From: Candidatus Hebobacterum abditum
GTDB lineage: Bacteria; Armatimonadota; Hebobacteria; Hebobacterales; Hebobacteraceae
Assembly (NCBI GenBank): GCA_029821875.1
Contig: JALGXW010000002.1
Location: forward strand, 62,001-126,000
Direction of reading: 5' to 3'
DNA: 64,000 bases
The notes beneath the pieces are model-generated. The model was not told the origin of the DNA. It did not search any database and worked only from the letters and a program-made list of their open reading frames with translations. Positions 1 to 64,000 of the stretch are shown here, piece after piece (position 1 is the stretch's first letter; each line of letters begins with the position of its first letter). A program made the translations under genes and the position numbers.

Positions 1-1
1 A

Positions 2-1126
2 AGGATACGTCGGCTGCGGCACTGGATAGCTGGCAGCGTCGTGCCCCAGCGCGCAAACGTCTTCTATCGTCTGAAGCATCGACTCGCGCAAGCAGTGTGC
101 CTTTCGGTCAATAAGCGGCCGAAGACAGTGAAGCAGATCTCGGAGCAAGTTGGGGCACACGCCGACTACGTCGCGGACACCGTTCAGGACTTGGCCGAGA
201 TCGACGTGCTGGAGTCGCCGGGCAAACGCAGGTACCTAGCGAACTTCATCGCCCTTGATGGAGAGGACTGGCGACGCTTGACGAAGTTCGTGCCGGAGCC
301 TGCGGGTGAGGCCGCCAAACGACTGGCGGCGGCAGAGGATCGGCTGCGGGGCGCTTTTGAGAAGACTCAGCTTGCCGCCGCCGGCTGGGAATGGAACGAA
401 GTCGCATGGGTCATATACGCGGTCCTCGCGGCCAACATGGGCGTCTCTCACACCCAGCCCGATTCCTATCGCTCGTCCGCGCCCAAGCGCCCTGACGGCG
501 GACGGTATTGGCTCGGGGGCTGTGAAGAAGCTGAAGACCTGCCGACTCTCTGGGGCACAGGGCTCAACAGCAGCTTCGGGAAGCTCGAGGGCCTCGAGGT
601 CGGCCACTGGTGGAGTTGGGGACTCGAGAGGGAACACCCGACGGCGTTTTCGGCCGGGGACGACGCCTACACGGCACTGGCGGCCTTCCGCCAAGGGCCG
701 CTGACCGAGGCAGAGGTACTTGGACGGCTCGGCGGCGACGCCGAGCACTGGCAGGGGATACTCGCGCACCTCATCAAGGATGGCGTGCTCAGGCGCGTGA
801 ACGGCGAGATCAGAGCCGGAATACCAATCTTCACACAGCAAGAAAGCGATGTCCTGACAGATGAGGTGAAGTCGGTCGTAGCGCCCATTACGGGTGAAGT
901 TGCTGAGCCCGCGCTCGCACTCGTGCCCGAAGCGCTCGACAAGATGGGCTACGGGCATCGGCAGGAGCAGTATCCACAGTGGCTGCGGTGGCTCGCCGGC
1001 GACATCATGGGAGAAGCTCTTCGCTTCCTGATGGAGCAGGGAGTTCTTCCGCGCCCGCCGCGGCGCGCGCCGGCGACCTTTGCGATGCTCGCGTGGGAGT
1101 CCGGGATTCCTCTGATGTTGCCCTGA
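2..1126 (+). CDS. Regulator with winged-helix domain, probable C-terminal part of a sigma-70-like protein (5' partial)
   Basis: The frame is open to the window edge. A GTG at 41 is the first in-window start but has no convincing ribosome binding site, so the true start may lie outside. Just after that GTG comes a helix-turn-helix-like segment (KPKTV-type helix followed by ISEQVGAHADYVADTVQDL), then about 280 residues without a recognised enzyme motif; around residue 200 there is a second stretch that could be another winged helix (PLTEAEVLGRL...). The pattern 'HTH, predicted wing, long tail rich in W and Y' resembles the C-terminal extension found on some sigma-70/ECF-like proteins. This is family memory, not a search result. 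It ends 24 bases before the convergent MBL-fold gene. Confidence 0.45.
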   Translation, partial: RIRRLRHWIAGSVVPQRANVFYRLKHRLAQAVCLSVNKRPKTVKQISEQVGAHADYVADTVQDLAEIDVLESPGKRRYLANFIALDGEDWRRLTKFVPEPAGEAAKRLAAAEDRLRGAFEKTQLAAAGWEWNEVAWVIYAVLAANMGVSHTQPDSYRSSAPKRPDGGRYWLGGCEEAEDLPTLWGTGLNSSFGKLEGLEVGHWWSWGLEREHPTAFSAGDDAYTALAAFRQGPLTEAEVLGRLGGDAEHWQGILAHLIKDGVLRRVNGEIRAGIPIFTQQESDVLTDEVKSVVAPITGEVAEPALALVPEALDKMGYGHRQEQYPQWLRWLAGDIMGEALRFLMEQGVLPRPPRRAPATFAMLAWESGIPLMLP

Positions 1127-1150
1127 CAGTCTGACCGTCGGAGGGCAGGC

Positions 1151-1942
1151 TCAACGCGCCGGGATCACCAGCTTATCGCCGATGGCCATGACGTTATACC
1201 GTCGGGTGCCATCTTCGATGTGAGATACTAGTTCGGCTGGATCACCCATGCACCAGTAGAGGTCCGAATCGAAGGTGCCGTAGTGGCACGGGACGATGTG
1301 GCGCGCACGCGTGGCGTTGGCCAGCCGTGCGGCATCCCCCGTGTCGAGCGTATGGGGAGCGATCGGCAGCATCAGAACATCCACGTCTCTGACGCCAAGG
1401 TGTTCGTCCAGCAACTCCGTGTCGCCGGGGTGCCAGATGGTGACGCCTGAGACGCTCACAAGGAAGCCGCAGCAGTCCCCCCGCTGCGTGTGAATGGCGT
1501 CTTCCTCGTGCTTCGCCACTGTCGGGGTGACAGTCGTGCCGCCCACGCGCATCGGCTGATCGTACCGAGCCCTGCGAAGGCGGGCCTCGGGAATCCCGAA
1601 CTGGCGCAGCTTGAAGGCGGTCCTCTCGGTTCCGACGAAGAGCGCGTGCGTGCGCTCGGCCAGCTCCGGGATTGTGCGATGTCCGGCGTGGTCGCCGTGG
1701 TCGTGGGTAACCAGCACCAGGTCCGCACGGTCTATGTTGCGGGCCCGAATGGGGAGCGGCACGAGCAGCGGCAGCCCGATCTCCGAAGTTACTGGATCGG
1801 CATCATCCTGGAGTTCGATCACAGGGTCGATCAGGATCACTGAGCCAGCTGCGTTGATGGCAAAGCCCGAGTTGCCGAGCCACCAAACGCTGACCGCGAC
1901 CGCTTCGAGGTCCATCAGCTCGTTCGGGTCGATCATCCCCAC
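1151..1942 (-). CDS. MBL-fold metal-dependent hydrolase (UlaG/UPF0173-like)
   Basis: A 263-residue protein of the metallo-beta-lactamase superfamily. The metal-binding signature THDHGDHAGH lies at residues 79-88. A later HPGDTEL supplies the bridging Asp, and PCHYGTF supplies another His. The short form with an N-terminal WWLGNSGF strand matches the UlaG / beta-lactamase domain 2 group, whose members hydrolyse lactones or phosphodiesters; the substrate here cannot be named. A GTG at 1942 is preceded at about 7 bases by GAGGGAG on the minus strand, which supports that start over the ATG two codons later. It is probably cytoplasmic: no signal peptide is visible. It is divergent from the cupin operon that starts at 2089. 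Confidence 0.85.
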   Translation of the reverse strand: MGMIDPNELMDLEAVAVSVWWLGNSGFAINAAGSVILIDPVIELQDDADPVTSEIGLPLLVPLPIRARNIDRADLVLVTHDHGDHAGHRTIPELAERTHALFVGTERTAFKLRQFGIPEARLRRARYDQPMRVGGTTVTPTVAKHEEDAIHTQRGDCCGFLVSVSGVTIWHPGDTELLDEHLGVRDVDVLMLPIAPHTLDTGDAARLANATRARHIVPCHYGTFDSDLYWCMGDPAELVSHIEDGTRRYNVMAIGDKLVIPAR

Positions 1943-2088
1943 CGTAGCACTCCCTCACTGGGAATCCTTCGGCGGTCTGGGGGGTACATCCTTCCAACGC
2001 GGGTGGGGCAGCGCTTGCGTGGGAGAGGGCGGCCCCTGGGGCCTGGCGAAACTTCAATCTCTGAGCCTGCTTCACCCGGGGGCCGGGG

Positions 2089-2412
2089 ATGAAGCCTTCT
2101 CGCCTGGAAGACCAGTTCCAGTTCCGGGCAGGCAAGTTTCTGCCGAAACTGGTCTACGGATCGCCGACGGCGCGTGCTTTCCTGCTGTGCCTGGAGGCGG
2201 GCCAAGGTCTATCTCCGCGGCAAGACTCCGAGGAGATGATATGCTACCTCGTGCGCGGCACGGCCGCTCTGACGATCGGGCGGGAGACGTTCAGCGCATC
2301 GGCCGGCGACTTCGCAGCCGCGGCGGCGGGCGACATCCGGGGGATCATGGCCGAGGAGCAATGCGTGGCGCTTTGGGTTCACATCAGCAGGAGCAGAGAA
2401 GGTAGTGGGTGA
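2089..2412 (+). CDS. Small cupin-domain protein
   Basis: A 107-residue single-domain protein with a cupin_2 beta-barrel pattern: EEMICYLVRGTAALTIG (motif 1 and middle strands), then SASAGDFAAAAAGDIRG (motif 2 region). Classical cupins carry two His and one Glu in motif 1; here the His positions are replaced, so metal binding may be lost or altered. It could be a ligand sensor or an accessory protein rather than an oxygenase. It is the first gene of a four-gene plus-strand set (cupin, HgdB-like, HgdC-like, membrane protein), and its end overlaps the next gene by 8 bases, which implies translational coupling. Confidence 0.7.
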   Translation: MKPSRLEDQFQFRAGKFLPKLVYGSPTARAFLLCLEAGQGLSPRQDSEEMICYLVRGTAALTIGRETFSASAGDFAAAAAGDIRGIMAEEQCVALWVHISRSREGSG

Positions 2413-3139
2413 GAAGCGGCGCCGCGTGGGCTTTGTGGGCTGTCCGCCGGAGGACGTGCTGAAGGCACAGGGGGTGGCCGAGCTCGTCGATCTGGACAAC
2501 GTGATTGAGGGCGCGCGGCCCCGCGGCGAGTCCCTGCTGCCGCGAACAACCTGCCGGATCATCCGCCGCATCCTCGACAACGCTCTCTCCGTCGAACTGG
2601 ATGAGATCATAGTGGATGAGGGCTACGGCAAGTGCGACGCCGCGCGCGGCCTGGCCGAACTTCTCGAGGACCTCCTCGATGTTCCCGTCATCCGCACCCA
2701 GAACGACAACCGTCAGAGCGCTGGCACCCCCATCTCAGACTCAGCTCTGCCGCTGCTGCGCAAGGTCGAACTCATCCTCGACGGCTTTGTGAATCCGCAG
2801 GAGGTCGAGCTGACGGCCCAGCCCAAGCCACGGGCGGCCATGTGGGGAGTGCCGGCAGCCGACTTCTCGATCTACGAGCCCTTCCCCGACGGCACCCAGG
2901 TGTTGGGATGGACCCGTTGCCTCGAGAACCGGACCCCGGCCGAGTGGGAGCTCGAGATGTACGTTCCCGTCGGCGTGCCAACCGTGTTCTTCGCCCAGAC
3001 GTTCTGTCCCAAGAACGTTGTGGCGCAGCACCTAGCCCGGCGGCACGACGGGCTGCACGTGGACGTCGATGGTGTGCTCTCCCAACCCGTGCGGGCGAAG
3101 ATCGAGGCCTTCCTACGTTTCAAGCGCGTGTGGGACTGA
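2405..3139 (+). CDS. 2-hydroxyacyl-CoA dehydratase D-component-like protein (HgdB/BcrC-like), short
   Basis: A 244-residue protein starting at GTG 2405 inside the cupin gene. A Rossmann-like strand/loop with DEIIVDEGYGKCDAARGL followed by LEDLLDVPVI resembles the part of the HgdB family where a Cys after a Thr/Gly-rich loop binds an iron-sulfur cluster. Cysteines sit at residues 13, 50, 77, 172 and 201, enough to ligate a cluster. Family members usually run to about 380-430 residues, so this is a miniature or diverged relative. The main support is the neighbour: its stop codon overlaps the ATG of an HgdC/BadF-type ATPase. The family reduces a partner by ATP-driven electron transfer. Assignment is inference and no substrate is claimed. 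Confidence 0.45.
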   Translation: MGEKRRRVGFVGCPPEDVLKAQGVAELVDLDNVIEGARPRGESLLPRTTCRIIRRILDNALSVELDEIIVDEGYGKCDAARGLAELLEDLLDVPVIRTQNDNRQSAGTPISDSALPLLRKVELILDGFVNPQEVELTAQPKPRAAMWGVPAADFSIYEPFPDGTQVLGWTRCLENRTPAEWELEMYVPVGVPTVFFAQTFCPKNVVAQHLARRHDGLHVDVDGVLSQPVRAKIEAFLRFKRVWD

Positions 3140-3810
3140 TGGCGATACTGGGCGACTTCGGCACAACATGGACGAAGTTGCTGGACACCGACACAGGTGA
3201 ACGCCGCGTCATCGCGACGCGCGATGCCGCCGCACACGGGCAGCGCGCGGACATCGCGACCGGCCACAACGCGCGCCGCCGGGCACCGCGGCATGTCAAC
3301 GAGTTGATCGCCCTCGCGCAGGGGGGACAGCGCCTGATCGAAGAGCCGGAATTGCTCGTGCTGGACGTTGGCTCGCGCGACGTGAAGTACATCCATCTTC
3401 GCGACGGGGAGCTCCTGGGCATGGACTGGACGGCCACCTGTGGCGCGTTGACAGGCTTCACGCTGGAGCTGCTCGGCAACTACTACGGGATCGATTACGC
3501 GGCTGTCGAGCCCTCCACCAAGTCCGTGCCCGTCACATGCGGCGTGCTGGGGATGGAACAGCTCTTCGAGTTGGTCTCCGAGGGAGTACCGGTCGAGGAA
3601 GCGGTGGCGCGATTCGCGCGGGGCATTGCCATGAACGCGTATCGGTTCATCGGCGAGCCGAAGCAGTTTTGTCTGTCGGGGGGGATGTGCGAGAATCGGC
3701 TCTTCCATCGCAGCTTCCCGGAGGAGGTCGAGGTGCGTCTCTTGGGTCGGTACGTTCTCGTGGAAGGGCTCATCCCCGAGCTCACGGAAGACGGTCGGGC
3801 GACCAAGTAG
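3139..3810 (+). CDS. BadF/BadG/BcrA/BcrD-type ATPase, HgdC-like activase
   Basis: A 223-residue protein of the ASKHA/BadF ATPase family. The start is the ATG at 3139, which overlaps the upstream TGA. Residues 5-14 (GDFGTTWTKL) are the phosphate-1 loop, residues 74-84 (VLDVGSRDVKY) match the second phosphate loop, and LSGGMCEN at 179-186 is the adenosine motif. Cys101 (TATCGALTG) and Cys134 (PVTCGVLG) correspond to the two cysteines that hold the subunit-bridging [4Fe-4S] cluster in HgdC. Known members use ATP hydrolysis to push low-potential electrons into a partner such as a 2-hydroxyacyl-CoA dehydratase, a benzoyl-CoA reductase or a double-cubane protein. It is somewhat short compared with HgdC (about 260). 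Confidence 0.7.
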   Translation: MAILGDFGTTWTKLLDTDTGERRVIATRDAAAHGQRADIATGHNARRRAPRHVNELIALAQGGQRLIEEPELLVLDVGSRDVKYIHLRDGELLGMDWTATCGALTGFTLELLGNYYGIDYAAVEPSTKSVPVTCGVLGMEQLFELVSEGVPVEEAVARFARGIAMNAYRFIGEPKQFCLSGGMCENRLFHRSFPEEVEVRLLGRYVLVEGLIPELTEDGRATK

Positions 3811-3830
3811 GGGAGGGCAGGAGACCGCGG

Positions 3831-4265
3831 ATGCAGGCAGGAGCACAGGCGCTGGCTGCCGCTCGCTGGATCGCGACGCTGATGTATGTTGGGGCGCTGG
3901 TGGTCTTTCAGTTGGTGGGCCGCCTCGTCGGTGTCCCGGTCGAGCTGGACGCCACTACGATGACGGTGCTTGTCTATGCGCTGCTGGCAGTGGGGATCAT
4001 AGACTACGGTCTCTCCCTGTTCCTCGAGAGGAAGCTTCTTGCGAGAGCTCGAGCGGGAGGGGCCCAGGCCGCCAGTTCTGTGGTGCCGGCAGCGCTGATC
4101 GTGAGTGCGCTCGGCGTCAGCCTCGCGGTGTACGGTCTCGTGCTCAGCCTGCTGGGCACACCGACCTGGGGCGCAGTCTTCTACATGCTGTGCGCGATTC
4201 ACGGGCTGCACCTCATCATCAGATGGCCCGACTACGCGAGGGCGGCCCAAGGGACCCGTTACTGA
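3831..4265 (+). CDS. Four-helix integral membrane protein of unknown function
   Basis: Starts at ATG 3831, preceded by GGGGAGGGCAGGAG. The 144-residue product has four hydrophobic segments at roughly residues 13-34, 43-65, 84-109 and 114-131, with a basic loop (ERKLLARARAGG) between the second and third, so it is an inner-membrane protein with both ends probably on the same side. No family was recognised. It follows the activase gene by 20 bases and is most likely cotranscribed with it, which suggests a membrane-linked role for the cupin/HgdB/HgdC-like set, but no mechanism can be read from the sequence. Confidence 0.65.
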   Translation: MQAGAQALAAARWIATLMYVGALVVFQLVGRLVGVPVELDATTMTVLVYALLAVGIIDYGLSLFLERKLLARARAGGAQAASSVVPAALIVSALGVSLAVYGLVLSLLGTPTWGAVFYMLCAIHGLHLIIRWPDYARAAQGTRY

Positions 4266-4295
4266 GGCATCCCACCCGGGCAAGGAGGAGGAGAT

Positions 4296-5108
4296 ATGGC
4301 AATCGACGTGCATCTGCACACACGAGGCGGTGAGAAGGGCGAAGAGATCCTGAAGGCTATGGACGAGATCGGCCTCGACCGAGTCGTGCTCTTCGGGGTG
4401 CCGCCGCACCGGGGACTCCCGGAAGGAGAGGCGCCGCCCGCGGACGCTCACAAGCGATCTGCAGATCAGCTGGCTGCGCTCGTGGCGCCCGATCCGAAGC
4501 GGCTCATCGGCCTCGCGTGGATCGAACCGACGCTGTCCGACGCGCTCGACGGCGTCGACTACGCCCTGGGAGAGAAGAAGCTGGCCGGCGTCAAGATGAT
4601 TCCGAACAAGTGGTATCCCGCGGATGAGAGGGCCCAGGCCTGCTACCAGAAGATCGACGAGCACGGGAAGCCCATGCTCTTCCACACGGGCATACTGTGG
4701 GGGACCAGCGATACATCACAGTACTGTCGACCGGCCTTCTTCGAGATCATGTTTCACTATCCGCGCATACGCTTCGCCATGGCCCACATCAGCTGGCCGT
4801 GGACCGATGAATGCCTGGCCGTCAACGGCAAGTTCAGGTCCAACCAAGAGGGGGAGCCGACCAGCTACATCGACATCACGAGCGGCGCGCCCCGCATCTG
4901 GAAGGTGGATGCTCTGAGGAAGGCCCTCGCCTACCTCGGCGACACACATATCATCTATGGAAGCGACTCCAGTCTCCCCGGCGGCGCCGAATACGCCGCT
5001 CGCCGCCTGCGTGAGGACACAGAGATGCTTCGAGAGGCCGGCGCCTCCGACGAGACCGTCGAGCGTGTCCTCCACAGCAATGCTCTGCGGTGGCTCGGCA
5101 TCGAGTAG
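4296..5108 (+). CDS. Amidohydrolase-2 family metal-dependent hydrolase
   Basis: A 270-residue TIM-barrel hydrolase. A strong AAGGAGGAGG ribosome binding site precedes the ATG at 4296. The HLH pair (residues 6-8) is the first metal motif; further His residues follow in MLFHTGI and in MAHISWPW, and the C-terminal GSDSSLPGG holds the catalytic Asp. This layout is that of the amidohydrolase_2 / decarboxylase-like superfamily. The substrate is unknown. It lies 30 bases after the membrane-protein gene and may belong to the same operon. A perfect hairpin follows at 5139-5162. Confidence 0.8.
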   Translation: MAIDVHLHTRGGEKGEEILKAMDEIGLDRVVLFGVPPHRGLPEGEAPPADAHKRSADQLAALVAPDPKRLIGLAWIEPTLSDALDGVDYALGEKKLAGVKMIPNKWYPADERAQACYQKIDEHGKPMLFHTGILWGTSDTSQYCRPAFFEIMFHYPRIRFAMAHISWPWTDECLAVNGKFRSNQEGEPTSYIDITSGAPRIWKVDALRKALAYLGDTHIIYGSDSSLPGGAEYAARRLREDTEMLREAGASDETVERVLHSNALRWLGIE

Positions 5109-5138
5109 CCGTACGGTGGCGGCCCAGCACAGCTGTGT

Positions 5139-5162
5139 GGGCAGGGGCGTCTGCCCCTGCCC
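5139..5162. terminator. Bidirectional terminator-like hairpin
   Basis: A perfect 10-bp inverted repeat (GGGCAGGGGC / GCCCCTGCCC) with the 4-base loop GTCT lies between the convergent ends of the amidohydrolase (5108) and the flavodoxin (5221). No strong T-run follows on either strand, so it may act by itself as a weak intrinsic terminator or as an mRNA 3'-end stabiliser for both genes. Confidence 0.6.
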
Positions 5163-5220
5163 ATTCCTGTCTCCCCCTGGTCTGTCTGGCCTGCTGAAGA
5201 GGCCGCTTGGCGTGCTGAGA

Positions 5221-5721
5221 CTACCCTCCCTGGATTCGCTTCACGTGCGTCACAAGTTTCGCGCCCAGGATGCGGCAGGCTGCCAGCTCTTCCTCGCTGG
5301 GCTTCTGGACGGCGACTGCGCCGTAGTGGGCGGTCACTCCCGGTGCGCTGTAGTCGGTCACACCGAACACGAGCATCCCGTAGTTCATCAGAATCGAGAG
5401 TATCGACAGGCATGTCATCTCGCTGCCGCCGCCGAGGCCGCCCGAGGTGCTGAAGGCGCACCCCACCTTGTCCTCCACCTTGCCCCACACGCACGTGGAC
5501 TCGTCGAAGAACTTCTTCAGCTTCCAGCTCAGGCCGCCACACCAGGTCGGCGATCCCACGGCGATGCCGTCGTGCTCAAACAGATCTGAGGAGCTGGCCT
5601 CGTCTACGTGCCTTACCGTCACATCGGCGCCCGGCTGAGACCGGGCCCCCTCAGCGACTGCCTCAGCCATCGCCTTCGTATTCCCTGACTGCGTGTCGTA
5701 CAGTACGAGGATCTTCGCCAT
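5221..5721 (-). CDS. Flavodoxin / NAD(P)H-dependent FMN oxidoreductase-like protein
   Basis: A 166-residue flavodoxin-fold protein. The ATG at 5721 is chosen because GGGAG lies six bases upstream; an in-frame ATG at 5727 and a longer N-terminus are less likely. The FMN phosphate loop DTQSGNT is at residues 9-15, and the FMN-facing loop GSPTWCGG is near residue 57. The motif STSGGLGGG further on is typical of WrbA/NQO-like members that hold FMN at a tetramer interface. It probably carries electrons or reduces quinones; the partner is unknown. It is convergent with the amidohydrolase and divergent from the UroD-like gene. Confidence 0.8.
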   Translation of the reverse strand: MAKILVLYDTQSGNTKAMAEAVAEGARSQPGADVTVRHVDEASSSDLFEHDGIAVGSPTWCGGLSWKLKKFFDESTCVWGKVEDKVGCAFSTSGGLGGGSEMTCLSILSILMNYGMLVFGVTDYSAPGVTAHYGAVAVQKPSEEELAACRILGAKLVTHVKRIQGG

Positions 5722-5868
5722 CAACATCTCCCGCTCGTGATACGGGTACCGGCGCGACGAGCTCGTGTCTCGTCTTCCCAGGTGAGGCTCCGAGTCCTGC
5801 TGAAGGCCGGAGGCAAACACCTACATCGCCCCGAATCTGAGCGAGTAGCCCTGATATGAGGTCAGAGG

Positions 5869-6933
5869 ATGACGTCACGTGAACGCGTCGCAAAGGCACT
5901 CCGGCATGAAAAGCCGGACCGAGTCCCAATCTATGAGGCATTCTGGGAGGCCACCTCGAACAGCTGGCACGAACAGGGCCTGCCGGAAGATGTGTCGCCC
6001 GACGACTACTTCGAGACGGAAATCCGACTCATCGGGCTCGACAACTCCTTCGGCTTCGCGCCGGAAGAGGTCGAGCGGACGGCGGACTGCGTCGTCGTCC
6101 GCGATGAGTGGGGCGTTCTCAAGCGGGATTGGCTGGACCATCGCTCCACGCCGGAGCTGCTCGGCTTCCCCGTGTCATCGAAGGCCGAGTGGGACGAGGT
6201 GAAGGACCGACTCAGGCCGGACCCAGCGCGCGTGGACTGGGAGGGCGTGCGGCAAGAGTGCGCGCGCTGGCGGGAGCGGGGTAAGTTCATCTGCCTGGCC
6301 GCGATCCCAGGATATGAAGCCACCTGGCGGAAGATCGGGCCGGAGGCCTTACTCACAGCCATCGCCGAGGACCCCGCGTGGGTGATCGACATGTATGAGC
6401 GCGACGCCGAGATGATCGTCGGCATGGCGCAGCTCTATGTCGACCACGGAGTCGACTTCGACGGCGCATGGCTTTGGGATGATCTGGCCTACAAGAACGG
6501 CCCGCTCTTCTCTCCCCGCGCCTACCGGGAGCAACTGCTCCCCAGCCACCGTCGCGTCGTCGACTTCTGCCACGCGCAGGATTGGCCGGTTACTCTCCAC
6601 TCCTGTGGCAACATCACGAGTCTTGTGCCTGGTCTCCTCGAGGCCGGATTCGACTGCCTGCAGGCTTTGGAGGTCAAGGCCGGCGTCGACCTGGGTCTCC
6701 TTGTCAGAGAGTACGGCCGGCACGTCTGCTTCATGGGCGGGGTGGACGTACGTTGTCTCTTCGCGGAGGACGAGTCGATCATGGAGCGCGAGGTGAGGGC
6801 CAAACTCGACATCGGCATGTCGAACCCGGGCGGCTACGTCTTCCACTCAGACCACTCGATACCGCCACAGGTCACGTTCGCAAGATACGGCCGAGTGCTG
6901 GAGCTTGTGCGCGAACGGGGCGCCTACACCTAG
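5869..6933 (+). CDS. Uroporphyrinogen decarboxylase-family protein, probable methyltransferase (MtaA/CmuA-like)
   Basis: 354 residues; ATG at 5869 after GAGGTCAGAGG. The N-terminal SRERVAKALRHEKPDRVP is characteristic of the UroD-like superfamily, and VTLHSCGNITSLVPGLLEAGFDCLQALEVKAG contains the His-x-Cys pair that binds zinc in the methylcobamide:coenzyme M methyltransferase branch (MtaA/MtbA); split here as HSCGN. A following CFMGGVDV strand and HSDHSIPPQV C-terminus fit the group widely found in heterotrophic uncultured bacteria. True heme-pathway HemE has a different N-terminal RPP signature, so a demethylation or methyl-transfer role is more likely than heme synthesis. No corrinoid protein is present nearby. 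Confidence 0.8.
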   Translation: MTSRERVAKALRHEKPDRVPIYEAFWEATSNSWHEQGLPEDVSPDDYFETEIRLIGLDNSFGFAPEEVERTADCVVVRDEWGVLKRDWLDHRSTPELLGFPVSSKAEWDEVKDRLRPDPARVDWEGVRQECARWRERGKFICLAAIPGYEATWRKIGPEALLTAIAEDPAWVIDMYERDAEMIVGMAQLYVDHGVDFDGAWLWDDLAYKNGPLFSPRAYREQLLPSHRRVVDFCHAQDWPVTLHSCGNITSLVPGLLEAGFDCLQALEVKAGVDLGLLVREYGRHVCFMGGVDVRCLFAEDESIMEREVRAKLDIGMSNPGGYVFHSDHSIPPQVTFARYGRVLELVRERGAYT

Positions 6934-6944
6934 GGCGACGGACT

Positions 6945-9731
6945 TCAGAGGGATGGTACCTCGAGCCGGGCGAGGTCGAAGCTGAGATGGATCGGCTCCT
7001 CTCCAGCGGAGAACTCATAGGAGAGCCGCCTCCGGCCGTCGGCCAGGCCAACTAGGCCGACCGGATCGCGCACGCGATCCCATCTGCCGGTCATGTCTCT
7101 CGCGTAGACCAGCCACCAGCCAGGAGGCAGCGTCACGCTCAGTTCAGCTGGGTCCGGTCGCGGTGCGGCCGCGCTGACCCTGAGGGCGACTATGCCTGCG
7201 CGGCGGGGGTCTGGCTGAGCCCGAACGGAGAACTGGCTGGCGCCGGCCCTGAGGGCGACTTCACCTTCCGGTAGCGTGAGGCGACCTGTGCCGCGTCTAG
7301 ACCGAGAGGAGGCAGAGACGGCGACCTCTCCGCTCGCCAGTTCGCCGAAGCGCGCGGCAAGCTCGTAGTTGGCGTCCGGAAACGGCGCGGGCCGCTCCCG
7401 CTGGGGGGAGACGCGCAGGAGCAAGTCGGTGAGCACGCGCTCCGTATCGCGGAACACATGGCCCTTGTTCTGCACCCACAGCTGCGGAGGACCATCCCAG
7501 TCTCGCACCCAGTAGCCGCCGGATTCCGTCCAGCCACTTGGCGGGTGGCGGCGAGACACGGTGATTGCGGACTCGTCTGCGGGAGGCTCTCCCTCGTAGG
7601 CCCCGAGGCCTACCTGAAGATTGCACTGTCGCGTGAGCTGCCGGGCGATGTGGGAGGCGTGCTCCGCCGAACCTCGGTGTAGAACGAGGGCCGTCCCGGC
7701 GCGGCTCAGAAGCTCTGCACCGAGGAACCGTGCCTCGGCCGGCCCTGGGGGCTGCCCGAACTGCCTCTCTCCCGGAGGCGCTGTCGCCAGAGGTGCTCGA
7801 GGGAGGAACCGGAGACCGTCGTCCGATTGCTGGACCTCGAAGAGGACGCGGACAAGTCCCGCCAAGAGCACTGCCGAGTCCCACAGGCGGCGCTTCTCGC
7901 CACCCCATGAGGGGTCATACATATCGTGGAACTCCCACACGCACCCCGTCGCAGAACTGAACTGCAGCATGCGCTGTGCCAGCGCCGTGATGAACCCGCA
8001 GCCGGGACAGTCGGCTCCCGCCCACAACACGTAGCCCGGTGTGCCGCCGCTTATGGTCGCGCTCCGCGGATGTGTTCGCATGCCGCGATCGTAGCTCAGC
8101 GCGTCCCAGGCCGCTATCAGCCCGGCCGACAGGTGCGGGTCCGTACTTGGCAGCACCCCGAGTATCGCTCCACGGGCGAGCACGCCTGGGCACAGCGAGC
8201 AGTCCAGCGACCTGTCCGCCCCGCGACCGACCGCGAACCAGGTGATCCTCGCCGCTGGCGGGATGAAGTCGTCGATCGCTCTCCGTGCGCGGGATGACAT
8301 GCTCTGGTAGAGAGCCGCCCGCTCTGTGTCTCCCACCCGAGCGGCCAGTGCAGCGCCGTAGTCGGCGGCGGCGACCAGCAACCACGAGTTGTCGAGCAGG
8401 TAGTCCAACTCGCGCACAGGCGCGGCCAGCAGCCACGTCTCGTCACCGTTCATGGGCTGAAGACCGCTGGGAGGTACGGTCGCCGCGTCCAGACAGCCCT
8501 GCACCATGTCCCAGTAGCCGGCACCGTCCAGGCCGGCCTTCTGCTCCGCGTCGCGGACCATGAGCACGAGATAGTGCGGCAGCTCGACGCCATGATAGCC
8601 GTAGGCCGAGGAGCTTCGGCCCGGGATCTCGTAGTAGGAGGCGATTCCTGACTCGCGCCAGGCTCGATGGAAGAAGTCCAGGCTCAGCCTCGCCTCCTCG
8701 GTCCGGCCCAGCTCCAGTAGAGCCCGCTGGACCCAGTAGCTGTCCCGCAGCCAGGCGCGGTTGTGCGGGTACCGCAGCGACCCGGTGTGAACAGCCTCTG
8801 GCCCGATGTGGGCCCGGACCAGGCAGAGAAGAGAATCCAGCAGATCGTCGGTGCGCTCGTCGCCCGTCTGAAGTGGGCGTGCGAGGCACCAACTCTCCCA
8901 GTCGCGCTTGGTCTGCTCGAGCAGGTCGAGAAGCTCCGGCAGGGCCGCTTCGGCGTGGGCTGCCTGGCCTGGCAGGCGAACCGGGTCGTCGCTTCCGGTG
9001 AGAAGAACCGCGGCCGAAGCTTGCTGGCCAGGACCGAGGCCCCCCAGGTCCAGCTCTGCCTGCTCGTGACGGATCCGAAGCTCACCGTCGGAGACGACCG
9101 CGAACGCATCGCCCAGCTGGTAGGAATTCGGGCTGAGCGCTGTCCACTCGCCTGGCCCCACCACGTCGAGCAGAATTCTGATGAATCGCTTCGCCTCCCC
9201 GGCGTTCTCGACGAGGAACCAGCGGACGAGGAAGTTGTGTTCCTCTGCCATGGGAGCGAAGTCAACGCACGTGACGGTCAGATCCTCGCGGCTGCTCTCT
9301 GACACGGCAACCGCGGTGTGCCGGATTCGCCGGAGTCTCTGCTCGGGGAACGTACTCAGGGGCATCGGCTGTGGCGCCTCGGCAGGGGGAATGCCTCGGC
9401 CGCGGACCCTGAGACGCACCGTGAGCGGCTTGGCGAGGGGCCTATGGGTTCGCCTGTCGCACCAGAACACGTTGACGGCGCTCAGGTCGTCCGGCTGACA
9501 GCCGATCGCGGCGAACACGTTTGGGCTGCCCAGGGTCAGACCGTCCGGACTTGGCGGATGGGTCGGCTGTTTGTCGGCGTGCCTGAACGTCTCATAGGTG
9601 GAGTACTGCTGGCTCTTCAGCCAGGCCGAGAGGTCCTCGGCGCGCTTGCCCCCTACGGCTGCGCGGTCGCCGCAGCCACAGAGGATGGCCACTGAGAGCA
9701 TAGCAGGCACAAAGCTGATTCGAACTGGCAT
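6945..9731 (-). CDS. Six-hairpin glycosidase-like lipoprotein
   Basis: 928 residues with an N-terminal lipoprotein signal: a hydrophobic stretch ending LCGC, so Cys20 or so would be lipidated. The N-terminal half is beta-rich (sugar-processing-like sandwich). From about residue 315 (YPHNRAWLRDSYWVQRAL...) a series of paired helices with W/Y/D-rich loops resembles the (alpha/alpha)6 six-hairpin glycosidase fold (GH15/GH63/GH65/GH94/GH78-type). The region with DETWLLAAPVRELDYLLDNSW supports this. The C-terminal 150 residues look like a further beta domain. Exact GH family could not be set. It is convergent with the UroD-like gene (11-base gap). Confidence 0.6.
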   Translation of the reverse strand: MPVRISFVPAMLSVAILCGCGDRAAVGGKRAEDLSAWLKSQQYSTYETFRHADKQPTHPPSPDGLTLGSPNVFAAIGCQPDDLSAVNVFWCDRRTHRPLAKPLTVRLRVRGRGIPPAEAPQPMPLSTFPEQRLRRIRHTAVAVSESSREDLTVTCVDFAPMAEEHNFLVRWFLVENAGEAKRFIRILLDVVGPGEWTALSPNSYQLGDAFAVVSDGELRIRHEQAELDLGGLGPGQQASAAVLLTGSDDPVRLPGQAAHAEAALPELLDLLEQTKRDWESWCLARPLQTGDERTDDLLDSLLCLVRAHIGPEAVHTGSLRYPHNRAWLRDSYWVQRALLELGRTEEARLSLDFFHRAWRESGIASYYEIPGRSSSAYGYHGVELPHYLVLMVRDAEQKAGLDGAGYWDMVQGCLDAATVPPSGLQPMNGDETWLLAAPVRELDYLLDNSWLLVAAADYGAALAARVGDTERAALYQSMSSRARRAIDDFIPPAARITWFAVGRGADRSLDCSLCPGVLARGAILGVLPSTDPHLSAGLIAAWDALSYDRGMRTHPRSATISGGTPGYVLWAGADCPGCGFITALAQRMLQFSSATGCVWEFHDMYDPSWGGEKRRLWDSAVLLAGLVRVLFEVQQSDDGLRFLPRAPLATAPPGERQFGQPPGPAEARFLGAELLSRAGTALVLHRGSAEHASHIARQLTRQCNLQVGLGAYEGEPPADESAITVSRRHPPSGWTESGGYWVRDWDGPPQLWVQNKGHVFRDTERVLTDLLLRVSPQRERPAPFPDANYELAARFGELASGEVAVSASSRSRRGTGRLTLPEGEVALRAGASQFSVRAQPDPRRAGIVALRVSAAAPRPDPAELSVTLPPGWWLVYARDMTGRWDRVRDPVGLVGLADGRRRLSYEFSAGEEPIHLSFDLARLEVPSL

Positions 9732-9911
9732 CGCAGTATGGCTTGGCGCGCGACCAAGAGCGAGATGAATGTAGCGGGCCGAAGCGGATTCGTCAACGAG
9801 TGTAAGCGCCTGTGGCCTGAGTCAGGCGGAATGGCCTGGGCTGTCGGCCGCGTCCCGATGTGCTCTGCCGTTACCTGAGGCTCCCCGCTGCTGTGAATGG
9901 TGGGAAGACAT

Positions 9912-9943
9912 GCAGCTCACCGACTGAAGAGTCGGTGAGCTGC
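9912..9943 (-). terminator. Perfect 13-bp hairpin downstream of the lectin-like gene
   Basis: The arms GCAGCTCACCGAC and GTCGGTGAGCTGC flank a six-base loop TGAAGA. It lies 50 bases beyond the stop of the secreted lectin-like gene (minus strand) and upstream of the lipoprotein gene on the same strand. No U-run follows. It most likely ends or insulates the upstream transcription unit. The rest of the 9732-9992 gap shows nothing else clear. Confidence 0.5.
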
Positions 9944-9992
9944 TTGTCGGTCCTGTGGGCAGGAAGGCAGGACGCGAGGAGGTTCCTTGTGA

Positions 9993-11090
9993 CTACCGAC
10001 GGCTGCGCCCGCGCGTCCGGACTCCGTGCATCGCCAGGGCAACCTGATCCATGCCTACGAACTCTTCGCCCTGTGCAGAACTCGCGTAAGTCATATCTTC
10101 GGCCATCAATGACCCGACCAATACGGCCCAACCGCCGGACAGCTGCACCGGGTCGAGCTCCTGGATCTCGAACTGAAGCATCACGTCTAGCAGCCCGTTG
10201 CCGTCGACGTCTTCCAGGTGAGCCATCGGCGCGTCTCCTCTGAGCGCGACGGGAGCGCCCGCGAGCTCACAGGTGAACGGGTCGATCTGAGTCGCGTCGA
10301 AGCTCTCCGAAGAGAAGACGCAGACGGGCAGCACGCCCTCTGCCCCGAGGTTGATGGGGTTGGTCGTGGACCCGGGCTTAACGTCAATGTTCACTGTGAG
10401 GAGTGTGCTCGACTCCCAGAGATGCAGGTCGTCGAAGTACACGATATTCGACCACGCGAAGGTGGCCTCCGACGCTACGCCCCACTGGTCGGTCACGACA
10501 TCGCCCATAGGCGCGTAGTAGAACTCGCGAGGCGTGATCTCGACGCCTTGCCCGACGAGTTCGCCGTCAACCCAGAGCTTCGCGGTCAGTGACTCGTAGT
10601 TGAGGTCGGCTCGGACCGTGCACCAGTTACCGCGCGTGTAGGATCCGAGCTCCACCTGCTCTTCGCCACAGAAGCTGACAGAGCTGGCCGCGCCGTCGAC
10701 GCAGAAGAAGTTCCACATGGGGTACGTGCTGTTGTACCTGTCCATGAAGCCGATCAGCGCCTCCCAGCCTGATGTCGCATCGAGGCACACGGCGGCCTCG
10801 TAGCTCAGGTGGGCCGGGAGTTCGTCGAGGACGACGTAGTCCATCTGCGCGGCGAACGGCCAGCTGTTGAGACGGAAGGACTTGCTGCCGCTGAGGAAGT
10901 TGTACTCGGTTACGTAGGCGCCCATTCCCCAGGAGAGGTTGGTCCAGGTATCCCCACTGGGGTAAAGCCCATGGTCTGTGCCCTCGAACCCTTCCTCGAA
11001 CGGCAGGGCGACAGCGTAGGCCAGGCCGCCGGAGACGAGCACGGCGGTCAGGAGCAAAGCCGCGGCGAACAGGAGTTCTCGTCTGTCCAT
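9993..11090 (-). CDS. Secreted lectin-like beta-sandwich protein
   Basis: 365 residues. Residues 1-28 form a signal peptide or anchor. The domain starting FEEGFEGTDHGLYPSGDTW and running to about residue 230 has the repeated pattern of laminin-G/concanavalin-like folds (a membrane-exposed or secreted carbohydrate-binding domain). A second domain from about residue 240 contains NIDVKPGSTTNPINLG and GVLPVCVF, a segment I recall from secreted proteins of environmental bacteria (often paired with Hint or dockerin-like domains), followed by EDVDGNGLLDVMLQF, a calcium-binding-like loop. No catalytic residue pattern is seen. It is probably an extracellular polysaccharide-binding protein. Confidence 0.6.
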   Translation of the reverse strand: MDRRELLFAAALLLTAVLVSGGLAYAVALPFEEGFEGTDHGLYPSGDTWTNLSWGMGAYVTEYNFLSGSKSFRLNSWPFAAQMDYVVLDELPAHLSYEAAVCLDATSGWEALIGFMDRYNSTYPMWNFFCVDGAASSVSFCGEEQVELGSYTRGNWCTVRADLNYESLTAKLWVDGELVGQGVEITPREFYYAPMGDVVTDQWGVASEATFAWSNIVYFDDLHLWESSTLLTVNIDVKPGSTTNPINLGAEGVLPVCVFSSESFDATQIDPFTCELAGAPVALRGDAPMAHLEDVDGNGLLDVMLQFEIQELDPVQLSGGWAVLVGSLMAEDMTYASSAQGEEFVGMDQVALAMHGVRTRGRSRR

Positions 11091-11095
11091 TGGCG

Positions 11096-11132
11096 ATAAC
11101 CTCCACTATAGGTTATTCCACAGTGGGGGAGG
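11096..11132 (-). promoter_or_regulatory. Two competing hairpins around the ribosome binding site of the lectin-like gene
   Basis: Just upstream of the ATG at 11090, a perfect 7-bp dyad (ATAACCT / AGGTTAT, 11096-11102 and 11110-11116) covers part of the GGAGG ribosome binding site on the minus strand. A second pairing (11103-11107 with 11122-11126, plus a bulged extension) uses some of the same bases and would free the first. The two stems are mutually exclusive. This is the layout of a translational switch, but no known riboswitch family was recognised. Confidence 0.3.
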
Positions 11133-11244
11133 TCAGGCGGCTGACTCCAGAACGTCTTCTGTGCGCCCTGAGCACCCCTGAGGGAAGGTCTGGCGGATGG
11201 GCGCAGTTCGCACCGAGGCCATCGGGCGAGGGCACTGGGCGCCA

Positions 11245-11274
11245 TTGACACCGCCTGCGCGCCTTCTCTATACT
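11245..11274 (+). promoter_or_regulatory. Sigma-70-type promoter of the GT2-lipA operon
   Basis: TTGACA at 11245-11250 and TATACT at 11269-11274 are separated by 18 bases. The first start codon (GTG 11318) lies about 37 bases after the predicted transcription start. Both boxes are near consensus, so this is one of the best promoter calls in the window. Confidence 0.65.
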
Positions 11275-11317
11275 CTGGCCGCCCCCGAGGCAGCCCATAT
11301 CCGGCCGGAGATTCGCC

Positions 11318-12235
11318 GTGACGGACCTCCCAAGTGTCAGCGTCATCATCCCCACGCGTCGTCGGCCGCGCTTGCTCGCCCAAGCCGTCCAGAGCGTTCT
11401 CTCGCAGTATCTTCAGCCGGTTGAGCTGATCGTCGTCGACGATGCTTCGCCGAGGTCCGACGCGGAGGCCGCTCTTGGCGGACTTCGCACCTGCGCCGAT
11501 GTGCCCGTGCGGGTGGTCGCGGGGCCGGGCCGGGGGCCGGCAGCGGCCCGGAACACGGGGCTGGAAACAGCCACCGGAGAGCTTGTCGCTTTCTTGGACG
11601 ACGACGACTGGTGGCTGCCGCAGAAGCTAGCATGGCAGGTCGAGTGGTTCCTCCTGCGACGAGGACTGGGTGCTCTCGGGACGTTGTGGATGGAGGCGGC
11701 TCGGGCAGGACTCGGGCTCGGGCGCCGCAGGGCGCCACAGCGTCTTCGTGCCGTGTCCCTCGGGAAGCTCGTTCGAGCGAACCGCCTGGCGACCTCCAGT
11801 GTCGTGGCGCGGCGCGACTGTGTAGCGCGTCTCGGCGGCTTCAACGAGTCGCTGCCGCTGGCCCAAGACTGGGACCTGTGGCTTCGGATGGTCGAGACTG
11901 CGGAGATAGCTATTCTCCCCGCTCGGCTGGTCGTGTATCGCCGCCACGATAGACAGAGGAGTGCCGACAAAGTCGAGATGCGACGGCAAGAGGCGGCGGT
12001 CGTGCGGCGCGCTCTGGGGCGTCTCGCCCCGGGGTCGGTGCGAGACGTAGCCCGCCGGCGACTGGCCTGGGCACACGGTCGACTGGGTAGACTACTTGCT
12101 GGGGAAGGCAAGATAGATACAGCAATCGCTGAGTTGAAGGAGTCCATGGAGCTGTTCCCGTGCAACCCGCTGGTGTGGACAGCCCTGCTCAGGTGCGCCG
12201 TTGCGAGGCGTGGGCTGGCGAGGGCCGAACCGTGA
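11318..12235 (+). CDS. Family 2 glycosyltransferase
   Basis: 305 residues, GTG start. The GT-A fold is clear: VSVIIPTRRRPRLLAQAVQSVLSQ at the N-terminus, then IVVDDASP (first nucleotide-binding Asp pair) and AFLDDDDWWLP, the DxD-type metal and nucleotide-sugar site. No membrane segments are visible, so it acts at the cytoplasmic face. It likely transfers a sugar to an envelope glycan or lipid. The stop codon TGA overlaps the GTG of lipA, giving strict translational coupling. Confidence 0.9.
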   Translation: MTDLPSVSVIIPTRRRPRLLAQAVQSVLSQYLQPVELIVVDDASPRSDAEAALGGLRTCADVPVRVVAGPGRGPAAARNTGLETATGELVAFLDDDDWWLPQKLAWQVEWFLLRRGLGALGTLWMEAARAGLGLGRRRAPQRLRAVSLGKLVRANRLATSSVVARRDCVARLGGFNESLPLAQDWDLWLRMVETAEIAILPARLVVYRRHDRQRSADKVEMRRQEAAVVRRALGRLAPGSVRDVARRRLAWAHGRLGRLLAGEGKIDTAIAELKESMELFPCNPLVWTALLRCAVARRGLARAEP

Positions 12236-13143
12236 GCGGACGCATTCCGGCTTGGCTCATCCCTCCCCGGCCCAAGATGCCCGAGCTGGCGCGGTTGGGG
12301 CGCAAGCTGGAGGGAATGGGGTTGCACACCGTCTGCCAGAGCGCGAAGTGTCCCAATCTAGGCGAGTGCTTCGGCCGCGGCAATGCCACCTTCATGATCC
12401 TTGGTGACGTGTGCACGCGGGACTGCCGCTTCTGCGCGGTGGGGCACGGGAGACCTGGTCCAGTTGATCCCGCGGAGCCGCAGAGAGCGGCCGCCGCGGC
12501 CGCGATGCTTGAGCTGGATCACGTGGTCATCACCTCCGTGACGCGGGACGATCTCGCCGACGGCGGGGCACACCACTTCGCGGCGACCATCCGAGCAGTG
12601 CGGGAACTTCTGCCGAAGGCCGGGGTCGAAGTACTGGTGCCGGACTTCGGCGGCAGCCGGGAGGCGCTCGAGGTCGTGATGGCTGCGCGCCCGGACGTCC
12701 TCAACCACAACGTAGAGACTGTACCTCGGCTCTATCGGTCGGTACGGCCCCAGGCCGATTACGTTCGCTCACTCCGTCTCCTCGCACAGGCCAAGCGGAT
12801 GGCTCCCTCGGGGATGCTGAAGAGCGGCTTCATGGTGGGCCTGCGGGAGCACGAGGACGAGGTATTGGCCCTGCTGCGAGATCTGTGTGAAGTGGGGGTG
12901 GACTCGGTGACGATCGGACAATACCTGCAACCGACCACGAGGCACTTACTAGTTGACAGGTACGTCAAACCAGAGGAGTTCTCTCGGTACGAATGCGCAG
13001 CTCGCGAGATCGGGTTCGCGCGCGTGCTCAGCGGCCCGTTGGTCCGCAGCTCCTACCATGCTGGCGACCTGGCCGAAGCGGCCTGCGGCGCAGCGACCAG
13101 GGGCGCCGCCGATGAGCCGCACAGCGGCCGCGATGGGAGGTAG
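12232..13143 (+). CDS. lipA: Lipoyl synthase
   Basis: A 303-residue radical SAM enzyme that inserts two sulfurs into octanoyl groups on lipoyl domains. Two clusters are encoded: the auxiliary cluster CQSAKCPNLGEC (Cys35, 40, 46) and the radical SAM motif CTRDCRFC (Cys61, 65, 68). ATFMILGDVCTRDCRFC and QYLQPTTRHL are hallmarks, and the C-terminal RSSYHAG holds the Ser that ligates the auxiliary cluster in known LipA. The start is the GTG at 12232 overlapping the GT2 stop; a longer N-terminus is possible but unneeded, since known LipA proteins are of about this size. No lipB lies in the window. Confidence 0.95.
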   Translation: MSGRIPAWLIPPRPKMPELARLGRKLEGMGLHTVCQSAKCPNLGECFGRGNATFMILGDVCTRDCRFCAVGHGRPGPVDPAEPQRAAAAAAMLELDHVVITSVTRDDLADGGAHHFAATIRAVRELLPKAGVEVLVPDFGGSREALEVVMAARPDVLNHNVETVPRLYRSVRPQADYVRSLRLLAQAKRMAPSGMLKSGFMVGLREHEDEVLALLRDLCEVGVDSVTIGQYLQPTTRHLLVDRYVKPEEFSRYECAAREIGFARVLSGPLVRSSYHAGDLAEAACGAATRGAADEPHSGRDGR

Positions 13144-13157
13144 ATAGGCCCCCGCCG

Positions 13158-16100
13158 ATGCGTAGACTAGCACGACTGCTGCCATTCATCGCAATACTGC
13201 TCCTCCTTACCATCGCAGCCCTGGTGCTTCTGAGAACTGGGCCCCTGGCCGACCATATTCGCGCTGTGATAGCCAGCGAGCTCGCCAAGGCGCTCGACCG
13301 CGACGTGAGCATAGGCAGCGCGGGTTTCACATCATCGGGACGCGTGGCGTTGCACGACGTCTTGGTCCGCAACGACGACGGGAGCGCGCTTCTGAAGGCG
13401 CCCCACGTGTCGGTTCAAGTGGCGGCAGAAGGAGGCCTTCTCTCGCTGCTTTCCGGCTCCGCTGATATCCGCTCGGTGCGACTCGTGGAACCCGAACTCA
13501 CGCTCGCTCGTCGGCCTGACGGCAAGCTGACCGTGAGCGATCTGCTGGAGCGGCCGCGGGAGGCCCCACCTCGTTTCCGCGGCTCGGTGGAAATGGTGGG
13601 AGGCAAGATCACCTTCGTCGACGAGGCCAATGACGGGCTGACGACATCTCTCACCGGTGTGCGGACCTCGTTCGAGTACCCTCGCCCCGACAAGGCCGTC
13701 TTTGAAGTCGAGGTAGGGGAGAACGCAGGAATCTTCGACTTGCTCCAACTCGAGGGCGAGATCAACACCGAGACGGGTGCGACCAGCGTGGACTTCCGCA
13801 CCGCGGACGGCGTCGTCATCCCATATGTCCTCGCGCGAATCCCGGAACTGGGTTTTGGCGAGATCTCCTCGGGAACGGCGGATCTGCTGACAGGCGAGAT
13901 CAGCTTCGGCGCCGGCGAAGAAGCGGCGCTCAGGTATGATGTGACGATGCAGTTGAACGACGTCGAGGTGATCTTCCCGTGGCTGCGCCGGCCCCTGCAG
14001 CAGGTCAAGGGGGAGATGCAGGTTGCAGACGGGGCTGTGATATTCCGCAAGGTTGCCGGCACGGTTGCCGACACCTCCGTGACCGTGAACGGAGCCGTCA
14101 GGGACTTCTCTGCTCCCTACTTGGATCTAGTTATTGAGTCGCGAAGCGTCGCCTACACACAGGTCCGTGAGCTGTTGCCGGAGCTTCCGCCCCTCCCTGC
14201 ATGGCTCGTGCCCCCCGATCCGCTGGAGGTGAGCGCCACTGTGAGCGGTCCCCCACCCAATGTGGCCGTAGTCGGCAGGGCGTCCGTGGATGTCATCGAG
14301 TTCGGCGAGGTGCCCTGGCATGAACTGGTGATCGAATTCGACTACGACGATGGGCAGCTGACGGTCCGTCCCTCCGCCCACGGGAGTGCGCGCCGCTTCG
14401 ACGCAGAGGTGGAGCTAGACCTCCTGGAGCCGGCCCTGGACAGCGGAGAGTTCCATCTCACGGACGTGCCACTTTCAACCCTCGCCGAGATGGCCGGCAT
14501 TCAGGGCGATTTCAGGGGTACTGTGGGGGCTACAGTGAGCGCCGAAGTCAGCAGCGACGGCGCGTTCTCGGGGACGGTGCACGTTACCTACGAGTACGTC
14601 GAGGGCACTGCTCTCGCCAAGCTAGGGGGCGAGTTCGAGTACACTAAGGAGATGATTCTGCTCCCGGAGCTGCGCGTCTCTGGTCCCGTTGCCACGGGCT
14701 CCGTCGAGGCCGAGCTGTACCTCACGGGCGACTACAAGATCATCGACGCGAGATTCACCGAGTTGGACTTGTCGGCCGTTGGACTTCCGGCGGCACTTGA
14801 GGTGGTCCCGGGACGGCACTGTGCGCAGGTGAGAGAGGCCAAGGGACACGTTGGCGACCAGAGCTTCAACGGACACGTCGAGCTGGGCCCCGGCGAGTTC
14901 CAGGGGAGGTCCTTCAGAAGCTTCAGCGGCGACCTTGCGGTGTCGCCGAGGCAAGTCAGAGTCGCCGATCTCGACCTGCAGGTCGGCGACGGGAATTGTG
15001 CCGGCAAGATCATCGTCGATGACTGGAGGGGGCCCCGCGCAGGAGTGGACCTATCCGGCCACTTAGGCCTGACTGGTGTCGGCCTGAGCGAGTGGGTGCC
15101 CCCCGAGTTGAGAGCGATCTCGCCCAGTGGCACGGTGAGTGGCTCTGTTGACGTGGCGGGTACGCTGGCCGATCCCGTCGTTGACGTAGACCTGACCGTC
15201 GAATCACTCAGCATCGCTGGGCAGCCCCTCGATGGGGGAGGAATCGAGGCTCGCTACGAGGACGGCGGGTTGGTGGTGAAGGAAGGACACGTCGGCATCG
15301 CCGGAGCGGATCTGTCCTTTTCTGGAGGCTACGCGCCGGAGACGGGCCTCTCGCTGGAACTGGACGGCGAGGACATCGAGCTGGATGGCCTGCCAGCGAG
15401 TTGGGGCAGCCAGCTGGGCCTCGCGCTCACCGGCACGCTCACCGCCAAGGCCGACGTGACAGGCCCGCTGACAGAACCAAAGGTGTCGTTTTCCCTCGAC
15501 GCTCAGCCCCTCGGCCTGAACCAGGAGGAGTTCGACAAGCTGGCGATACGTGGTGGGTTCCAGGACTCGACGCTCCAGATCGACTCCTTCGAGCTGGCGC
15601 AAGGAGAGAGCACGATTTCGCTCTCCGGCGCGGTGAGAGCCGACGACGGGGCAATCGAGGCGGCGGCGTTGGACCTAACGGAGGTCGACATCGGCGTGCT
15701 TGCGAGGATCGCCGATCGTGCGGTGGACCGATTGGCTGAGGCTCCTGAAAGCCGCCCGCGCTCCCCGTTCGTCGAAGGGTATGACAGAGTAGTGGACCGC
15801 CTCGGTGGCCTCCCGACGGGCTCCTTAACAGCCGAGGTCCGGGGTTCGGGTTCCATCGAGAAGCCCCAGATCGACGACGCCTCCTTCAGCCTTCACGACT
15901 TCGACTTGGATGGCAGAGACATGGAGGATATTGAAGGCCCGCCGAGGGCACGAGGGCCCGATGGCGCGGTTCTCGAAGGAGCGGACCTGGACGTGTCGGC
16001 CAGCGATGAGATCGCGCACATAGCGGGGACCGCGAGCGTGTCCGCGGACGGGAGCAGTGAGGTCAAGTTCGTGCTGAAAGACCTGGACCTTCAGCGAGTC

Positions 16101-17126
16101 TATCCTCTGGCGATTCCGTACCTGACCAGTGGGACACTCAACGGCTCCCTCTGGTTGACCGGGGGTCCTGACAGTGGGGAGGTGCTGCTGGCAACACGAG
16201 CGCCCGACGAGCTGGGGGACGGCCCGCTTGTCGTCTCGGATGCCGTGTTCGAAGTGCTGGGGGGCGAGTCCGATGAGCCAAGCGCGGAGGTGGTCTTCGC
16301 GCCACAGCTCGATGTCGACATCGTCGTGGGTGAGAACGTCGAGTTCCACTACGAGGATGGTCACGAGATAATACTGCGGCGCGCCGAGGTGGAGATAGAG
16401 CCTGGACCCCTGCTGGACGTGGCGGAGTCGACGGGGCATCTGCATGTGGGCGGCACGGCCACTGGGGAAGGCGTCGAACTCACCGACGGCAAGTTCGAGA
16501 GCAGAGAGGGCGAGCTTGCTTTCCCCAACGGTACGCTGACGCTCCTACGGGCAACGGCGGACGTGACTCGGGCTGCTGGGGAGTTGCCCGTTGTCATCGT
16601 CGACGCAACGGCAGTTGGCCGTGTCGGCGATTACTACGTGTCCCTGCGGGCGACTGGGCAGGTCTTTCCATACAAGCCCGAGCCGGACTTTGGGGAGGCG
16701 CGCCCCCTGCAGCTGAGCGCGACCTCGATCCCACCTTTGGAGGAGGGCTTCGTGTTGGCGCTTCTGGGTGGGACGGTTGTGGCGCCGACACCCGAGTCTC
16801 AGTCCGACCTCGCGGGGCTCCTCGGGGATCCGACGCGGGCGCAGGGCCAAGGCGGCCAGGTAGAGGGAGTCATGGTGCCGGCTCCCTGGTCGACCTCCAG
16901 TTCCCAGGTGGGGGTCGACGTCGGGGTCTCAGGGCAAGTGCGGCTGCGGCTCGCGCAGGAACTGTCAGATCGATTTGTGATCTCATATGTTAGCTCCCTA
17001 ACGGGGGCCAGAGAGTCGCACACTCTGCGGTTCATCTACCAGATAACGCATCTATGGTCCATCGGACGGGCCGTGGATGAGTTCGAGCAGGGCCGCTGGG
17101 AGGTGCAGGCCTTCATCCCGTTCTGA
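13158..17126 (+). CDS. TamB-like translocation/assembly module protein (AsmA/DUF490 family)
   Basis: 1322 residues with one N-terminal membrane segment (about residues 7-30). Repeated beta-strand patterns run through the whole periplasmic part, as expected for a long beta-taco bridge that moves phospholipids between membranes or helps insert outer-membrane proteins. The N-terminus after the anchor (GSAGFTSSGRVALHDVLVRNDDG) resembles AsmA. The last 100 residues (VGVDVGVSGQVRLRLAQELSDRFVISY... and WSIGRAVDEFEQGRWEVQAF) match the TamB_DUF490 C-terminal domain. It begins 14 bases after lipA. It sits upstream of an ECF sigma gene and bamA, placing TamB and BamA-family partners together. Confidence 0.85.
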   Translation: MRRLARLLPFIAILLLLTIAALVLLRTGPLADHIRAVIASELAKALDRDVSIGSAGFTSSGRVALHDVLVRNDDGSALLKAPHVSVQVAAEGGLLSLLSGSADIRSVRLVEPELTLARRPDGKLTVSDLLERPREAPPRFRGSVEMVGGKITFVDEANDGLTTSLTGVRTSFEYPRPDKAVFEVEVGENAGIFDLLQLEGEINTETGATSVDFRTADGVVIPYVLARIPELGFGEISSGTADLLTGEISFGAGEEAALRYDVTMQLNDVEVIFPWLRRPLQQVKGEMQVADGAVIFRKVAGTVADTSVTVNGAVRDFSAPYLDLVIESRSVAYTQVRELLPELPPLPAWLVPPDPLEVSATVSGPPPNVAVVGRASVDVIEFGEVPWHELVIEFDYDDGQLTVRPSAHGSARRFDAEVELDLLEPALDSGEFHLTDVPLSTLAEMAGIQGDFRGTVGATVSAEVSSDGAFSGTVHVTYEYVEGTALAKLGGEFEYTKEMILLPELRVSGPVATGSVEAELYLTGDYKIIDARFTELDLSAVGLPAALEVVPGRHCAQVREAKGHVGDQSFNGHVELGPGEFQGRSFRSFSGDLAVSPRQVRVADLDLQVGDGNCAGKIIVDDWRGPRAGVDLSGHLGLTGVGLSEWVPPELRAISPSGTVSGSVDVAGTLADPVVDVDLTVESLSIAGQPLDGGGIEARYEDGGLVVKEGHVGIAGADLSFSGGYAPETGLSLELDGEDIELDGLPASWGSQLGLALTGTLTAKADVTGPLTEPKVSFSLDAQPLGLNQEEFDKLAIRGGFQDSTLQIDSFELAQGESTISLSGAVRADDGAIEAAALDLTEVDIGVLARIADRAVDRLAEAPESRPRSPFVEGYDRVVDRLGGLPTGSLTAEVRGSGSIEKPQIDDASFSLHDFDLDGRDMEDIEGPPRARGPDGAVLEGADLDVSASDEIAHIAGTASVSADGSSEVKFVLKDLDLQRVYPLAIPYLTSGTLNGSLWLTGGPDSGEVLLATRAPDELGDGPLVVSDAVFEVLGGESDEPSAEVVFAPQLDVDIVVGENVEFHYEDGHEIILRRAEVEIEPGPLLDVAESTGHLHVGGTATGEGVELTDGKFESREGELAFPNGTLTLLRATADVTRAAGELPVVIVDATAVGRVGDYYVSLRATGQVFPYKPEPDFGEARPLQLSATSIPPLEEGFVLALLGGTVVAPTPESQSDLAGLLGDPTRAQGQGGQVEGVMVPAPWSTSSSQVGVDVGVSGQVRLRLAQELSDRFVISYVSSLTGARESHTLRFIYQITHLWSIGRAVDEFEQGRWEVQAFIPF

Positions 17127-17141
17127 CGGCAAGGGCGCAGC

Positions 17142-17170
17142 TTGTCTGGCGAAGTCAAATGTGATAGACT
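17142..17170 (+). promoter_or_regulatory. Putative promoter of the ECF sigma gene
   Basis: TTGTCT (17142-17147) and TAGACT (17165-17170) are 17 bases apart in the gap after tamB. Each matches 4 of 6 consensus positions. If used, it makes a TTG at 17142 impossible as a start and supports the GTG at 17277. Confidence 0.35.
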
Positions 17171-17276
17171 CACCCACGAACTTCTTGCCTGCTTGCGTGT
17201 CGAACCCGGCAAATGCGGTGGCTGGGGAACTGGACGGAGCGGGCGAGTTCTTAGTTTGCCAAGCAGGTGTCCCTCA

Positions 17277-17861
17277 GTGGACGATCGTCCAGTCCGCGGC
17301 GACGAACACGGCGGCCGTCCGGTAACCGAGGCGTTTGATGAGCTTTTCGATGCCTATGAGCAGAAGATCTTCAACCTCGTGTACCGGCTCGTGGGAAACT
17401 ATGAGGATGCCGCCGACTTGACGTCCGATACCTTCGTGCGCGCCCTGCGGGCGTACGATAGGTTCCGGGGAGATGCTCATCCCTATACGTGGCTGTATCG
17501 CATCGCAGTCAATCTATGCAAGAACTACTTCCGGCAACAGCAGCACCGCAGCCGCGTGCACTCGTTTTCCTTGGATGCTCCCATAGACGGCGAGGAGAGG
17601 TCCAGCGCGCGCGAGATCGAAGACGAAGCGCAAGAGCCGCAGCAGCGCGTCGAGGCCAGGGAGCTCGAGAGCCAGGTTCACCGCTGTCTGCTGAAGCTGC
17701 GGCCCGACTTCAGAACTCTCATCGTGCTCCGGGACGTACAGGGCCTTTCCTATCGCGAGATAGGGGGAATACTTGGTTGCCCCGAGAAGTCCGTAAAGTC
17801 GCGTCTGTTTCGCGCTCGCAGCAAGCTCAGGGAGTTGCTCGAGCCGTACCTCGCCGAGTAG
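17277..17861 (+). CDS. ECF-type RNA polymerase sigma factor
   Basis: The product has 194 residues from the GTG at 17277. An upstream TTG would give 239, but its extra residues are not sigma-like. Region 2 is FDELFDAYEQKIFNLVYRL to NLCKNYFR, with the region 2.1-2.4 helix pattern. Region 4 is CLLKLRPDFRTLIVLRDV followed by LSYREIGGILGC and SVKSRLFRARSKL, the DNA-binding helix. An acidic linker separates the two. No anti-sigma gene is adjacent, unlike most ECF systems. It lies between tamB and bamA, so control of envelope genes is a reasonable guess. Confidence 0.85.
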   Translation: MDDRPVRGDEHGGRPVTEAFDELFDAYEQKIFNLVYRLVGNYEDAADLTSDTFVRALRAYDRFRGDAHPYTWLYRIAVNLCKNYFRQQQHRSRVHSFSLDAPIDGEERSSAREIEDEAQEPQQRVEARELESQVHRCLLKLRPDFRTLIVLRDVQGLSYREIGGILGCPEKSVKSRLFRARSKLRELLEPYLAE

Positions 17862-17925
17862 CCGGAGTGGCCGGGTCGAGACCGGAAACGGCACAGAGCA
17901 GTAACACGCTTGGTTTCTGGAGGAA

Positions 17926-19968
17926 ATGATGCGTCGCGCGTGCCCCTTTGTGCTCTTCTCTGCCGTCGCCATGCTGTCGGCCATAGCCTCCGCGGGTGTC
18001 TGCGCTGCTCAGGCCGATCCGCCGGCCGTGGAGGCGGAGGTAGTCGAGGTCGAGCCTCAGGCTGCAGAGGAGCCTGAGGCCCACTTCGAGGGGGATGAGC
18101 CGGCGCCGGGAGAGGCCGAAGTCGCGACAGTGGAGGAGCCGACGACAGAAGAGGCCGAACCGCTGGCGATGGAGGATGCGACTGCAGGCGAGACAGAACC
18201 TCCGGAGGCAGACGAGGAGAGCGAGTGGCGGCCGCCAACGCCGGACGAAGGGACGGGTCTTGGGGAGGCGGATGTCGGGCCGGCGGAGGGGGAGGAGTTG
18301 GAGGCCCCCGTGCAGGTGCCGGCTCCCATCGTGAGCATCGAGGTCGTGGGCAACGAACTCGTGCCGGAGGACGAGATCTGGCAGGGCATCGGGAGCGAAG
18401 TGGGCGGACCCTTCTCTGAGGGGCAGGTGGCTCGTGACCGGCAGACGGTGCTCGCCCTGGGGTGGTTCGAGACGGTCTCGGTCGAGCGCGAGAGCGTTGA
18501 GGACGGCATTCGCCTGGTATTCCGTGTGACCGAGAATCCCGTTGTCAGTGATGTGCAGTTCGAGGGTGTGAAGGTGCTGGCCCCCGACGACTTGCTGGGA
18601 GTTATGAACACCCAGGCGGGGCAAGTCTACAACGCCCCCCGCCTCCTCGAGGACGCACATGAGATTGAGCGACTGTATCGGGAAGAAGGCTATATCCTGG
18701 CTATGGTCCTCGAGCCGAGCATGAGCCTAGACGGCGTCTTGACTCTCCTCATTGCAGAGGGCGAGATCGAAGATATCAGGATAACCGGGAACACGCACAG
18801 CAAGACGTATGCCATCCGGCGCTATATGCGAACGCGACCTGGCGAGGCCTACAACGATGGGAAAGTTGCTCGGGACGTCGCCAGGCTGACTGCGCTCGGC
18901 TGGTTTGAGACAGTCAGGAGAGCTGCCGAGGTCGGAACCGAGCCGGGCCGAGTCATCGTCGTCATCACGGTCGTCGAGAAACGTCGCACCGGGATGGTCT
19001 CCGTCGGCGGCGGCTATAGCTCTGTGCAGGGCCTCGTGGGTTTCATCGACCTGACGAAGGGCAATCTCGGCGGGAACGGGCAGGCCGTCAGCATAAGGGG
19101 GGAGTTCGGCGGCCGTACCAGCTATGAGTTCGGGTATCACCATCCCTGGATCGCGACCCCCGAGACGACGCTCAACCTTGGCGTGTACGACCGGCTGATA
19201 CTCCGCGAGGCCTTCGTGACCACGCCGGAGGACGAGCAGCTCAGCATACTGTATGACGAACGGCGCACCGGGGGCAGCATCACGTTCGGCCGGCCTCTGT
19301 CCGACAGAACGAGGGTCTTTCTCGGCTTCAGGTCCGACGATGTGTCGGTATCTGGGGTGTCGGAGGAAGAGGAAGAGCATCTCACCGGTCCGGCCTTCGA
19401 TCCCAGGAAGGTGCGCAGCATTACGTTCGCAGCCGTGAGCGATACGCGCCGAGAGACTTACAACCCAAGGGGAGGCACGTATCAGCGTCTGTCGGCGGAG
19501 TTCGCAGGCGTGATCTTCGGTGGCACCGAGTTCAACAAATACGTGCTCGACGTGAGGCGGTTCTACCCGATAGGAGGGAAAAGCACGGTGGCGGCGCGTC
19601 TGTTGCTGGGGACGACGACCGGCGAGCCTCCGTATCTTGAGCAGTTCCTGGTCGGCGGGGGGGAGACTCTGCGGGGCTACCGGAATGACCGTTTCGTCGG
19701 GACGAATATGGCGATCCTCAACACTGAGTATCGGCTCCCTATGGGGGAGAATCTGCTGGGGGTCCTCTTCGTTGACGTGGGCGATGCCTGGGGCCGCGCT
19801 CTCGAGATCGACTCGGGTACTGGCGACGCTGTCCACGAGTCGTTCAAGGCTAATGTTGGCTACGGTGTCGGCGTGCGAGTGCGGACGCCGATCGGGCCCC
19901 TCCGCCTCGACCTCGGGTTCAGCGAAGAGGGGACGGAGACGCACTTCGGAGTCAGACAGTCATTCTAG
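17926..19968 (+). CDS. bamA: BamA-like outer-membrane protein assembly factor (Omp85 family)
   Basis: 680 residues; ATG at 17926 after CTGGAGGA (an adjacent ATG at 17929 is equally possible). Signal peptide about 1-29. Residues 31-133 are an unusual acidic, Pro/Ala-rich stretch. Three POTRA domains follow (about 136-207, 210-285, 287-360), each with the F/Y-x-G...V pattern, for example VSIEVVGNELVPEDEI. The 16-strand barrel fills the rest: GETLRGYRNDRFVG holds the RGY motif of the L6 loop, and the end GVRQSF is the typical C-terminal strand with terminal Phe. It inserts beta-barrel proteins into the outer membrane. Proteobacterial BamA has five POTRA domains. Confidence 0.92.
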   Translation: MMRRACPFVLFSAVAMLSAIASAGVCAAQADPPAVEAEVVEVEPQAAEEPEAHFEGDEPAPGEAEVATVEEPTTEEAEPLAMEDATAGETEPPEADEESEWRPPTPDEGTGLGEADVGPAEGEELEAPVQVPAPIVSIEVVGNELVPEDEIWQGIGSEVGGPFSEGQVARDRQTVLALGWFETVSVERESVEDGIRLVFRVTENPVVSDVQFEGVKVLAPDDLLGVMNTQAGQVYNAPRLLEDAHEIERLYREEGYILAMVLEPSMSLDGVLTLLIAEGEIEDIRITGNTHSKTYAIRRYMRTRPGEAYNDGKVARDVARLTALGWFETVRRAAEVGTEPGRVIVVITVVEKRRTGMVSVGGGYSSVQGLVGFIDLTKGNLGGNGQAVSIRGEFGGRTSYEFGYHHPWIATPETTLNLGVYDRLILREAFVTTPEDEQLSILYDERRTGGSITFGRPLSDRTRVFLGFRSDDVSVSGVSEEEEEHLTGPAFDPRKVRSITFAAVSDTRRETYNPRGGTYQRLSAEFAGVIFGGTEFNKYVLDVRRFYPIGGKSTVAARLLLGTTTGEPPYLEQFLVGGGETLRGYRNDRFVGTNMAILNTEYRLPMGENLLGVLFVDVGDAWGRALEIDSGTGDAVHESFKANVGYGVGVRVRTPIGPLRLDLGFSEEGTETHFGVRQSF

Positions 19969-20000
19969 GCCCTGAGTGGGGGCCACAGGAGAAATCGCGT

Positions 20001-20657
20001 ATGGCAGCGAGAAGCCTGCATGCTCTGGCGTCCGCGGCACTGTCCATCACACTCCTCGCGGTGGGGACTGCCTGGCCGGAAGATGAAGCCCCCAAGTGGG
20101 GCGTCCTCGACATGGTGAGGGTGAGGGCCGAGTACCGACAGATGCGGGAGCTCAACCAGGAGTTCCAGCAGTTCCAGTGGGAGCAGGACCGCCAGCTCCA
20201 GGAGAGACACAAAACGCGGATGCTGACAGACACGGAGCGTCAGGAGTATGGCGATCTGTCGGCGATGGCCGCGCCGACCGCGACTCGGTCCGAACGACTC
20301 AAGGAGCTCGAGGAGTTGTCCAACGAGCGGGAGCGGCGGCTCTTCGAGCTGCGGCAGAAGGAAGAGCGGACCCCGGAAGAGACAGCGGAGCTCGACGAGC
20401 TCAACCCGCGCTACGAGCGACGGATGCGCGAGCTGGCCGCTCTCCAGGCGGAGTTCCAAGCTGCCAGTAACGCGAAGTTGGAGGAGTTGTCCGCGCGGTT
20501 GCAGAGGAACCTGGAAGAGGCCGTCAAGGAGGCCGCCGAAGAGAGCAAGCTGGTGTTGGTCCTGGTGAAGGACTCGGTTCTCTATGGGGGCCTCGATATC
20601 ACGGACGCTGTGCTCAAGGACCTCAACGCCGAAGCTGAGAGCAGCCCATCGGAGTGA
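20001..20657 (+). CDS. OmpH/Skp-like periplasmic chaperone
   Basis: 218 residues with a signal peptide (about 1-27). The rest is charged and strongly helical, with long Glu/Arg/Leu heptads forming the coiled-coil arms of the Skp family. It starts KWGVLDMVRVRAEYRQM, analogous to the I-x-Y-V-D strand of OmpH. It would hold unfolded outer-membrane proteins for BamA, 32 bases upstream, and precedes lpxD, the standard bamA-skp-lpxD order. The coiled-coil middle contains several EERTPEETAELDEL-like repeats. It is longer than E. coli Skp (about 160). Confidence 0.8.
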   Translation: MAARSLHALASAALSITLLAVGTAWPEDEAPKWGVLDMVRVRAEYRQMRELNQEFQQFQWEQDRQLQERHKTRMLTDTERQEYGDLSAMAAPTATRSERLKELEELSNERERRLFELRQKEERTPEETAELDELNPRYERRMRELAALQAEFQAASNAKLEELSARLQRNLEEAVKEAAEESKLVLVLVKDSVLYGGLDITDAVLKDLNAEAESSPSE

Positions 20658-20719
20658 GTGGATGACCTAGCGCGGCGGGGCGCGGGCGGCGCCACGAGCG
20701 CTTGCCGGGGTGCGAGCGA

Positions 20720-21757
20720 ATGACCCTGCGGGAGCTGGCGGACACTCTCAATGCAGAGCTAGTCGGAGCGGCGGGGCACGAGCAGGTGCACGGCGTCTCC
20801 GGTCTCGATGGCGCGGTGCCGGGGTGTGTGGTATTCGCCGAGAACGCGCGCCATCTCAATCTGGCTGAGTCGGGGCCGGCTCTGGCCGTCATAGTGGGGC
20901 CGGAGCTCCGAGAGTCGGGCAAGCCGCTGCTGGTTGTCGCGAACCCGCGGCTCGCGTTCGCCCGCGCGATTGGGGTCATGCACCCGCCGCCCCGATTGGC
21001 CCCCGGCGTCCATCAGACCGCGCTGATCGGGGAAGGGGCCGAACTTGGCGACGAGGTGGCAATCGGCCCCTACGCGATCGTCGGCGAGGGCGCGCGGGTC
21101 GGCCGAGGCACGCAGATCCACAGCCTTGCATCGGTCGGCCGGAGCGTCAGGATCGGGGATGACTGTGTGATCTTCCCCCATGTTGCCCTGTACAACGGCG
21201 TCGAGGTGGGAGCGCGGGTCGTAATACACGCGGGAGCCATCGTCGGCAGCGCCGGCTTCGGCTATGTGTGGGACGGCGAGCGGCATGTCTGGATGCCCCA
21301 CGTCGGTACGGTCGTGATCGAGGACGATGTCGAGATCGGCGCGAACGCGGCCATCGATCGCGGGACGACCGGCGCGACGAGAATCGGGAAGGGCACGAAG
21401 ATAGACAATCTCGTGCAGATCGCCCACAACACAGTCATCGGCGAGAAATGCCTGCTGGCAGGTCAGGTCGGGATATCTGGCAGCGTGACGCTCGAGGATG
21501 GGGTCGTGCTTGCCGGCCAGGCAGGGGTGAGCGATCACATCAGAATGGGTGCGCGCGCGGTAGGCGCGGCCGGCGCAGACATTATCAGAGATGTCCCCCC
21601 GGGCGAGGTAGTGCTCGGTCGTCCAGCGAGGCCCATCAGGCAGCAAATGAGGATAGATGCCGCGGCCGCGCGGCTGCCGGAGGTGCTGCGCGAGCTGCGG
21701 GCGTTGCGCAAGAGAGTGGCGGAACTCGAAGAGCGACTCGGGGAGGGCAGCGGCTAG
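20720..21757 (+). CDS. lpxD: UDP-3-O-(3-hydroxymyristoyl)glucosamine N-acyltransferase
   Basis: 345 residues, starting at ATG 20720; a TTG upstream adds only a few residues. The N-terminal uridine-binding domain (TLRELADTLNAELVG) precedes a left-handed beta-helix of hexapeptide repeats such as IGPYAIVGEGARVG. AHNTVIG contains the catalytic His of the family. The C-terminal helix (LPEVLRELRALRKRVAELEERL) is the acyl-carrier-protein binding or trimer coiled coil. It catalyses the third step of lipid A synthesis, which supports an LPS-type outer membrane. Its TAG stop shares the palindrome CTAG with the convergent GH38 gene stop. Confidence 0.95.
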   Translation: MTLRELADTLNAELVGAAGHEQVHGVSGLDGAVPGCVVFAENARHLNLAESGPALAVIVGPELRESGKPLLVVANPRLAFARAIGVMHPPPRLAPGVHQTALIGEGAELGDEVAIGPYAIVGEGARVGRGTQIHSLASVGRSVRIGDDCVIFPHVALYNGVEVGARVVIHAGAIVGSAGFGYVWDGERHVWMPHVGTVVIEDDVEIGANAAIDRGTTGATRIGKGTKIDNLVQIAHNTVIGEKCLLAGQVGISGSVTLEDGVVLAGQAGVSDHIRMGARAVGAAGADIIRDVPPGEVVLGRPARPIRQQMRIDAAAARLPEVLRELRALRKRVAELEERLGEGSG

Positions 21758-24700
21758 TCCGGCTGCGATTCCTGGGCATACTGAACGTTGCCGTACCAGG
21801 CCACCTTCGCGACGGCCCACAGGCCCTCGGCCGTGCCGCTCAGCTGGAATCCGAAGCTCTGCTCTCGACCTCCGTCAAGCCGGAAGAAGTGTGAGTGCGG
21901 CGTCACGCTGCTCAGGGCGAGAGTGTCGACGAGCCCTCCCCAGGATTCCACCGGTGTCACGAGGGTCACCTGTCCCTCGACATAGTCGTCGTTCGGATTC
22001 TGCAGATTCACGACGAAGCCGTCTCCGCCGCGATGCAGGGACACCTCCAGAGGGACGATGTCTCCCACCGGCATGACATCCTGGACTATCTGGTCTCCCT
22101 GCTCCATGACCGCGCGGATGAAGCACGGGCGCGCGTCAGGGGGGACCACCACCATCACCTCGTACACGGTCGGCGTGTTCGGCGGGATGCGATAGGGCAG
22201 CTGCCGCGGAATCATGGTCCACTCCTCAGGCGCGATCATGGTCACCGCGCCGGCCATCTCCCGGTCGAGAGCGTCGTTGGTCAACCCCACCGCGAAACGC
22301 GTGGTCTCTCCGATCAGAACGGGGCCGCGCATCCACACCGTCGCCAGTTGGTTGCCGAGTGGCGCGGGCCCGAGGTTGTGGTCCCAGTAGCGCGCATGAA
22401 GGGGCGCCTGCGGCTCAGACGTGGGGCCCAACTCCTCTGCCGGGCCGGCCTCGGCGAGGGGCGCGAGCCGGGCGGCCAGCGAGACCACTTCGCACGCCGC
22501 CACGGAGGCGCGGACCTCCCTTTCGCGGCGCCGACCCTGCCCAACACCCTCCACTTCCCCGGTCCTCTCTTCGGTCAGATCGGTGAGCCAAGCATCCTCC
22601 ACAGCCGCCGGGAAACTCACTGCTGCCTCGGCCGCCCGTCCATCGGACTCACAGAGGCGGAGCAAGATCCCCTTCTGAGGGCGGGAGTTGTCTGCTACCC
22701 TGTGCTCGGCGAGCGGATTGCCAAGCGGCTTCAAAGCTGCGAGCACGAGGTTCGGCGAGTCGGTTGACACGAGCCTGAAGGCAGTGGGCAGTACCCCTGA
22801 CGCAACCTCCGTTTGGCTGACTCGCAGCGGGTTATTGACCTCGTGTCCGACTCGAACGACCCCTCCCTTCCGCCAATCGCCGTCGTGCGGATAGAGCGTG
22901 TGCTCGAACACATGTGACTTGTGTTCTGGAACGAAGAAGCGGGACAGACGTCCTTCGCCCCACGCGTGTGTGCTCCACGACGATGTGTGGAACAGTGGAG
23001 CGACCAGCGTCCCATCGCTTTCCACGCTGGCGGCCAGCGTCCCCCGGTTTATCAGAGCCGCGCCGCATCCGAGGGGCGGCCGGCCAAGCTCCGAGAAATC
23101 TTGCGAGTCTGGCAACTGCAGCTCATCGGACCGGACCGCCTCTGCCAGCAGCTCCGCCAGCCGGCCCATGCCCCCCTCGTCGTCGGTGTCGGCTACCAGC
23201 ACTGGCACATCAGGCCACTCACCGGCCGGGTCCGGCCGGTTGACCAGGACTCCGACCCACGGGAGCTTCTCGGCGAGCCCGGCCATCCGTGACCCGGCCT
23301 CAGGTACGAGCTCGAGCAGCTTCGCGGAGTACTCGTTGTTGCGCCCAAGGGAGATGCGGAAGGCGGACGCTGGCAAGTCGCCCTCCGGATCCTCTGTGTC
23401 GAGGCGATGTGTGCACGTGACGCCTTTGCTCTGGAGGGCCGCCAACACCACGCGGGCGGCTGCTCGCGCCTTCGCATCCCCCGAACTCACTATGACGCAC
23501 GGGCTCAGCGGCGCCGAGCCGACACATCGCCTTCCGGACATGATTGCAAGCGACGGTCCTGGGCCGAGTTCGATCCAGTTCTGAACGGCCCCCAAGCCAC
23601 ACCGGGAGACGTTCTTCCCCTCGTGTGTGCGGAAGTCGAGGCGGCCCTGGCTGCGCCGCCGCGCGACCACGGCAAACCGATCCTCGAAGATAGGAACAGC
23701 TTCGGGAAGATCGAGTGGGAAGGTGAGAACAAGGAGCTCGTGTTCGCCTTCATATCCCCGCACAGTGGTCCGCAGGTCGAGCCTGTCCACCCCATGGTAG
23801 AGCGTGACCTCCTGGACGACACTGCATCTGTCGGCCATCGTGGTTGTCACGCGTAACTGGCTGAAGACGGGCCCCGTCAGGATCTCTACCTTGGCCGGTC
23901 CCTCGCTGCAGCGGGCGACATCGCCGGTCGTCCACAGCTCCCACGGCGCCATCTCTCTGTCCGCCTTCTCGCTCAGCGCCACGAGTTCGTTGGCGGGGCC
24001 CCGGTCCAAATCGACGAACTCTCTCCGGAGCCGCTTCGAGTAGATGCTCGTCAGGCCGCCCCCCTTGATAGGATCGGCGGCGATTCGCAGGAACTCGTTC
24101 TCGATCGCGGCCCCCGCGGCGTCCGACGAGGACGTCTCCTCAGGCATCTTCCGATCGGGCCCGACGTAGAAAGTCCTGTAGCCGAGCGACGGTACTCCCG
24201 CCGCGATGAACACGACATCGGCCCAGGAGGGCTCGCCCTCTGCGGAACGCGCGGTGATCTGGCACGGCACCGTCCGGCCGTTGTCGGCCGTGATCCTGAA
24301 CCCCTCCGCCAGCGTGCCCTGCAGGGATACGCGCGCGCGACAGACGTCTGTTCGGGTCCAGTTCAGGCTGTTGAACACGACCAGGGCGATGCCGTCCCGA
24401 GGAGCGCGGCGCCCCGAGGCCGTGTCGGCGCGGCCGGCGATGTAGGCAAGGGCCCTCTCTTCCACTTCGGATGCCAGTTCGAGCGCCTCTCTGTAGCCAG
24501 CGAGGAGGTCGAGGAACGGGATGTCCGAACTGACGCCGGTCACAGCGTCGTGATGCTGGCCGAACAGCACCTGACGCCAGGCCCTGTCGAGTGCGGCATC
24601 GGGATACACAGCTCCCAGTAGGCCGGCGAGGGTCGCCCACTTCTCTGCGCTTAGCACGCGGTTCTCGGCGAGTCGGTTTGCGATCTTCAAGTCTGCGCGG

Positions 24701-25521
24701 GTGACCGCCGTGCCCAGATGATACCAGGAGAAGTCGCGGCCGCTGATGGGCAGAGTGGCCCTCCGCGCGCGCACCTCGGGCCCGACTGCCGTGAGGTACT
24801 TGTCGGGCGTGCTGAACCGCACTGCGGGGTCCCCCTCGGCCAGCTCGGCTGATCTGCCAACCAGCCACGGCCGGGGCGCGGCCATGTCATGTCCGAGAAA
24901 CCTGAGGTCGTGATTGAGGCCGAACGACGCCTGGTGTTCGAGGCCGTCGGCCACGGTGTCCAACAGCTGTTCCGCCGTCTCCGGGTAGTACCAGTAGCGC
25001 TCGTGCTTCTGGAGCAGGGAAGTGCCGTCCGGCGCGATCGCATGGCAGATGGGGGGGGCGCCCGCGATGTCCTTCGACCACACGATTGCCTGGAAGCCGG
25101 CCTTCGCGGCGATCTGGGGGAGTTGCACGCAGTGACCGAAGACGTCCAGCGGAAGGTAGGCCTTGGGCGCGACTCCGAGGACGTCTCGGTGATAGAGCCG
25201 GCCGTATACGAGGTTCCTGATAAGGGGCTCCCCCTGGACTGTCATCTCATTCGGCTGGCTGTATGAGCCACTCGTCCCTACTCGTCCCGTCGCTATCAGC
25301 TCTGTCAGGAACTGGCGCTCGTCGCCGAACGTGGCCAGAAAGGGGCGCAGGTAGTCGAGCTCAGAGAGCAGAAAGTGGTATGCTTCGTCCTGCCGACACG
25401 CCTCGAGGTACTGCCGGACCAGCTCGAACGCTTGCCTGGTGTAGGTGCGTTGATCCTCGATCCACACGGGATCGTAGTGGAAGTGAGGCGCCAGGTGGAT
25501 TGCCGCGCGTTCCTTCGCCAT
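21754..25521 (-). CDS. GH38 alpha-mannosidase
   Basis: 1255 residues from ATG 25521, which follows GGTGGAGAGCAAC; a GTG four codons earlier is less likely. The zinc site HFHYDPVW is at residues 13-20 (family form HxHxDxxW). PLDVFGH carries the nucleophile Asp126, and GQHHDAVTG (His323-His324-Asp325) is the third conserved block. Downstream come a helical bundle and beta-sandwich domains, as in GH38. The last about 350 residues are an extra beta-rich region beyond a typical bacterial enzyme. No signal peptide is seen, so it probably acts in the cytoplasm on imported mannosides. It is last in an operon after two SIS-domain genes. Confidence 0.93.
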   Translation of the reverse strand: MAKERAAIHLAPHFHYDPVWIEDQRTYTRQAFELVRQYLEACRQDEAYHFLLSELDYLRPFLATFGDERQFLTELIATGRVGTSGSYSQPNEMTVQGEPLIRNLVYGRLYHRDVLGVAPKAYLPLDVFGHCVQLPQIAAKAGFQAIVWSKDIAGAPPICHAIAPDGTSLLQKHERYWYYPETAEQLLDTVADGLEHQASFGLNHDLRFLGHDMAAPRPWLVGRSAELAEGDPAVRFSTPDKYLTAVGPEVRARRATLPISGRDFSWYHLGTAVTRADLKIANRLAENRVLSAEKWATLAGLLGAVYPDAALDRAWRQVLFGQHHDAVTGVSSDIPFLDLLAGYREALELASEVEERALAYIAGRADTASGRRAPRDGIALVVFNSLNWTRTDVCRARVSLQGTLAEGFRITADNGRTVPCQITARSAEGEPSWADVVFIAAGVPSLGYRTFYVGPDRKMPEETSSSDAAGAAIENEFLRIAADPIKGGGLTSIYSKRLRREFVDLDRGPANELVALSEKADREMAPWELWTTGDVARCSEGPAKVEILTGPVFSQLRVTTTMADRCSVVQEVTLYHGVDRLDLRTTVRGYEGEHELLVLTFPLDLPEAVPIFEDRFAVVARRRSQGRLDFRTHEGKNVSRCGLGAVQNWIELGPGPSLAIMSGRRCVGSAPLSPCVIVSSGDAKARAAARVVLAALQSKGVTCTHRLDTEDPEGDLPASAFRISLGRNNEYSAKLLELVPEAGSRMAGLAEKLPWVGVLVNRPDPAGEWPDVPVLVADTDDEGGMGRLAELLAEAVRSDELQLPDSQDFSELGRPPLGCGAALINRGTLAASVESDGTLVAPLFHTSSWSTHAWGEGRLSRFFVPEHKSHVFEHTLYPHDGDWRKGGVVRVGHEVNNPLRVSQTEVASGVLPTAFRLVSTDSPNLVLAALKPLGNPLAEHRVADNSRPQKGILLRLCESDGRAAEAAVSFPAAVEDAWLTDLTEERTGEVEGVGQGRRREREVRASVAACEVVSLAARLAPLAEAGPAEELGPTSEPQAPLHARYWDHNLGPAPLGNQLATVWMRGPVLIGETTRFAVGLTNDALDREMAGAVTMIAPEEWTMIPRQLPYRIPPNTPTVYEVMVVVPPDARPCFIRAVMEQGDQIVQDVMPVGDIVPLEVSLHRGGDGFVVNLQNPNDDYVEGQVTLVTPVESWGGLVDTLALSSVTPHSHFFRLDGGREQSFGFQLSGTAEGLWAVAKVAWYGNVQYAQESQPD

Positions 25522-25545
25522 GTTGCTCTCCACCGCCGAGGAATC

Positions 25546-26283
25546 CTACAGGAAACGAATGCGGTCGCGATATCGTGAAAGCACCGTTTGGTTTTGATCC
25601 ATCCCGCCCGGTATGTTCGCGCTCACGTACACTGGGGGCACTTCGCCGCGCGCCAGTAGCCTCGCCACCACCTCGACCATGAGGGCCTGAGCCACAGCCG
25701 AACTCAGCGCCGTCGAGGTGGGCCCGACCTTCTGTTCGATTCCCGCAAGTGAGACGGCGGCGTCTCCCGGATCGACGTGATTGTCGAGCACGAAGTCGGC
25801 CACCTCATGCAGCCTTTTCCCGCTGGAATGCCGGGATGGCAGCGAACCTGCGTAGGCCCTAGACGTAACTGCGATCACCGTCAGTCCGGCATTCTTGCCG
25901 CCCAGCGCCACGTCAATGGGAGCTCCGTTGCGGCCGCTCGTGGAGAAGACCACCAGTGCGTCGCCTGCCCGCGCTCCGGCCTGCTCCAGGAGTTCCCCGG
26001 CCCAGCCTTCCTTCTGCTCCCATTCCGTGGTCTCGGTGACGGGCCGGTGAGTGAGGACCACTCGGTCGTCGAAGATGGGGTGGACGAGCATCAACCCGCC
26101 CGCACGATAGAACAGGTCCATGCTGAGGGCCGCGCTGTGGCCGCATCCGAAGACGTAGATCAGTCCGCCGCCGGACACCCTGTCGGCGAGCGCCTCCGCC
26201 GCCTTGGCGATGGCCTCGCTTTCCTGCGAGCGCACAACCGCCAGCTTCTCACTCAAGATGTCTAGAAAGCGCTCTGCCGACAC
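25546..26283 (-). CDS. SIS-domain sugar-phosphate-binding protein (copy 1)
   Basis: 245 residues, GTG start at 26283 with AGGGGA upstream. Sugar isomerase fold: IYVFGCGHSAALSMDL (first phosphate-binding loop, GCGHS), then VVFSTSGRNGAPIDVAL, the Ser/Thr-rich motif that holds the sugar phosphate, and KRLHEVADFVLDNH. It resembles the UPF0309/GckR-like SIS group. It could be an N-acetyl-hexosamine-phosphate binding regulator, isomerase or etherase. It lies 24 bases upstream of the GH38 start and 9 bases after its paralogue, so they form one operon. Confidence 0.85.
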   Translation of the reverse strand: MSAERFLDILSEKLAVVRSQESEAIAKAAEALADRVSGGGLIYVFGCGHSAALSMDLFYRAGGLMLVHPIFDDRVVLTHRPVTETTEWEQKEGWAGELLEQAGARAGDALVVFSTSGRNGAPIDVALGGKNAGLTVIAVTSRAYAGSLPSRHSSGKRLHEVADFVLDNHVDPGDAAVSLAGIEQKVGPTSTALSSAVAQALMVEVVARLLARGEVPPVYVSANIPGGMDQNQTVLSRYRDRIRFL

Positions 26284-26292
26284 GTTTGTCCC

Positions 26293-27042
26293 CTAGACGC
26301 CTGTCTCGCGGTACTCGGCCTCGGCGCGCGCGTTGAACTGCTCGCCATCAGGGAGATTCACCGATCGATAGACGTGGGGATGCAGGCCCCGCGCACGCAT
26401 TCGTGCGACCGCCTCCGCCACGACGGCCCAGATGATGTAGCAGAACGCAACGCCTGAGGTCGGCGCAACTCCCGTATCAACTCCTTCCACATTCAGGACA
26501 GCATCGCCAACGACCCCGCAGTTATCTATCACGACATCGGCGACATCGCAGAGGCGCTTCCCAGTCGAGTGGAGGCTGTGGACCGCGGAGCTGTAGGTGA
26601 CGTTCGTGATTGCCACGACCTTCGCGCCGAGGCTCTGCGCGGCACGCGCCACCTCGACGACGATGGCGGCCTTGCCCGACACGCTGCTGATCAGCAGAAC
26701 GTCCCCCGCCGCAAGGCCGCTTCGCTGGACGGCGATCCTGGCGAGCTCCTCATCCAGGCTGGGGCAGGATTCTGAATGTCGCTGCGATACCTCCTTGGTT
26801 CGCTTTGGCGCGGCCGAGCTGTCCACGTTGAGCGAGAACTGGAGGTGCTTCAGCATGCACAGGCCACCGGCGCGATGGATGGCCTCCCGAGAGCAATGGC
26901 CGGTGTCATAGAAGTGGAACCCCGCGCCCCGCCCCCCCGCGTCGGCGATCAGATCAGCCGCCCGACGGATCGGCTCCATCTGCGTCGTCCGTATCTTCGC
27001 GAGAATCCCGTCGCAGCGTTCGAACCACTGCTCTGCCGACAT
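26293..27042 (-). CDS. SIS-domain protein, paralogue of the next gene (copy 2)
   Basis: 249 residues from ATG 27042, preceded by GGAGAGGCGGCC. The same blocks as copy 1 occur in the same order: FYDTGHCSREAIHRAGGL instead of the GCGHS loop, LLISSVSGKAAIVVEVAR for the Ser motif, and KRLCDVADVVIDNCG. The first loop is altered (TGHC instead of GCGHS), so ligand specificity probably differs. A tandem duplication upstream of a GH38 mannosidase suggests a mannoside or aminosugar-phosphate pathway. Confidence 0.82.
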   Translation of the reverse strand: MSAEQWFERCDGILAKIRTTQMEPIRRAADLIADAGGRGAGFHFYDTGHCSREAIHRAGGLCMLKHLQFSLNVDSSAAPKRTKEVSQRHSESCPSLDEELARIAVQRSGLAAGDVLLISSVSGKAAIVVEVARAAQSLGAKVVAITNVTYSSAVHSLHSTGKRLCDVADVVIDNCGVVGDAVLNVEGVDTGVAPTSGVAFCYIIWAVVAEAVARMRARGLHPHVYRSVNLPDGEQFNARAEAEYRETGV

Positions 27043-27170
27043 GGCCGCCTCTCCACGGAGCACTTGTCTGCGGACGTGCCGGCGGTATCTTCCGCCCCGC
27101 GGGCAGCGACTCCTCCAACGTCCCCCGCCGCGGCAGGGATTGTCGCGGTACCGGCGTAGTCAGCCGCGGT

Positions 27171-28679
27171 ATGCTACGGCGGGAGCGGTACCGGGCGGCG
27201 GCGCGGGCGATTGCGCGGTACCTGGCGGAGCGGCAGCGCCAGGATGGTGGCTTCCCCGGCCCCGATGGCTACGGGATCGCGTGCTCGCTCTGGCTGTGGT
27301 CGTACTTCGGCGTTGAGTTCGCTCGGCAGTTGGACCGGGCCTGGCAGCGGCTGAAGGCCGATCCCCCGGAGAGCCACGGTGAGTTCAACGTCTACGCTCT
27401 CCTGCACTGCCGGGAGCGGCTCGGAGCCAGGCCGGTGGACGCACTGCTGCGGCGGCTCCGCTTTGGCCGGCGCCACTCCGCCAACTGGATGCTGCTACGG
27501 TCCGTCTGCCGCGCGCGCCAAGGGCCCTTCCTGGCGCCGGGCCGTTCGCGGGCCGAGGCGCGTGCCGTACTACTGAGGTATGCTCGCCGCGGGCTGATCC
27601 ATGACCGCCCGAACGTGAGGTCATTCGCCTATCATGCTTTCTGTGGAGCGCTCTTGGCTGACCTATGGCGGGAATGCCGCGCGCCGTGGACAGGGAAGGC
27701 AGCCGTCCAGGCCGCGCGCTTCGTGGCCCCCTTCGTGCTCCCGAACGGTGACGCGCTCTACGTCGGGCGCGGGCAGGAACAGATCTTCGGCTATGGAGCG
27801 CTGCTTTACCTTCTCGAAGCGGGGGCGCAGCTGACAGGCGAGCGCTCGTTTGAGGAGCTTGCGGAACGGGTGAGCCGACGTGTCTTGCGCTTCCAGCGCC
27901 GGGACGGCTCCCTTCCACTTGTGCTCAGGGAGGGGGAGGAAGCGGAGCCGTGGCTGCCGGACGCGTCGCGGCCCGGCTGGTACAGCTACAACCGCTATGC
28001 CGACTACCTCCCGTTCCTGGGATGCATGTTGCTGAAGGCGGCCGAGGCCGAGCTGTCCCCAGTCGAAAGCGCCGAGCCACCGGCTCAGTCTCCGCACTTC
28101 CTGGTGCACGAAGGCAGCGCCTATACGGCGGTGGTGGCGCTCCCAGGAGGAGCGCCGACCAACGACCTCCCGTTCCCCTATGTCTGCCTGGGCGGCGAGT
28201 GCATCTTCCCCTGTTACGGCGCGGAAGGGGACGAGGCCCCCCCCGAGGCCGTTCCTCTTCCCTACGGAGTGCTCGAGGGAGGGCAAGTGTACTCCCCGCG
28301 CGACCAGCTGAGGTACCGCATTCAAGGCCACGACTTGATAGGCGAATCACGCCTGCTGCGGCACGTTCGGACCTTTCGCTTCAGGGGAGATGGATTCGAC
28401 TGTGTGGATGCCATTCTCTTCCGGCGTCACTGCACATTCAAGAGCTTCGTTCCCGCCAACTTCCTCTTCCGAACGCTGAGGCCGTCTGAGGGCCACACCT
28501 TCGAAACCTGGCATCGCGCTGCGAAGGCGCACCTCCGCCTCCAGCCGGTCGGCAGCATTCATCCGGAGGCAGCCGTGTCCGCAAGCGGCGTGCTTGTTGC
28601 GTTACGCCACACGCTGGCTGGTTTCAGACCTCGAGCGGGCGAGACGGTCTCAGCACAGCTCCAGGTGAGGTTCCCGTGA
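27171..28679 (+). CDS. (alpha/alpha)-toroid protein of unknown function
   Basis: 502 residues. The first 300 residues are helical with repeated W/Y/R-rich turns (LRFGRRHSANWMLLRSV, VRSFAYHAFCGALLADLW, EQIFGYGALLYLLEAGAQL) in the manner of six-hairpin or alginate-lyase/heparinase-type toroids; DGGFPGPDGYG near the start resembles a terpene-cyclase/prenyltransferase-type turn. The last 200 residues are beta-rich. No catalytic residue set was recognised. No SD sequence precedes the ATG at 27171. Its stop overlaps the GTG of the DUF123-like gene. Confidence 0.55.
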   Translation: MLRRERYRAAARAIARYLAERQRQDGGFPGPDGYGIACSLWLWSYFGVEFARQLDRAWQRLKADPPESHGEFNVYALLHCRERLGARPVDALLRRLRFGRRHSANWMLLRSVCRARQGPFLAPGRSRAEARAVLLRYARRGLIHDRPNVRSFAYHAFCGALLADLWRECRAPWTGKAAVQAARFVAPFVLPNGDALYVGRGQEQIFGYGALLYLLEAGAQLTGERSFEELAERVSRRVLRFQRRDGSLPLVLREGEEAEPWLPDASRPGWYSYNRYADYLPFLGCMLLKAAEAELSPVESAEPPAQSPHFLVHEGSAYTAVVALPGGAPTNDLPFPYVCLGGECIFPCYGAEGDEAPPEAVPLPYGVLEGGQVYSPRDQLRYRIQGHDLIGESRLLRHVRTFRFRGDGFDCVDAILFRRHCTFKSFVPANFLFRTLRPSEGHTFETWHRAAKAHLRLQPVGSIHPEAAVSASGVLVALRHTLAGFRPRAGETVSAQLQVRFP

Positions 28680-29086
28680 AGGCGGCAGATGATCCTGGGG
28701 TCTATCACCTTGTCCTACACGTGCCCAGGTCGATGGCTCTGCGGGTCGGCAAGCTGGGAGTGTTCACGTTTCCCGCGGGATACTACGTCTACACCGGCAG
28801 CGCCATGCGCGGACTGCGGGCCCGCCTGGACCGCCATCGTCGTCGGCGCAAGAAGCTATGGTGGCACATCGACTACCTCCTGAGGCGAGCCGAGATCGTG
28901 GAGGTGGTCGACGTGCCGACGCGGCGGCGGGTGGAGTGCGCTCTGAACCGGCGAGTGCTCGCAATGGCTGGGGCGCGCGTCGTCGTGCGCGGATTCGGGG
29001 CGAGTGACTGCAGCTGCGCAACTCACCTGGTGTACCTGGGCGAGGAGCGCCCCAGTATCTTCCTGGCGGAGGGAGCCCAGAGGTAG
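28676..29086 (+). CDS. DUF123 / GIY-YIG-like nuclease-family protein
   Basis: 136 residues; GTG at 28676 overlaps the previous stop. The motif order is GVYHLVLHVPR, FPAGYYVYTGSAMRGLRARLDRH, WWHIDYLL and GFGASDCSCATHLVYL, which is the DUF123 pattern known from proteins fused to or found near endonuclease III. The Y-x-Y-x-G and H-x-D-Y-L blocks are those of the GIY-YIG-like fold, and the two Cys near the end are conserved. A DNA repair or nucleic-acid processing role is the usual guess; no function is established. Confidence 0.8.
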   Translation: MKAADDPGVYHLVLHVPRSMALRVGKLGVFTFPAGYYVYTGSAMRGLRARLDRHRRRRKKLWWHIDYLLRRAEIVEVVDVPTRRRVECALNRRVLAMAGARVVVRGFGASDCSCATHLVYLGEERPSIFLAEGAQR

Positions 29087-29129
29087 GCGAGCTGGACAGC
29101 CCGGGCCGCGGTGGGCACGCATCCGAAGC

Positions 29130-30113
29130 TCAATGCTTCCGGCTTGTGCGCGCCTCCTGGACGAAGTCCCGGTAGTAGGGCAGCACGTCGTCGAGCTGAT
29201 CGATCTGGCAGAGCAGAGCGCGCAGGCGACATGTCACGGCCGATCTGGCTCGCACGTTTGCGCCCACAAGGGCCATGCCGAGGGCGGGCTCGGCGCCGTT
29301 GACCCACACCGAGCTGCACTCCTCGGTGAGTCCCATGTAGGCAAGGGCCCACTCATCGCCGGGCTCCCAGACAACCAGCATTGGGTAGTCGTAGCCCCGC
29401 GACTCCACAGACAGCCCCGTGCCGGCCATCCGCAATCCGTTCCAGCGACCGTCCGCGATGAACTCCGCCGCTCCGACGTTCCTGGGATAGAAGCGCTTCG
29501 CCTTGGGGCCTGGGCTGGCAGAGGTCCATCGGCCGCCGGCGTGGACGTGAATGCCGGAGCAGGCACGAGGCACGATGGTCTCGACGCCGGCTTCGAAGCC
29601 CTTCAGGTCCTTGCTGAACCTGAATGCGAAGGTCGCATCGAGTCCGCCGTTGTCGAGTAAGTCGTAGCGGGCCGTCACCTCTACCGGCCACTTGTCAGCC
29701 TTCCCATAGCGGAAGGTAATGCTGTCCTTGTCCAGCCGGCCGTCGCATTTCGACATCTCGCGGGGCGCCAGTAGGCCGCCCGCACCGCGGGAGAGGTAGT
29801 GCCGCAGCGAGAGTACCTCTCTACATGTCGCAGGCAGCGCGCGTCCCGTGAGGGAGCGGCAGAACTCGAATCCCCGGTCTGGGTCGGCCAGTCGAACGTA
29901 CCCCATCAGACCGCCACTGGCGAACTCGTACACAGGCAGCGGCCGCAGGACCGGTGGCGTGCCGCGCGCGCTCTGCCCCGGAGCCTGGTCGTCCTTCTTA
30001 GGGGACTTTCGGCCAGCGGTCTTGGCCTTCGCTCCAGACTTGCCTGTCGCGGCCGCGGAGCCCCTCTTCACGGCTCGCCTCGTGGGCTTCTTAGAGGCTT
30101 TCTTCGCTCTCAT
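29130..30113 (-). CDS. Lys-rich-tailed protein of unknown function
   Basis: 327 residues. The first about 50 residues are Lys/Ala/Arg/Ser-rich and resemble a histone H1-like tail (MRAKKASKKPTRRAVKRG...). The remaining 270 residues form a predicted beta-rich domain (LMGYVRLADPDRGFEFCRSL, DGGLDATFAFRFSKDLKG-like strands, and GYDYPMLVVWEPGDEWAL). The latter resembles galactose-mutarotase-like sugar-processing folds (aldose epimerase-type), which is a weak call. No signal peptide is present. It lies 10 bases downstream of the ThiF-like gene and is probably cotranscribed with it. Confidence 0.55.
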   Translation of the reverse strand: MRAKKASKKPTRRAVKRGSAAATGKSGAKAKTAGRKSPKKDDQAPGQSARGTPPVLRPLPVYEFASGGLMGYVRLADPDRGFEFCRSLTGRALPATCREVLSLRHYLSRGAGGLLAPREMSKCDGRLDKDSITFRYGKADKWPVEVTARYDLLDNGGLDATFAFRFSKDLKGFEAGVETIVPRACSGIHVHAGGRWTSASPGPKAKRFYPRNVGAAEFIADGRWNGLRMAGTGLSVESRGYDYPMLVVWEPGDEWALAYMGLTEECSSVWVNGAEPALGMALVGANVRARSAVTCRLRALLCQIDQLDDVLPYYRDFVQEARTSRKH

Positions 30114-30123
30114 GCAGAGCGCT

Positions 30124-30870
30124 TCACAGGTGTCCGCAGACCGGGCAGTCGGGACGCCGCCGGACGGGGAACTTCAGGAAGTCCATCGCGTCTGCGTCGT
30201 AGGCGAGCATCTGGCCCTTCAGGTTCTCACCGAAGCCGGTCAGGATCTTTATCACCTCGACGGCCGCAAGGCAGCCGAGAGCGGCGGAAACGGCACCCAG
30301 CACCGGGAAGCCGTAGGTCTCCCACCACACGGGCTTCTCCGGCACGAGGCAGGCGAGGCAAGGTGTCTCGCCGGGAACGACCGTCGTGAGGTTGCCCTCC
30401 ATGCCATACATGGCGGCCTCAATCATCGGCTTTCGGAGCTCGACGCACGCCCTATTGAGCGCGTATCGCTCCTCGAAGCTGGGTGGACAGTCGCAGACGA
30501 TGTCCACTTGGGATACCCACTCCCTGGCAGTCTCGTCGTTCGCGTCTTCCCCGATGGCCACTACGTCGCACTCGGGGTGAAGTCGCTCGAACAGCTCGGC
30601 GGCGCAGTCGACGCGGGGCCTGCCAACGTAATCGTGCCGCATCAGTATCTGCCGGTTCAGGTTCGACCACGTGAGCTTACCTGAATGAGCGATCACGATC
30701 TTGCCCACCCCCGCCATCGCCAGGTACAGCGCCACCGGCCCTCCGAGGCCGCCGACACGGGTGACGAGGGCGGAGGACTCCTTGAGCTTGAGCTGAGCCT
30801 CCTCGCCGAAGCCTGGCATCTGAATCTGGCGCTTGTACATCTCCCGGTCTCGGTCTGTCAGCTCACGCAC
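30124..30870 (-). CDS. ThiF/MoeB/HesA-family E1-like adenylyltransferase
   Basis: 248 residues from GTG 30870, preceded by AGGAGGAGGCC, so the longer frame to 30933 is rejected. The nucleotide loop GGLGGPVALYLAMAGVG (residues 40-56 approx.) matches GxGGxG except that the last Gly is Val. SNLNRQIL is the conserved Arg finger region. Zinc-binding pairs CLACL and CPVC are present near residues 172 and 244. Family members adenylate a ubiquitin-like C-terminal Gly-Gly (ThiS, MoaD) or activate small proteins. No ThiS/MoaD partner is encoded next door, so its substrate is open. Confidence 0.85.
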   Translation of the reverse strand: MRELTDRDREMYKRQIQMPGFGEEAQLKLKESSALVTRVGGLGGPVALYLAMAGVGKIVIAHSGKLTWSNLNRQILMRHDYVGRPRVDCAAELFERLHPECDVVAIGEDANDETAREWVSQVDIVCDCPPSFEERYALNRACVELRKPMIEAAMYGMEGNLTTVVPGETPCLACLVPEKPVWWETYGFPVLGAVSAALGCLAAVEVIKILTGFGENLKGQMLAYDADAMDFLKFPVRRRPDCPVCGHL

Positions 30871-31069
30871 GGCCTCCTCCTGATATTGGCCACACACGGG
30901 ATACCGTCTGTGCACATCCCCCCCACCAAACACGGGCTTCGACGCGCGCCGCCGCCAGTCCTTGCCGCACCGCCTCGTCGCCGATGGCTAGGGGGCGGCG
31001 AATCCCGCGGATCGACGAGCGGGACGAGCGAGGGCGGCTGTAGCAGCAGCGCCCGAACTCGACGTGCGC

Positions 31070-32560
31070 CTACCGGCTCAGCTCCAACTTGCGGGCCGCT
31101 GCATAGGCGCGTCGGCGAAGCGCCAGCTCCTCCTCGGTCAGGCTCGCGGCGAGGGCCGAGCTTATGCGATTCCAGCAGTCGCGCACTGAGCTTGGATCGG
31201 GCACGGCCACGCCCTCGCCGCCGTACATGGCCCCCGCATAGGCCCATGTGAGCGCCATTGCGGACTCGGCGGCCCTTGGCGCCGCCGCCGACAGCACTCG
31301 CACATACTCGAAGGGCGTCTGTCCTCGACGCCTGCCGTGCCCCAGCATCTCCGCGAAGCTCAACACGAGATGATAGGTCCGGATGACGACCTCCCGGGCC
31401 GTCAGCCCAGCCAGGAGTTCGGGATTCTCAAAGTGATCCGCGAGGGGATCGCGAGGGCCGCCCGGTTCCTCGCTCGAGGACGTGCCCTCGCGGGGCGCCG
31501 CGAAGATGGCGCTCAGCCACAAACTGAGGCGTTCCCACAGGCGCGCTGCCAGCGCGAGGAGTCGGGCCGCGATGTGCAGCAGCCAGCGCGCCACGCGGCT
31601 GCGGCGAAAGCCCCACAGAAGGATCACTGCCAAGAGGAGCAACAGAAGAAGGAGCAGCAGAGGGAAGAGCGATCTCGGGAACGCTCCGAGCCCTGCCGCC
31701 AATCGGCTCATCGCGGAGCGCGCCGGCTCGGCTGCGCGCTCCAGGTCCCGCGTCATAGAGGACCCGGCCGGGGCCGAGACGCCGGCCGTTCCGGTTCTTG
31801 CAGCGTCGGCCCGCTCACTCGCCCGCCGCAGAGGGACAATGGCGGCAAGCGCACCTGTAGCCAGGAGTAGGAGCAACGCCCCTGCCACCCACTTGCGGTA
31901 GGCCCCTGATGCCATCAGCAGATTGCCCTCCCGGGCGGATCGCTCCAGGAACGTGAGTCGCTCTAGAAACATGAACGCAAGCGCCAGGATACCGAGGGCG
32001 ACGACCCAACCCGTTGGGTTGGGGAGCCCAGACTCTCCCCTCGACCACACCGCGCCGAGCCCGAGGAAAAGCAAGGAGACGACAAGCATGAGCCCCATCG
32101 CTGGGCGGATCGGCTCCCTCCTCCGCCCTTTGCGTGCAAGCAGCTGGAGGTTCATCGACGACGGGGCTTCAGGGGTGTCGGCCTCCCTCACCAACCATGG
32201 CAGGAAGTGCCACACGAAGACGATCTCGCCGGCCACCAGCAGACCGATCAGCACGGCCGTGCTTGGATCTACGCGGTCCGCCAGACGGGCCATGAGGCCG
32301 GCCGCCAGCGCGGCTACAGCGGACACGAGTGCCACGCGCAGCCACCGGTCCAACTCACGCCTGCCGGCATACCCGAGGCTGGCCGCGTAGGCCACCAGCA
32401 GGCCGACGATCAGGCCCGCCAGCACTCCAGCCCGGGGCGCCAGCCAGATTGCGAGCACCGCCGGATATGAGATGACGCCGAGGATGAGCCAGGCCGACCA
32501 CGACCACAACTCGAGCCGGAGCCGTTGCCTTGCCGCCTGGCCTTCAGATGCCGAGCCCAC
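31070..32560 (-). CDS. Membrane protein with C-terminal DUF4129 domain
   Basis: 496 residues. The GTG at 32560 is chosen: it follows GGAGG nine bases upstream and leaves only a 17-base overlap with the DUF58 stop, whereas the ATG at 32644 would overlap by 101 bases. At least six hydrophobic segments lie in the first 230 residues and one more long Leu run near residue 290. The end carries the DUF4129 pattern (AREVVIRTYHLVLSFAEML ... QTPFEYVRVL). Family members are linked to transglutaminase-like and DUF58 proteins of the MoxR clusters. It probably forms a complex at the inner membrane. Confidence 0.8.
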   Translation of the reverse strand: MGSASEGQAARQRLRLELWSWSAWLILGVISYPAVLAIWLAPRAGVLAGLIVGLLVAYAASLGYAGRRELDRWLRVALVSAVAALAAGLMARLADRVDPSTAVLIGLLVAGEIVFVWHFLPWLVREADTPEAPSSMNLQLLARKGRRREPIRPAMGLMLVVSLLFLGLGAVWSRGESGLPNPTGWVVALGILALAFMFLERLTFLERSAREGNLLMASGAYRKWVAGALLLLLATGALAAIVPLRRASERADAARTGTAGVSAPAGSSMTRDLERAAEPARSAMSRLAAGLGAFPRSLFPLLLLLLLLLLAVILLWGFRRSRVARWLLHIAARLLALAARLWERLSLWLSAIFAAPREGTSSSEEPGGPRDPLADHFENPELLAGLTAREVVIRTYHLVLSFAEMLGHGRRRGQTPFEYVRVLSAAAPRAAESAMALTWAYAGAMYGGEGVAVPDPSSVRDCWNRISSALAASLTEEELALRRRAYAAARKLELSR

Positions 32561-33749
32561 TGATGTCAGCCTCCGACTTGATGAGCACTGTTGGCACCCC
32601 GAACACGGACATTTCGGCGGCCCCGCTGCCCGCTGGTGTGCCACCCCCGACGAGCGCCAACTTCACATCGAACCCCGAGCTCCGAAGGCCGAGAGCAGTC
32701 CTGACGGCCTCTGAGGTCAGCACCGGCGTGATGAGGACGACCATGGCTCCCCAGTTCAGGCTCTCCTTTTCCCGCTCTAGCACCGAGGCGAGGTCCTCAG
32801 CCGGCCCAAGCTCAACCCGGCCCAAGGCGGAGAGAACAGCCGTCAGCTGGGTCCGGTCGCGCCCTGGGTCGACTCGGATGGGCGCCGTGGCAGCCGGCTG
32901 GGCCGGGTCCTTCCCAAGTGCCAGGACGCCTATACGCTGGTGCTTATCTAGCGTGTGCCGAGCCACCGACGCCGCGGCCGTGATCGCTAGCTCCGCGGTT
33001 TCTTCCGCCTCCATCGGGCTGCCAGGGTAGTCGGCGCGACGCAAGTTGAGGACCAGGATGTTGTCCACTTGGGCCGATACCTCGAACAGCTTCGACTGGA
33101 GCCGCCCCGTGTGGGCTGTTGCCCGCCAGTGGACGCGTCTGAGCCCGTCGCCGTGCTGATAGGGGCGGACGCCGATGACCTGCGCGGGGTCCTCCAGCAC
33201 GCGCTGGCGCGCTCGCACCTGGCCGGCAGGCCGCCGCGAGGGAAGCCTCACATGGGTGATCGGCACCACCCGCGGGAAGACCGTGATCGCATGTCCAGCC
33301 GCGGGGCGCCGCTCGACGTGTGTGAGCCCAAAGAGATCGCCCGACCGCAGAAGTACCGGTCCCAGTTCGTAGTAGCCGCGCCGCGCCCCGTGCAGCGTAT
33401 AACGGAAGCTGAATGCGCCGCCGCCTCGAAGCGGGCCAACGCGGCCGCGCAGGCCGGTCATCGGTAGACCCGCAGGCAGCGATTCCGCCGCGACCAACCA
33501 GATCAACGGGAGGCGGGAGCCGTTTCTCACTGTGACTTCGACTGTGGCTAGTCCCTGATAGGGGATGAGGTCAACCGACACCTGGCGCGCGGCAGTCAAC
33601 CCGCGCGCGGCGAGACGAACGGCGAGAGCCCCTGCTGCCCAGACCGCGAGCATGAGGTAGCCGACCCAGGCGAAAGCGGCCGTGCCCGTGGCCCGGGCGA
33701 GCACGAGAGCCAGCGCTGCCAGCAACACCCATAGCAGTGGCAGCACCAT
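32544..33749 (-). CDS. DUF58-family protein (MoxR-associated)
   Basis: 401 residues, ATG at 33749 after GGAGGCTGACAG. Two hydrophobic helices form residues 3-45; the rest is beta-rich then von-Willebrand-A-like. VRPYQHGDGLRRVHWRATAHTG is the DUF58 signature. The gene sits 17 bases after transketolase and its end overlaps the DUF4129 gene. In other genomes the pair is preceded by a MoxR AAA+ ATPase, absent here. The family is proposed to chaperone cofactor insertion or to assemble surface complexes. Confidence 0.85.
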   Translation of the reverse strand: MVLPLLWVLLAALALVLARATGTAAFAWVGYLMLAVWAAGALAVRLAARGLTAARQVSVDLIPYQGLATVEVTVRNGSRLPLIWLVAAESLPAGLPMTGLRGRVGPLRGGGAFSFRYTLHGARRGYYELGPVLLRSGDLFGLTHVERRPAAGHAITVFPRVVPITHVRLPSRRPAGQVRARQRVLEDPAQVIGVRPYQHGDGLRRVHWRATAHTGRLQSKLFEVSAQVDNILVLNLRRADYPGSPMEAEETAELAITAAASVARHTLDKHQRIGVLALGKDPAQPAATAPIRVDPGRDRTQLTAVLSALGRVELGPAEDLASVLEREKESLNWGAMVVLITPVLTSEAVRTALGLRSSGFDVKLALVGGGTPAGSGAAEMSVFGVPTVLIKSEADISGLGI

Positions 33750-33766
33750 CTGTCAGCCTCCGAACG

Positions 33767-35818
33767 CTAGCTCTGTGACAGCAGTCGACGCGCCAGGTCC
33801 GCGGCGCCTTTCGGCGTGAACCCGAGCTTCTCTGCTATCACCTTCCAGGGAGCCGAGAAGCCGTATCGGTCGATCCCGAGCACGGCACCATTCGGGGGGA
33901 CGTACTTCTCCCACCCGAACGAGGTCGCGGCTTCGATCGCAAGCCGTCGCGTCACTGATCTGGGCAGGACCTGCTCCCGGTACTCCGCAGGCTGGGCGTC
34001 GAAGACCTCCCAGCAGCCGAGATTGACCACGCGAACGCGCCGGCCCTCCTCTGCGAGGAGCCCAGCGGCCTCGACCGCCACGTGGACCTCGGAGCCCGTG
34101 CCGATGAGAATGATCTCGGGGTCTTCGGAGTCGAGCAGGACGTAGCCGCCCTTTCGGAGCATCTCGGCCGGGGCAAGGTTCTCCCGGTCCAGCACGGGGA
34201 TGTTCTGGCGAGTAAGGATGAGCGCCGTCGGACCATCCCTCCGCTCGAGGGCCATCATCCATGCGACGGCGGTCTCGGCGGCGTCGGCGGGCCGTATCAC
34301 ATGGAGATTCGGCATGGTGCGAAGAGCGGCGAAGTGCTCGATGGGTTCGTGGGTCGGGCCGTCCTCTCCGAGGAAGACGCTGTCGTGGGTAAAGACGTAG
34401 ATGACCCGTAGCCCAGACAAGGCTGCGAGCCTCACCGACGGCCTCATGTAGTCGGAGAACACGAGGAACGTCCCGCCGTAGGGAATGAACCCGCCGTGCA
34501 GGGCCATCCCGTTGAGGATGCCTCCCATCCCGTGCTCCCGTACCCCGAAGTGGAGGTTCCTGCCCGCGTATGCGTCCTCTCGAACGGCATCCTCCTGCTT
34601 GATGTAGGTCTTCGTGGAGGGGTGAAGATCGGCCGAGCCACCGGCCAGCCCGGGCAACTCCGCACTCAGCACCTGCAGGACTTCTCCCGAGGCATTGCGC
34701 GTGGCGACGCCCTTGCCCGCCTCGAACCTCGGCAGCCGATCCGCGAGGCCGTCCGGGATTGCACCAGACATCCGAGCGTCCCAGAGAACTGCGAGGTCTG
34801 GATTGGCCTCCCGCCAGGCAGCGGACCTCTTCTTCCAGGCATCTGCCTGCGCGTCCAGCTCCTCGCCTCGCGTTGCCAGCGTCTCCCGGACGATGTCGGC
34901 GACGAAGAACGGCGGCTCGGCTGGATACCCGAGGTTCTCCTTGGTGAGCCTCAGTTCGTCCTCGCCGAGGGGGGCCCCATGCGCCTCGGCGTCGTCCTGC
35001 ATGTTCGGGCTGCCCTTTGCGATGTGGGTGCGGCAGATGATGAGGCTCGGCTTCTGCTGCTCTGCCTGCGCCGCCTCGATTGCCCGCGCGACGGCCGCCC
35101 GATCGTGGCCGTCGATGCGCTGGACGTGCCAGTTGTAGCCCTCGAATCGGCGACCAACATCTTCGCTCATGGCGAGGTCGGTGTCGCCTTCTATCGTAAT
35201 GTGATTGTCGTCGTAGAGATAGATGATCTTCCCCAGACCGAGATGGCCGGCGATGGCCGCCGCCTCGTGGGAAACTCCCTCCATGATGTCGCCATCGCTG
35301 CAGATGGCGTACGTGTAGTGATCTACGATCGGCTCGCCATCACGGTTGAACTGGGCCGCGAGCATCCGCTCCGCTAGGGCGAGGCCGACGCCATTCGCGG
35401 ATCCCTGACCCAGCGGCCCTGTCGTGGTCTCCACGCCCGGCGCGCAGCCATACTCGGGGTGGCCCGGTGTCCGGCTCTCCCACTGGCGGAACTGCATGAG
35501 GTCATCCATCTGCATGTCATAGCCGAAGAGATGCAGCAGCGAATACAGCAGCATCGATCCATGCCCAGCCGAGAGCACGAACCGGTCGCGGTCCGGCCAC
35601 TCGGGATTGGCGGGGCTGTGCTTCAGGAAGCGGGACCACAGCACGTATGCCGCGTCCGCCATGCCCATGGGCATGCCGGGATGGCCGGACTTCGCCTTCT
35701 CGACGCCGTCCATAGCCAGCGCGCGTATCGTATTCACGATCAGTTCGTCGAGGTCGTTGCCCGACAGATCGCGCCCATAGGTCTTCGGATCGGCCGGGGC
35801 GGACTTATTGTCGCTCAC
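33767..35818 (-). CDS. tkt: Transketolase
   Basis: 683 residues, GTG at 35818 with CAGGAG eight bases upstream; the open frame continues 170 codons further but has no start with a ribosome binding site and no homologous features. ThDP- and metal-binding residues: [17 protein letters not shown] (His at the active site), [31 protein letters not shown] (DG...N metal motif) and [20 protein letters not shown] (pyrimidine half). It transfers two-carbon units in the pentose phosphate pathway. The first gene of the transketolase/DUF58/DUF4129 operon. Lengths agree with the family (about 660-680). Confidence 0.95.
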
Positions 35819-36207
35819 GTGGGCAGCTCCTGGGAGGAGATCGGGGCAGGCCGATCCGGCTTGCCCATCACCGTTGTTTTGGCCCGCGAGGCCATCAACT
35901 CCTGCCTGGTCGTTGGCTGTGAGTGTTGTTCCGAGAACTGATCGGCTCGGAGGGACGTCAATGCACGTAGCCACATGGGCGGCAAGGCTCATCGTCCTCT
36001 CCGAGGGGAGATCGGCGCGGTAACGGGGAACCTGGAGATCGACTATCGCCCACGAAGTCGGTTTGAGCCCGCGCGGGCTGGCGGAAGGGCGATGCGGCGG
36101 GAAGGCAGAAGAAGCCGGGGCGCTGTGGCCGGGCCGTCCCGGCGGAGCTTCCGGAAGGCACAAGCTGGCGTGTCTTGGGCAAGACGCCGGCGAGAGGAGC
36201 GTCCCAC
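35819..36207. other. Divergent intergenic region, no gene seen
   Basis: This 389-base gap holds the 5' regions of transketolase (minus) and the DUF4091 protein (plus). I see no coding frame with a start and a ribosome binding site in it, other than overlaps with shadows. No sigma-70-like promoter with both boxes near consensus was found by eye. GC-rich short inverted repeats are present, but none is longer than 7 bp. Confidence 0.5.
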
Positions 36208-39200
36208 ATGCGAGTACCAACAGCTGCGATTGCGACGGGTGTAGCCGTTCTGCTGTCAGCCGGGCTGGCACTGGGCAACACCGTCTCGACCAACCTCCTG
36301 CCGAACCCGTCATTCGAGGTGGGCACAACCGATCCCGCGGGCTGGACCGCCTTCTCTCTCGGAGGGTACGCCTTGGAGTACCAGGGCCTTGATGGCGAGC
36401 GCTGCGTCAGCGTGACAGGGCTCGGCCGCGATAGCTCGTGGTGGGCCCCGAAGGGCCTCATCGCTTTCGAGCCGAACCGAGTCTACCACCTCTCGTATTG
36501 GGCAAGGCGAGGCCCGCAGTCAACTGGCGGCACAGTCATAGCCGGCCTGGAGTCGGTCAACAGAGACGCTTCCGTCGGCACCGACTGGACGAGGAAGGGA
36601 TTCTACTTCCGCACGCCCGACACGGTTGTGTCGAGTGACCTCTTCAGGCTGGGACAGTGGCACCTCACAGGAAAGGTCTTCTTCGACAACGTGATTGTGA
36701 CGCCCGCAGTGTCCGTCGTGCTTGGGCCTGGCGAGATGGACATTGAGCTCGGCGAGGGGGAGAGCATAGCCCAAGGAAGCTACGAGGCCTCACACGTGCT
36801 CTCGGGCCTCGGGTCGACGGAGTTCCGCTGTCTGGACCGCTTCACCGCTGGCTTCAACAGCAACCGATGGGTCTTCAACGGGCCGCAGCACGTCACGTAT
36901 AGGCATGCGGTGGGCCGCCTGAGGCACGCCGAGCCCGAGGTCGAGGTCGCTGTCAACTGGCACGTCAGGGGCTCCCTCGTGGTCCATGCGAGTGCCGACG
37001 GGGAGACGTGGGTCAAACTCGGCGAGGTGGACTCGGTGAAGACTGCTGCGTTTCCTGTGCCGAGCGAGATCCTTCCGACCCGCGAGATGTGGGTGCGTCT
37101 CACCGCCACGCCCGGAGCTGAGCTGCAGGTGAACCGCTACACCTATCGGTGCATGCTGCGCGAGGCCGAGTCGATCGGCCGCATGGTGGGCACCACATCG
37201 TATATCGGGCTGCTGCACGGCAGCGATGATCTGGCTGTGGAAGTGGCACATCTCGGCGATCTGCGCCCGGGCGCGGATGGCGCGGCCGAGTTGATCGTCG
37301 AGAACCTCGGCCCTCGCCGCTCACTCAGGCTCAGGCTCGGCGCGGAGACAGGCAGTGCGGTGGCGGACGAGGCGATCGCCAGATTCTCGCTCTCCCCAGG
37401 CGGGAGGCGCCGGGCTGTCCTTCCGCTGCTCCTGGACGCCGCGGGCACCTACCTCCTCCGGATGGAGTGCACAGAGCTCCCCTCTGAAGAGCTGCTGTGG
37501 GCCGCCGAATCGACGGTGAGCATATCCCCGCTCTATGACTCCCGGGGCGGCGCGCTGCTTCACAAGGACTCTGCTCTCGCGATCTGGTGGTGTGAACCGG
37601 AGAGAAAGGTCAGCCGCGGCCGCCCGATCCCCGGGGCCGGCGCCAGCGCTCTGAGGATCGAGGCCGCGGCCAACGAGTATGAGGCCGCCCAGCTCGTGCT
37701 GACACCCCGCGAGCCGCTCGCGGGCTGCAGACTGACGGCAGGCGACCTCGTCTCCGAGTCCGGTGCGCGCATCTGCGCGGATGAGGTGGAGATCCGTACG
37801 GTCGAATACGTTCCAGTTGAGCATCCCACAGACGAATTGGGGGCTGTCGATGAATGGCCCGACCCTTTGCCGCTCCACGATGCACCCGTCGACCTGGCCG
37901 CCGCAAGGAATCAGCCATTCTGGGTGAGCGTGCACGTGGTGCCCGGCACGCCCGCGGGGGACTACCGCGGGCATCTGGCCCTGCGCGCCGATGGCGCCTC
38001 CTACGAAGTCCCAATGGTGGTGCATGTCTGGGACTTCGAGCTGCCGAACACGACGCACTTGCGCAGCGGATTCGGCCTGTCGCACTGGCTCCTCCGGCGC
38101 TACCACAATCTCACATCGGAGGAGGAGCTGCGGCAGGTGCACCGGCTCTACCTCCGCGACTTCGCGGAGCATCGCGTCGCGCCGTACACCTTCGGCCGCC
38201 CGATCCATGTGGAATGGGAGAGGGGCGCGCACGGCTACGTCGATCCGAAGTTCGACTTCTCTGAGTTCGATGAAGACGCGCGGTTTGCGCTGGAGGAGCT
38301 TGGCTTCAACAGCTTCCGACTGGACCTGGAAGGGCTCGGCGACGGCACGTACCAGTCGCGGCGGCTCGGCCGCATCCTGGACCTCGAACAGGGCACCCCT
38401 GACCACGAGAGGAGCTTCCGCCGCTACGCTTGGGCCGTGCAGGAGTACCTCGAGCATCGGGGATGGCTCGACGAGGCCTACGTGTACTGGTTCGATGAGC
38501 CGCAGGAGAAGGACTACCAGTTCGTTCGCGAGGGGATGGAGCTGATCCACCGCGCGGCCCCCAAGCTTACCCGCATGCTCACAGAGCACCCCGATCCGCG
38601 CCTGCATGAGGCGGTGGACCTGTGGTGCCTGCCCACCTACATGCTCGCCCCAGCGACGACGCGAAGCCACCAGGTCGCGGACGATGAGTTCTGGTGGTAC
38701 CTTTGCACCGGCCCGAAGGCGCCGTACTTCACGCTGTTCCTGGATCACTACGGCACTGAGATGCGCCTGTGGTCGTGGGCGACCTGGAAGTACGGGCTCG
38801 ACGGCCTCCTGGTCTGGCAGACCATGTACTGGACATCGGGGAATGCCTATCCCGGCGATCAAGTGCAGAACCCGTGGCAGGACGCGATGAGCTGGACCTC
38901 CGGGTACGGACTGGAGCCGGGCGAGCGCCGTCCGTGGGGGAACGGTGATGGCAGATTCTTGTACCCGCCGAATCGCGACCCGGGTGTGGACGACACCAAG
39001 TACCTGGAGGGGCCAATTCCTTCCATTCGGTGGGAGCTACTGCGGGATGGCATTGAGGATTATGAGTACTTGTGGCTGCTGAAGCAGCAGGCCGACCGCC
39101 TCACGCAGGCCGGCGTCGATCAGTCAGTGTACGAAGACGCGAAGCTGCTGCTCGCGGTACCGGCCGAGGTGTGCGCCAGCCTGACAGACTTCACGACAAC

Positions 39201-39270
39201 GCCGGAGCCGATCCGCGCCCACCGCGCCAAGCTGGCGGCCGCTATCGAACGCCTGCAGCGGGAACGCTAG
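36208..39270 (+). CDS. Secreted DUF4091/GH123-like glycoside hydrolase with N-terminal beta-sandwich
   Basis: 1020 residues from ATG 36208, following GAGAGGAGC; the upstream frame has no good start. Signal peptide 1-27. An N-terminal CBM-like domain ([18 protein letters not shown]) is followed by beta domains. From about residue 610 the DUF4091 TIM-barrel appears: [12 protein letters not shown]..., [15 protein letters not shown] with the acidic pair, [20 protein letters not shown], and the signature [14 protein letters not shown] near the end. The WFDEP acids are the likely catalytic site. GH123 acts on beta-N-acetylgalactosaminides; DUF4091 substrates are less known. Confidence 0.8.
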
Positions 39271-39437
39271 AGAGAACTGGCTGGTTGACTGCTTGGCGTC
39301 CCCCCGGGCCTCGCTGACGCGGCAGAAGCGAGCGCCTCGCCTTGCCGTCTAGGGTGCCTGCGAAGGCCCGGACCGTCACAGGACTGCCTTCGCACACCCC
39401 GAATCCCTGGCCAGCAACCACTGTATCGCATATCGGG

Positions 39438-41864
39438 GTGCGGCGAGTGCTGGATTCGTGGCGCGCAAGGGTAGCTCTGGCGGCGGCAATCGTGGCGGCC
39501 GCTGCACTGGTGGGCCTGCTGGCTCTGCAGCTTCGGAAGACAGAGCCGATTCATCGCGCCGATCGAGGGAAGTCAATGACACACACCAACCGGCTGGTAG
39601 ACGAGAAGAGCCCTTACCTGCAACAGCATGCTCACAACCCGGTCGACTGGTATCCATGGGGTGAGGAGGCCTTCGAGAAGGCGAGGCGGGAGAACAAGGC
39701 GATCTTCCTATCCGTCGGCTACTCGACCTGCTACTGGTGCCACGTGATGGAGCGGGAGAGCTTCGAGAACGAGGAGATCGCCCGGCTGCTCAACGAGAAC
39801 TTCGTCTCGATCAAGGTCGACCGGGAGGAGAGGCCCGACATCGATCAGACCTACATGGACGCGGTGCAGGTGATCACCGGCCGCGGCGGATGGCCGATGT
39901 CGGCGTTTCTCCTACCTGACGGCAGGCCGTTTCACGGGGGAACCTACTTCCCGCGCGAGCAGTTTGCACGGATTCTGACCGAAGTCGCCAGGATGTTCCG
40001 AGAGGACCGCGAGATGGTGGCGCAGGCGGCCGATGAGATCGCCCGTGCGGTCGAGGGACTGGCGGGAGTCCCCGAGCGCGAGGCAGGCTCCCGTCTCGGC
40101 CGCCATCTGATCCGCCGGGCTCTCGAGGCGCTCCACAGGAACTTCGACGCGGAGAACGGCGGATTCGGGACCGCGCCCAAGTTCCCGCCGCACACCGCGC
40201 TCGCCCTGCTGCTGCGCGAGTACGGGAGCGGCCGGGGCGAGGGCCTGCTGGAGATGGCCAAGCATACCTTGGACAGCATGGCCCTCGGTGGGATCCACGA
40301 CCACATCGGCGGCGGCTTTCATCGCTACTCGACCGACGAGCGATGGCTCGTACCTCACTTCGAGAAGATGCTGTATGACAATGCCCTGCTATCCCGCAGG
40401 TATATCGAGGCCTACGCGGTCACGCATGATCCCTTCTATCGCGAGGTGGCTGAAAGCATCTACGGCTGGGTCGAGCGGGAGATGACGAGCCCAGAGGGAG
40501 CCTTCTACTCGGCGCTGGACGCGGAGAGCGAGGGGGTCGAGGGGAAGTTCTATGTCTGGACGAGCAGCGAGATTGCGGAAGTGCTTGGCGACGCGGACGC
40601 CGAGTTCTTCGCCGACATATACGGCATTGAGGAAGAGGGCAACTACGCCGAGGAGGCGACCGGGCGGGCGAGCGGCGAGAACATCCCCTTCCTCGAGCGC
40701 CGTCCGCTGGATCTGGCAGCAGACCGCGGTATGGCGCCCGTTGAGTTGAGGAGTCGAGTCGCGGCGGCCCGGGGGAAGCTGCTGGAGGTGCGCAGTGGCC
40801 GCCCCCGCCCGCGCCGAGACGACAAGGTACTTGCCTCGTGGAACGGCCTGATGATCGGCAGCCTCGCCTACGCGGGTCGGGAGCTGTCAGAGCCCCGGTA
40901 CACTGAGGCCGGGGTGCGGGCGGCCGACTTCCTACTCGCGAACCTGTGGGTGGAGGATCGGCTGCTCCGCCGGTGGAGAGACGGGGAGGCGAGGTTCCAG
41001 GGCTATCTAGAAGACTACGTCTTTGCGGCCTACGGCCTAGTGGAGCTGTATGAGGCAACGGGTGACCGCAAGTGGTTGGAGTGGTCCACGAAGCTGATGG
41101 ATGCAGCCATCGCCGACTTCTGGGACCAGTCAGAGGGCGGTTTCTTCTACACCGGCGCGCACGCCGAGCAGTTGCTCGGCCGCCGGAAGGACGCCCTCGA
41201 CCGCCCGCTACCCTCGGGCAACGGAACGGCAGCGTTGCTGCTGCTCAGGCTGGCGAACCTGACGGGGAACGAATCCTATGCCGAGTACGCAGGGAAGACT
41301 CTGCACTTGCTCGTGCCCTGGATGGAGCGCGCGCCGTATGGCACTGAGACTCTTCATCTCGCCACGGCAATCTACCTGGACCGGGCGGAGCGGCGCGCAC
41401 GTCGAGAGCCTCTGACTGCGCCCTCTGCAGAGCCCGAGGCCGTGACCGTCGAGAAGCATCCGGTGAAGCTCACGGCGGCGGCGTCGAAGGCGATCGTTGG
41501 GCAGGGGGATGAATTCGAGATAGCGATCGAGCTCGAAGTCGCCGAGGGCTGGCACATCAACTCGCACAGCCCGCGGCAGGGCTTCCTCGTCCCGACATCG
41601 CTGGATACCACGGATGAGGCGCCCGTGACGCTCGGCGAGATCGCCTACCCGGCGGGCCACGATATCGATCTGGCAGGGGAATCGCTCTCCGTATACGATG
41701 GAGTTGTCAGATTCTCGATTCCTGCCAAGGTTGCCGCGGACTCGGTGCCGGGAGAGGGCCCGCTCACGTTCACGCTCAGGTTCCAGGCCTGCGACGACAA
41801 GAGTTGTCTCGCACCCGAGCAGCTGGCGTTGGAGCTGCCGCTGCGCATTGCCGCCGCGCAATAA
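39438..41864 (+). CDS. SPATA20/YyaL-like thioredoxin-domain protein fused to a DsbD-N-like domain
   Basis: 808 residues from GTG 39438. This start keeps an N-terminal membrane anchor (about residues 9-32, [19 protein letters not shown]). A later ATG at 39576, with GAGGGA upstream, would give the classical cytosolic start [22 protein letters not shown]. The DUF255 thioredoxin domain has CYWCHVM (Cys pair) and is followed by a six-hairpin barrel with [18 protein letters not shown]. The C-terminal 140 residues ([35 protein letters not shown], split by the limit, ending [14 protein letters not shown]) resemble the DsbD alpha domain with its own Cys pair. The combination suggests a periplasmic thiol-linked role. 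Confidence 0.8.
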
Positions 41865-41954
41865 CGGGGGAGCGAGACGCCGACCGCCGAAGCAGGGGGC
41901 TCGCAAGCCGGAACCGAAAGCAGACTCCCAGGTCATTCTCTGTGAGGGTCCAAC

Positions 41955-43415
41955 ATGCGGATTCTGTTTCTCGACCTGGATACACTGCGACCGGATCATC
42001 TTGGCTGCTACGGCTACCACCGACAGACGTCCCCCAACATCGACCGGCTGGCCGCCGAGGGGCTGGCCTTCGATAACTACTACTGCTCAGATGCTCCCTG
42101 CCTGCCGTCGCGCGCGGGGTTGATGACTGGGCGTTTCGGCATCCACACGGGAGTTGTGGGCCACGGCGGCACGGCGGCCGACATGCGTCTGGAGGGATGG
42201 AGGCGGGGGTTCCGTGACCGCCTCGCCTCGGAAAGCCTGCCTGCCCTTCTGCGGTCTGTCGGCTTCAGAACGGCGACCATCAGCCCCTTTGCCGAGCGCC
42301 ACGGGGCCTGGTGGTTCTACGCCGGGTTCTCAGAGATGTACAACACTGGCATGGGTGGCATGGAGTCGGCCGAGCACGTGACCCCTACCGTACTGGACTG
42401 GATCGAACGCAACGCGCAGGAGGACAACTGGTTCCTCCACGTCAACTACTGGGACCCGCACACCCCCTACCGAGCGCCACCGGAGTTCGGCAATCCGTTT
42501 GAGGGCGGACCCCTGCCCGATTGGATAACCGAGGAGGCGCTTGCCGAGCACCAACAGGCCGTCGGCCCCCACACAGCCAGAGATGTCGCCATGTGGGACG
42601 CCACCACCGATCCGAAGTACCCGCGGTATCCGGGTGAGATCAGAGATATGGGCGATCTCCGCAGGATGATCGACGGCTATGACTGCGGCATCCGGTACAT
42701 GGACGACCACATCGGTCAGCTGCTCGGGGCGCTGGATCGCCAGGGTGTGCTCGACGACCTCGCGGTCATCATCAGCTCAGACCACGCGGAGAACATGGGG
42801 GAATTCGGCATCTACGGCGAGCACGCGACTGCGGACCACGCTACCTGCCGGATACCGATGATCATCCGCTGGCCCGGCGGGCAAGGGGGCAGGAGGGACG
42901 CCGGCCTCCACTACAATCTCGACCTCGCACCGACACTTGCCGAGCTGTTCGAGCGAGAGCCCCTCCCCGCCTGGGATGGTCGCAGCTACGCGCCGGCCGT
43001 GCTTCGGGGAGAGGAATGCGGCCGGGAGTATCTCGTGCTCAGCCAGTGCGCCCACGTATGCCAGCGATCGGTGCGGTCTGGTCCCTGGCTCTACATGCGG
43101 ACCCATCACGATGGGTTCCGGCTGTTTCCAGACGAGATGCTGTTCGACGTCGAGCAGGACCCCCACGAGCAACATGATGTCGCGGCAGAGCATCCCGACA
43201 TCTGCCGTCAGGCGGCCTCCTACCTGAGCGAATGGCATGACTCGATGATGAAGTCTATGCCATACGCGGTGGACCCGCTGTGGACCGTCATGAGGGAGGG
43301 CGGCCCGGAGCATACCCGCGGGATGCTCCGGCACTACTGCGAGCGGCTCAAGGCAACCGGGCGCGAGTACGCCATCCCCGAGTTGAGGCGAAGGCACTCC
43401 CAGGAGCTCACGTAG
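41955..43415 (+). CDS. Type I (formylglycine) sulfatase
   Basis: 486 residues; ATG at 41955 after TGTGAGGGTCC. The sulfatase signature APCLPSRAGLMTGR gives Cys-x-Pro-Ser-Arg, the site of conversion to formylglycine by an anaerobic or FGE-type maturase. Metal ligands include FLDLDTLRPDHLG at the N-terminus and SSDHAENMG in the middle, and the His pair appears in DADHATCRIP-like text (AEHATADHATC). No signal peptide is seen. It would remove sulfate from a glycan or glycosaminoglycan; no maturase gene is nearby. Confidence 0.88.
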   Translation: MRILFLDLDTLRPDHLGCYGYHRQTSPNIDRLAAEGLAFDNYYCSDAPCLPSRAGLMTGRFGIHTGVVGHGGTAADMRLEGWRRGFRDRLASESLPALLRSVGFRTATISPFAERHGAWWFYAGFSEMYNTGMGGMESAEHVTPTVLDWIERNAQEDNWFLHVNYWDPHTPYRAPPEFGNPFEGGPLPDWITEEALAEHQQAVGPHTARDVAMWDATTDPKYPRYPGEIRDMGDLRRMIDGYDCGIRYMDDHIGQLLGALDRQGVLDDLAVIISSDHAENMGEFGIYGEHATADHATCRIPMIIRWPGGQGGRRDAGLHYNLDLAPTLAELFEREPLPAWDGRSYAPAVLRGEECGREYLVLSQCAHVCQRSVRSGPWLYMRTHHDGFRLFPDEMLFDVEQDPHEQHDVAAEHPDICRQAASYLSEWHDSMMKSMPYAVDPLWTVMREGGPEHTRGMLRHYCERLKATGREYAIPELRRRHSQELT

Positions 43416-43432
43416 TCCGCCACGGCGGGCCG

Positions 43433-44275
43433 CTAAGGGCGGCTCATCAGCCAGTCGGCGACTCTCCGTGCGTATCGTAGCTTCAGAACCAGAAGGTCTC
43501 GAGTCGGGGCGCGCTCGCCGGGAATCTCGAAATTCAGCGCGCTCGCGGAGCCCACTTCGTGGAGGGCCTGCATCACCACGGGCCAGTCGATGGTGCCGTT
43601 GCCTGGCGTCAGGTGCTGATCGGCGGAGCCATCGGTGTCGGAGATGTGGGTGGCCCAGAGCGCATCGCCACACTCTCGGATGGCCGCGGCGAGATCCAGT
43701 CCCGCGACGTGGGCGTGAGATGTGTCGAAGGTAATCCCGAGGGCTGGGCTGCCAACGGCCTCGATGAGGTCGAGCAGGTCGCGGGGACGCGCGCCGAAGC
43801 GCGGGGATGCCTGCCTGCCCGGCATGTTCTCGATGCCGATCCGGAGACTGAGAGAAGCGGCCTGCTCGCTGAGGCGGCGGAAGCTCTCGACGTTGAGGTT
43901 GAAGACGTGCTGAGTCTCCCCCGCTTCAGCGTGCCGTCCGCCCGGGTGTATCACGGCGTCCCGTATCCCAAGCGCGGCGCAGTGGCTCATGTGCCTGATG
44001 AGCGTCTCGATGTCTGCCCGGCGCCGGCCCTCATCCGGGTGGGCTACATCTGCGCGAAGGTAGGCGTGTGCCTGCGGCATGGTGAGTGACAGCTCTGACA
44101 GCGTGTTCCGCAACTCGGCAGTTCTGGCGGCTGGATCGCCGTCTTCGTCGATCTCCTCGAGGTGCTCGGTGGAGAGCTCAAAGCAATTCCAGCCACATGA
44201 CTTGAGAAAGCGCAAGCCTTCGGCCAAGGGCTCGCCGTACACGATGCCGGTCCAGATGGAGAGGGTCATCGCCAT
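43433..44275 (-). CDS. Sugar phosphate isomerase/epimerase (xylose-isomerase-like TIM barrel)
   Basis: 280 residues. Starts LSIWTGIVYGEPLAEGLRFLKSCGWNCFELSTEHLEEI and carries the barrel strands of the AP-endonuclease-2/IolE-like family. Metal site candidates: IGIENMPG (Glu), GITFDTSHAHVAG (Asp/His) and THISDTDGSADQHLTPGNG (Asp, His), then LNFEIPGER (Glu). It could epimerise or isomerise a sugar. It follows the SDR gene by 10 bases on the same strand. The ATG at 44275 or 44269 both fit; no clear ribosome binding site was seen. Confidence 0.8.
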   Translation of the reverse strand: MAMTLSIWTGIVYGEPLAEGLRFLKSCGWNCFELSTEHLEEIDEDGDPAARTAELRNTLSELSLTMPQAHAYLRADVAHPDEGRRRADIETLIRHMSHCAALGIRDAVIHPGGRHAEAGETQHVFNLNVESFRRLSEQAASLSLRIGIENMPGRQASPRFGARPRDLLDLIEAVGSPALGITFDTSHAHVAGLDLAAAIRECGDALWATHISDTDGSADQHLTPGNGTIDWPVVMQALHEVGSASALNFEIPGERAPTRDLLVLKLRYARRVADWLMSRP

Positions 44276-44285
44276 GTGCGGTCGG

Positions 44286-45146
44286 TCAGTCCGACAGATG
44301 TTCGCCCAAGCGAGCGGGCTCGACGCCGAATGTCTGGCGCATGGGCTCTATGTCGCACACATTATCTTCGGCCAGCATGGCAAGCAAGTCTGGCGTGAGC
44401 GGAAACCGCGAGGAGAGCCGGCTCAGAACGGCAGTCGCTGGCTTCACAAGCCAGATCGGGAGATGAACCTTGCTCGTCCCCAGTCCCTCGGCCTCGGCGA
44501 CGAGGTCAAGCAGTTGCTCGAGTCCGAGGGTCTCCGGTCCGCCAAGCTCATAGGTCTGCCCAACCGTATCCCCGCTGTCCAGGGCCCCGACGAAGCACGA
44601 AGCGACATCCTCGACCCACACCGGCTGTGTCAGGCTCATGCCGTCGCCGATGACGGGGACCGCCGGCCACCGCACCACCAGATCTCGCAGCTGCGAAATG
44701 AGGGCGCTCCCTTTGCCGAAGATCACGGAAGGTCGGAAGACAGTGGCCTCCAGCCCGGATTCTCGGACGAGCTCCTCACTCCGCCACTTGGACCGATGAT
44801 AGCGGCTTCGAGCGTTTTCGCGGGTCCCGAGTGCACTCATATGCAGGAGACGCCGGACGCCGTGTTCTCGGCATGCCTCGATGACGTTTCTCGCGGCCTG
44901 GACGTGCACGCGCTTGAACGTACTCGGGCCTAGCTCGCGAATGATGCCGACCAGGTGGATCACGGCACTACACCCCGTCACAGCGCGCGCGACTGCGGTG
45001 GGATCGGTGATGTCTCCTTCGATGATCTCTGCCCCCGGCAAGTCCCGCGGCCTACGAGCCAGCACTCGCACGTCCTGGCCCATCTCTTGCAGACGTGCCA
45101 CAATGTGACGGCCGACGAAGCCAGTTCCCCCCGTGACCCCGATCAT
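44286..45146 (-). CDS. NDUFA9-like atypical SDR (NAD-dependent epimerase/dehydratase fold)
   Basis: 286 residues from ATG 45146. A longer frame to 45263 exists, but the family begins at the Rossmann strand MIGVTGGTGFVGRHIVARL, so the shorter form is preferred. Later blocks: VIHLVGIIRE, HMSALGTRENARSRYHRSKW (Tyr-x-x-x-Lys), TVFRPSVIFGKGSAL and PVWVEDVA. This is the complex I NDUFA9 subfamily, usually tied to quinone or membrane-associated redox reactions. It lies between EcfT and the isomerase, all on the minus strand. Confidence 0.8.
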   Translation of the reverse strand: MIGVTGGTGFVGRHIVARLQEMGQDVRVLARRPRDLPGAEIIEGDITDPTAVARAVTGCSAVIHLVGIIRELGPSTFKRVHVQAARNVIEACREHGVRRLLHMSALGTRENARSRYHRSKWRSEELVRESGLEATVFRPSVIFGKGSALISQLRDLVVRWPAVPVIGDGMSLTQPVWVEDVASCFVGALDSGDTVGQTYELGGPETLGLEQLLDLVAEAEGLGTSKVHLPIWLVKPATAVLSRLSSRFPLTPDLLAMLAEDNVCDIEPMRQTFGVEPARLGEHLSD

Positions 45147-45220
45147 CGCGATGACTCGCTTGACATCAGGCGAAAACACCCTCCACAGGTATTGTTCCGC
45201 AGGAGGTGGGCACACGCCCC

Positions 45221-46054
45221 TCACACTCGCGGCAGGACCGCTCCGTGGCCCGTGAGCCGCCAACAGAGGGCGGCTGCCAGAGCGGCCAGAAGACCTGCCA
45301 GCACTGCGAAGTCAGCCCAGCGGGCCCGCAGCTCGAGATACTCGGTCCGGGTGCGGGAGCCGCCGAAGCCTCGCGACTCCAGCGCCATCGCGAGCAAGTC
45401 CGTCGTGCGAACGGCGCCGACGATGGCCGGGATCATCAGCGGGACGTGACGGCGCAAGCGGGTGAAGATGCCGCCGGACTCGAGGTCCAGCCCCCGCGAC
45501 TTCTGCGCTTGGATGATCGTGTGGGCGGAGTCGACGAATGTCGGCACAAAGCGGAAGGCCAGCGAGAAGGCGAAGCTCACGGCGAAAGGCAGTCCGAGTC
45601 GGCGCAGGGCGGCCGTGAACTCCTCCACCCGAGTTGTAGAGAGGAAGATCAGCCCCGAGGCCACCATTGCGTCGAGGCGGACCCCGACTGCCAGCCCGTA
45701 GAGGACAGATTCCCGCGAAAGGACGAGCGGGCCGATGCGTGCGAGCTCCGTGGGCCCCCTTACCATCAAGGGCCAGAGGGCCGAGCTGAACAGGAAAAGC
45801 ACGAGAAGGAGAGCGCGCAGACGCCACAGGTTGACCATTGACCGACTGAGGAGCGCCAGTCCGAGGACCAGCGCGGCCGTGCCACCCACATAGGCCGGAT
45901 GGTTGAAGGCGAGCAGCAGCAGGAAGGCCCCCAGGAGCCCGAACAGCTTGACCCGTGGATCAAGCCTGTGCACGGCCGTCCTGTAGTCGAGATACAAGTC
46001 CACAGCGAACGCAGTTCGTCGGACAAACCGCGTCCCCCTGCGTCGCTCACGCAC
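45221..46054 (-). CDS. EcfT/CbiQ-family energy-coupling factor transmembrane protein
   Basis: 277 residues from GTG 46054, which follows GGAGGCAGACCGGT; a GTG at 46003 is the alternative. Hydrophobic segments form residues 38-60, 62-80, 82-100, 118-145 and near the C-terminus. Two Arg-Gly signatures, QAQKSRGLDLE and ALESRGFGG, are the coupling motifs that contact the EcfA ATPases. It would couple ATPase to an S-component in vitamin or metal uptake. No EcfA or S-component gene is in the window. Confidence 0.85.
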   Translation of the reverse strand: MRERRRGTRFVRRTAFAVDLYLDYRTAVHRLDPRVKLFGLLGAFLLLLAFNHPAYVGGTAALVLGLALLSRSMVNLWRLRALLLVLFLFSSALWPLMVRGPTELARIGPLVLSRESVLYGLAVGVRLDAMVASGLIFLSTTRVEEFTAALRRLGLPFAVSFAFSLAFRFVPTFVDSAHTIIQAQKSRGLDLESGGIFTRLRRHVPLMIPAIVGAVRTTDLLAMALESRGFGGSRTRTEYLELRARWADFAVLAGLLAALAAALCWRLTGHGAVLPRV

Positions 46055-46191
46055 ACCGGTCTGCCTCCGAGCGCAACGCCGCGCGGTCGCCACCCCGCGC
46101 GCCGAGGGATTCTGCTCGCCGCTGCTCACAGGGACGAGGGCAGCGCAGAGTGAAGTAGAGGTAGCAGAGGGGGGAAGGCTGGGCACGCCGC

Positions 46192-48174
46192 GTGCTTGGC
46201 GTGGTGGGCCGCGCAGAGACTGAGGCCGTGCGAAGAAAGGGAGTCTCGTTCATCATACTCGCCGTCCTCGTCGTGGGCGGAATCGCCGGGGTGCTCATGT
46301 GGGCGAAGCCCTGGGCGCGCTCGGTCATGTTCGTCAGAGTGACCGTGACGGCCGACGACGCGCCGACTGCCCTCGCCTACTCGGCCACCAGGCTGTTCAG
46401 CGAGACCAGCAAGAGGCTTCCCGTCTATCGCGCCGAGATAGACCTGGGCAAATGGGAGGGGCAGCTTGTTCGCTTGGATGTCGATGGCAAGACGAGTCGG
46501 CGCGAGATGCCCGACAGCTCCACGGGCTTCGTTGCCTGCGAGGCCGACCTGGTGGAACCAGATGGCATCACCCCGATTGAGTTCGTCGGATGGCAGGCAG
46601 CAGGTGATGCGACCTTCCACTGCGGCCCCGTGGGGCCGCTCTCCTGCCGGCTCGAGGGCCCAGACGCCGGCCGATTCGCTTTCGCCAGGAAAGGCACGCT
46701 CTGGCACGCCCTCCGCGTGCCGACCGGCGCGCGGCTCCGCCTGCGTCTCAGGCCAGTGCCGGCCCTCAGTCTCGAGGAGCGGGTCAGACCTTATGTTCCC
46801 GCTGAGCTCGCAGCCGAGGGCGCATCGCTCCCTGTGCCGGTGCGGACGCCCGAGCGGCCCCCCGACGTGTTCGTCTACGTGATCGACGCGCTGCGAGCCG
46901 ATCATCTGGGATGCTATGGCTACCATCGAGACACGTCACCTGCCATCGATGCCTTCGCCGCCGAGGCCACGCTGTTCGAAGATGCGCATACGCCCACGAC
47001 GTGGACGCGGCCGGCGGTGGCGACGGTCCTCAGCGGTCTGTACGCCAGCGTTCACGGGGCCATGCACTACTCTGACGGTCTGGCGGAGTGGCCGGTTCTG
47101 TTGCCGGAGATTCTGCGAGAGGTCGGCTACAGCACGTGGGCATACGTCACGAATGCGAACGTGACCGCGGCCATGGGGTTCGATCAGGGCTGGGACGAGC
47201 TCACCTACCTCCAGTCTACCGCAAGCTGGGTCAACGCGATGGCCCAGCGGGCCTTGGCACAAGAAGACCCCGACAGGCCGGTGTTCATGTACCTGCACAC
47301 GGTGGAGCCGCACGGCCCGTATACTCCCCGACCCGAGAACTTGCGGAAGTTCGACAGAGGGTCCAAGGGACGGTGCGACGGCTCCCAAGAGGCGCTCGAC
47401 AGCCTGGATGTGCTTTACCCTGACCTCTCAGAGGTAGATGTGCAGCACCTGGTCGATCGGTACGACGCCGAGGTCTATGAGGCCGACCGAGGCTTCGCAG
47501 GATTTCTCGATGTGCTTCGCGACGCCGGGCGCTATGAGGATTCGCTGATCATCCTAGTGTCCGATCACGGCGAGGCCTTCACAGAGCACGACACGCTCGG
47601 CCACGCCTGGGAACTCAACCAGGAAGACATGCACATACTGTTCGTGGTACGCTTCCCGCAGAATCGGCATGGGCGAACGCGGGTCGCTGAGCGGGCGAGT
47701 CTGGTCGATGTCGCGCCGACAGTTCTGTCCGAGGTCGGACTGAGGCCTGAGCTACCGTACGAACTTCCGGGCCGCAGTCTGGCGCAGTTGGCTCAGCTGT
47801 CGGCGCCCGAGGCCAGCCGTCGCATCTATGGTGAGGTGTCCCGGTGGGACAGCAATGACCTGGACCTCGTGTGTGTGATAGACGAAGACGGCTACAAGCG
47901 TGTGGTGGACGTCTCCGTGCCTCCAAGGGAGACGGCGACGAAGAAGTCTCTGGGGCTCTGGGACACCCGAACAGACCCGAAGGAAGAGGAAGACTTGGTG
48001 GAGGAGTTCCCTGTCCGCGCGGCCTACGACGAGATTCTGATAGCGCGCTGGATGCTGGAGCAGAGAAACTGGCGCGAGCGGTCGGCAGTCTCCCCGCCGC
48101 CAAAAGTGGACATCAACGACGCTGTTCGCCAGCAGCTCCGCGCCCTCGGATACATCGGGGGCGGTCCCCCTTGA
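46192..48174 (+). CDS. Membrane-anchored sulfatase-fold protein lacking the Cys nucleophile
   Basis: 660 residues. Start at GTG 46192; a GTG at 46228 (RRKGVSF...) would also leave the membrane segment (about residues 17-36). The N-terminal 200 residues are a beta-rich extracytoplasmic domain. The alkaline-phosphatase-superfamily domain starts VYVIDALRADHLGCYGYHR, and the nucleophile site reads TTWTRPAVATVLSGLY: where the sulfatase Cys-x-Pro-Ser-Arg would be, there is Thr-x-Pro-Ala-Val. ILVSDHGEAFTEHDTLGHAW provides further metal ligands. A phosphotransferase or phosphodiesterase role (as LtaS/EptA use Thr) is more likely than a sulfatase. Confidence 0.75.
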   Translation: MLGVVGRAETEAVRRKGVSFIILAVLVVGGIAGVLMWAKPWARSVMFVRVTVTADDAPTALAYSATRLFSETSKRLPVYRAEIDLGKWEGQLVRLDVDGKTSRREMPDSSTGFVACEADLVEPDGITPIEFVGWQAAGDATFHCGPVGPLSCRLEGPDAGRFAFARKGTLWHALRVPTGARLRLRLRPVPALSLEERVRPYVPAELAAEGASLPVPVRTPERPPDVFVYVIDALRADHLGCYGYHRDTSPAIDAFAAEATLFEDAHTPTTWTRPAVATVLSGLYASVHGAMHYSDGLAEWPVLLPEILREVGYSTWAYVTNANVTAAMGFDQGWDELTYLQSTASWVNAMAQRALAQEDPDRPVFMYLHTVEPHGPYTPRPENLRKFDRGSKGRCDGSQEALDSLDVLYPDLSEVDVQHLVDRYDAEVYEADRGFAGFLDVLRDAGRYEDSLIILVSDHGEAFTEHDTLGHAWELNQEDMHILFVVRFPQNRHGRTRVAERASLVDVAPTVLSEVGLRPELPYELPGRSLAQLAQLSAPEASRRIYGEVSRWDSNDLDLVCVIDEDGYKRVVDVSVPPRETATKKSLGLWDTRTDPKEEEDLVEEFPVRAAYDEILIARWMLEQRNWRERSAVSPPPKVDINDAVRQQLRALGYIGGGPP

Positions 48175-48297
48175 TGTGGTGCTGTGGCGCGGCCGCCGAC
48201 TGCATCGTCGTGTCTGACCGTGCTAGCTGCGCCGGCTCTCACGCCACCGGTGCTGCGATGCCGCGAGACGGAACTGCTCGACTCGTGAGGTATCTGC

Positions 48298-50238
48298 GTG
48301 CTTAGCAGCAGGTTTCAGAGATTGCGGGGGTGGGTTTCGGACTGGCGGCTTCAGCTCTGTGCCGTCGTCGCTGTCGCGGCTGTGCCGCGGCTGGTCTACC
48401 TCCATCAGATCCAGGACTGGCCCTTCTTCTACTACCCGATCCTGGACTCGAGAACCCAGTGGAAGTGGGCCGGCATCCTTCTCCAGACGAGTCTGATCGG
48501 CAACCCCGAGGTCCTGGCGAAGGCCCCACTGTATACCTACTTCCTGGCGCTCAACCAGTGGACCCTGGAGTCTCGCGAGGCGAGTCTCTACTCGGCGTAC
48601 CTGCTCCAGCTCCTTATGGGCGCGCTGACGTGCGGACTCACCTACCTGGTCGGCCGGCGGGTGTACGGAGCGGCCGTCGGGCTCATCGCCGGACTGCTGC
48701 TCGCGATCTACAGCCCCGGAATCTACAGGGACGGCCAGCTGCTCGACACGGCTCTCGCGACGCTGCTGGCGACAGGCTTCCTTCTCCTTGCCCTGCGCGC
48801 GTTTCGCAGTCCGCAAGAGCGCGGCATCTGGTTCGCCGCCGGCCTCGTGCTTGGGCTGCTCGGCCTGGCCAGGCCGAACCTATTGCTCCTGGCGGCGACG
48901 ACAGTCGTGATGATGCTGATCTGGCTTCCGAGAGAGCTGGGGCGGCGCAGCGCGTGGGCCGCCATCGCAGTGTTTGCGGCCGGCATCGTGCTACCCATCG
49001 TGCCCGTTACGGCGAGGAACTACTTGATAGTGCGGCGCTTTGCCCCAATCTCCACTACGGGCGGGATCAACCTCTACACGGGGAACAACCCGAGGTCGGA
49101 CGGCTACTCGCCGATTCCGTCCGGTATCGCCTGGGAGCGAACATGGCATGAGGCGATGTCTCAGGGCCGAATGAGCTCCGCTTCGCAGGACGCCTACTGG
49201 CGCGGGCGAGCGATCCAGTTCCTCAGAGAACAGCCCCGCGCCGCGCTCCGGCTCATGGGCAAGAAGATCTACCTCTACTGGAACGCCTACGAGATCCCGA
49301 ACAACCTGAGCTATCAATGGGGCCGTGAGCATTCCTCCCTGCTGCGAGCGATGCCTCTCACCTTCGCCGTCATCGGCCCTCTGGGCCTGGCCGGGATTCT
49401 CCTCGGGGGATGGCGGAGCCGGGACGCGTGGTTCCTCGCCCTGTTCGCGCTTACACAGGTGCTGGCCGTCGCCGTCTTCTTCGTCGCGGGCCGGTACAGG
49501 ATGTTCGCGTTGCCGGCGTTGAGTGTGTTCGCGGCCTTCACTCTCGTGGAAATGCTGCGTATGCTGAGAGGACGCCGGCTTGGGCGGACGATCGCCTCGC
49601 TTGCGCTGGTCGCAGCCTTCGCCATGTTCGTCACCTCGGACGCCTACGGCGTGCGCCGGAATCGAGGCGCGAACCGGGATGAGTACTACCTGGGGCAGTC
49701 CTACGTGCTGGCCGGGGAGCATGGAAAGGCGAAGGAAGCCTTCAAGTGGGCGGCCCAGCAAGATCCGGAGGACGCAGATGCCTACGCTCTGCTCGGACAG
49801 ATGGAGGTCGTAACCGGAGAGCCCGAGGCCGCAGCGAGAAACCTGAAGCGGGCGCTCCAGCTGGCCCCGGATTTCGCAATGACGGCCGTTCGGGTGGCCA
49901 GTCTGCACCTGGATCAGGGATGGCCGCTCGACGAGGTGGATGTCCTGCTGGGCACGGCCCTCGAGCACCAGCCGAGGAATGTCTTCGGTCTGGCCATGCT
50001 GGCTCGGGTGAAGATTCGCTTGGGCGACCACCAGGAGGCCAGGCGTCACATCGAGGCGGCAGTGGCCGTCATCTCGGGTACACACCCGGGCGACACCCGC
50101 CTGCCACACTCGTATGAGGCGACAAGGATGGCTCTGGTAGAGGCCCAGGAGGCTGGCATCGAGCTGCCGCCCAGCACCTGGGAAGCTATGCGCGCGATAC
50201 AGCAGAGATTGCTGGCCGTAGGAGTTCGGCCCCTATGA
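48298..50238 (+). CDS. GT-C-type (PMT_2-like) membrane glycosyltransferase with C-terminal TPR domain
   Basis: 646 residues. About ten hydrophobic segments span residues 20-445. The first external loop holds PILDSRTQWKWAG and YFLALNQW, the place where GT39/ArnT-like enzymes have their acidic catalytic motif. ARNYLIVRRFAPISTTGGINLYTGNNP is a typical loop of this group. From about residue 460 (DEYYLGQSYVLAGEHGKAKEAF...) three TPR repeats follow. It would move a sugar from a lipid carrier to an acceptor at the outer face. GTG at 48298. The stop overlaps the ATG of the next gene. Confidence 0.8.
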   Translation: MLSSRFQRLRGWVSDWRLQLCAVVAVAAVPRLVYLHQIQDWPFFYYPILDSRTQWKWAGILLQTSLIGNPEVLAKAPLYTYFLALNQWTLESREASLYSAYLLQLLMGALTCGLTYLVGRRVYGAAVGLIAGLLLAIYSPGIYRDGQLLDTALATLLATGFLLLALRAFRSPQERGIWFAAGLVLGLLGLARPNLLLLAATTVVMMLIWLPRELGRRSAWAAIAVFAAGIVLPIVPVTARNYLIVRRFAPISTTGGINLYTGNNPRSDGYSPIPSGIAWERTWHEAMSQGRMSSASQDAYWRGRAIQFLREQPRAALRLMGKKIYLYWNAYEIPNNLSYQWGREHSSLLRAMPLTFAVIGPLGLAGILLGGWRSRDAWFLALFALTQVLAVAVFFVAGRYRMFALPALSVFAAFTLVEMLRMLRGRRLGRTIASLALVAAFAMFVTSDAYGVRRNRGANRDEYYLGQSYVLAGEHGKAKEAFKWAAQQDPEDADAYALLGQMEVVTGEPEAAARNLKRALQLAPDFAMTAVRVASLHLDQGWPLDEVDVLLGTALEHQPRNVFGLAMLARVKIRLGDHQEARRHIEAAVAVISGTHPGDTRLPHSYEATRMALVEAQEAGIELPPSTWEAMRAIQQRLLAVGVRPL

Positions 50239-50960
50239 ATCGACACCTTCCGCTCGTATTCACGCTGGTCGGGCTGGCCGTGGGAGCAATCGCCCTGCTC
50301 CTCCTGCCGAGCGCGCCGGGCCGGTTCGAGTACATGGTCCAGGTGGTAGACGAGCGCCCCGTGGGAGAAGGCGAGATCACGCCCGCCCTGGAGAGCATGC
50401 GCGCGGTGCGAGCGCTGACAATGCGGAGCCCAACGCCCGACCTGCCGAGGCAAGTACTGCTCGTCCCCAGGCTGTGGGGGAGGCTGCGGAATGAAGACTG
50501 CGCGCTCGGCATCCTGCCCGAAGACGGCCTATGGAGTGCGCTCGCAGGGTCCGAGAGTGGGCTCGAGCGCGGCAGCATCTCGCTTGCTGGCCATCCGGTC
50601 TCGATTCCCGCCATACTTCAGCGGTTGACGCCGCTGTTCGATGAATCCCTCGTGATGAATTGGTCGCCGGCGGCGCAGGCAGCTCTCTCTGCAGGCGGCT
50701 GGGAAGGCGAAGCCAGCTACCTCCTCTTCGCCGACACCTGGGAGGAGCGCAACCGGCTGCTGGCTGAGTTGAAGTCGGCGCCGGGCGCGCTTCCGTCGCC
50801 CGGTGCGCAGATCCTGTCTCCCGCAGAGAAGCCATTGCTGAGCTCGTCCGCTCGGCAGGCGCTTGCCGCCCTGCTCATCTGCGTGGGCCTGCTGCTTCTT
50901 GCGCTGCAACTGCGAGGGCTCTCCCGGGAGGATCTGGCGCGGAGGTTCGGTCGCTCGTGA
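50235..50960 (+). CDS. Bitopic membrane protein of unknown function
   Basis: 241 residues; ATG 50235 overlaps the previous TGA, so it is translationally coupled to the GT-C/TPR gene. One hydrophobic segment is near residues 9-27 and another near 208-228 (ALAALLICVGLLLLALQL), leaving an about 180-residue periplasmic domain between them. It resembles a two-TM wrapper, perhaps a regulator or chain-length-type partner (Wzz-like topology), but no family motif was recognised. Confidence 0.6.
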   Translation: MNRHLPLVFTLVGLAVGAIALLLLPSAPGRFEYMVQVVDERPVGEGEITPALESMRAVRALTMRSPTPDLPRQVLLVPRLWGRLRNEDCALGILPEDGLWSALAGSESGLERGSISLAGHPVSIPAILQRLTPLFDESLVMNWSPAAQAALSAGGWEGEASYLLFADTWEERNRLLAELKSAPGALPSPGAQILSPAEKPLLSSSARQALAALLICVGLLLLALQLRGLSREDLARRFGRS

Positions 50961-51433
50961 GATCGATCTGCTATCGCGTGGCGCGGTGCAGAAGCGGCAT
51001 GGCGAGCTCGTTCGACCAGACCGAGGGTGCACGGAGCGAGGATGGCAAGGGTCCCAGTATCTGAGATGGGTTCGCTCATACTCCGGGCTCGCGTGCCTCC
51101 TCTGGCTCTCGCCGGAGGCGAAGCTTCTTCGTCCGCACGGGCGAGCGCGCGGGGAAGAGGGGCGGGAAACACATATCGACAGCAAGACGATGCAAGGGAC
51201 ACGAGCTGAGTTTCTGGTACACTATCTCAGGACAGAAGCAGCACTGCAGACGCTAGTCCGGATCGGCCTCCCGCTCAGGGGGGAGCGTCTAGGTGTCCCT
51301 TTCGGGGCAGGTAGGCCTGGGCGAGGCGTCGACGAGTTCCGGCCCAGTTGCCGCGTGCAACCGGATTCGCCCACTCAGCACGATTCTCTGGGCCGGAGCT
51401 CTTCTTTGGTGTAACGATCAGTCTGCTCGCGCC
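50961..51433. other. Intergenic region with hairpin structures, no gene seen
   Basis: No frame here has a convincing start, ribosome binding site and codon use; the short open frames do not resemble known proteins. The region holds an extended -10-like element TGGTACACT (51215-51223), an inverted repeat at 51248-51254/51284-51290, and the conserved hairpin at 51334-51401 described separately. Confidence 0.5.
51334..51401 (+). ncRNA. Candidate structured RNA element, copy A
   Basis: Arms GAGTTCCGGCCCA (51334-51346) and TGGGCCGGAGCTC (51389-51401) form a 13-bp stem with one U-G wobble in the plus-strand RNA (it would be an A-C mismatch on the other strand) and a 42-base loop. The loop and flanks resemble copy B at 53794. 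A CTTCTTT run follows, like a weak terminator. It lies 33 bases past the amidohydrolase stop, so it could also be that gene's terminator. Confidence 0.35.
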
Positions 51434-52570
51434 TCACAGCGTCCGGCCGACGTACGGCGTCGTCCACCCGCCCTCCGCGCTCTCGTCGCAGAGCTGTGTC
51501 GCCACCCGCCGCGCCGTGTTCCGCGACGCCCCCAGAGCGTCTTGGAGAGCCGTCAGTCGATCCAGCTCCTCGATCACGCCTCCAGGATCGAGCTTGCGGG
51601 GCTCGGGCCCTACAATCCGACGGAAGTTGCCCGCGTAGATCTTGTCCAGGACCTCCTTTGGCAGGGCGATGCCGCGTATCATCGTGCGGTGGTCCGGCCA
51701 AAAGAGGCGCTCGTCAGTGGGCACGTGGGATTCCTCGTCAGTCTCCAGGAAGTTCCGAACCACCCAGATGCGAGAGGGCAGGCCCCCTGGGCCGAAGTCC
51801 GTCCCGAAGATGATTCGGTCCTGGTACCTCAGGAAGAAGTCGTGCGCCTCGTCTGGACGCTTCGTGAAGTTGTGCAGCATTTCTATCCCTGGCGCGAGAT
51901 CGAAGCACACGTTCGGATACCGCTCCAGGAAGGCCGCTGCGCGGGGCAAGTCGTCCGAGAGGAAGTAGAAATGGGCGAGGATGATACTGAGCTTCGGGTG
52001 CTTCTCTAGCACCCGTTCGCACTCCCCGTATATGGACTCCTTCGTCGGGAAGGTGTCGTCGTACAGCCAGCCCGGGCCCTTCGCCCATTCCGGGGCCTGC
52101 TGCGGATCCCAGAACTCCTCGGGATCGTTCACATGCCATAGCACCGGGAACTGCCGTTCCTCCAGCCGCGCGAAGTAGTCATCGTATATGACGGAGTCGA
52201 GAGCGAGGCCGGAGGCCTTCCGGTAGTTCGGCTTCCCATTGAGCATCTTGATGCCGTCGCAACCGATAGCGGCCAGCCGGTCAATCTGGTCGGCGAGTGA
52301 GTAGGTGAGCCTGTGGTCGACGTCTCGGGCGGCGGCCGAGTAGTCCAGCCCCGGGAACAGGTAGACGGTGTTCGGGTGCTTCGCCTTGGCGTAGAGGCCC
52401 TCGGGGTTGGCGTTGACGCGGCCTGGGAAGCTACTGATGAGGACGCACGTCTCGTCGATGCCGCCGGCTCTCTGGGCCTCGACCATGCCGTCGATGGCGT
52501 CCAGGTCCTCTCCCCCGAAGTGGGAGTGGCAATCAATGATATGAAGGTTGGCCAGGCTGCCGATATCCAT
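51434..52570 (-). CDS. Amidohydrolase-2 family protein
   Basis: 378 residues, ATG 52570 with AAGGAGGACC seven bases upstream. HIIDCHSHFGG carries the first metal ligands; VLWHVNDPEEFWD and IILAHFYFL follow, and IIFGTDFGPGG holds the last Asp. The fold is that of the amidohydrolase_2 group (decarboxylases and hydrolases of carboxylated aromatics or lactones). The substrate is unknown. It is only distantly similar to the protein at 4296. It lies 115 bases downstream of the AraC-type gene, a likely regulator. Confidence 0.82.
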   Translation of the reverse strand: MDIGSLANLHIIDCHSHFGGEDLDAIDGMVEAQRAGGIDETCVLISSFPGRVNANPEGLYAKAKHPNTVYLFPGLDYSAAARDVDHRLTYSLADQIDRLAAIGCDGIKMLNGKPNYRKASGLALDSVIYDDYFARLEERQFPVLWHVNDPEEFWDPQQAPEWAKGPGWLYDDTFPTKESIYGECERVLEKHPKLSIILAHFYFLSDDLPRAAAFLERYPNVCFDLAPGIEMLHNFTKRPDEAHDFFLRYQDRIIFGTDFGPGGLPSRIWVVRNFLETDEESHVPTDERLFWPDHRTMIRGIALPKEVLDKIYAGNFRRIVGPEPRKLDPGGVIEELDRLTALQDALGASRNTARRVATQLCDESAEGGWTTPYVGRTL

Positions 52571-52685
52571 TGGGTCCTCCTTCTGACGAGGAACGCGCAT
52601 CTGCGACTGACACTTCGTCTTCCTCTTGCAGGGGCGACTTCCTTGGGGAGAACCGGGCTAACGCAGCAATGCTTGCGTCGTGCAG

Positions 52686-53585
52686 CTAGTGAGCGCGCGC
52701 CCGGTAGGTGCGTGGCGTGCAGCTGTAGTGCTTGACGAAGGTCCGATGGAAGTGGCTGGCGTCCACGAAGCCGGCCTTCTGGGCGATTGCCTCGATGGGC
52801 AGATCCGAGGTCAGCAGACGGTGGGCAGCATACCCGAGGCGTGCGCGGAGCGAGAACTGGCCGAAGCTTGTTCCCATAGTCTGCCGGAATAGGGCGCCAA
52901 ATCGTGACCGGCTCAGACCACAGGCCTCAGCGGCCTCCTCGACCCGGACGCTTCCCGGTCTTCGCTCCTGTATGAGCGCGATGGCAGGCATGATGCGACT
53001 GAGGTCCGTCGCGCTCACTCGTGAGGCATCGACTGACTCGGTGGGAGGCGACCAGTTCCTGCTCACGAGGAACAGCAGACGGATTACGCCGAGTCGCAGC
53101 GCCGTCAGCCACCCTCGATCCTGTCCCGAGATCTCCCTGGTCAGCTCGCGGCCGAGGGCCAGCGCCTCCGCTCTGAGAGCACTGTCCTTGATCCACGGCC
53201 GGTACTGAGGCGGGGCGGCGAAGGGGCTCAGCCAGGAGAACTCACCCAGCCTCTCCTCCCCCAGGAACTCGGGCAGGAAGACCAGCACGACGTTCTCAGT
53301 GTCGGGCACCGCTGCTCGCCAGGCGTGCGGCTCCCACATTGGCTGCAGCCACACGTCTCCCGGTGTCAGATCGAGGGCCCATCCCGGGTAGTGTCTTTCC
53401 TGCTTCCCCCGGAGGACCACCCCGACCTCAATACCCTCGTGAAGGTCGACCCGAAGTTGACTTGGGCGAGGATGGGTCCTCACGGTCGGGTACACTGGCG
53501 TGTCCGGGCTGAGGGGGTACTCGTGCCACGTGGCACGCAGCACCCAGTCGGCGTCGGTCCTTGGTTGGCGTCTGCGGGCCCGCAT
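52686..53585 (-). CDS. AraC-family transcriptional regulator
   Basis: 299 residues with an N-terminal cupin-like sensor domain (about 20-110, EGIEVGVVLRGKQERHYPGWALDLTPGDVWL) and a C-terminal double HTH: VRVEEAAEACGLSRSRFGALFRQTMGTSFGQF and LPIEAIAQKAGFVDASHFHRTFVKHY, each given here in part. The end GFVDASHFHRTF is the classic AraC second helix. The predicted promoter at 53596-53625 gives a leader of only a few bases, so the message is nearly leaderless, in keeping with the lack of an SD sequence. It likely controls the downstream amidohydrolase. Confidence 0.9.
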   Translation of the reverse strand: MRARRRQPRTDADWVLRATWHEYPLSPDTPVYPTVRTHPRPSQLRVDLHEGIEVGVVLRGKQERHYPGWALDLTPGDVWLQPMWEPHAWRAAVPDTENVVLVFLPEFLGEERLGEFSWLSPFAAPPQYRPWIKDSALRAEALALGRELTREISGQDRGWLTALRLGVIRLLFLVSRNWSPPTESVDASRVSATDLSRIMPAIALIQERRPGSVRVEEAAEACGLSRSRFGALFRQTMGTSFGQFSLRARLGYAAHRLLTSDLPIEAIAQKAGFVDASHFHRTFVKHYSCTPRTYRARAH

Positions 53586-53595
53586 CTGCAGGCTA

Positions 53596-53625
53596 ATTCT
53601 ACAAGAGTCTAGTCCAGTTATGCAA
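53596..53625 (-). promoter_or_regulatory. Promoter of the AraC-type gene
   Basis: On the minus strand TTGCAT (53625-53620) and TAGAAT (53601-53596) are 18 bases apart, with TG directly before the -10. Transcription would start about 4 bases before the ATG at 53585, so the message is nearly leaderless. Confidence 0.55.
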
Positions 53626-53767
53626 TGACCTGAGATCGCAGTTCAGGTATTCTCGCCAGCGAATTGGGCTGCAGCCCGGGAGTTCTCAGAGGCGAGAGGT
53701 CACGAAAAGGCAGCCACGGACAAACCCATAAGTACCAGCAGCTTGCAGTGGCGGACACTGCTAGAAT

Positions 53768-53790
53768 GCCGTAACCTCCTCCATTACGGC
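53768..53790 (+). promoter_or_regulatory. Small hairpin with an anti-Shine-Dalgarno-like loop
   Basis: GCCGTAA (53768-53774) and TTACGGC (53784-53790) enclose the loop CCTCCTCCA. On the plus strand the loop is complementary to GGAGG ribosome binding sites; on the minus strand it reads as a ribosome binding site. It abuts the conserved hairpin at 53794. Confidence 0.4.
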
Positions 53791-53793
53791 GGC

Positions 53794-53863
53794 GAGTTCC
53801 GGCCCCGGTTGTAGGCTTGTACCTTATCTCCCACGGTCAGTTTGCTCTTCGGGGCCGGAACTC
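53794..53863 (+). ncRNA. Candidate structured RNA element, copy B
   Basis: Perfect 13-bp arms GAGTTCCGGCCCC (53794-53806) and GGGGCCGGAACTC (53851-53863) with a 44-base loop. Compared with copy A the closing pair changes from A-T to C-G, a covariation. The loop shares CCCAC and TCAG blocks with copy A. An extended -10 (TGCTAGAAT) ends 26 bases upstream. Alternative reading: terminator of the GH42-like gene, whose stop is 158 bases away on the minus strand. Confidence 0.35.
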
Positions 53864-54020
53864 GGACATTTGCTGGGCGCATTGCGTGCCCCGCGGACGC
53901 GGAGTCTGGGTCCCGCGCCTTCCCTGCGTCTCCCTCTGCCGATCAACCGGTAGCCCTGCAGTAGGGGCCGCGCTTCGGCCTGTGTGTCGGCGCCCGCACG
54001 CCGAGGCCCCGGCCCGTCAC

Positions 54021-56108
54021 CTAGGCTCCGCCAAAGCGCACGAGGGCGATTCCATAGATCTCGACCTCGGGTATCGCGAACTCGGCGCGAGGGCCGACCC
54101 GCTCCACGTCGAGGCCCTCGGTCACTCCGTCGAGCGCGTGCCACCGCACCTCCTCGATGCGCTTCCCATCGAGGGCCACAGAAATGCGAACATCCCTGGC
54201 CGGGACGACCTCGCCGGAGAGGTCCACGCTGTAGTTGACGGCCTGGACTATGAGGTCCCCGCTATCCGGTCGACGCATGGCGCTTATCTCGACGCTCGAA
54301 TCACCGTGCCTCCGGGCGGTCATCGCCTCTCCGGCCGCCTCCTCCACGGCCGCGACGACTCTCCCCATAGTCTCCCCTAACGGCTCCGGCCACTGCCCCT
54401 GTGCCCAGGCGGCGTGCCGCGCGTCATCTGGCTCGCGGCGTACAGTGGCGTTGTCGCTCGCCAGCCTCTCGGCATCGATCGGTACCTGCCTGAACCGAAC
54501 GGCCCCCGCCTGCCGCTGCGCCGGCCCCGGCCGGCCCCTGGGGTCTAGCACACCCACCTCGCCGAAGGAGATCACGTTGCCGCCCGCCTGCTCGTAGGCT
54601 GCCAGGGCCGCATAGGCTTCCTCGCCGAGCACGGCGGTGTTTGGCAGCACGATGGCGTGATAGTGGGTCAGCTTGTCGCGGTGCAGGTCGCGGGGAGCCA
54701 GCATCTGGTGGGCAATGCCAGCATCGGCCAGCGCGCGCGACACCTCCAGGTGATAGCTGTAGCGGCCGTAGTAGCAGGGCTGCAGTGAGGCCACGACGGC
54801 AACGTCACTCGCCATCTCGGCGCCGAGAATGTCGGGCTCGACACGCTGCAGGAGTTCGTAGACCGTCTTGGCGGCACGGTGCACGGGCTCGGGGTGCCTG
54901 GCCTCCACGCGGCGGAAGGCTGTGTGGTTTGCGAACGCCTCCGCCATTGCCAGCCGCTGGATGTTAAACAAGGCCCCTTCAGTTGGGATCGGGTTCGGCG
55001 TCTGAGGGTAGTAGGTGTAGCTCGTTGCGGCATGCGTCCGGCTGGATGCCGCGAGGACGCGTATGAGCGGCGCCATGGAGGTCCGGACCCCACCACGGGT
55101 ACCGGGCGTGTTCCGCTGGCCTCGCTCCGGACTCTCGGTGCCCGTTGCCAGCTCGCTGTACAGGAACGTGTCCACCATGCCCGCGAGCTGGATGTCGCTG
55201 CCGCTCAGGGCGGCGCTCTGGAACCCGAACCCGCCCCACAGGTTGCCGGCTATGATGAAGTCGGCATCTCGCTCTCGGCCGTGGTCCCGCAGATAGCGAT
55301 GGAATTCGGCCTCGCTCGCCCCCTGGAAGAGGATGGTCTCTGGCCAGAGCGGGTCGTCAGCATCGGCCGCAGGACCCGCCTGGGAAAGGCGGTCGATTCC
55401 GAACATCTGCTTCAGCTCGTCGGGCGTGTAGCGCGCCTCCAGGAAGTCTCGGAAGCATCTGATCGAGGCTGTCGAGTGCGCCTGCGTCAACTCAGAGTGA
55501 TCCAGGTAGATGCCGCGTATGCCGGCCTCCAGCAGGATGTTGACTATGCCCGCCATGTACTGGCGGAAGGCGGGGCTGTGCGGGCAGCCGCGCACCTCAT
55601 AGTGCCGCTCCTCAGGAGCCTCCGGCGGGATCCACACATGGCCGCCGTACACGCCGTCGGCACCTCGCTGCAGCCATTCCGACGGCTCTTCCTCGGGGCG
55701 CGTCCCGTAGAAGTCCGCGTATCGGTCCCACCAGTCCTTATCCCCCCACACGTCGGACATGATCCACCCGGTGGGGTCGGCCTCCCGCGATGTCGAGACA
55801 TTCTGGCTGACATAAGCGATGACCGTGATGCCGCTCTCGCAGGCCCTGCGCGTGTAGTCCTGAAGGCGCTTCAGTCTCTCGTCGAACTCCGACCGTTCGA
55901 GGCGGAAGGGATCCCCATGGGTGAAGCTCATCGGGTGGATGATGGAGAACGTGCCGCCGTGCGCGATGATCTGGTCGACGTTCTGCGAGCAGAAGAGCCG
56001 CATCCGACCAAACAGAAGCGGATCGGGCGGGGCTTCGCTCTCGTAAGTGCCGTGCGCCTGTTCGACAAATCGCGCAATCGCGGCCCCCAGGTTTGGGGCT
56101 TTCGACAT
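54021..56108 (-). CDS. GH42-like glycoside hydrolase with class-I-amidotransferase-like domain
   Basis: 695 residues, ATG 56108 with CAGGAGGATACC upstream. The N-terminal part is a TIM barrel: HPMSFTHGDPFRL, VIAYVSQNVSTSREADPTGW, IRGIYLDHSELTQAHS (strand followed by an Asp) and FIIAGNLWGGFGF. Near residue 480 HYHAIVLPNTAVLGEEAYAALAAY-like text and GGNVISFGEVGVLD resemble the trimerisation (class I glutamine amidotransferase-like) domain of GH42 beta-galactosidases; a small C-terminal beta domain follows. No signal peptide. The substrate and exact GH family are not set. Confidence 0.6.
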   Translation of the reverse strand: MSKAPNLGAAIARFVEQAHGTYESEAPPDPLLFGRMRLFCSQNVDQIIAHGGTFSIIHPMSFTHGDPFRLERSEFDERLKRLQDYTRRACESGITVIAYVSQNVSTSREADPTGWIMSDVWGDKDWWDRYADFYGTRPEEEPSEWLQRGADGVYGGHVWIPPEAPEERHYEVRGCPHSPAFRQYMAGIVNILLEAGIRGIYLDHSELTQAHSTASIRCFRDFLEARYTPDELKQMFGIDRLSQAGPAADADDPLWPETILFQGASEAEFHRYLRDHGRERDADFIIAGNLWGGFGFQSAALSGSDIQLAGMVDTFLYSELATGTESPERGQRNTPGTRGGVRTSMAPLIRVLAASSRTHAATSYTYYPQTPNPIPTEGALFNIQRLAMAEAFANHTAFRRVEARHPEPVHRAAKTVYELLQRVEPDILGAEMASDVAVVASLQPCYYGRYSYHLEVSRALADAGIAHQMLAPRDLHRDKLTHYHAIVLPNTAVLGEEAYAALAAYEQAGGNVISFGEVGVLDPRGRPGPAQRQAGAVRFRQVPIDAERLASDNATVRREPDDARHAAWAQGQWPEPLGETMGRVVAAVEEAAGEAMTARRHGDSSVEISAMRRPDSGDLIVQAVNYSVDLSGEVVPARDVRISVALDGKRIEEVRWHALDGVTEGLDVERVGPRAEFAIPEVEIYGIALVRFGGA

Positions 56109-56368
56109 TGAGGTATCCTCCTGTCGAATCTCGAGGGAGTGAGCGGGTGCCTGCCGGGCCCGCACGCCTATGCAGTTCAACAGCAGCGGATGCAGCCGTT
56201 CTGCACGGGACAGAAACGTCCTCTTCCTCGAGCGGGCGCCAGCAGGTCGGCGGCCGGGCTCTAGGTGCGGGGCCATGTGGCTCGGCGAAGCAGGGATTCG
56301 CGGCGTTTGGGCGGATTAGTAGGCAGGCTATGTGAAGCGCGATAACGGCTGAGAGAGGGGCCTGCATC

Positions 56369-57550
56369 ATGGACAGAGCGATCCCGTTTTCCCCTGGCTC
56401 TCGGCGGCGCGGCAGGTGCTCGCCGACTCTCACTCTACTCGTCATGGCCGCTGCCGCGGCAGCCTGGTGCTCGTCGCTGCCGGCCACCGCCCAGGAGCAG
56501 GGAGAGACCTCCACCTACGAGATCTTCCTGCTGCGGTCAAACGGCAGGCCGGCGGCGAATGCCGTAGTGCGGGTGATGGGAGACGAGGCGGAGCTCCCCC
56601 TCGCGACCGCAGACGATCTCGGGAGAGTGAAGATCGACGGGCTCGGCCCGGGCACGCCCGCCTTCTTCCTGGCCGCAAGCGTCGATAGCAGGGAGAAGGC
56701 GTTCATGCCCGTTCTTGTCGTCCCGGAGGGAACGGAGCGCACGAGCCTCAGGTTGTACCCCCCGGGGGTGGTCAGGGGTGAGCTTCTCGATGAGATGGGC
56801 AGGCCGGCTTCAGGCGTAACCGTCGACCTGTCCGGGTGGGAGTGGCTCCGCGAGCCGGAGCCGCCGGGCCGCTCTGTCACGAACGAGATGGGACGCTTCG
56901 AGATCGGGGGCCTCGTCGCCGGGGCCTACTACACGGTGAGCGCATCTGAGGAGGTGGCGCCGAGCCCCGGTCGCACGTGGCGCAGCAGTCCGTTCAGGAT
57001 AGTGGGATGGGACGGTTGGTACGACGTCGGCATATTGCTGCCGGAGGGGGAGGAGCGCGAGCCGGAACGCCCGCAAGGTGAGGTGGCAGACGCCATCGAC
57101 AGCGGTTGCGATGACGAGTGGTTTGACCTACACAGCCGGGAATGGCAGCCGGCCGTGGAGACCCATGATCCGAATCGCAACTGGGCCCCAGCGCCTGAGG
57201 CTGCCATCTGGATATGGCGGGCGGGACGGCCCGATCCCGCGGCGGAGCGATATGGCGCTACGGTTGAGTTCCGCAAGCTGTTCACGGTTCCGCCGAGCGA
57301 GACGAAGATAGTGGGCTATCTGACAATCGGCGCAGACGACTACGCGGCCGTGCGGCTCAATGGCCAATGGGTCGGCCAGACGAATCACTTCATGCGCACG
57401 GTGAGCATGGTGGTGCCGTCGGAGCTCATCCGTGCGGGGGAGAACGAACTCCGCTTCACCGTGCGCAATATCCCGAGCATGAGGCGTGACTTCTACAACC
57501 CAACCGGGGTGGCCTACAGGCTTGAGTTGATCGAACAGCCCGCCCAATGA
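56369..57550 (+). CDS. Secreted protein with carboxypeptidase-regulatory-like and galactose-binding-like domains
   Basis: 393 residues. Signal peptide about 1-42 (Ala-rich core, cleavage near ATA-QEQ). Two Ig-like repeats follow: residues ~50-125 (RSNGRPAANAVVRVMGDEAE) and ~128-215 (VVRGELLDEMGRPASGVTVDLSG, LVAGAYYTVSAS), the CarboxypepD_reg pattern. The last 130 residues (VEFRKLFTVPPSETKIVGYLTIGADDYAAVRLNGQW) are a jelly-roll like the N-terminal domains of rhamnosidases. It is probably an extracellular adhesion or binding protein. Similar repeats fill the receptor encoded 0.5 kb downstream. Confidence 0.65.
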   Translation: MDRAIPFSPGSRRRGRCSPTLTLLVMAAAAAAWCSSLPATAQEQGETSTYEIFLLRSNGRPAANAVVRVMGDEAELPLATADDLGRVKIDGLGPGTPAFFLAASVDSREKAFMPVLVVPEGTERTSLRLYPPGVVRGELLDEMGRPASGVTVDLSGWEWLREPEPPGRSVTNEMGRFEIGGLVAGAYYTVSASEEVAPSPGRTWRSSPFRIVGWDGWYDVGILLPEGEEREPERPQGEVADAIDSGCDDEWFDLHSREWQPAVETHDPNRNWAPAPEAAIWIWRAGRPDPAAERYGATVEFRKLFTVPPSETKIVGYLTIGADDYAAVRLNGQWVGQTNHFMRTVSMVVPSELIRAGENELRFTVRNIPSMRRDFYNPTGVAYRLELIEQPAQ

Positions 57551-57640
57551 ACGAGGCGCAATTGAGCTGATCGGGCGAGGAGCGCTCTGAGCGCTCCCCG
57601 CCCGCCTACTCGGACCCCCCCACCGTGTTCTGCCAGGCCC

Positions 57641-57669
57641 TTGACAGGATGTCCTCAGCCGTGTATGCT
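57641..57669 (+). promoter_or_regulatory. Promoter of the blaI-M56 operon
   Basis: TTGACA (57641-57646) and TATGCT (57664-57669) are exactly 17 bases apart, the best -35/-10 pair seen in the window. The operator dyad overlaps the -10 box and the start site. Confidence 0.7.
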
Positions 57670-57688
57670 ACTAACAATGAATTAGTAG
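57668..57688 (+). promoter_or_regulatory. BlaI operator dyad
   Basis: Perfect inverted repeat CTACTAA (57668-57674) / TTAGTAG (57682-57688) with a 7-base spacer, overlapping the -10 and +1 of the promoter and ending 20 bases before the repressor gene start. BlaI/MecI proteins bind such dyads (TACT...AGTA core) in other bacteria and repress their own promoter. Confidence 0.65.
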
Positions 57689-57708
57689 ATAGACGGGGAG
57701 CGGCAAGC

Positions 57709-58095
57709 ATGCGGAGGGGCTCGTCACGGAAGTTCGGAGACCTGGAGCTTCAGATTCTCAACGTGCTGTGGGAGCGTGGACCTTCGACAGTGAGGGGTGT
57801 GCTGGAAGCGCTCTCGGCGAGGCCGAGGCCGGCCTACACCACCGTGCTCACGATGATGCGGCTGATGCACGAGAAGGGATACCTCGACCGTTGGCGACAG
57901 GGGCGCGCCCATGTGTATCAGGCCAAACTGCGGGAGGGACCCACGAAGCGAAGCCTGCTCCGGCAGCTTGTGGGGACCGCATTTCGCGGGTCGTCCGAGG
58001 CGGCGGTCGTGGGACTGCTCCAGGATGAGGCGCTGTCTGAGAGAGAGCTGGCCCGCATCAAGAGGCTCATCGACGAGAAGGAGCGAGGAGGCTAG
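57709..58095 (+). CDS. BlaI/MecI/CopY-family repressor
   Basis: 128 residues, ATG 57709 after GGGGAG; a longer frame to 57625 overlaps the promoter and is rejected. Winged-helix domain: DLELQILNVLWERGPSTVRGVLEAL and AYTTVLTMMRLMHEKGYLDRW, with RAHVYQA in the wing, the family signature. The C-terminal helices (ELARIKRLIDEK) are the dimer arm cut by the cognate protease. It represses its own operon through the dyad at 57668. The M56 receptor starts 2 bases after its stop. Confidence 0.9.
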   Translation: MRRGSSRKFGDLELQILNVLWERGPSTVRGVLEALSARPRPAYTTVLTMMRLMHEKGYLDRWRQGRAHVYQAKLREGPTKRSLLRQLVGTAFRGSSEAAVVGLLQDEALSERELARIKRLIDEKERGG

Positions 58096-58097
58096 CC

Positions 58098-61000
58098 ATG
58101 GGCGAGCTGGGGGGAATGGTTGAGTCGTGGGGTGCACTAGCAGTGGCCGTTACCTGGCAGCTAGCTGCCCTTGCGGTGGTGGCGTGGCTGTGTGAGACAC
58201 TGTTCCGGCTACGCCACGCGCGGGCAAGGCAGTCGCTGTGGTGGTTCGTGCTCGTGGCCCCACTGCTGCTCGCGCCGGGGCGGATGATGCTGGAGCGGAG
58301 GGACGCGGTCGTGCGGGTGGCCGCTCCGGAGGCGGTGGTCCGAGTGGTCAGGTTGGAGCCGCTAGGGATTGAGCGTCCGAGGGCCGCGCCGCCCCTCGTC
58401 GACACCGGTCCGGTGGCGAGGGAGTCGGCACGGCCCGCCGCCTCGTGGTGGGACGGACCTCTGCTCACATATGCGCTCGCCGCGGCCTGGGTCCTTGGCT
58501 GTGTTTCGCTTGCGCTTCGGCTCCTCGTGGGCCACCTTCGCGTCCGCAGGATGATCGCGGCCAGCCAACCAGTGGCGGAGCAGGGCGCCCCGACCGTGCT
58601 GGCGGCCTTGCTGGCGCAGGCCAGCGTTAGTGGCGAAGTCTGTCTGCGCACGAGCGCGTCCGTTGGCGCGCCCGTGCTGTACGGGCTGCGCCCACCGAGG
58701 ATCCTGCTGCCGGAAGGCTGGGTGGAGTCGCTGTCGCCGGAGGACCTCCGAGCCCTGCTGGCGCACGAGGTGGCACACATCAAGCGCCGGGACTTCGTCG
58801 CGCAATTGCTTCAGCGTGTGGTCGAGATCCCGCTGTTCTTCCATCCGGGCGCATGGCTGGCAGGTCACCGGATCGCGTTGGCGAGAGAGGAACTCGCCGA
58901 TGCCTGGGCGCTGACGAACGGGGTCGACGCGGGCAGCTATGCACGCTCGCTTGCCGCAGCCGCCGAGCGGGCGCAGACACGTCTGAGCGTGGCGTCCGTG
59001 GGAGTGGCGGAAGGCAGGTCAACACTTCTCCGGCGGGTGGAGGCGATTGTTCGGGGCGACAGTCCCAGGCGGCTGGGCCGAGTCGTCATCGTAGCTGCTG
59101 CTGTAGTCCTTGCTACCGCGGTCGTCGGCCTCGCGGCCGCGCGCCTGGCGCCAGGCGAAACAAGGGCTGGCGTTGACGATGTGATACCGGTCCGCATTCT
59201 ACCGGTGGATCGGGCCCTCGCACCCGACCAGCTGAGGGCGGTGTTTGGCGCTGAAGGCGTGGCCATCGAGAGATTCGGATATGAGTTCCCGCAGGACCAC
59301 AGCCTGGTCTTCTACACTGAGGAGTACGTGGGTGGGAGGAAGAGAGGTGGGAGCAACAAGGTCGAGATCCATCTGCGCGGTGGGGAGCAAGCCATCCTGT
59401 TGGTCGCTCAAAGGAAGGAAGACGCTCTCGGCCTGACCTTCGCGGCCGACGGATCTTCTGCAGGTCATGTCCTCGACTCCTTCCTGGAGGGATGCGAAGG
59501 AACATCATCTGGGATGCTGGCGGACACCCGACTCGCACCCGGCAAGGCAACTCCAATCTACGTGTATGTGGCAAGCGAAGGGAACATCACCGGTTTCTCG
59601 CCCGACGATGATCCCTCCGGGATCGCGAATCGGCATGACAGGGCCCTCATCGTCTTCGCAACCGTACAGGTGGCGGGCTCGTCGGCGCGCGAGGGAGGGA
59701 TACCAGCCGAGGCTGGGGAGGTCGACCTGGGGCAGCTCGAGCAGGAGATGAGGGGGCTCGGCCTCGCGATGCTGATGTACCTGCAGGCTTCGAAAGGCGC
59801 CCTCCCTCCGACAGATGACATCGGTGAGATCCAGCGGATACTCGGGCCATATATGGAGAGCCAGGCCGTCTTCGCGCGAGAACTGCGGTACGTGATGCCG
59901 CCGGGCGTCAACGTGAGCGCTATCGAGAACCCATCTGAGACGCCATTCGCCATCGCCGACGACCATCCGACGACACGGGTATTGGTCTCCGTGAACGGCC
60001 GGGTTGACTACCGAGACAAGAACAGGGACGAACGTTCGAGGCGGATCATTGACTTCATAGTTGTCGATGACAACCGCGCGCCGATGGCCGGCGCGCACGT
60101 CCGGATGCTGGGAGATCGCCCGGAGGGGGTGCAAAGGACCGATGAGAGCGGCCGCTGCAGGGGAGTGATCGAGGGCCCGAAGACAAGCGAGGCCCACTTC
60201 CATGTGAGGAGCGCGGATGGAAGTCTGGAGAGGGTCGTGACGGTCTACTTCTCCGGCCAGCGGACAGAGAAGAAGGTGGTGTTGGGCAAGGGGGCACTGG
60301 CGAGCAACACCGTCTCCTTCTCCGGGCGTGTAGTTGACCGCCAGGGGCGCCCCGTTGCGGGCGCGAGTCTGTGGGCGTATGGCTTCCACGCGTCTCATGG
60401 TGTGGGCTTGGCGTTCCTGAGCCGGGAGATCGGCACGACCAATGCAGAAGGGAAGTTCAGGGCTGAGATCCCGCGGATGCCCGTTGGCAGCAGCGGCTGG
60501 GGCGGCGGGTGGATGGATCCGTGGATCTGCCAGGTCATTGCACACAAGCTTGGTCAGGGCTTTGGCTGGGCAGAGGCGGAAGGGGATTCAGCGATTACGG
60601 GCCTCAGGATCTCCCTGGCTCCCGCCGACGGCCTGCGCGGGACTGTCAGGGACAAGGACGACGCGCTCCTCCCGAACGTGCTCGTGCAGGTGGAAGAGAT
60701 CGAAGTGGCTGGCAAGTCGCTTCTGTTCGAGGGCGTGGCCACGCTTCCGCCCTGGCTGGAGACGCGCACGAACGACGGGGGGCGATTCGTGCTGGATGAT
60801 CTACCCGCGGACGCCACCGTGAAGCTGGGCGTTTCGACATGCGGCGCGGGCGAAGGCTACCGCGCTGACCAGATGGGGCCTGATCTCGGCGAGATCAAGC
60901 TGGCCGAGCAGAGCGGCGAGTTGGACATCCAGCTCGTCCAACAGCCCGTGATCAGTGGCGTGCTGCTGACACCCGAGGGAGAGCCGGCGGCTGGCGTGGA

Positions 61001-62168
61001 GGTGGAACTCAACGGCGCGATCAAAGGCGAACCCCACTCGACCTTCGGGCACAATGCGTTCACCGACGAGGAGGGCCACTACCGATTCGCACTCTCGGTA
61101 GCCGGGACCTGGACGATCTCGGTCGCCGACACGAGGTTCTCAGGTGTGTTGGCCAGGGAGTTGAAGGTGGACCTCGGAGAGCAGGTCACCCTTCCGACGA
61201 CGGTCTTGCAGAAAAGTGTGATCATCCGGGGCCGCGTTCTCGATGCGGCAACAGGGGCGCCGGTGCCGAACGTCCACGTGAGATGCCGCTCAACCGAGCT
61301 ATCGGCGCCAGCCGGCCCGCTGACGACGGAAACAGGAGCAACAACAGGACCGAACGGCAGCTTTGAGGTTGGCGGTCCCCCGGGAAGGGACGTGCTGTCA
61401 TATAGCGGTCCGCCCAAAGGCTATACGTGGAATCACGCAGTGAAGAAGGAAACGCGCGACGGCAGACGCCAGGTCGAAGTCACCGAGGACCCGGCCAAGC
61501 CAAGCCATCGGGTCCTCACGGTAGAGCCAGGCGAGGCCCTCAGCGGCCTGGACCTCTTCGTTACGCGAGAGGCCGAAGTCACGGGCGTGGTGCTCGGACC
61601 GGACGGCCGCCCTTGGCAGCCCAAGAGCTTTGAGCGAGGAGGCTACGTGCATGCGGACCTCGACCGAGAGGTCGTGACTAGCACGAGTTATCCTCCACTG
61701 GGGAGCCGCGTGGAGCGAGACGGCACCTTCTCCGCAAGGTACTTCTACGCTGGCGTGCCGGTCGTGCTCATGGTAGTGGATGAGGAAGGCGGTCTTGGTG
61801 GCGCGGCGCGCTTCACGCCGGAACTCGGAATGCCGACCCAGGTCACCATCCGCCTGAGCCCGACGGCCACCGTCGCAGGCCGCGTCGTGATGCCCGATGG
61901 CACTCCTGCAGTTGGCGCCGCTGTCGGCATGGGATGTGTCATAGCCGCCATCGCCGATGAGCAGGGACGTTTTGCCATGAGGCGAGGCATCGCGGATCTG
62001 CCTCTATCCGTGACGGTCTACCTGCCTGGATCACCGCGTGAGAGCGAAGGGGGCCCATGGCCGGAGTACCGGGCGGAGAGTGAGCGGTTTGAGATCGGCC
62101 CGGGAGAGAAGACGTATGACGTCGGCGACATCGTCCTCGAGCCGTACGAGTACCCCGAGACGGACTAG
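58098..62168 (+). CDS. Giant BlaR1-type M56 peptidase receptor with CarboxypepD_reg repeats
   Basis: 1356 residues. The first about 350 form the M56 part: hydrophobic segments about 10-32, 45-62, 124-144 and 335-360, with zinc site HEVAHIKRRD (His223, Glu224, His227) and a third ligand likely in REELADAWAL (Glu264 region). The rest is extracytoplasmic. A middle region (about 360-650) has no clear family; then about seven Ig-like regulatory repeats start near residues 651, 739, 845, 952, 1041, 1160 and 1258 (e.g. GRVVDRQGRPVAGASL, ISGVLLTPEGEPAAGVEV, TVAGRVVMPDGTPAVGAAV). Classical BlaR1 has a penicillin-binding sensor of about 260 residues instead. It should sense something outside and cleave BlaI. 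Confidence 0.85.
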   Translation: MGELGGMVESWGALAVAVTWQLAALAVVAWLCETLFRLRHARARQSLWWFVLVAPLLLAPGRMMLERRDAVVRVAAPEAVVRVVRLEPLGIERPRAAPPLVDTGPVARESARPAASWWDGPLLTYALAAAWVLGCVSLALRLLVGHLRVRRMIAASQPVAEQGAPTVLAALLAQASVSGEVCLRTSASVGAPVLYGLRPPRILLPEGWVESLSPEDLRALLAHEVAHIKRRDFVAQLLQRVVEIPLFFHPGAWLAGHRIALAREELADAWALTNGVDAGSYARSLAAAAERAQTRLSVASVGVAEGRSTLLRRVEAIVRGDSPRRLGRVVIVAAAVVLATAVVGLAAARLAPGETRAGVDDVIPVRILPVDRALAPDQLRAVFGAEGVAIERFGYEFPQDHSLVFYTEEYVGGRKRGGSNKVEIHLRGGEQAILLVAQRKEDALGLTFAADGSSAGHVLDSFLEGCEGTSSGMLADTRLAPGKATPIYVYVASEGNITGFSPDDDPSGIANRHDRALIVFATVQVAGSSAREGGIPAEAGEVDLGQLEQEMRGLGLAMLMYLQASKGALPPTDDIGEIQRILGPYMESQAVFARELRYVMPPGVNVSAIENPSETPFAIADDHPTTRVLVSVNGRVDYRDKNRDERSRRIIDFIVVDDNRAPMAGAHVRMLGDRPEGVQRTDESGRCRGVIEGPKTSEAHFHVRSADGSLERVVTVYFSGQRTEKKVVLGKGALASNTVSFSGRVVDRQGRPVAGASLWAYGFHASHGVGLAFLSREIGTTNAEGKFRAEIPRMPVGSSGWGGGWMDPWICQVIAHKLGQGFGWAEAEGDSAITGLRISLAPADGLRGTVRDKDDALLPNVLVQVEEIEVAGKSLLFEGVATLPPWLETRTNDGGRFVLDDLPADATVKLGVSTCGAGEGYRADQMGPDLGEIKLAEQSGELDIQLVQQPVISGVLLTPEGEPAAGVEVELNGAIKGEPHSTFGHNAFTDEEGHYRFALSVAGTWTISVADTRFSGVLARELKVDLGEQVTLPTTVLQKSVIIRGRVLDAATGAPVPNVHVRCRSTELSAPAGPLTTETGATTGPNGSFEVGGPPGRDVLSYSGPPKGYTWNHAVKKETRDGRRQVEVTEDPAKPSHRVLTVEPGEALSGLDLFVTREAEVTGVVLGPDGRPWQPKSFERGGYVHADLDREVVTSTSYPPLGSRVERDGTFSARYFYAGVPVVLMVVDEEGGLGGAARFTPELGMPTQVTIRLSPTATVAGRVVMPDGTPAVGAAVGMGCVIAAIADEQGRFAMRRGIADLPLSVTVYLPGSPRESEGGPWPEYRAESERFEIGPGEKTYDVGDIVLEPYEYPETD

Positions 62169-63400
62169 CCTGCGGGCCTCAGCCCTACGCTCGCGAAGCT
62201 CACGCACGATTGCGTCTGCGGTTCGGTCGCCTGCTTGTAGGAGAGCAGGCGGCCTTCCTTTACGGGGAGCGACCGTAGGAGGGCGTAGATGCAGGGGAAG
62301 CCGCAGACGTTGTAGCGGTCTTGCACTTCGGCAACGGTGAAGTACAGGTTCTCTGTGTCGCCGCGCTGAGCCCTGTCCAGAACCGCCATGTCGTGCCTGC
62401 GCGCCAGATCGAGATGGGCCTGGGTGAGGGGAGGGGGCTGGCCGAACCGCGCCCCGATGTGGCTCAGGTCGGCCGAGGCGATGAGGGCTATGCGGCGGTC
62501 ATCGCCTGCGAGAGTGTCGCGCAGTGCTTCGAGAAAGCCGTTGACGGATCCCTCATCTGCTGGGTTGACGAATTCACCATTGCGCCGATGGTAGCCGCCG
62601 CAGAGGATGGGCACGATCTTCGGCGGCTCCTCCTCCGCGTGATACAGGAAGTGGAGCAGCACGGCCTGGAACTCGACCGAATGCTCGTCGCGATGGATGA
62701 ATTCGTCGGCGAAGACATCGAAACTCGCGGCGTTGGCGAGCCGCGCGATGATCTCCTCGTCGGTCTCCAACGCACCGAAGGGAGTCTCGAAGGGCTTGCG
62801 CGTGAGAATGAAGGGTGACTCGCGGCTGTTGTGTGCGGTGCCCAGGATCACCGCGACGTCCGGCCGGGGCGTCTCCCGGAGGAGCCTGTAGGCGAGGGCG
62901 TACGCGTCGGCGGCGTTGTTCATGTCGTAGTGTGGTGCAATGAGCGTCGGCCGCCGCTCGTCCAGCGCAAAGTCGTTGGGAGGGCTCGCCGCCTGCAGCG
63001 TCGGCTCCCACGCCGCCACGAAGGCGCCGGCGCCTTCGTCGTACGATCGCCCGGCGTGTGCTGGGGCGCGGGTGGACCCGGAGCGGAATTCGGCCTCGAT
63101 TTCTGCCACGAACTTTCGGAACCGGTCGGTGTCTAAGAAGAGAGCATCGTCGAGCTGCTGCACGAGCTCGTTGATCCTGTCGGTGGTGATCAGCGAGCCG
63201 AAGCGGCGCACATAGCTGACCTGGGCCTCCCGGACAGTGTGGGCCCCATCGAACTGAGCGATGAGGAACGCGATGTCCATCGGGACCGCGATCTCGCTCT
63301 CGGAGAGGCGCAGCGGGTCGCGCAGCACGACGCGCTGACCCGCGGGCGTCTGCACCGGGAGCATGTCGAGAGGTCTCAGTTTCGGCCGTTCGTCTGGCAT
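62165..63400 (-). CDS. MEMO-family protein (AmmeMemoRadiSam system protein B) with PqqD-like N-terminus
   Basis: 411 residues from ATG 63400, chosen because the upstream frame is not homologous. Residues ~10-90 (MLPVQTPAGQRVVLRDPLRLSESEIAVP, FLIAQFDGAHTVREAQ) resemble a PqqD/peptide-chaperone-type winged helix. From about residue 140 the MEMO fold: LIAPHYDMNNAADAYA, AVILGTAHNSRESPF, DEHSVEFQAVLLHFLY, LIASADLSHIGARFG. Its metal ligands (His, Asp) are in these blocks. Function is not established; family members occur with AMMECR1 and radical SAM proteins, neither in this window. Its stop shares a CTAG palindrome with the receptor stop. Confidence 0.85.
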   Translation of the reverse strand: MPDERPKLRPLDMLPVQTPAGQRVVLRDPLRLSESEIAVPMDIAFLIAQFDGAHTVREAQVSYVRRFGSLITTDRINELVQQLDDALFLDTDRFRKFVAEIEAEFRSGSTRAPAHAGRSYDEGAGAFVAAWEPTLQAASPPNDFALDERRPTLIAPHYDMNNAADAYALAYRLLRETPRPDVAVILGTAHNSRESPFILTRKPFETPFGALETDEEIIARLANAASFDVFADEFIHRDEHSVEFQAVLLHFLYHAEEEPPKIVPILCGGYHRRNGEFVNPADEGSVNGFLEALRDTLAGDDRRIALIASADLSHIGARFGQPPPLTQAHLDLARRHDMAVLDRAQRGDTENLYFTVAEVQDRYNVCGFPCIYALLRSLPVKEGRLLSYKQATEPQTQSCVSFASVGLRPAG

Positions 63401-63491
63401 GATCGGAGCATGGTTGCGGCACTGATTTGCACTAGAGATACGACGCACGCCGGGCGCTTTCCCCTCGTGCGCACGCCCTCTTCTGCACGCG

Positions 63492-63521
63492 TTGACACCA
63501 ACGCAACTCGTGTGATATCGT
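63492..63521 (+). promoter_or_regulatory. Promoter of the tRNA-Thr gene
   Basis: TTGACA at 63492-63497 and TATCGT at 63516-63521 are 18 bases apart; the tRNA begins 10 bases after the -10 box. Confidence 0.6.
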
Positions 63522-63530
63522 CGGGCGTGG

Positions 63531-63602
63531 GCCGGCGTGGCTCAGTGGTAGAGCAGCGGTTTCGTAAACCGCAGGTCGTCGGTTCGAATCCGACCGCCGG
63601 CT
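63531..63602 (+). tRNA. tRNA-Thr (anticodon CGT)
   Basis: 72 bases. Acceptor arm GCCGGCG (63531-63537) pairs with CGCCGGC (63595-63601). The anticodon stem GCGGT/ACCGC encloses the loop TTCGTAA, so the anticodon is CGT, decoding ACG (Thr). The T arm GTCGG-TTCGAAT-CCGAC is perfect, and the D loop contains AGTGGTAGAG. CCA is not encoded after the discriminator T. Good sigma-70-like boxes lie just upstream. Confidence 0.95.
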
Positions 63603-63707
63603 GTTCTGGCCAGTCTAGCATGCTGCCGTACAGGGCAGGATGAGGGAGGAAGGTCGCTCGATGACCCGGCGCGCCGTGACATTGTCTACTGGGAGGACAG
63701 GCGCGGT

Positions 63708-64000
63708 ATGGACAAGATGAAGGCGGGGTACGGCAGCGCCCGGGCGGTGGAGATCCCCCGGATCGACTTGCGGCAGCAGCACCGCGATCTCCAGCACAAG
63801 ATATACGCGGCGCTGCGCCAGGTATTCGACAGCACCGCATTTGTCAACGGACCCAACGTACGGGCCTTCGAAGAGGAGATGGCGTGCTTCCTGGAGGTCA
63901 GGCATGCCGTCGGCGTGGCCTCTGGTACGGATGCCCTGATCCTGTCTCTCGACGCCCTCGGCATCAAGCCGGGCGATGAAGTGCTCGTGCCGTCGTTCAC
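63708..64000 (+). CDS. DegT/DnrJ/EryC1/StrS-family aminotransferase, 3' partial
   Basis: Starts at ATG 63708 with GGGAGG about 11 bases upstream (a second ATG at 63717 is possible) and runs off the window after about 97 codons. IPRIDLRQQHRDLQ, NGPNVRAFEEEMACFL and AVGVASGTDALILSL match the N-terminal part of PLP-dependent sugar aminotransferases; DEVLVPSF follows. They make amino sugars for LPS or surface glycans. The catalytic Lys lies beyond the window. Confidence 0.85.
   Translation, partial: MDKMKAGYGSARAVEIPRIDLRQQHRDLQHKIYAALRQVFDSTAFVNGPNVRAFEEEMACFLEVRHAVGVASGTDALILSLDALGIKPGDEVLVPSF

Follow-up and report, generated by a model that had tools for sequence, protein, structure and literature searches.

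In E. coli, the targets of the ECF sigma factor RpoE (sigma-E) include the operon rseP-bamA-hlpA(skp)-lpxD-fabZ-lpxA-lpxB (PMC2731931), and positive autoregulation is known for rpoE (PMC6358824). A co-transcribed cognate anti-sigma gene was an early hallmark of ECF sigma factors and is no longer required of them (PMC8103513); those not associated with an anti-sigma factor include HrpL and Streptomyces SigE (PMC8999054). We compared with these systems a stretch of 64,000 nucleotides from Candidatus Hebobacterum abditum (the window), in which an ECF sigma factor gene is situated between a tamB-like gene and bamA:

13158..17126, + strand: tamB-like gene of the TamB/DUF748 type, with a DUF748/AsmA-like N-terminus and a TamB C-terminus (Pfam TamB, 1.8e-9; DUF748, 5.6e-12)
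17142..17170, + strand: candidate sigma-70-type promoter TTGTCT-17-TAGACT with extended -10 (TGA), conserved in 7/7 family loci
17178..17204, + strand: ECF-type promoter GAACTT-N15-GTCGAA, the predicted target of the sigma factor encoded behind it
17277..17861, + strand: ECF sigma factor gene (194 aa, regions 2 and 4 only)
17926..19968, + strand: bamA (POTRA and Omp85 domains)
20001..20657, + strand: skp/ompH-like periplasmic chaperone gene (Pfam OmpH, 1.9e-10)
20702..21757, + strand: lpxD (above the cut-off of NCBIfam TIGR01853; the ORF list gives TTG as its start codon, which is uncertain)

The GH38 gene after lpxD is convergent, and BamA possesses an acidic low-complexity stretch behind its signal peptide. 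The sigma gene, proposed in an earlier note on this DNA, is real: its product matches Pfam Sigma70_r2 (E 1.3e-19) and Sigma70_r4_2 (E 1.3e-16) and scores above the cut-off of the NCBIfam sigma70-ECF superfamily. Regions 2 and 4 occupy residues 23-90 and 133-184 and are separated by 42 residues; the protein is hence an ECF (group 4) sigma factor, with these two regions only and a linker of fewer than 50 residues. Since the similarity to the proteins of close relatives begins at the GTG codon at 17277, we regard this as the likeliest start (stop TAG, 17861) and the TTG at 17142 selected by the ORF caller as too far upstream. The intergenic gaps measure 64 nt (sigma-bamA), 32 nt (bamA-skp) and 44 nt (skp-lpxD); the first is too short for an anti-sigma gene, in agreement with the reported absence of an adjacent one.

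With bamA, skp and lpxD in this order behind an ECF-type promoter, the window resembles the sigma-E target operon of E. coli, and its -35 element GAACTT is contained in the GGAACTT element of sigma-E (PMC8103513). Positive autoregulation would be a further likeness, predicted for the window's sigma factor from its promoter. In contrast to E. coli, the sigma gene itself takes the position of rseP, and neither RseA nor RseB is encoded by its immediate neighbours; the parallel drawn earlier to sigma-E control of outer-membrane biogenesis without an RseA-type partner is apt. HrpL and Streptomyces SigE likewise have no linked anti-sigma gene but are governed by another regulator (PMC8999054), whereas the window's sigma gene is linked to bamA and preceded by a promoter of the autoregulatory type. 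The protein reaches 143.9 bits against the RpoE equivalog TIGR02939, below its cut-off of 236.15. Among the solved ECF structures closest by sequence are sigma-H (6in7, E 1.8e-32) and E. coli-type sigma-E (1or7, E 5.2e-31). We take these two to come from Pseudomonas and E. coli, respectively, and each presumably has a dedicated anti-sigma factor; the sigma factor of the window is from another organism.

We consider the gene to encode an ECF sigma factor that is inherited and typical of the phylum. In this reading, to which we assign a probability of about 0.77, the gene heads a unit for outer-membrane assembly and is expressed from tandem promoters with positive self-feedback. Of 59 genomes of Armatimonadota relatives with a BamA match, 47 (from 25 of 27 families) carry an orthologue immediately before bamA and in the same orientation; the other 12 genomes comprise seven with bamA and no sigma gene in the fetched stretch, one with both genes apart (G055), and four left unresolved by contig ends. 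Between the sigma gene and the long ORF that follows it, the median distance is 34 nt (range -23 to 165; 46 of 50 loci measurable), which offers no room for an anti-sigma gene; in 7 of these 46 loci the first possible start of the next ORF, chosen mechanically, precedes the sigma stop codon. A separate collection of 80 named loci contained 33 linked ones, 7 with less than 400 nt of room and 40 that were not linked, none of the latter being titled Armatimonadota. All 25 named loci with room had a Skp match no more than 700 nt after bamA, and only 13 of them had lpxD at a distance of up to 2.5 kb. The gene upstream of the sigma gene was of the TamB, JAB, CoA-binding or outer-membrane efflux type in the seven distant loci scanned; TamB, which precedes the sigma gene in the window, has this position in L128, L130, L133, and L150 too. 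A tree of 59 linked sigma factors and 41 other ECF factors required 3 label changes compared to a shuffled mean of 31.9; the linked ones formed a single branch in only 2% of the bootstrap trees.

Two putative promoters precede the sigma gene. The element that had been put forward as its separate promoter is indeed present (TTGTCT at 17142-17147, TAGACT at 17165-17170, spacer 17), and the pattern TTG-n-TGnTAGACT is kept in five aligned family genomes and in the remaining two family loci (G005 and G007). This element is sigma-70-like and weak by score, as a consensus promoter scan of positions 16900-22000 (at least 9 of 12 matches) listed no promoter; the earlier description was incomplete in that the ECF-type promoter begins 7 bases further on. 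With AAC in its -35 and GTC in its -10 region, the latter has the features (AAC and a CGT/GTC-type -10) expected of a promoter that an ECF sigma factor would use for its own gene. A shared ECF motif before the envelope genes had also been anticipated. One such site exists upstream of the sigma gene, and neither GAAC-N17-GTCnAA nor nAAC-N17/18-GTC[T/C]AA occurs directly before tamB, bamA, skp or lpxD in the window; this lone predicted site is compatible with a single operon but does not amount to a motif common to several promoters. The promoter first picked by eye, GGAACT-16-TTCTTA (around 17227), is not conserved and was dropped. We likewise discarded the idea that the interval from tamB to the sigma gene contains a riboswitch or structured leader: it had no Rfam match at gathering scores (two matches at lax thresholds were both far under them) and a fold z of 0.28.

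Because the ECF-type motif was initially spotted by eye in some loci of a first set, the clean test comprises the 20 loci of the named collection alone. Upstream of the sigma gene, AAC-N17-GTCnAA was found in 16 of these 20 loci, compared to 0 or 1 for each of the remaining spacers between 12 and 23, a single match on the minus strand, and a mean of 0.07 (maximum 1) in shuffles; many of the 16 belong to related Fimbriimonadia and are therefore not independent events. In the first set, the N17 motif was present in 15 of 50 loci, i.e., in 6 of 7 from the family (G006 misses it by one base) and in 9 of the 43 others. Three of the 34 non-family loci without it have N18, and it is missing from all f3, f7, f17, f18, f20, and f23 loci of this set. 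The base preceding AAC differs between clades, and the N17 spacer is fixed, also in other classes. While AAC-N17-GTC is an ECF-generic motif, an upstream match to GAAC-N17-GTC was found only for the bamA-linked gene among 28 sigma loci checked in G000 (30 in the genome). At the level of sequence, linkage is conserved, no gene-sized space separates sigma gene and bamA, and both promoter motifs appear at fixed spacing. Recurrence in 16 of 20 loci at one spacer makes positive autoregulation the best explanation of the motif.

Genome-wide searches point to GAAC-N18-GTCTAA as the mark of a separate, putative surface-protein regulon in the family. It is strongly over-represented there, and 43 of 50 matches in G000 have this single spacer. 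For the N17/18 form, G000 had 48 sites against 5, and each of the eight family genomes showed an excess; most other genomes of the phylum had no excess, with the exceptions of G041 (18 vs 5), G014 (9 vs 3), and G029 (11 vs 5). Another ECF sigma gene, C37:29942 (with a zf-HC2 anti-sigma), is preceded by a promoter with N18 spacing. At E 1e-25, no orthologue of this gene was detected in G003, G004, and G006 (91, 55, and 74% complete), and these genomes keep the site excess (17 vs 4, 9 vs 1, and 10 vs 4). Reciprocal best matches across G000, G003, and G006 comprise five sigma genes, including the bamA-linked one. An assignment of the large regulon to the bamA-linked sigma factor was considered but not adopted. 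TAAC-type sites were not over-represented, and AAAC-type sites in family f5 had no clear excess (5 vs 6, 9 vs 13, 10 vs 5). In the eight family genomes, GAAC-N17-GTCNAA was mostly no commoner than its reversed control (48 vs 43 in G000), except in G004 (17 vs 6); GAACYT-N14, the wrong-spacer control, gave 5 sites in seven genomes and 5 in its reversed control. A window site at 63110 was rejected, since by reading it is antisense within a coding frame.

The earlier note had viewed the envelope cluster as broken by an inserted sigma gene. Taken alone, the window is compatible with the recent arrival of a stray or mobile gene, but the conserved linkage and the clustering of the linked sigma factors in the tree argue against it; the sigma-bamA junction is phylum-wide and the gene is retained in most relatives, a point on which the same note had staked its regulatory proposal. 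We find such an insertion hardly credible. A different possibility is that the gene is transcribed by sigma-70 or under another regulator and controlled through transcription alone, as for HrpL and Streptomyces SigE, while the ECF-type promoter belongs to another ECF sigma factor of the cell. Transcriptionally regulated ECF factors without an anti-sigma are known (PMC8999054), the sigma-70-type element is conserved throughout the family loci, the genome contains 30 matches to sigma region 2, and it has similar ECF motifs at other places, such as TAAC-N18-GTCTAA in front of the C37 sigma gene. The motif nevertheless accompanies the bamA-linked sigma gene into other classes with its spacer fixed and the base before AAC varying by clade, as expected of co-evolution with the linked sigma factor, and we judge this alternative quite unlikely.

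An anti-sigma factor encoded elsewhere might serve as the main brake, which is compatible with the self-feedback that we favor and has a real chance of being correct, albeit clearly short of even odds. Co-transcription with an anti-sigma gene counts among the hallmarks of ECF factors (PMC8103513), and one zf-HC2 match in the genome (C52:96272) adjoins no listed sigma gene; against this, the remaining six of seven zf-HC2 matches lie, by their coordinates, beside or within other sigma genes. Either a distant membrane anti-sigma or control via the sigma-70-type promoter is the likeliest brake.

Under positive self-feedback, the unit would consist of the sigma gene, bamA, and skp and would probably be co-transcribed; in the window these genes are followed by lpxD, which is close by in roughly half of the loci checked. 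The sigma-70-type promoter would provide basal expression of the sigma gene, and the ECF-type promoter (AAC-N17-GTCnAA) would be read by the bamA-linked sigma factor itself, so that its level feeds back positively; BamA, Skp and, in the window, LpxD would rise as well. It is a rather doubtful further proposal that the BAM cluster with its own sigma factor is a self-amplifying unit without any anti-sigma, in which operon structure ties sigma dose to BamA, and that it may also command a larger surface/secretion regulon (a type II/IV secretion ATPase gene and S-layer-homology proteins).

While sigma-E control of bamA-skp-lpxD is already known from E. coli, the sigma-linked bamA arrangement is a differing layout, and a literature search of partial coverage found no description of such envelope regulation for Armatimonadota. 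AAC-N17-GTCTAA provides a ready marker for probing envelope regulation in this phylum. Our data suggest that most of the examined Armatimonadota possess an E. coli-like control of outer-membrane building with its parts arranged differently. The wiring of an ECF sigma factor into the bamA cluster of another phylum with LPS genes suggests that such control is old, or that it arose twice.

The ECF sigma factor gene is the first of four genes (sigma, bamA, skp and lpxD) that follow one another on one strand with successive gaps of 64, 32 and 44 nt; the gene after lpxD is convergent. The relevant features of the window are:

17142-17170: TTGTCT-17-TAGACT, sigma-70-like promoter with an extended -10
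17178-17204: GAACTT-N15-GTCGAA, ECF-type candidate promoter (the same site as GAAC-N17-GTC)
17277-17861: ECF sigma factor gene, GTG start, 194 amino acids, between a TamB-type gene and bamA

A domain search found regions 2 and 4 only in the sigma protein, which falls under the ECF definition (PMC8103513). In its 17926-18330 part, bamA encodes a long acidic, Pro/Glu-rich stretch that lies between the signal peptide and the first POTRA domain. According to PMC2731931, the rseP-bamA-skp-lpxD operon of Escherichia coli belongs to the sigma-E regulon; the unit studied here has the same bamA-skp-lpxD order but carries the sigma gene where E. coli has rseP. Unlike RpoE, the sigma factor fails the RpoE equivalog cut-off, and it lacks a linked RseA. 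The earlier note had pointed out this resemblance to sigma-E control without an RseA-type partner.

The best matches of the sigma factor in 60 relatives were set against the positions of BamA, for which 59 genomes had a hit. In 47 of these 59 genomes, representing 25 of 27 families, the two genes share a strand and bamA comes immediately after the sigma gene. Four of the 12 remaining genomes are cut by a contig end at bamA or the sigma gene (G001, G004, G007 and G014), G055 possesses the sigma gene without bamA behind it, and seven with bamA (G015, G024, G037, G041, G042, G050 and G060) gave no match to the sigma factor in the approximately 3 kb fetched upstream. This conserved junction speaks against the earlier view of the sigma gene as an insertion, and also against its not being retained in relatives. 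In a second collection, made up of named genomes, BamA is found directly downstream of the sigma gene in 33 of 80 loci, whose titles read Armatimonadetes/Armatimonadota, Hebobacteria, WS1, Zipacnadia or Fimbriimonadia/-ales, with three given only as "bacterium"; the linked locus titled Bacillota (L118) is the same sequence as relative G006. Seven of the 80 loci end within 400 nt. In the other 40, whose titles never include Armatimonadota, nothing within 2.5 kb matched the window's BamA. On a tree of 100 ECF sigma factors, the 59 linked ones require 3 label changes (shuffled mean, 31.9), with bootstrap recovering them as one branch in only 2% of trees.

We found no description of the sigma-bamA linkage in the literature searched, which was partially covered. 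A paper on Hebobacteria (PMC10290634), a name that two of the nearest named relatives bear (L119, L120), reports LPS genes, and the words "sigma" and "BamA" are absent from its main text. In a Fimbriimonas genome, 30 rpoE-type genes were counted (PMC4072686), and many ECF sigma factors are mentioned for Chthonomonas (PMC4959169).

Among the 25 linked named loci that contain a complete BamA and offer 2.5 kb of sequence to search, a Skp match lies within 700 nt of bamA in all 25, and LpxD within 2.5 kb in 13, mostly about 2 kb off; lpxD directly follows skp in two loci of the window's family. Since Skp is near bamA in 25/25 and LpxD in 13/25, sigma, bamA and skp make up the old core, with lpxD as a looser member. 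TamB precedes the sigma gene in L128, L130, L133 and L150; in L135, L143 and L146 different genes take that place. In family f7 (G016:C49, G030:C4, G043:C148, G054:C1), the coordinates put a second Omp85-type gene in divergent orientation to another ECF sigma gene.

Past the sigma stop codon, the next long ORF begins at a median distance of 34 nt and at most 165 nt away (46 of 50 loci measurable); these 46 gaps leave no space for a linked anti-sigma gene, in line with the earlier note. The search of the window's own genome (G000) for anti-sigma genes covered the zf-HC2 family, and six of its seven matches adjoin other sigma genes or fall inside them. The seventh, L012 (G000:C52:96272), has no listed sigma gene next to it. 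On reading, it may hold a second Cys motif, and its product may be an orphan anti-sigma factor. A second ECF sigma gene of G000 (L299:2299-3701, contig C37) overlaps a zf-HC2 anti-sigma gene, and a TAAC-N18-GTC-type promoter precedes it as well as its orthologues in G001, G002 and G012. A further sigma gene (L307 in G002, L320 in G006, L321 in G003) carries a GAACTT-N16-GTCTAA site some 500 nt past the point where its region 2 begins.

The window's family is enriched in GAAC-N18-GTCTAA sites: 43 of 50 hits in G000 have the N18 spacer, and N17/18 sites number 48 there versus 5 in the reversed control. A simple rule, applied with no control set, scored a signal-peptide- or membrane-like start in 37 of 44 downstream ORFs, and 9 of 40 scanned have S-layer-homology domains. 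Across the G000 genome (L223-L262), N18 sites stand in front of genes for secreted, S-layer-homology, beta-propeller, A2M and VIT/VWA proteins. They probably constitute a family-level ECF regulon. In the five family genomes checked (G000, G001, G002, G003 and G006), an N17 site, found via the pattern itself, precedes a gene for a GspE/PilB-type ATPase; by reading, an inverted repeat follows the site in several of these loci (L240, L286-L289).

Upstream of the bamA-linked sigma gene, an alignment of five family genomes revealed two conserved blocks, TTG-n-TGnTAGACT and GAACyy-n-GTGTC, 7 bases apart in the window. The former contains the TTGTCT-17-TAGACT element already recognized by the earlier reader, and the latter the ECF-type candidate. 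Both blocks were found further upstream in the remaining two family loci (G005, G007); the full ECF-type motif is present in 6 of 7 family loci, because G006 reads GTCCGA. Outside the family, AAC-N17-GTCnAA occurs upstream of the linked sigma gene in 9 of 43 loci from 8 families (shuffles mean, 0.15), some instances having been noticed by eye before counting; the N17 form is absent from the other 34, three of which have the motif at N18. A second test used 20 of the linked named loci, which share no 60-base probe with the first set; here the motif stood at N17 in 16 (shuffles mean, 0.07; maximum, 1), with 0 or 1 at each other spacer from 12 to 23 and 1 on the minus strand. The search pattern fixed AAC and GTC-n-AA and left the preceding base free, which tends to vary by clade: the window's family has G, f4 has T, WS1/Zipacnadia have C and Fimbriimonadia have A. 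None of the other sigma loci among the 28 checked (of 30) in G000 has GAAC-N17-GTC upstream. We infer that this sigma factor probably transcribes its own unit.
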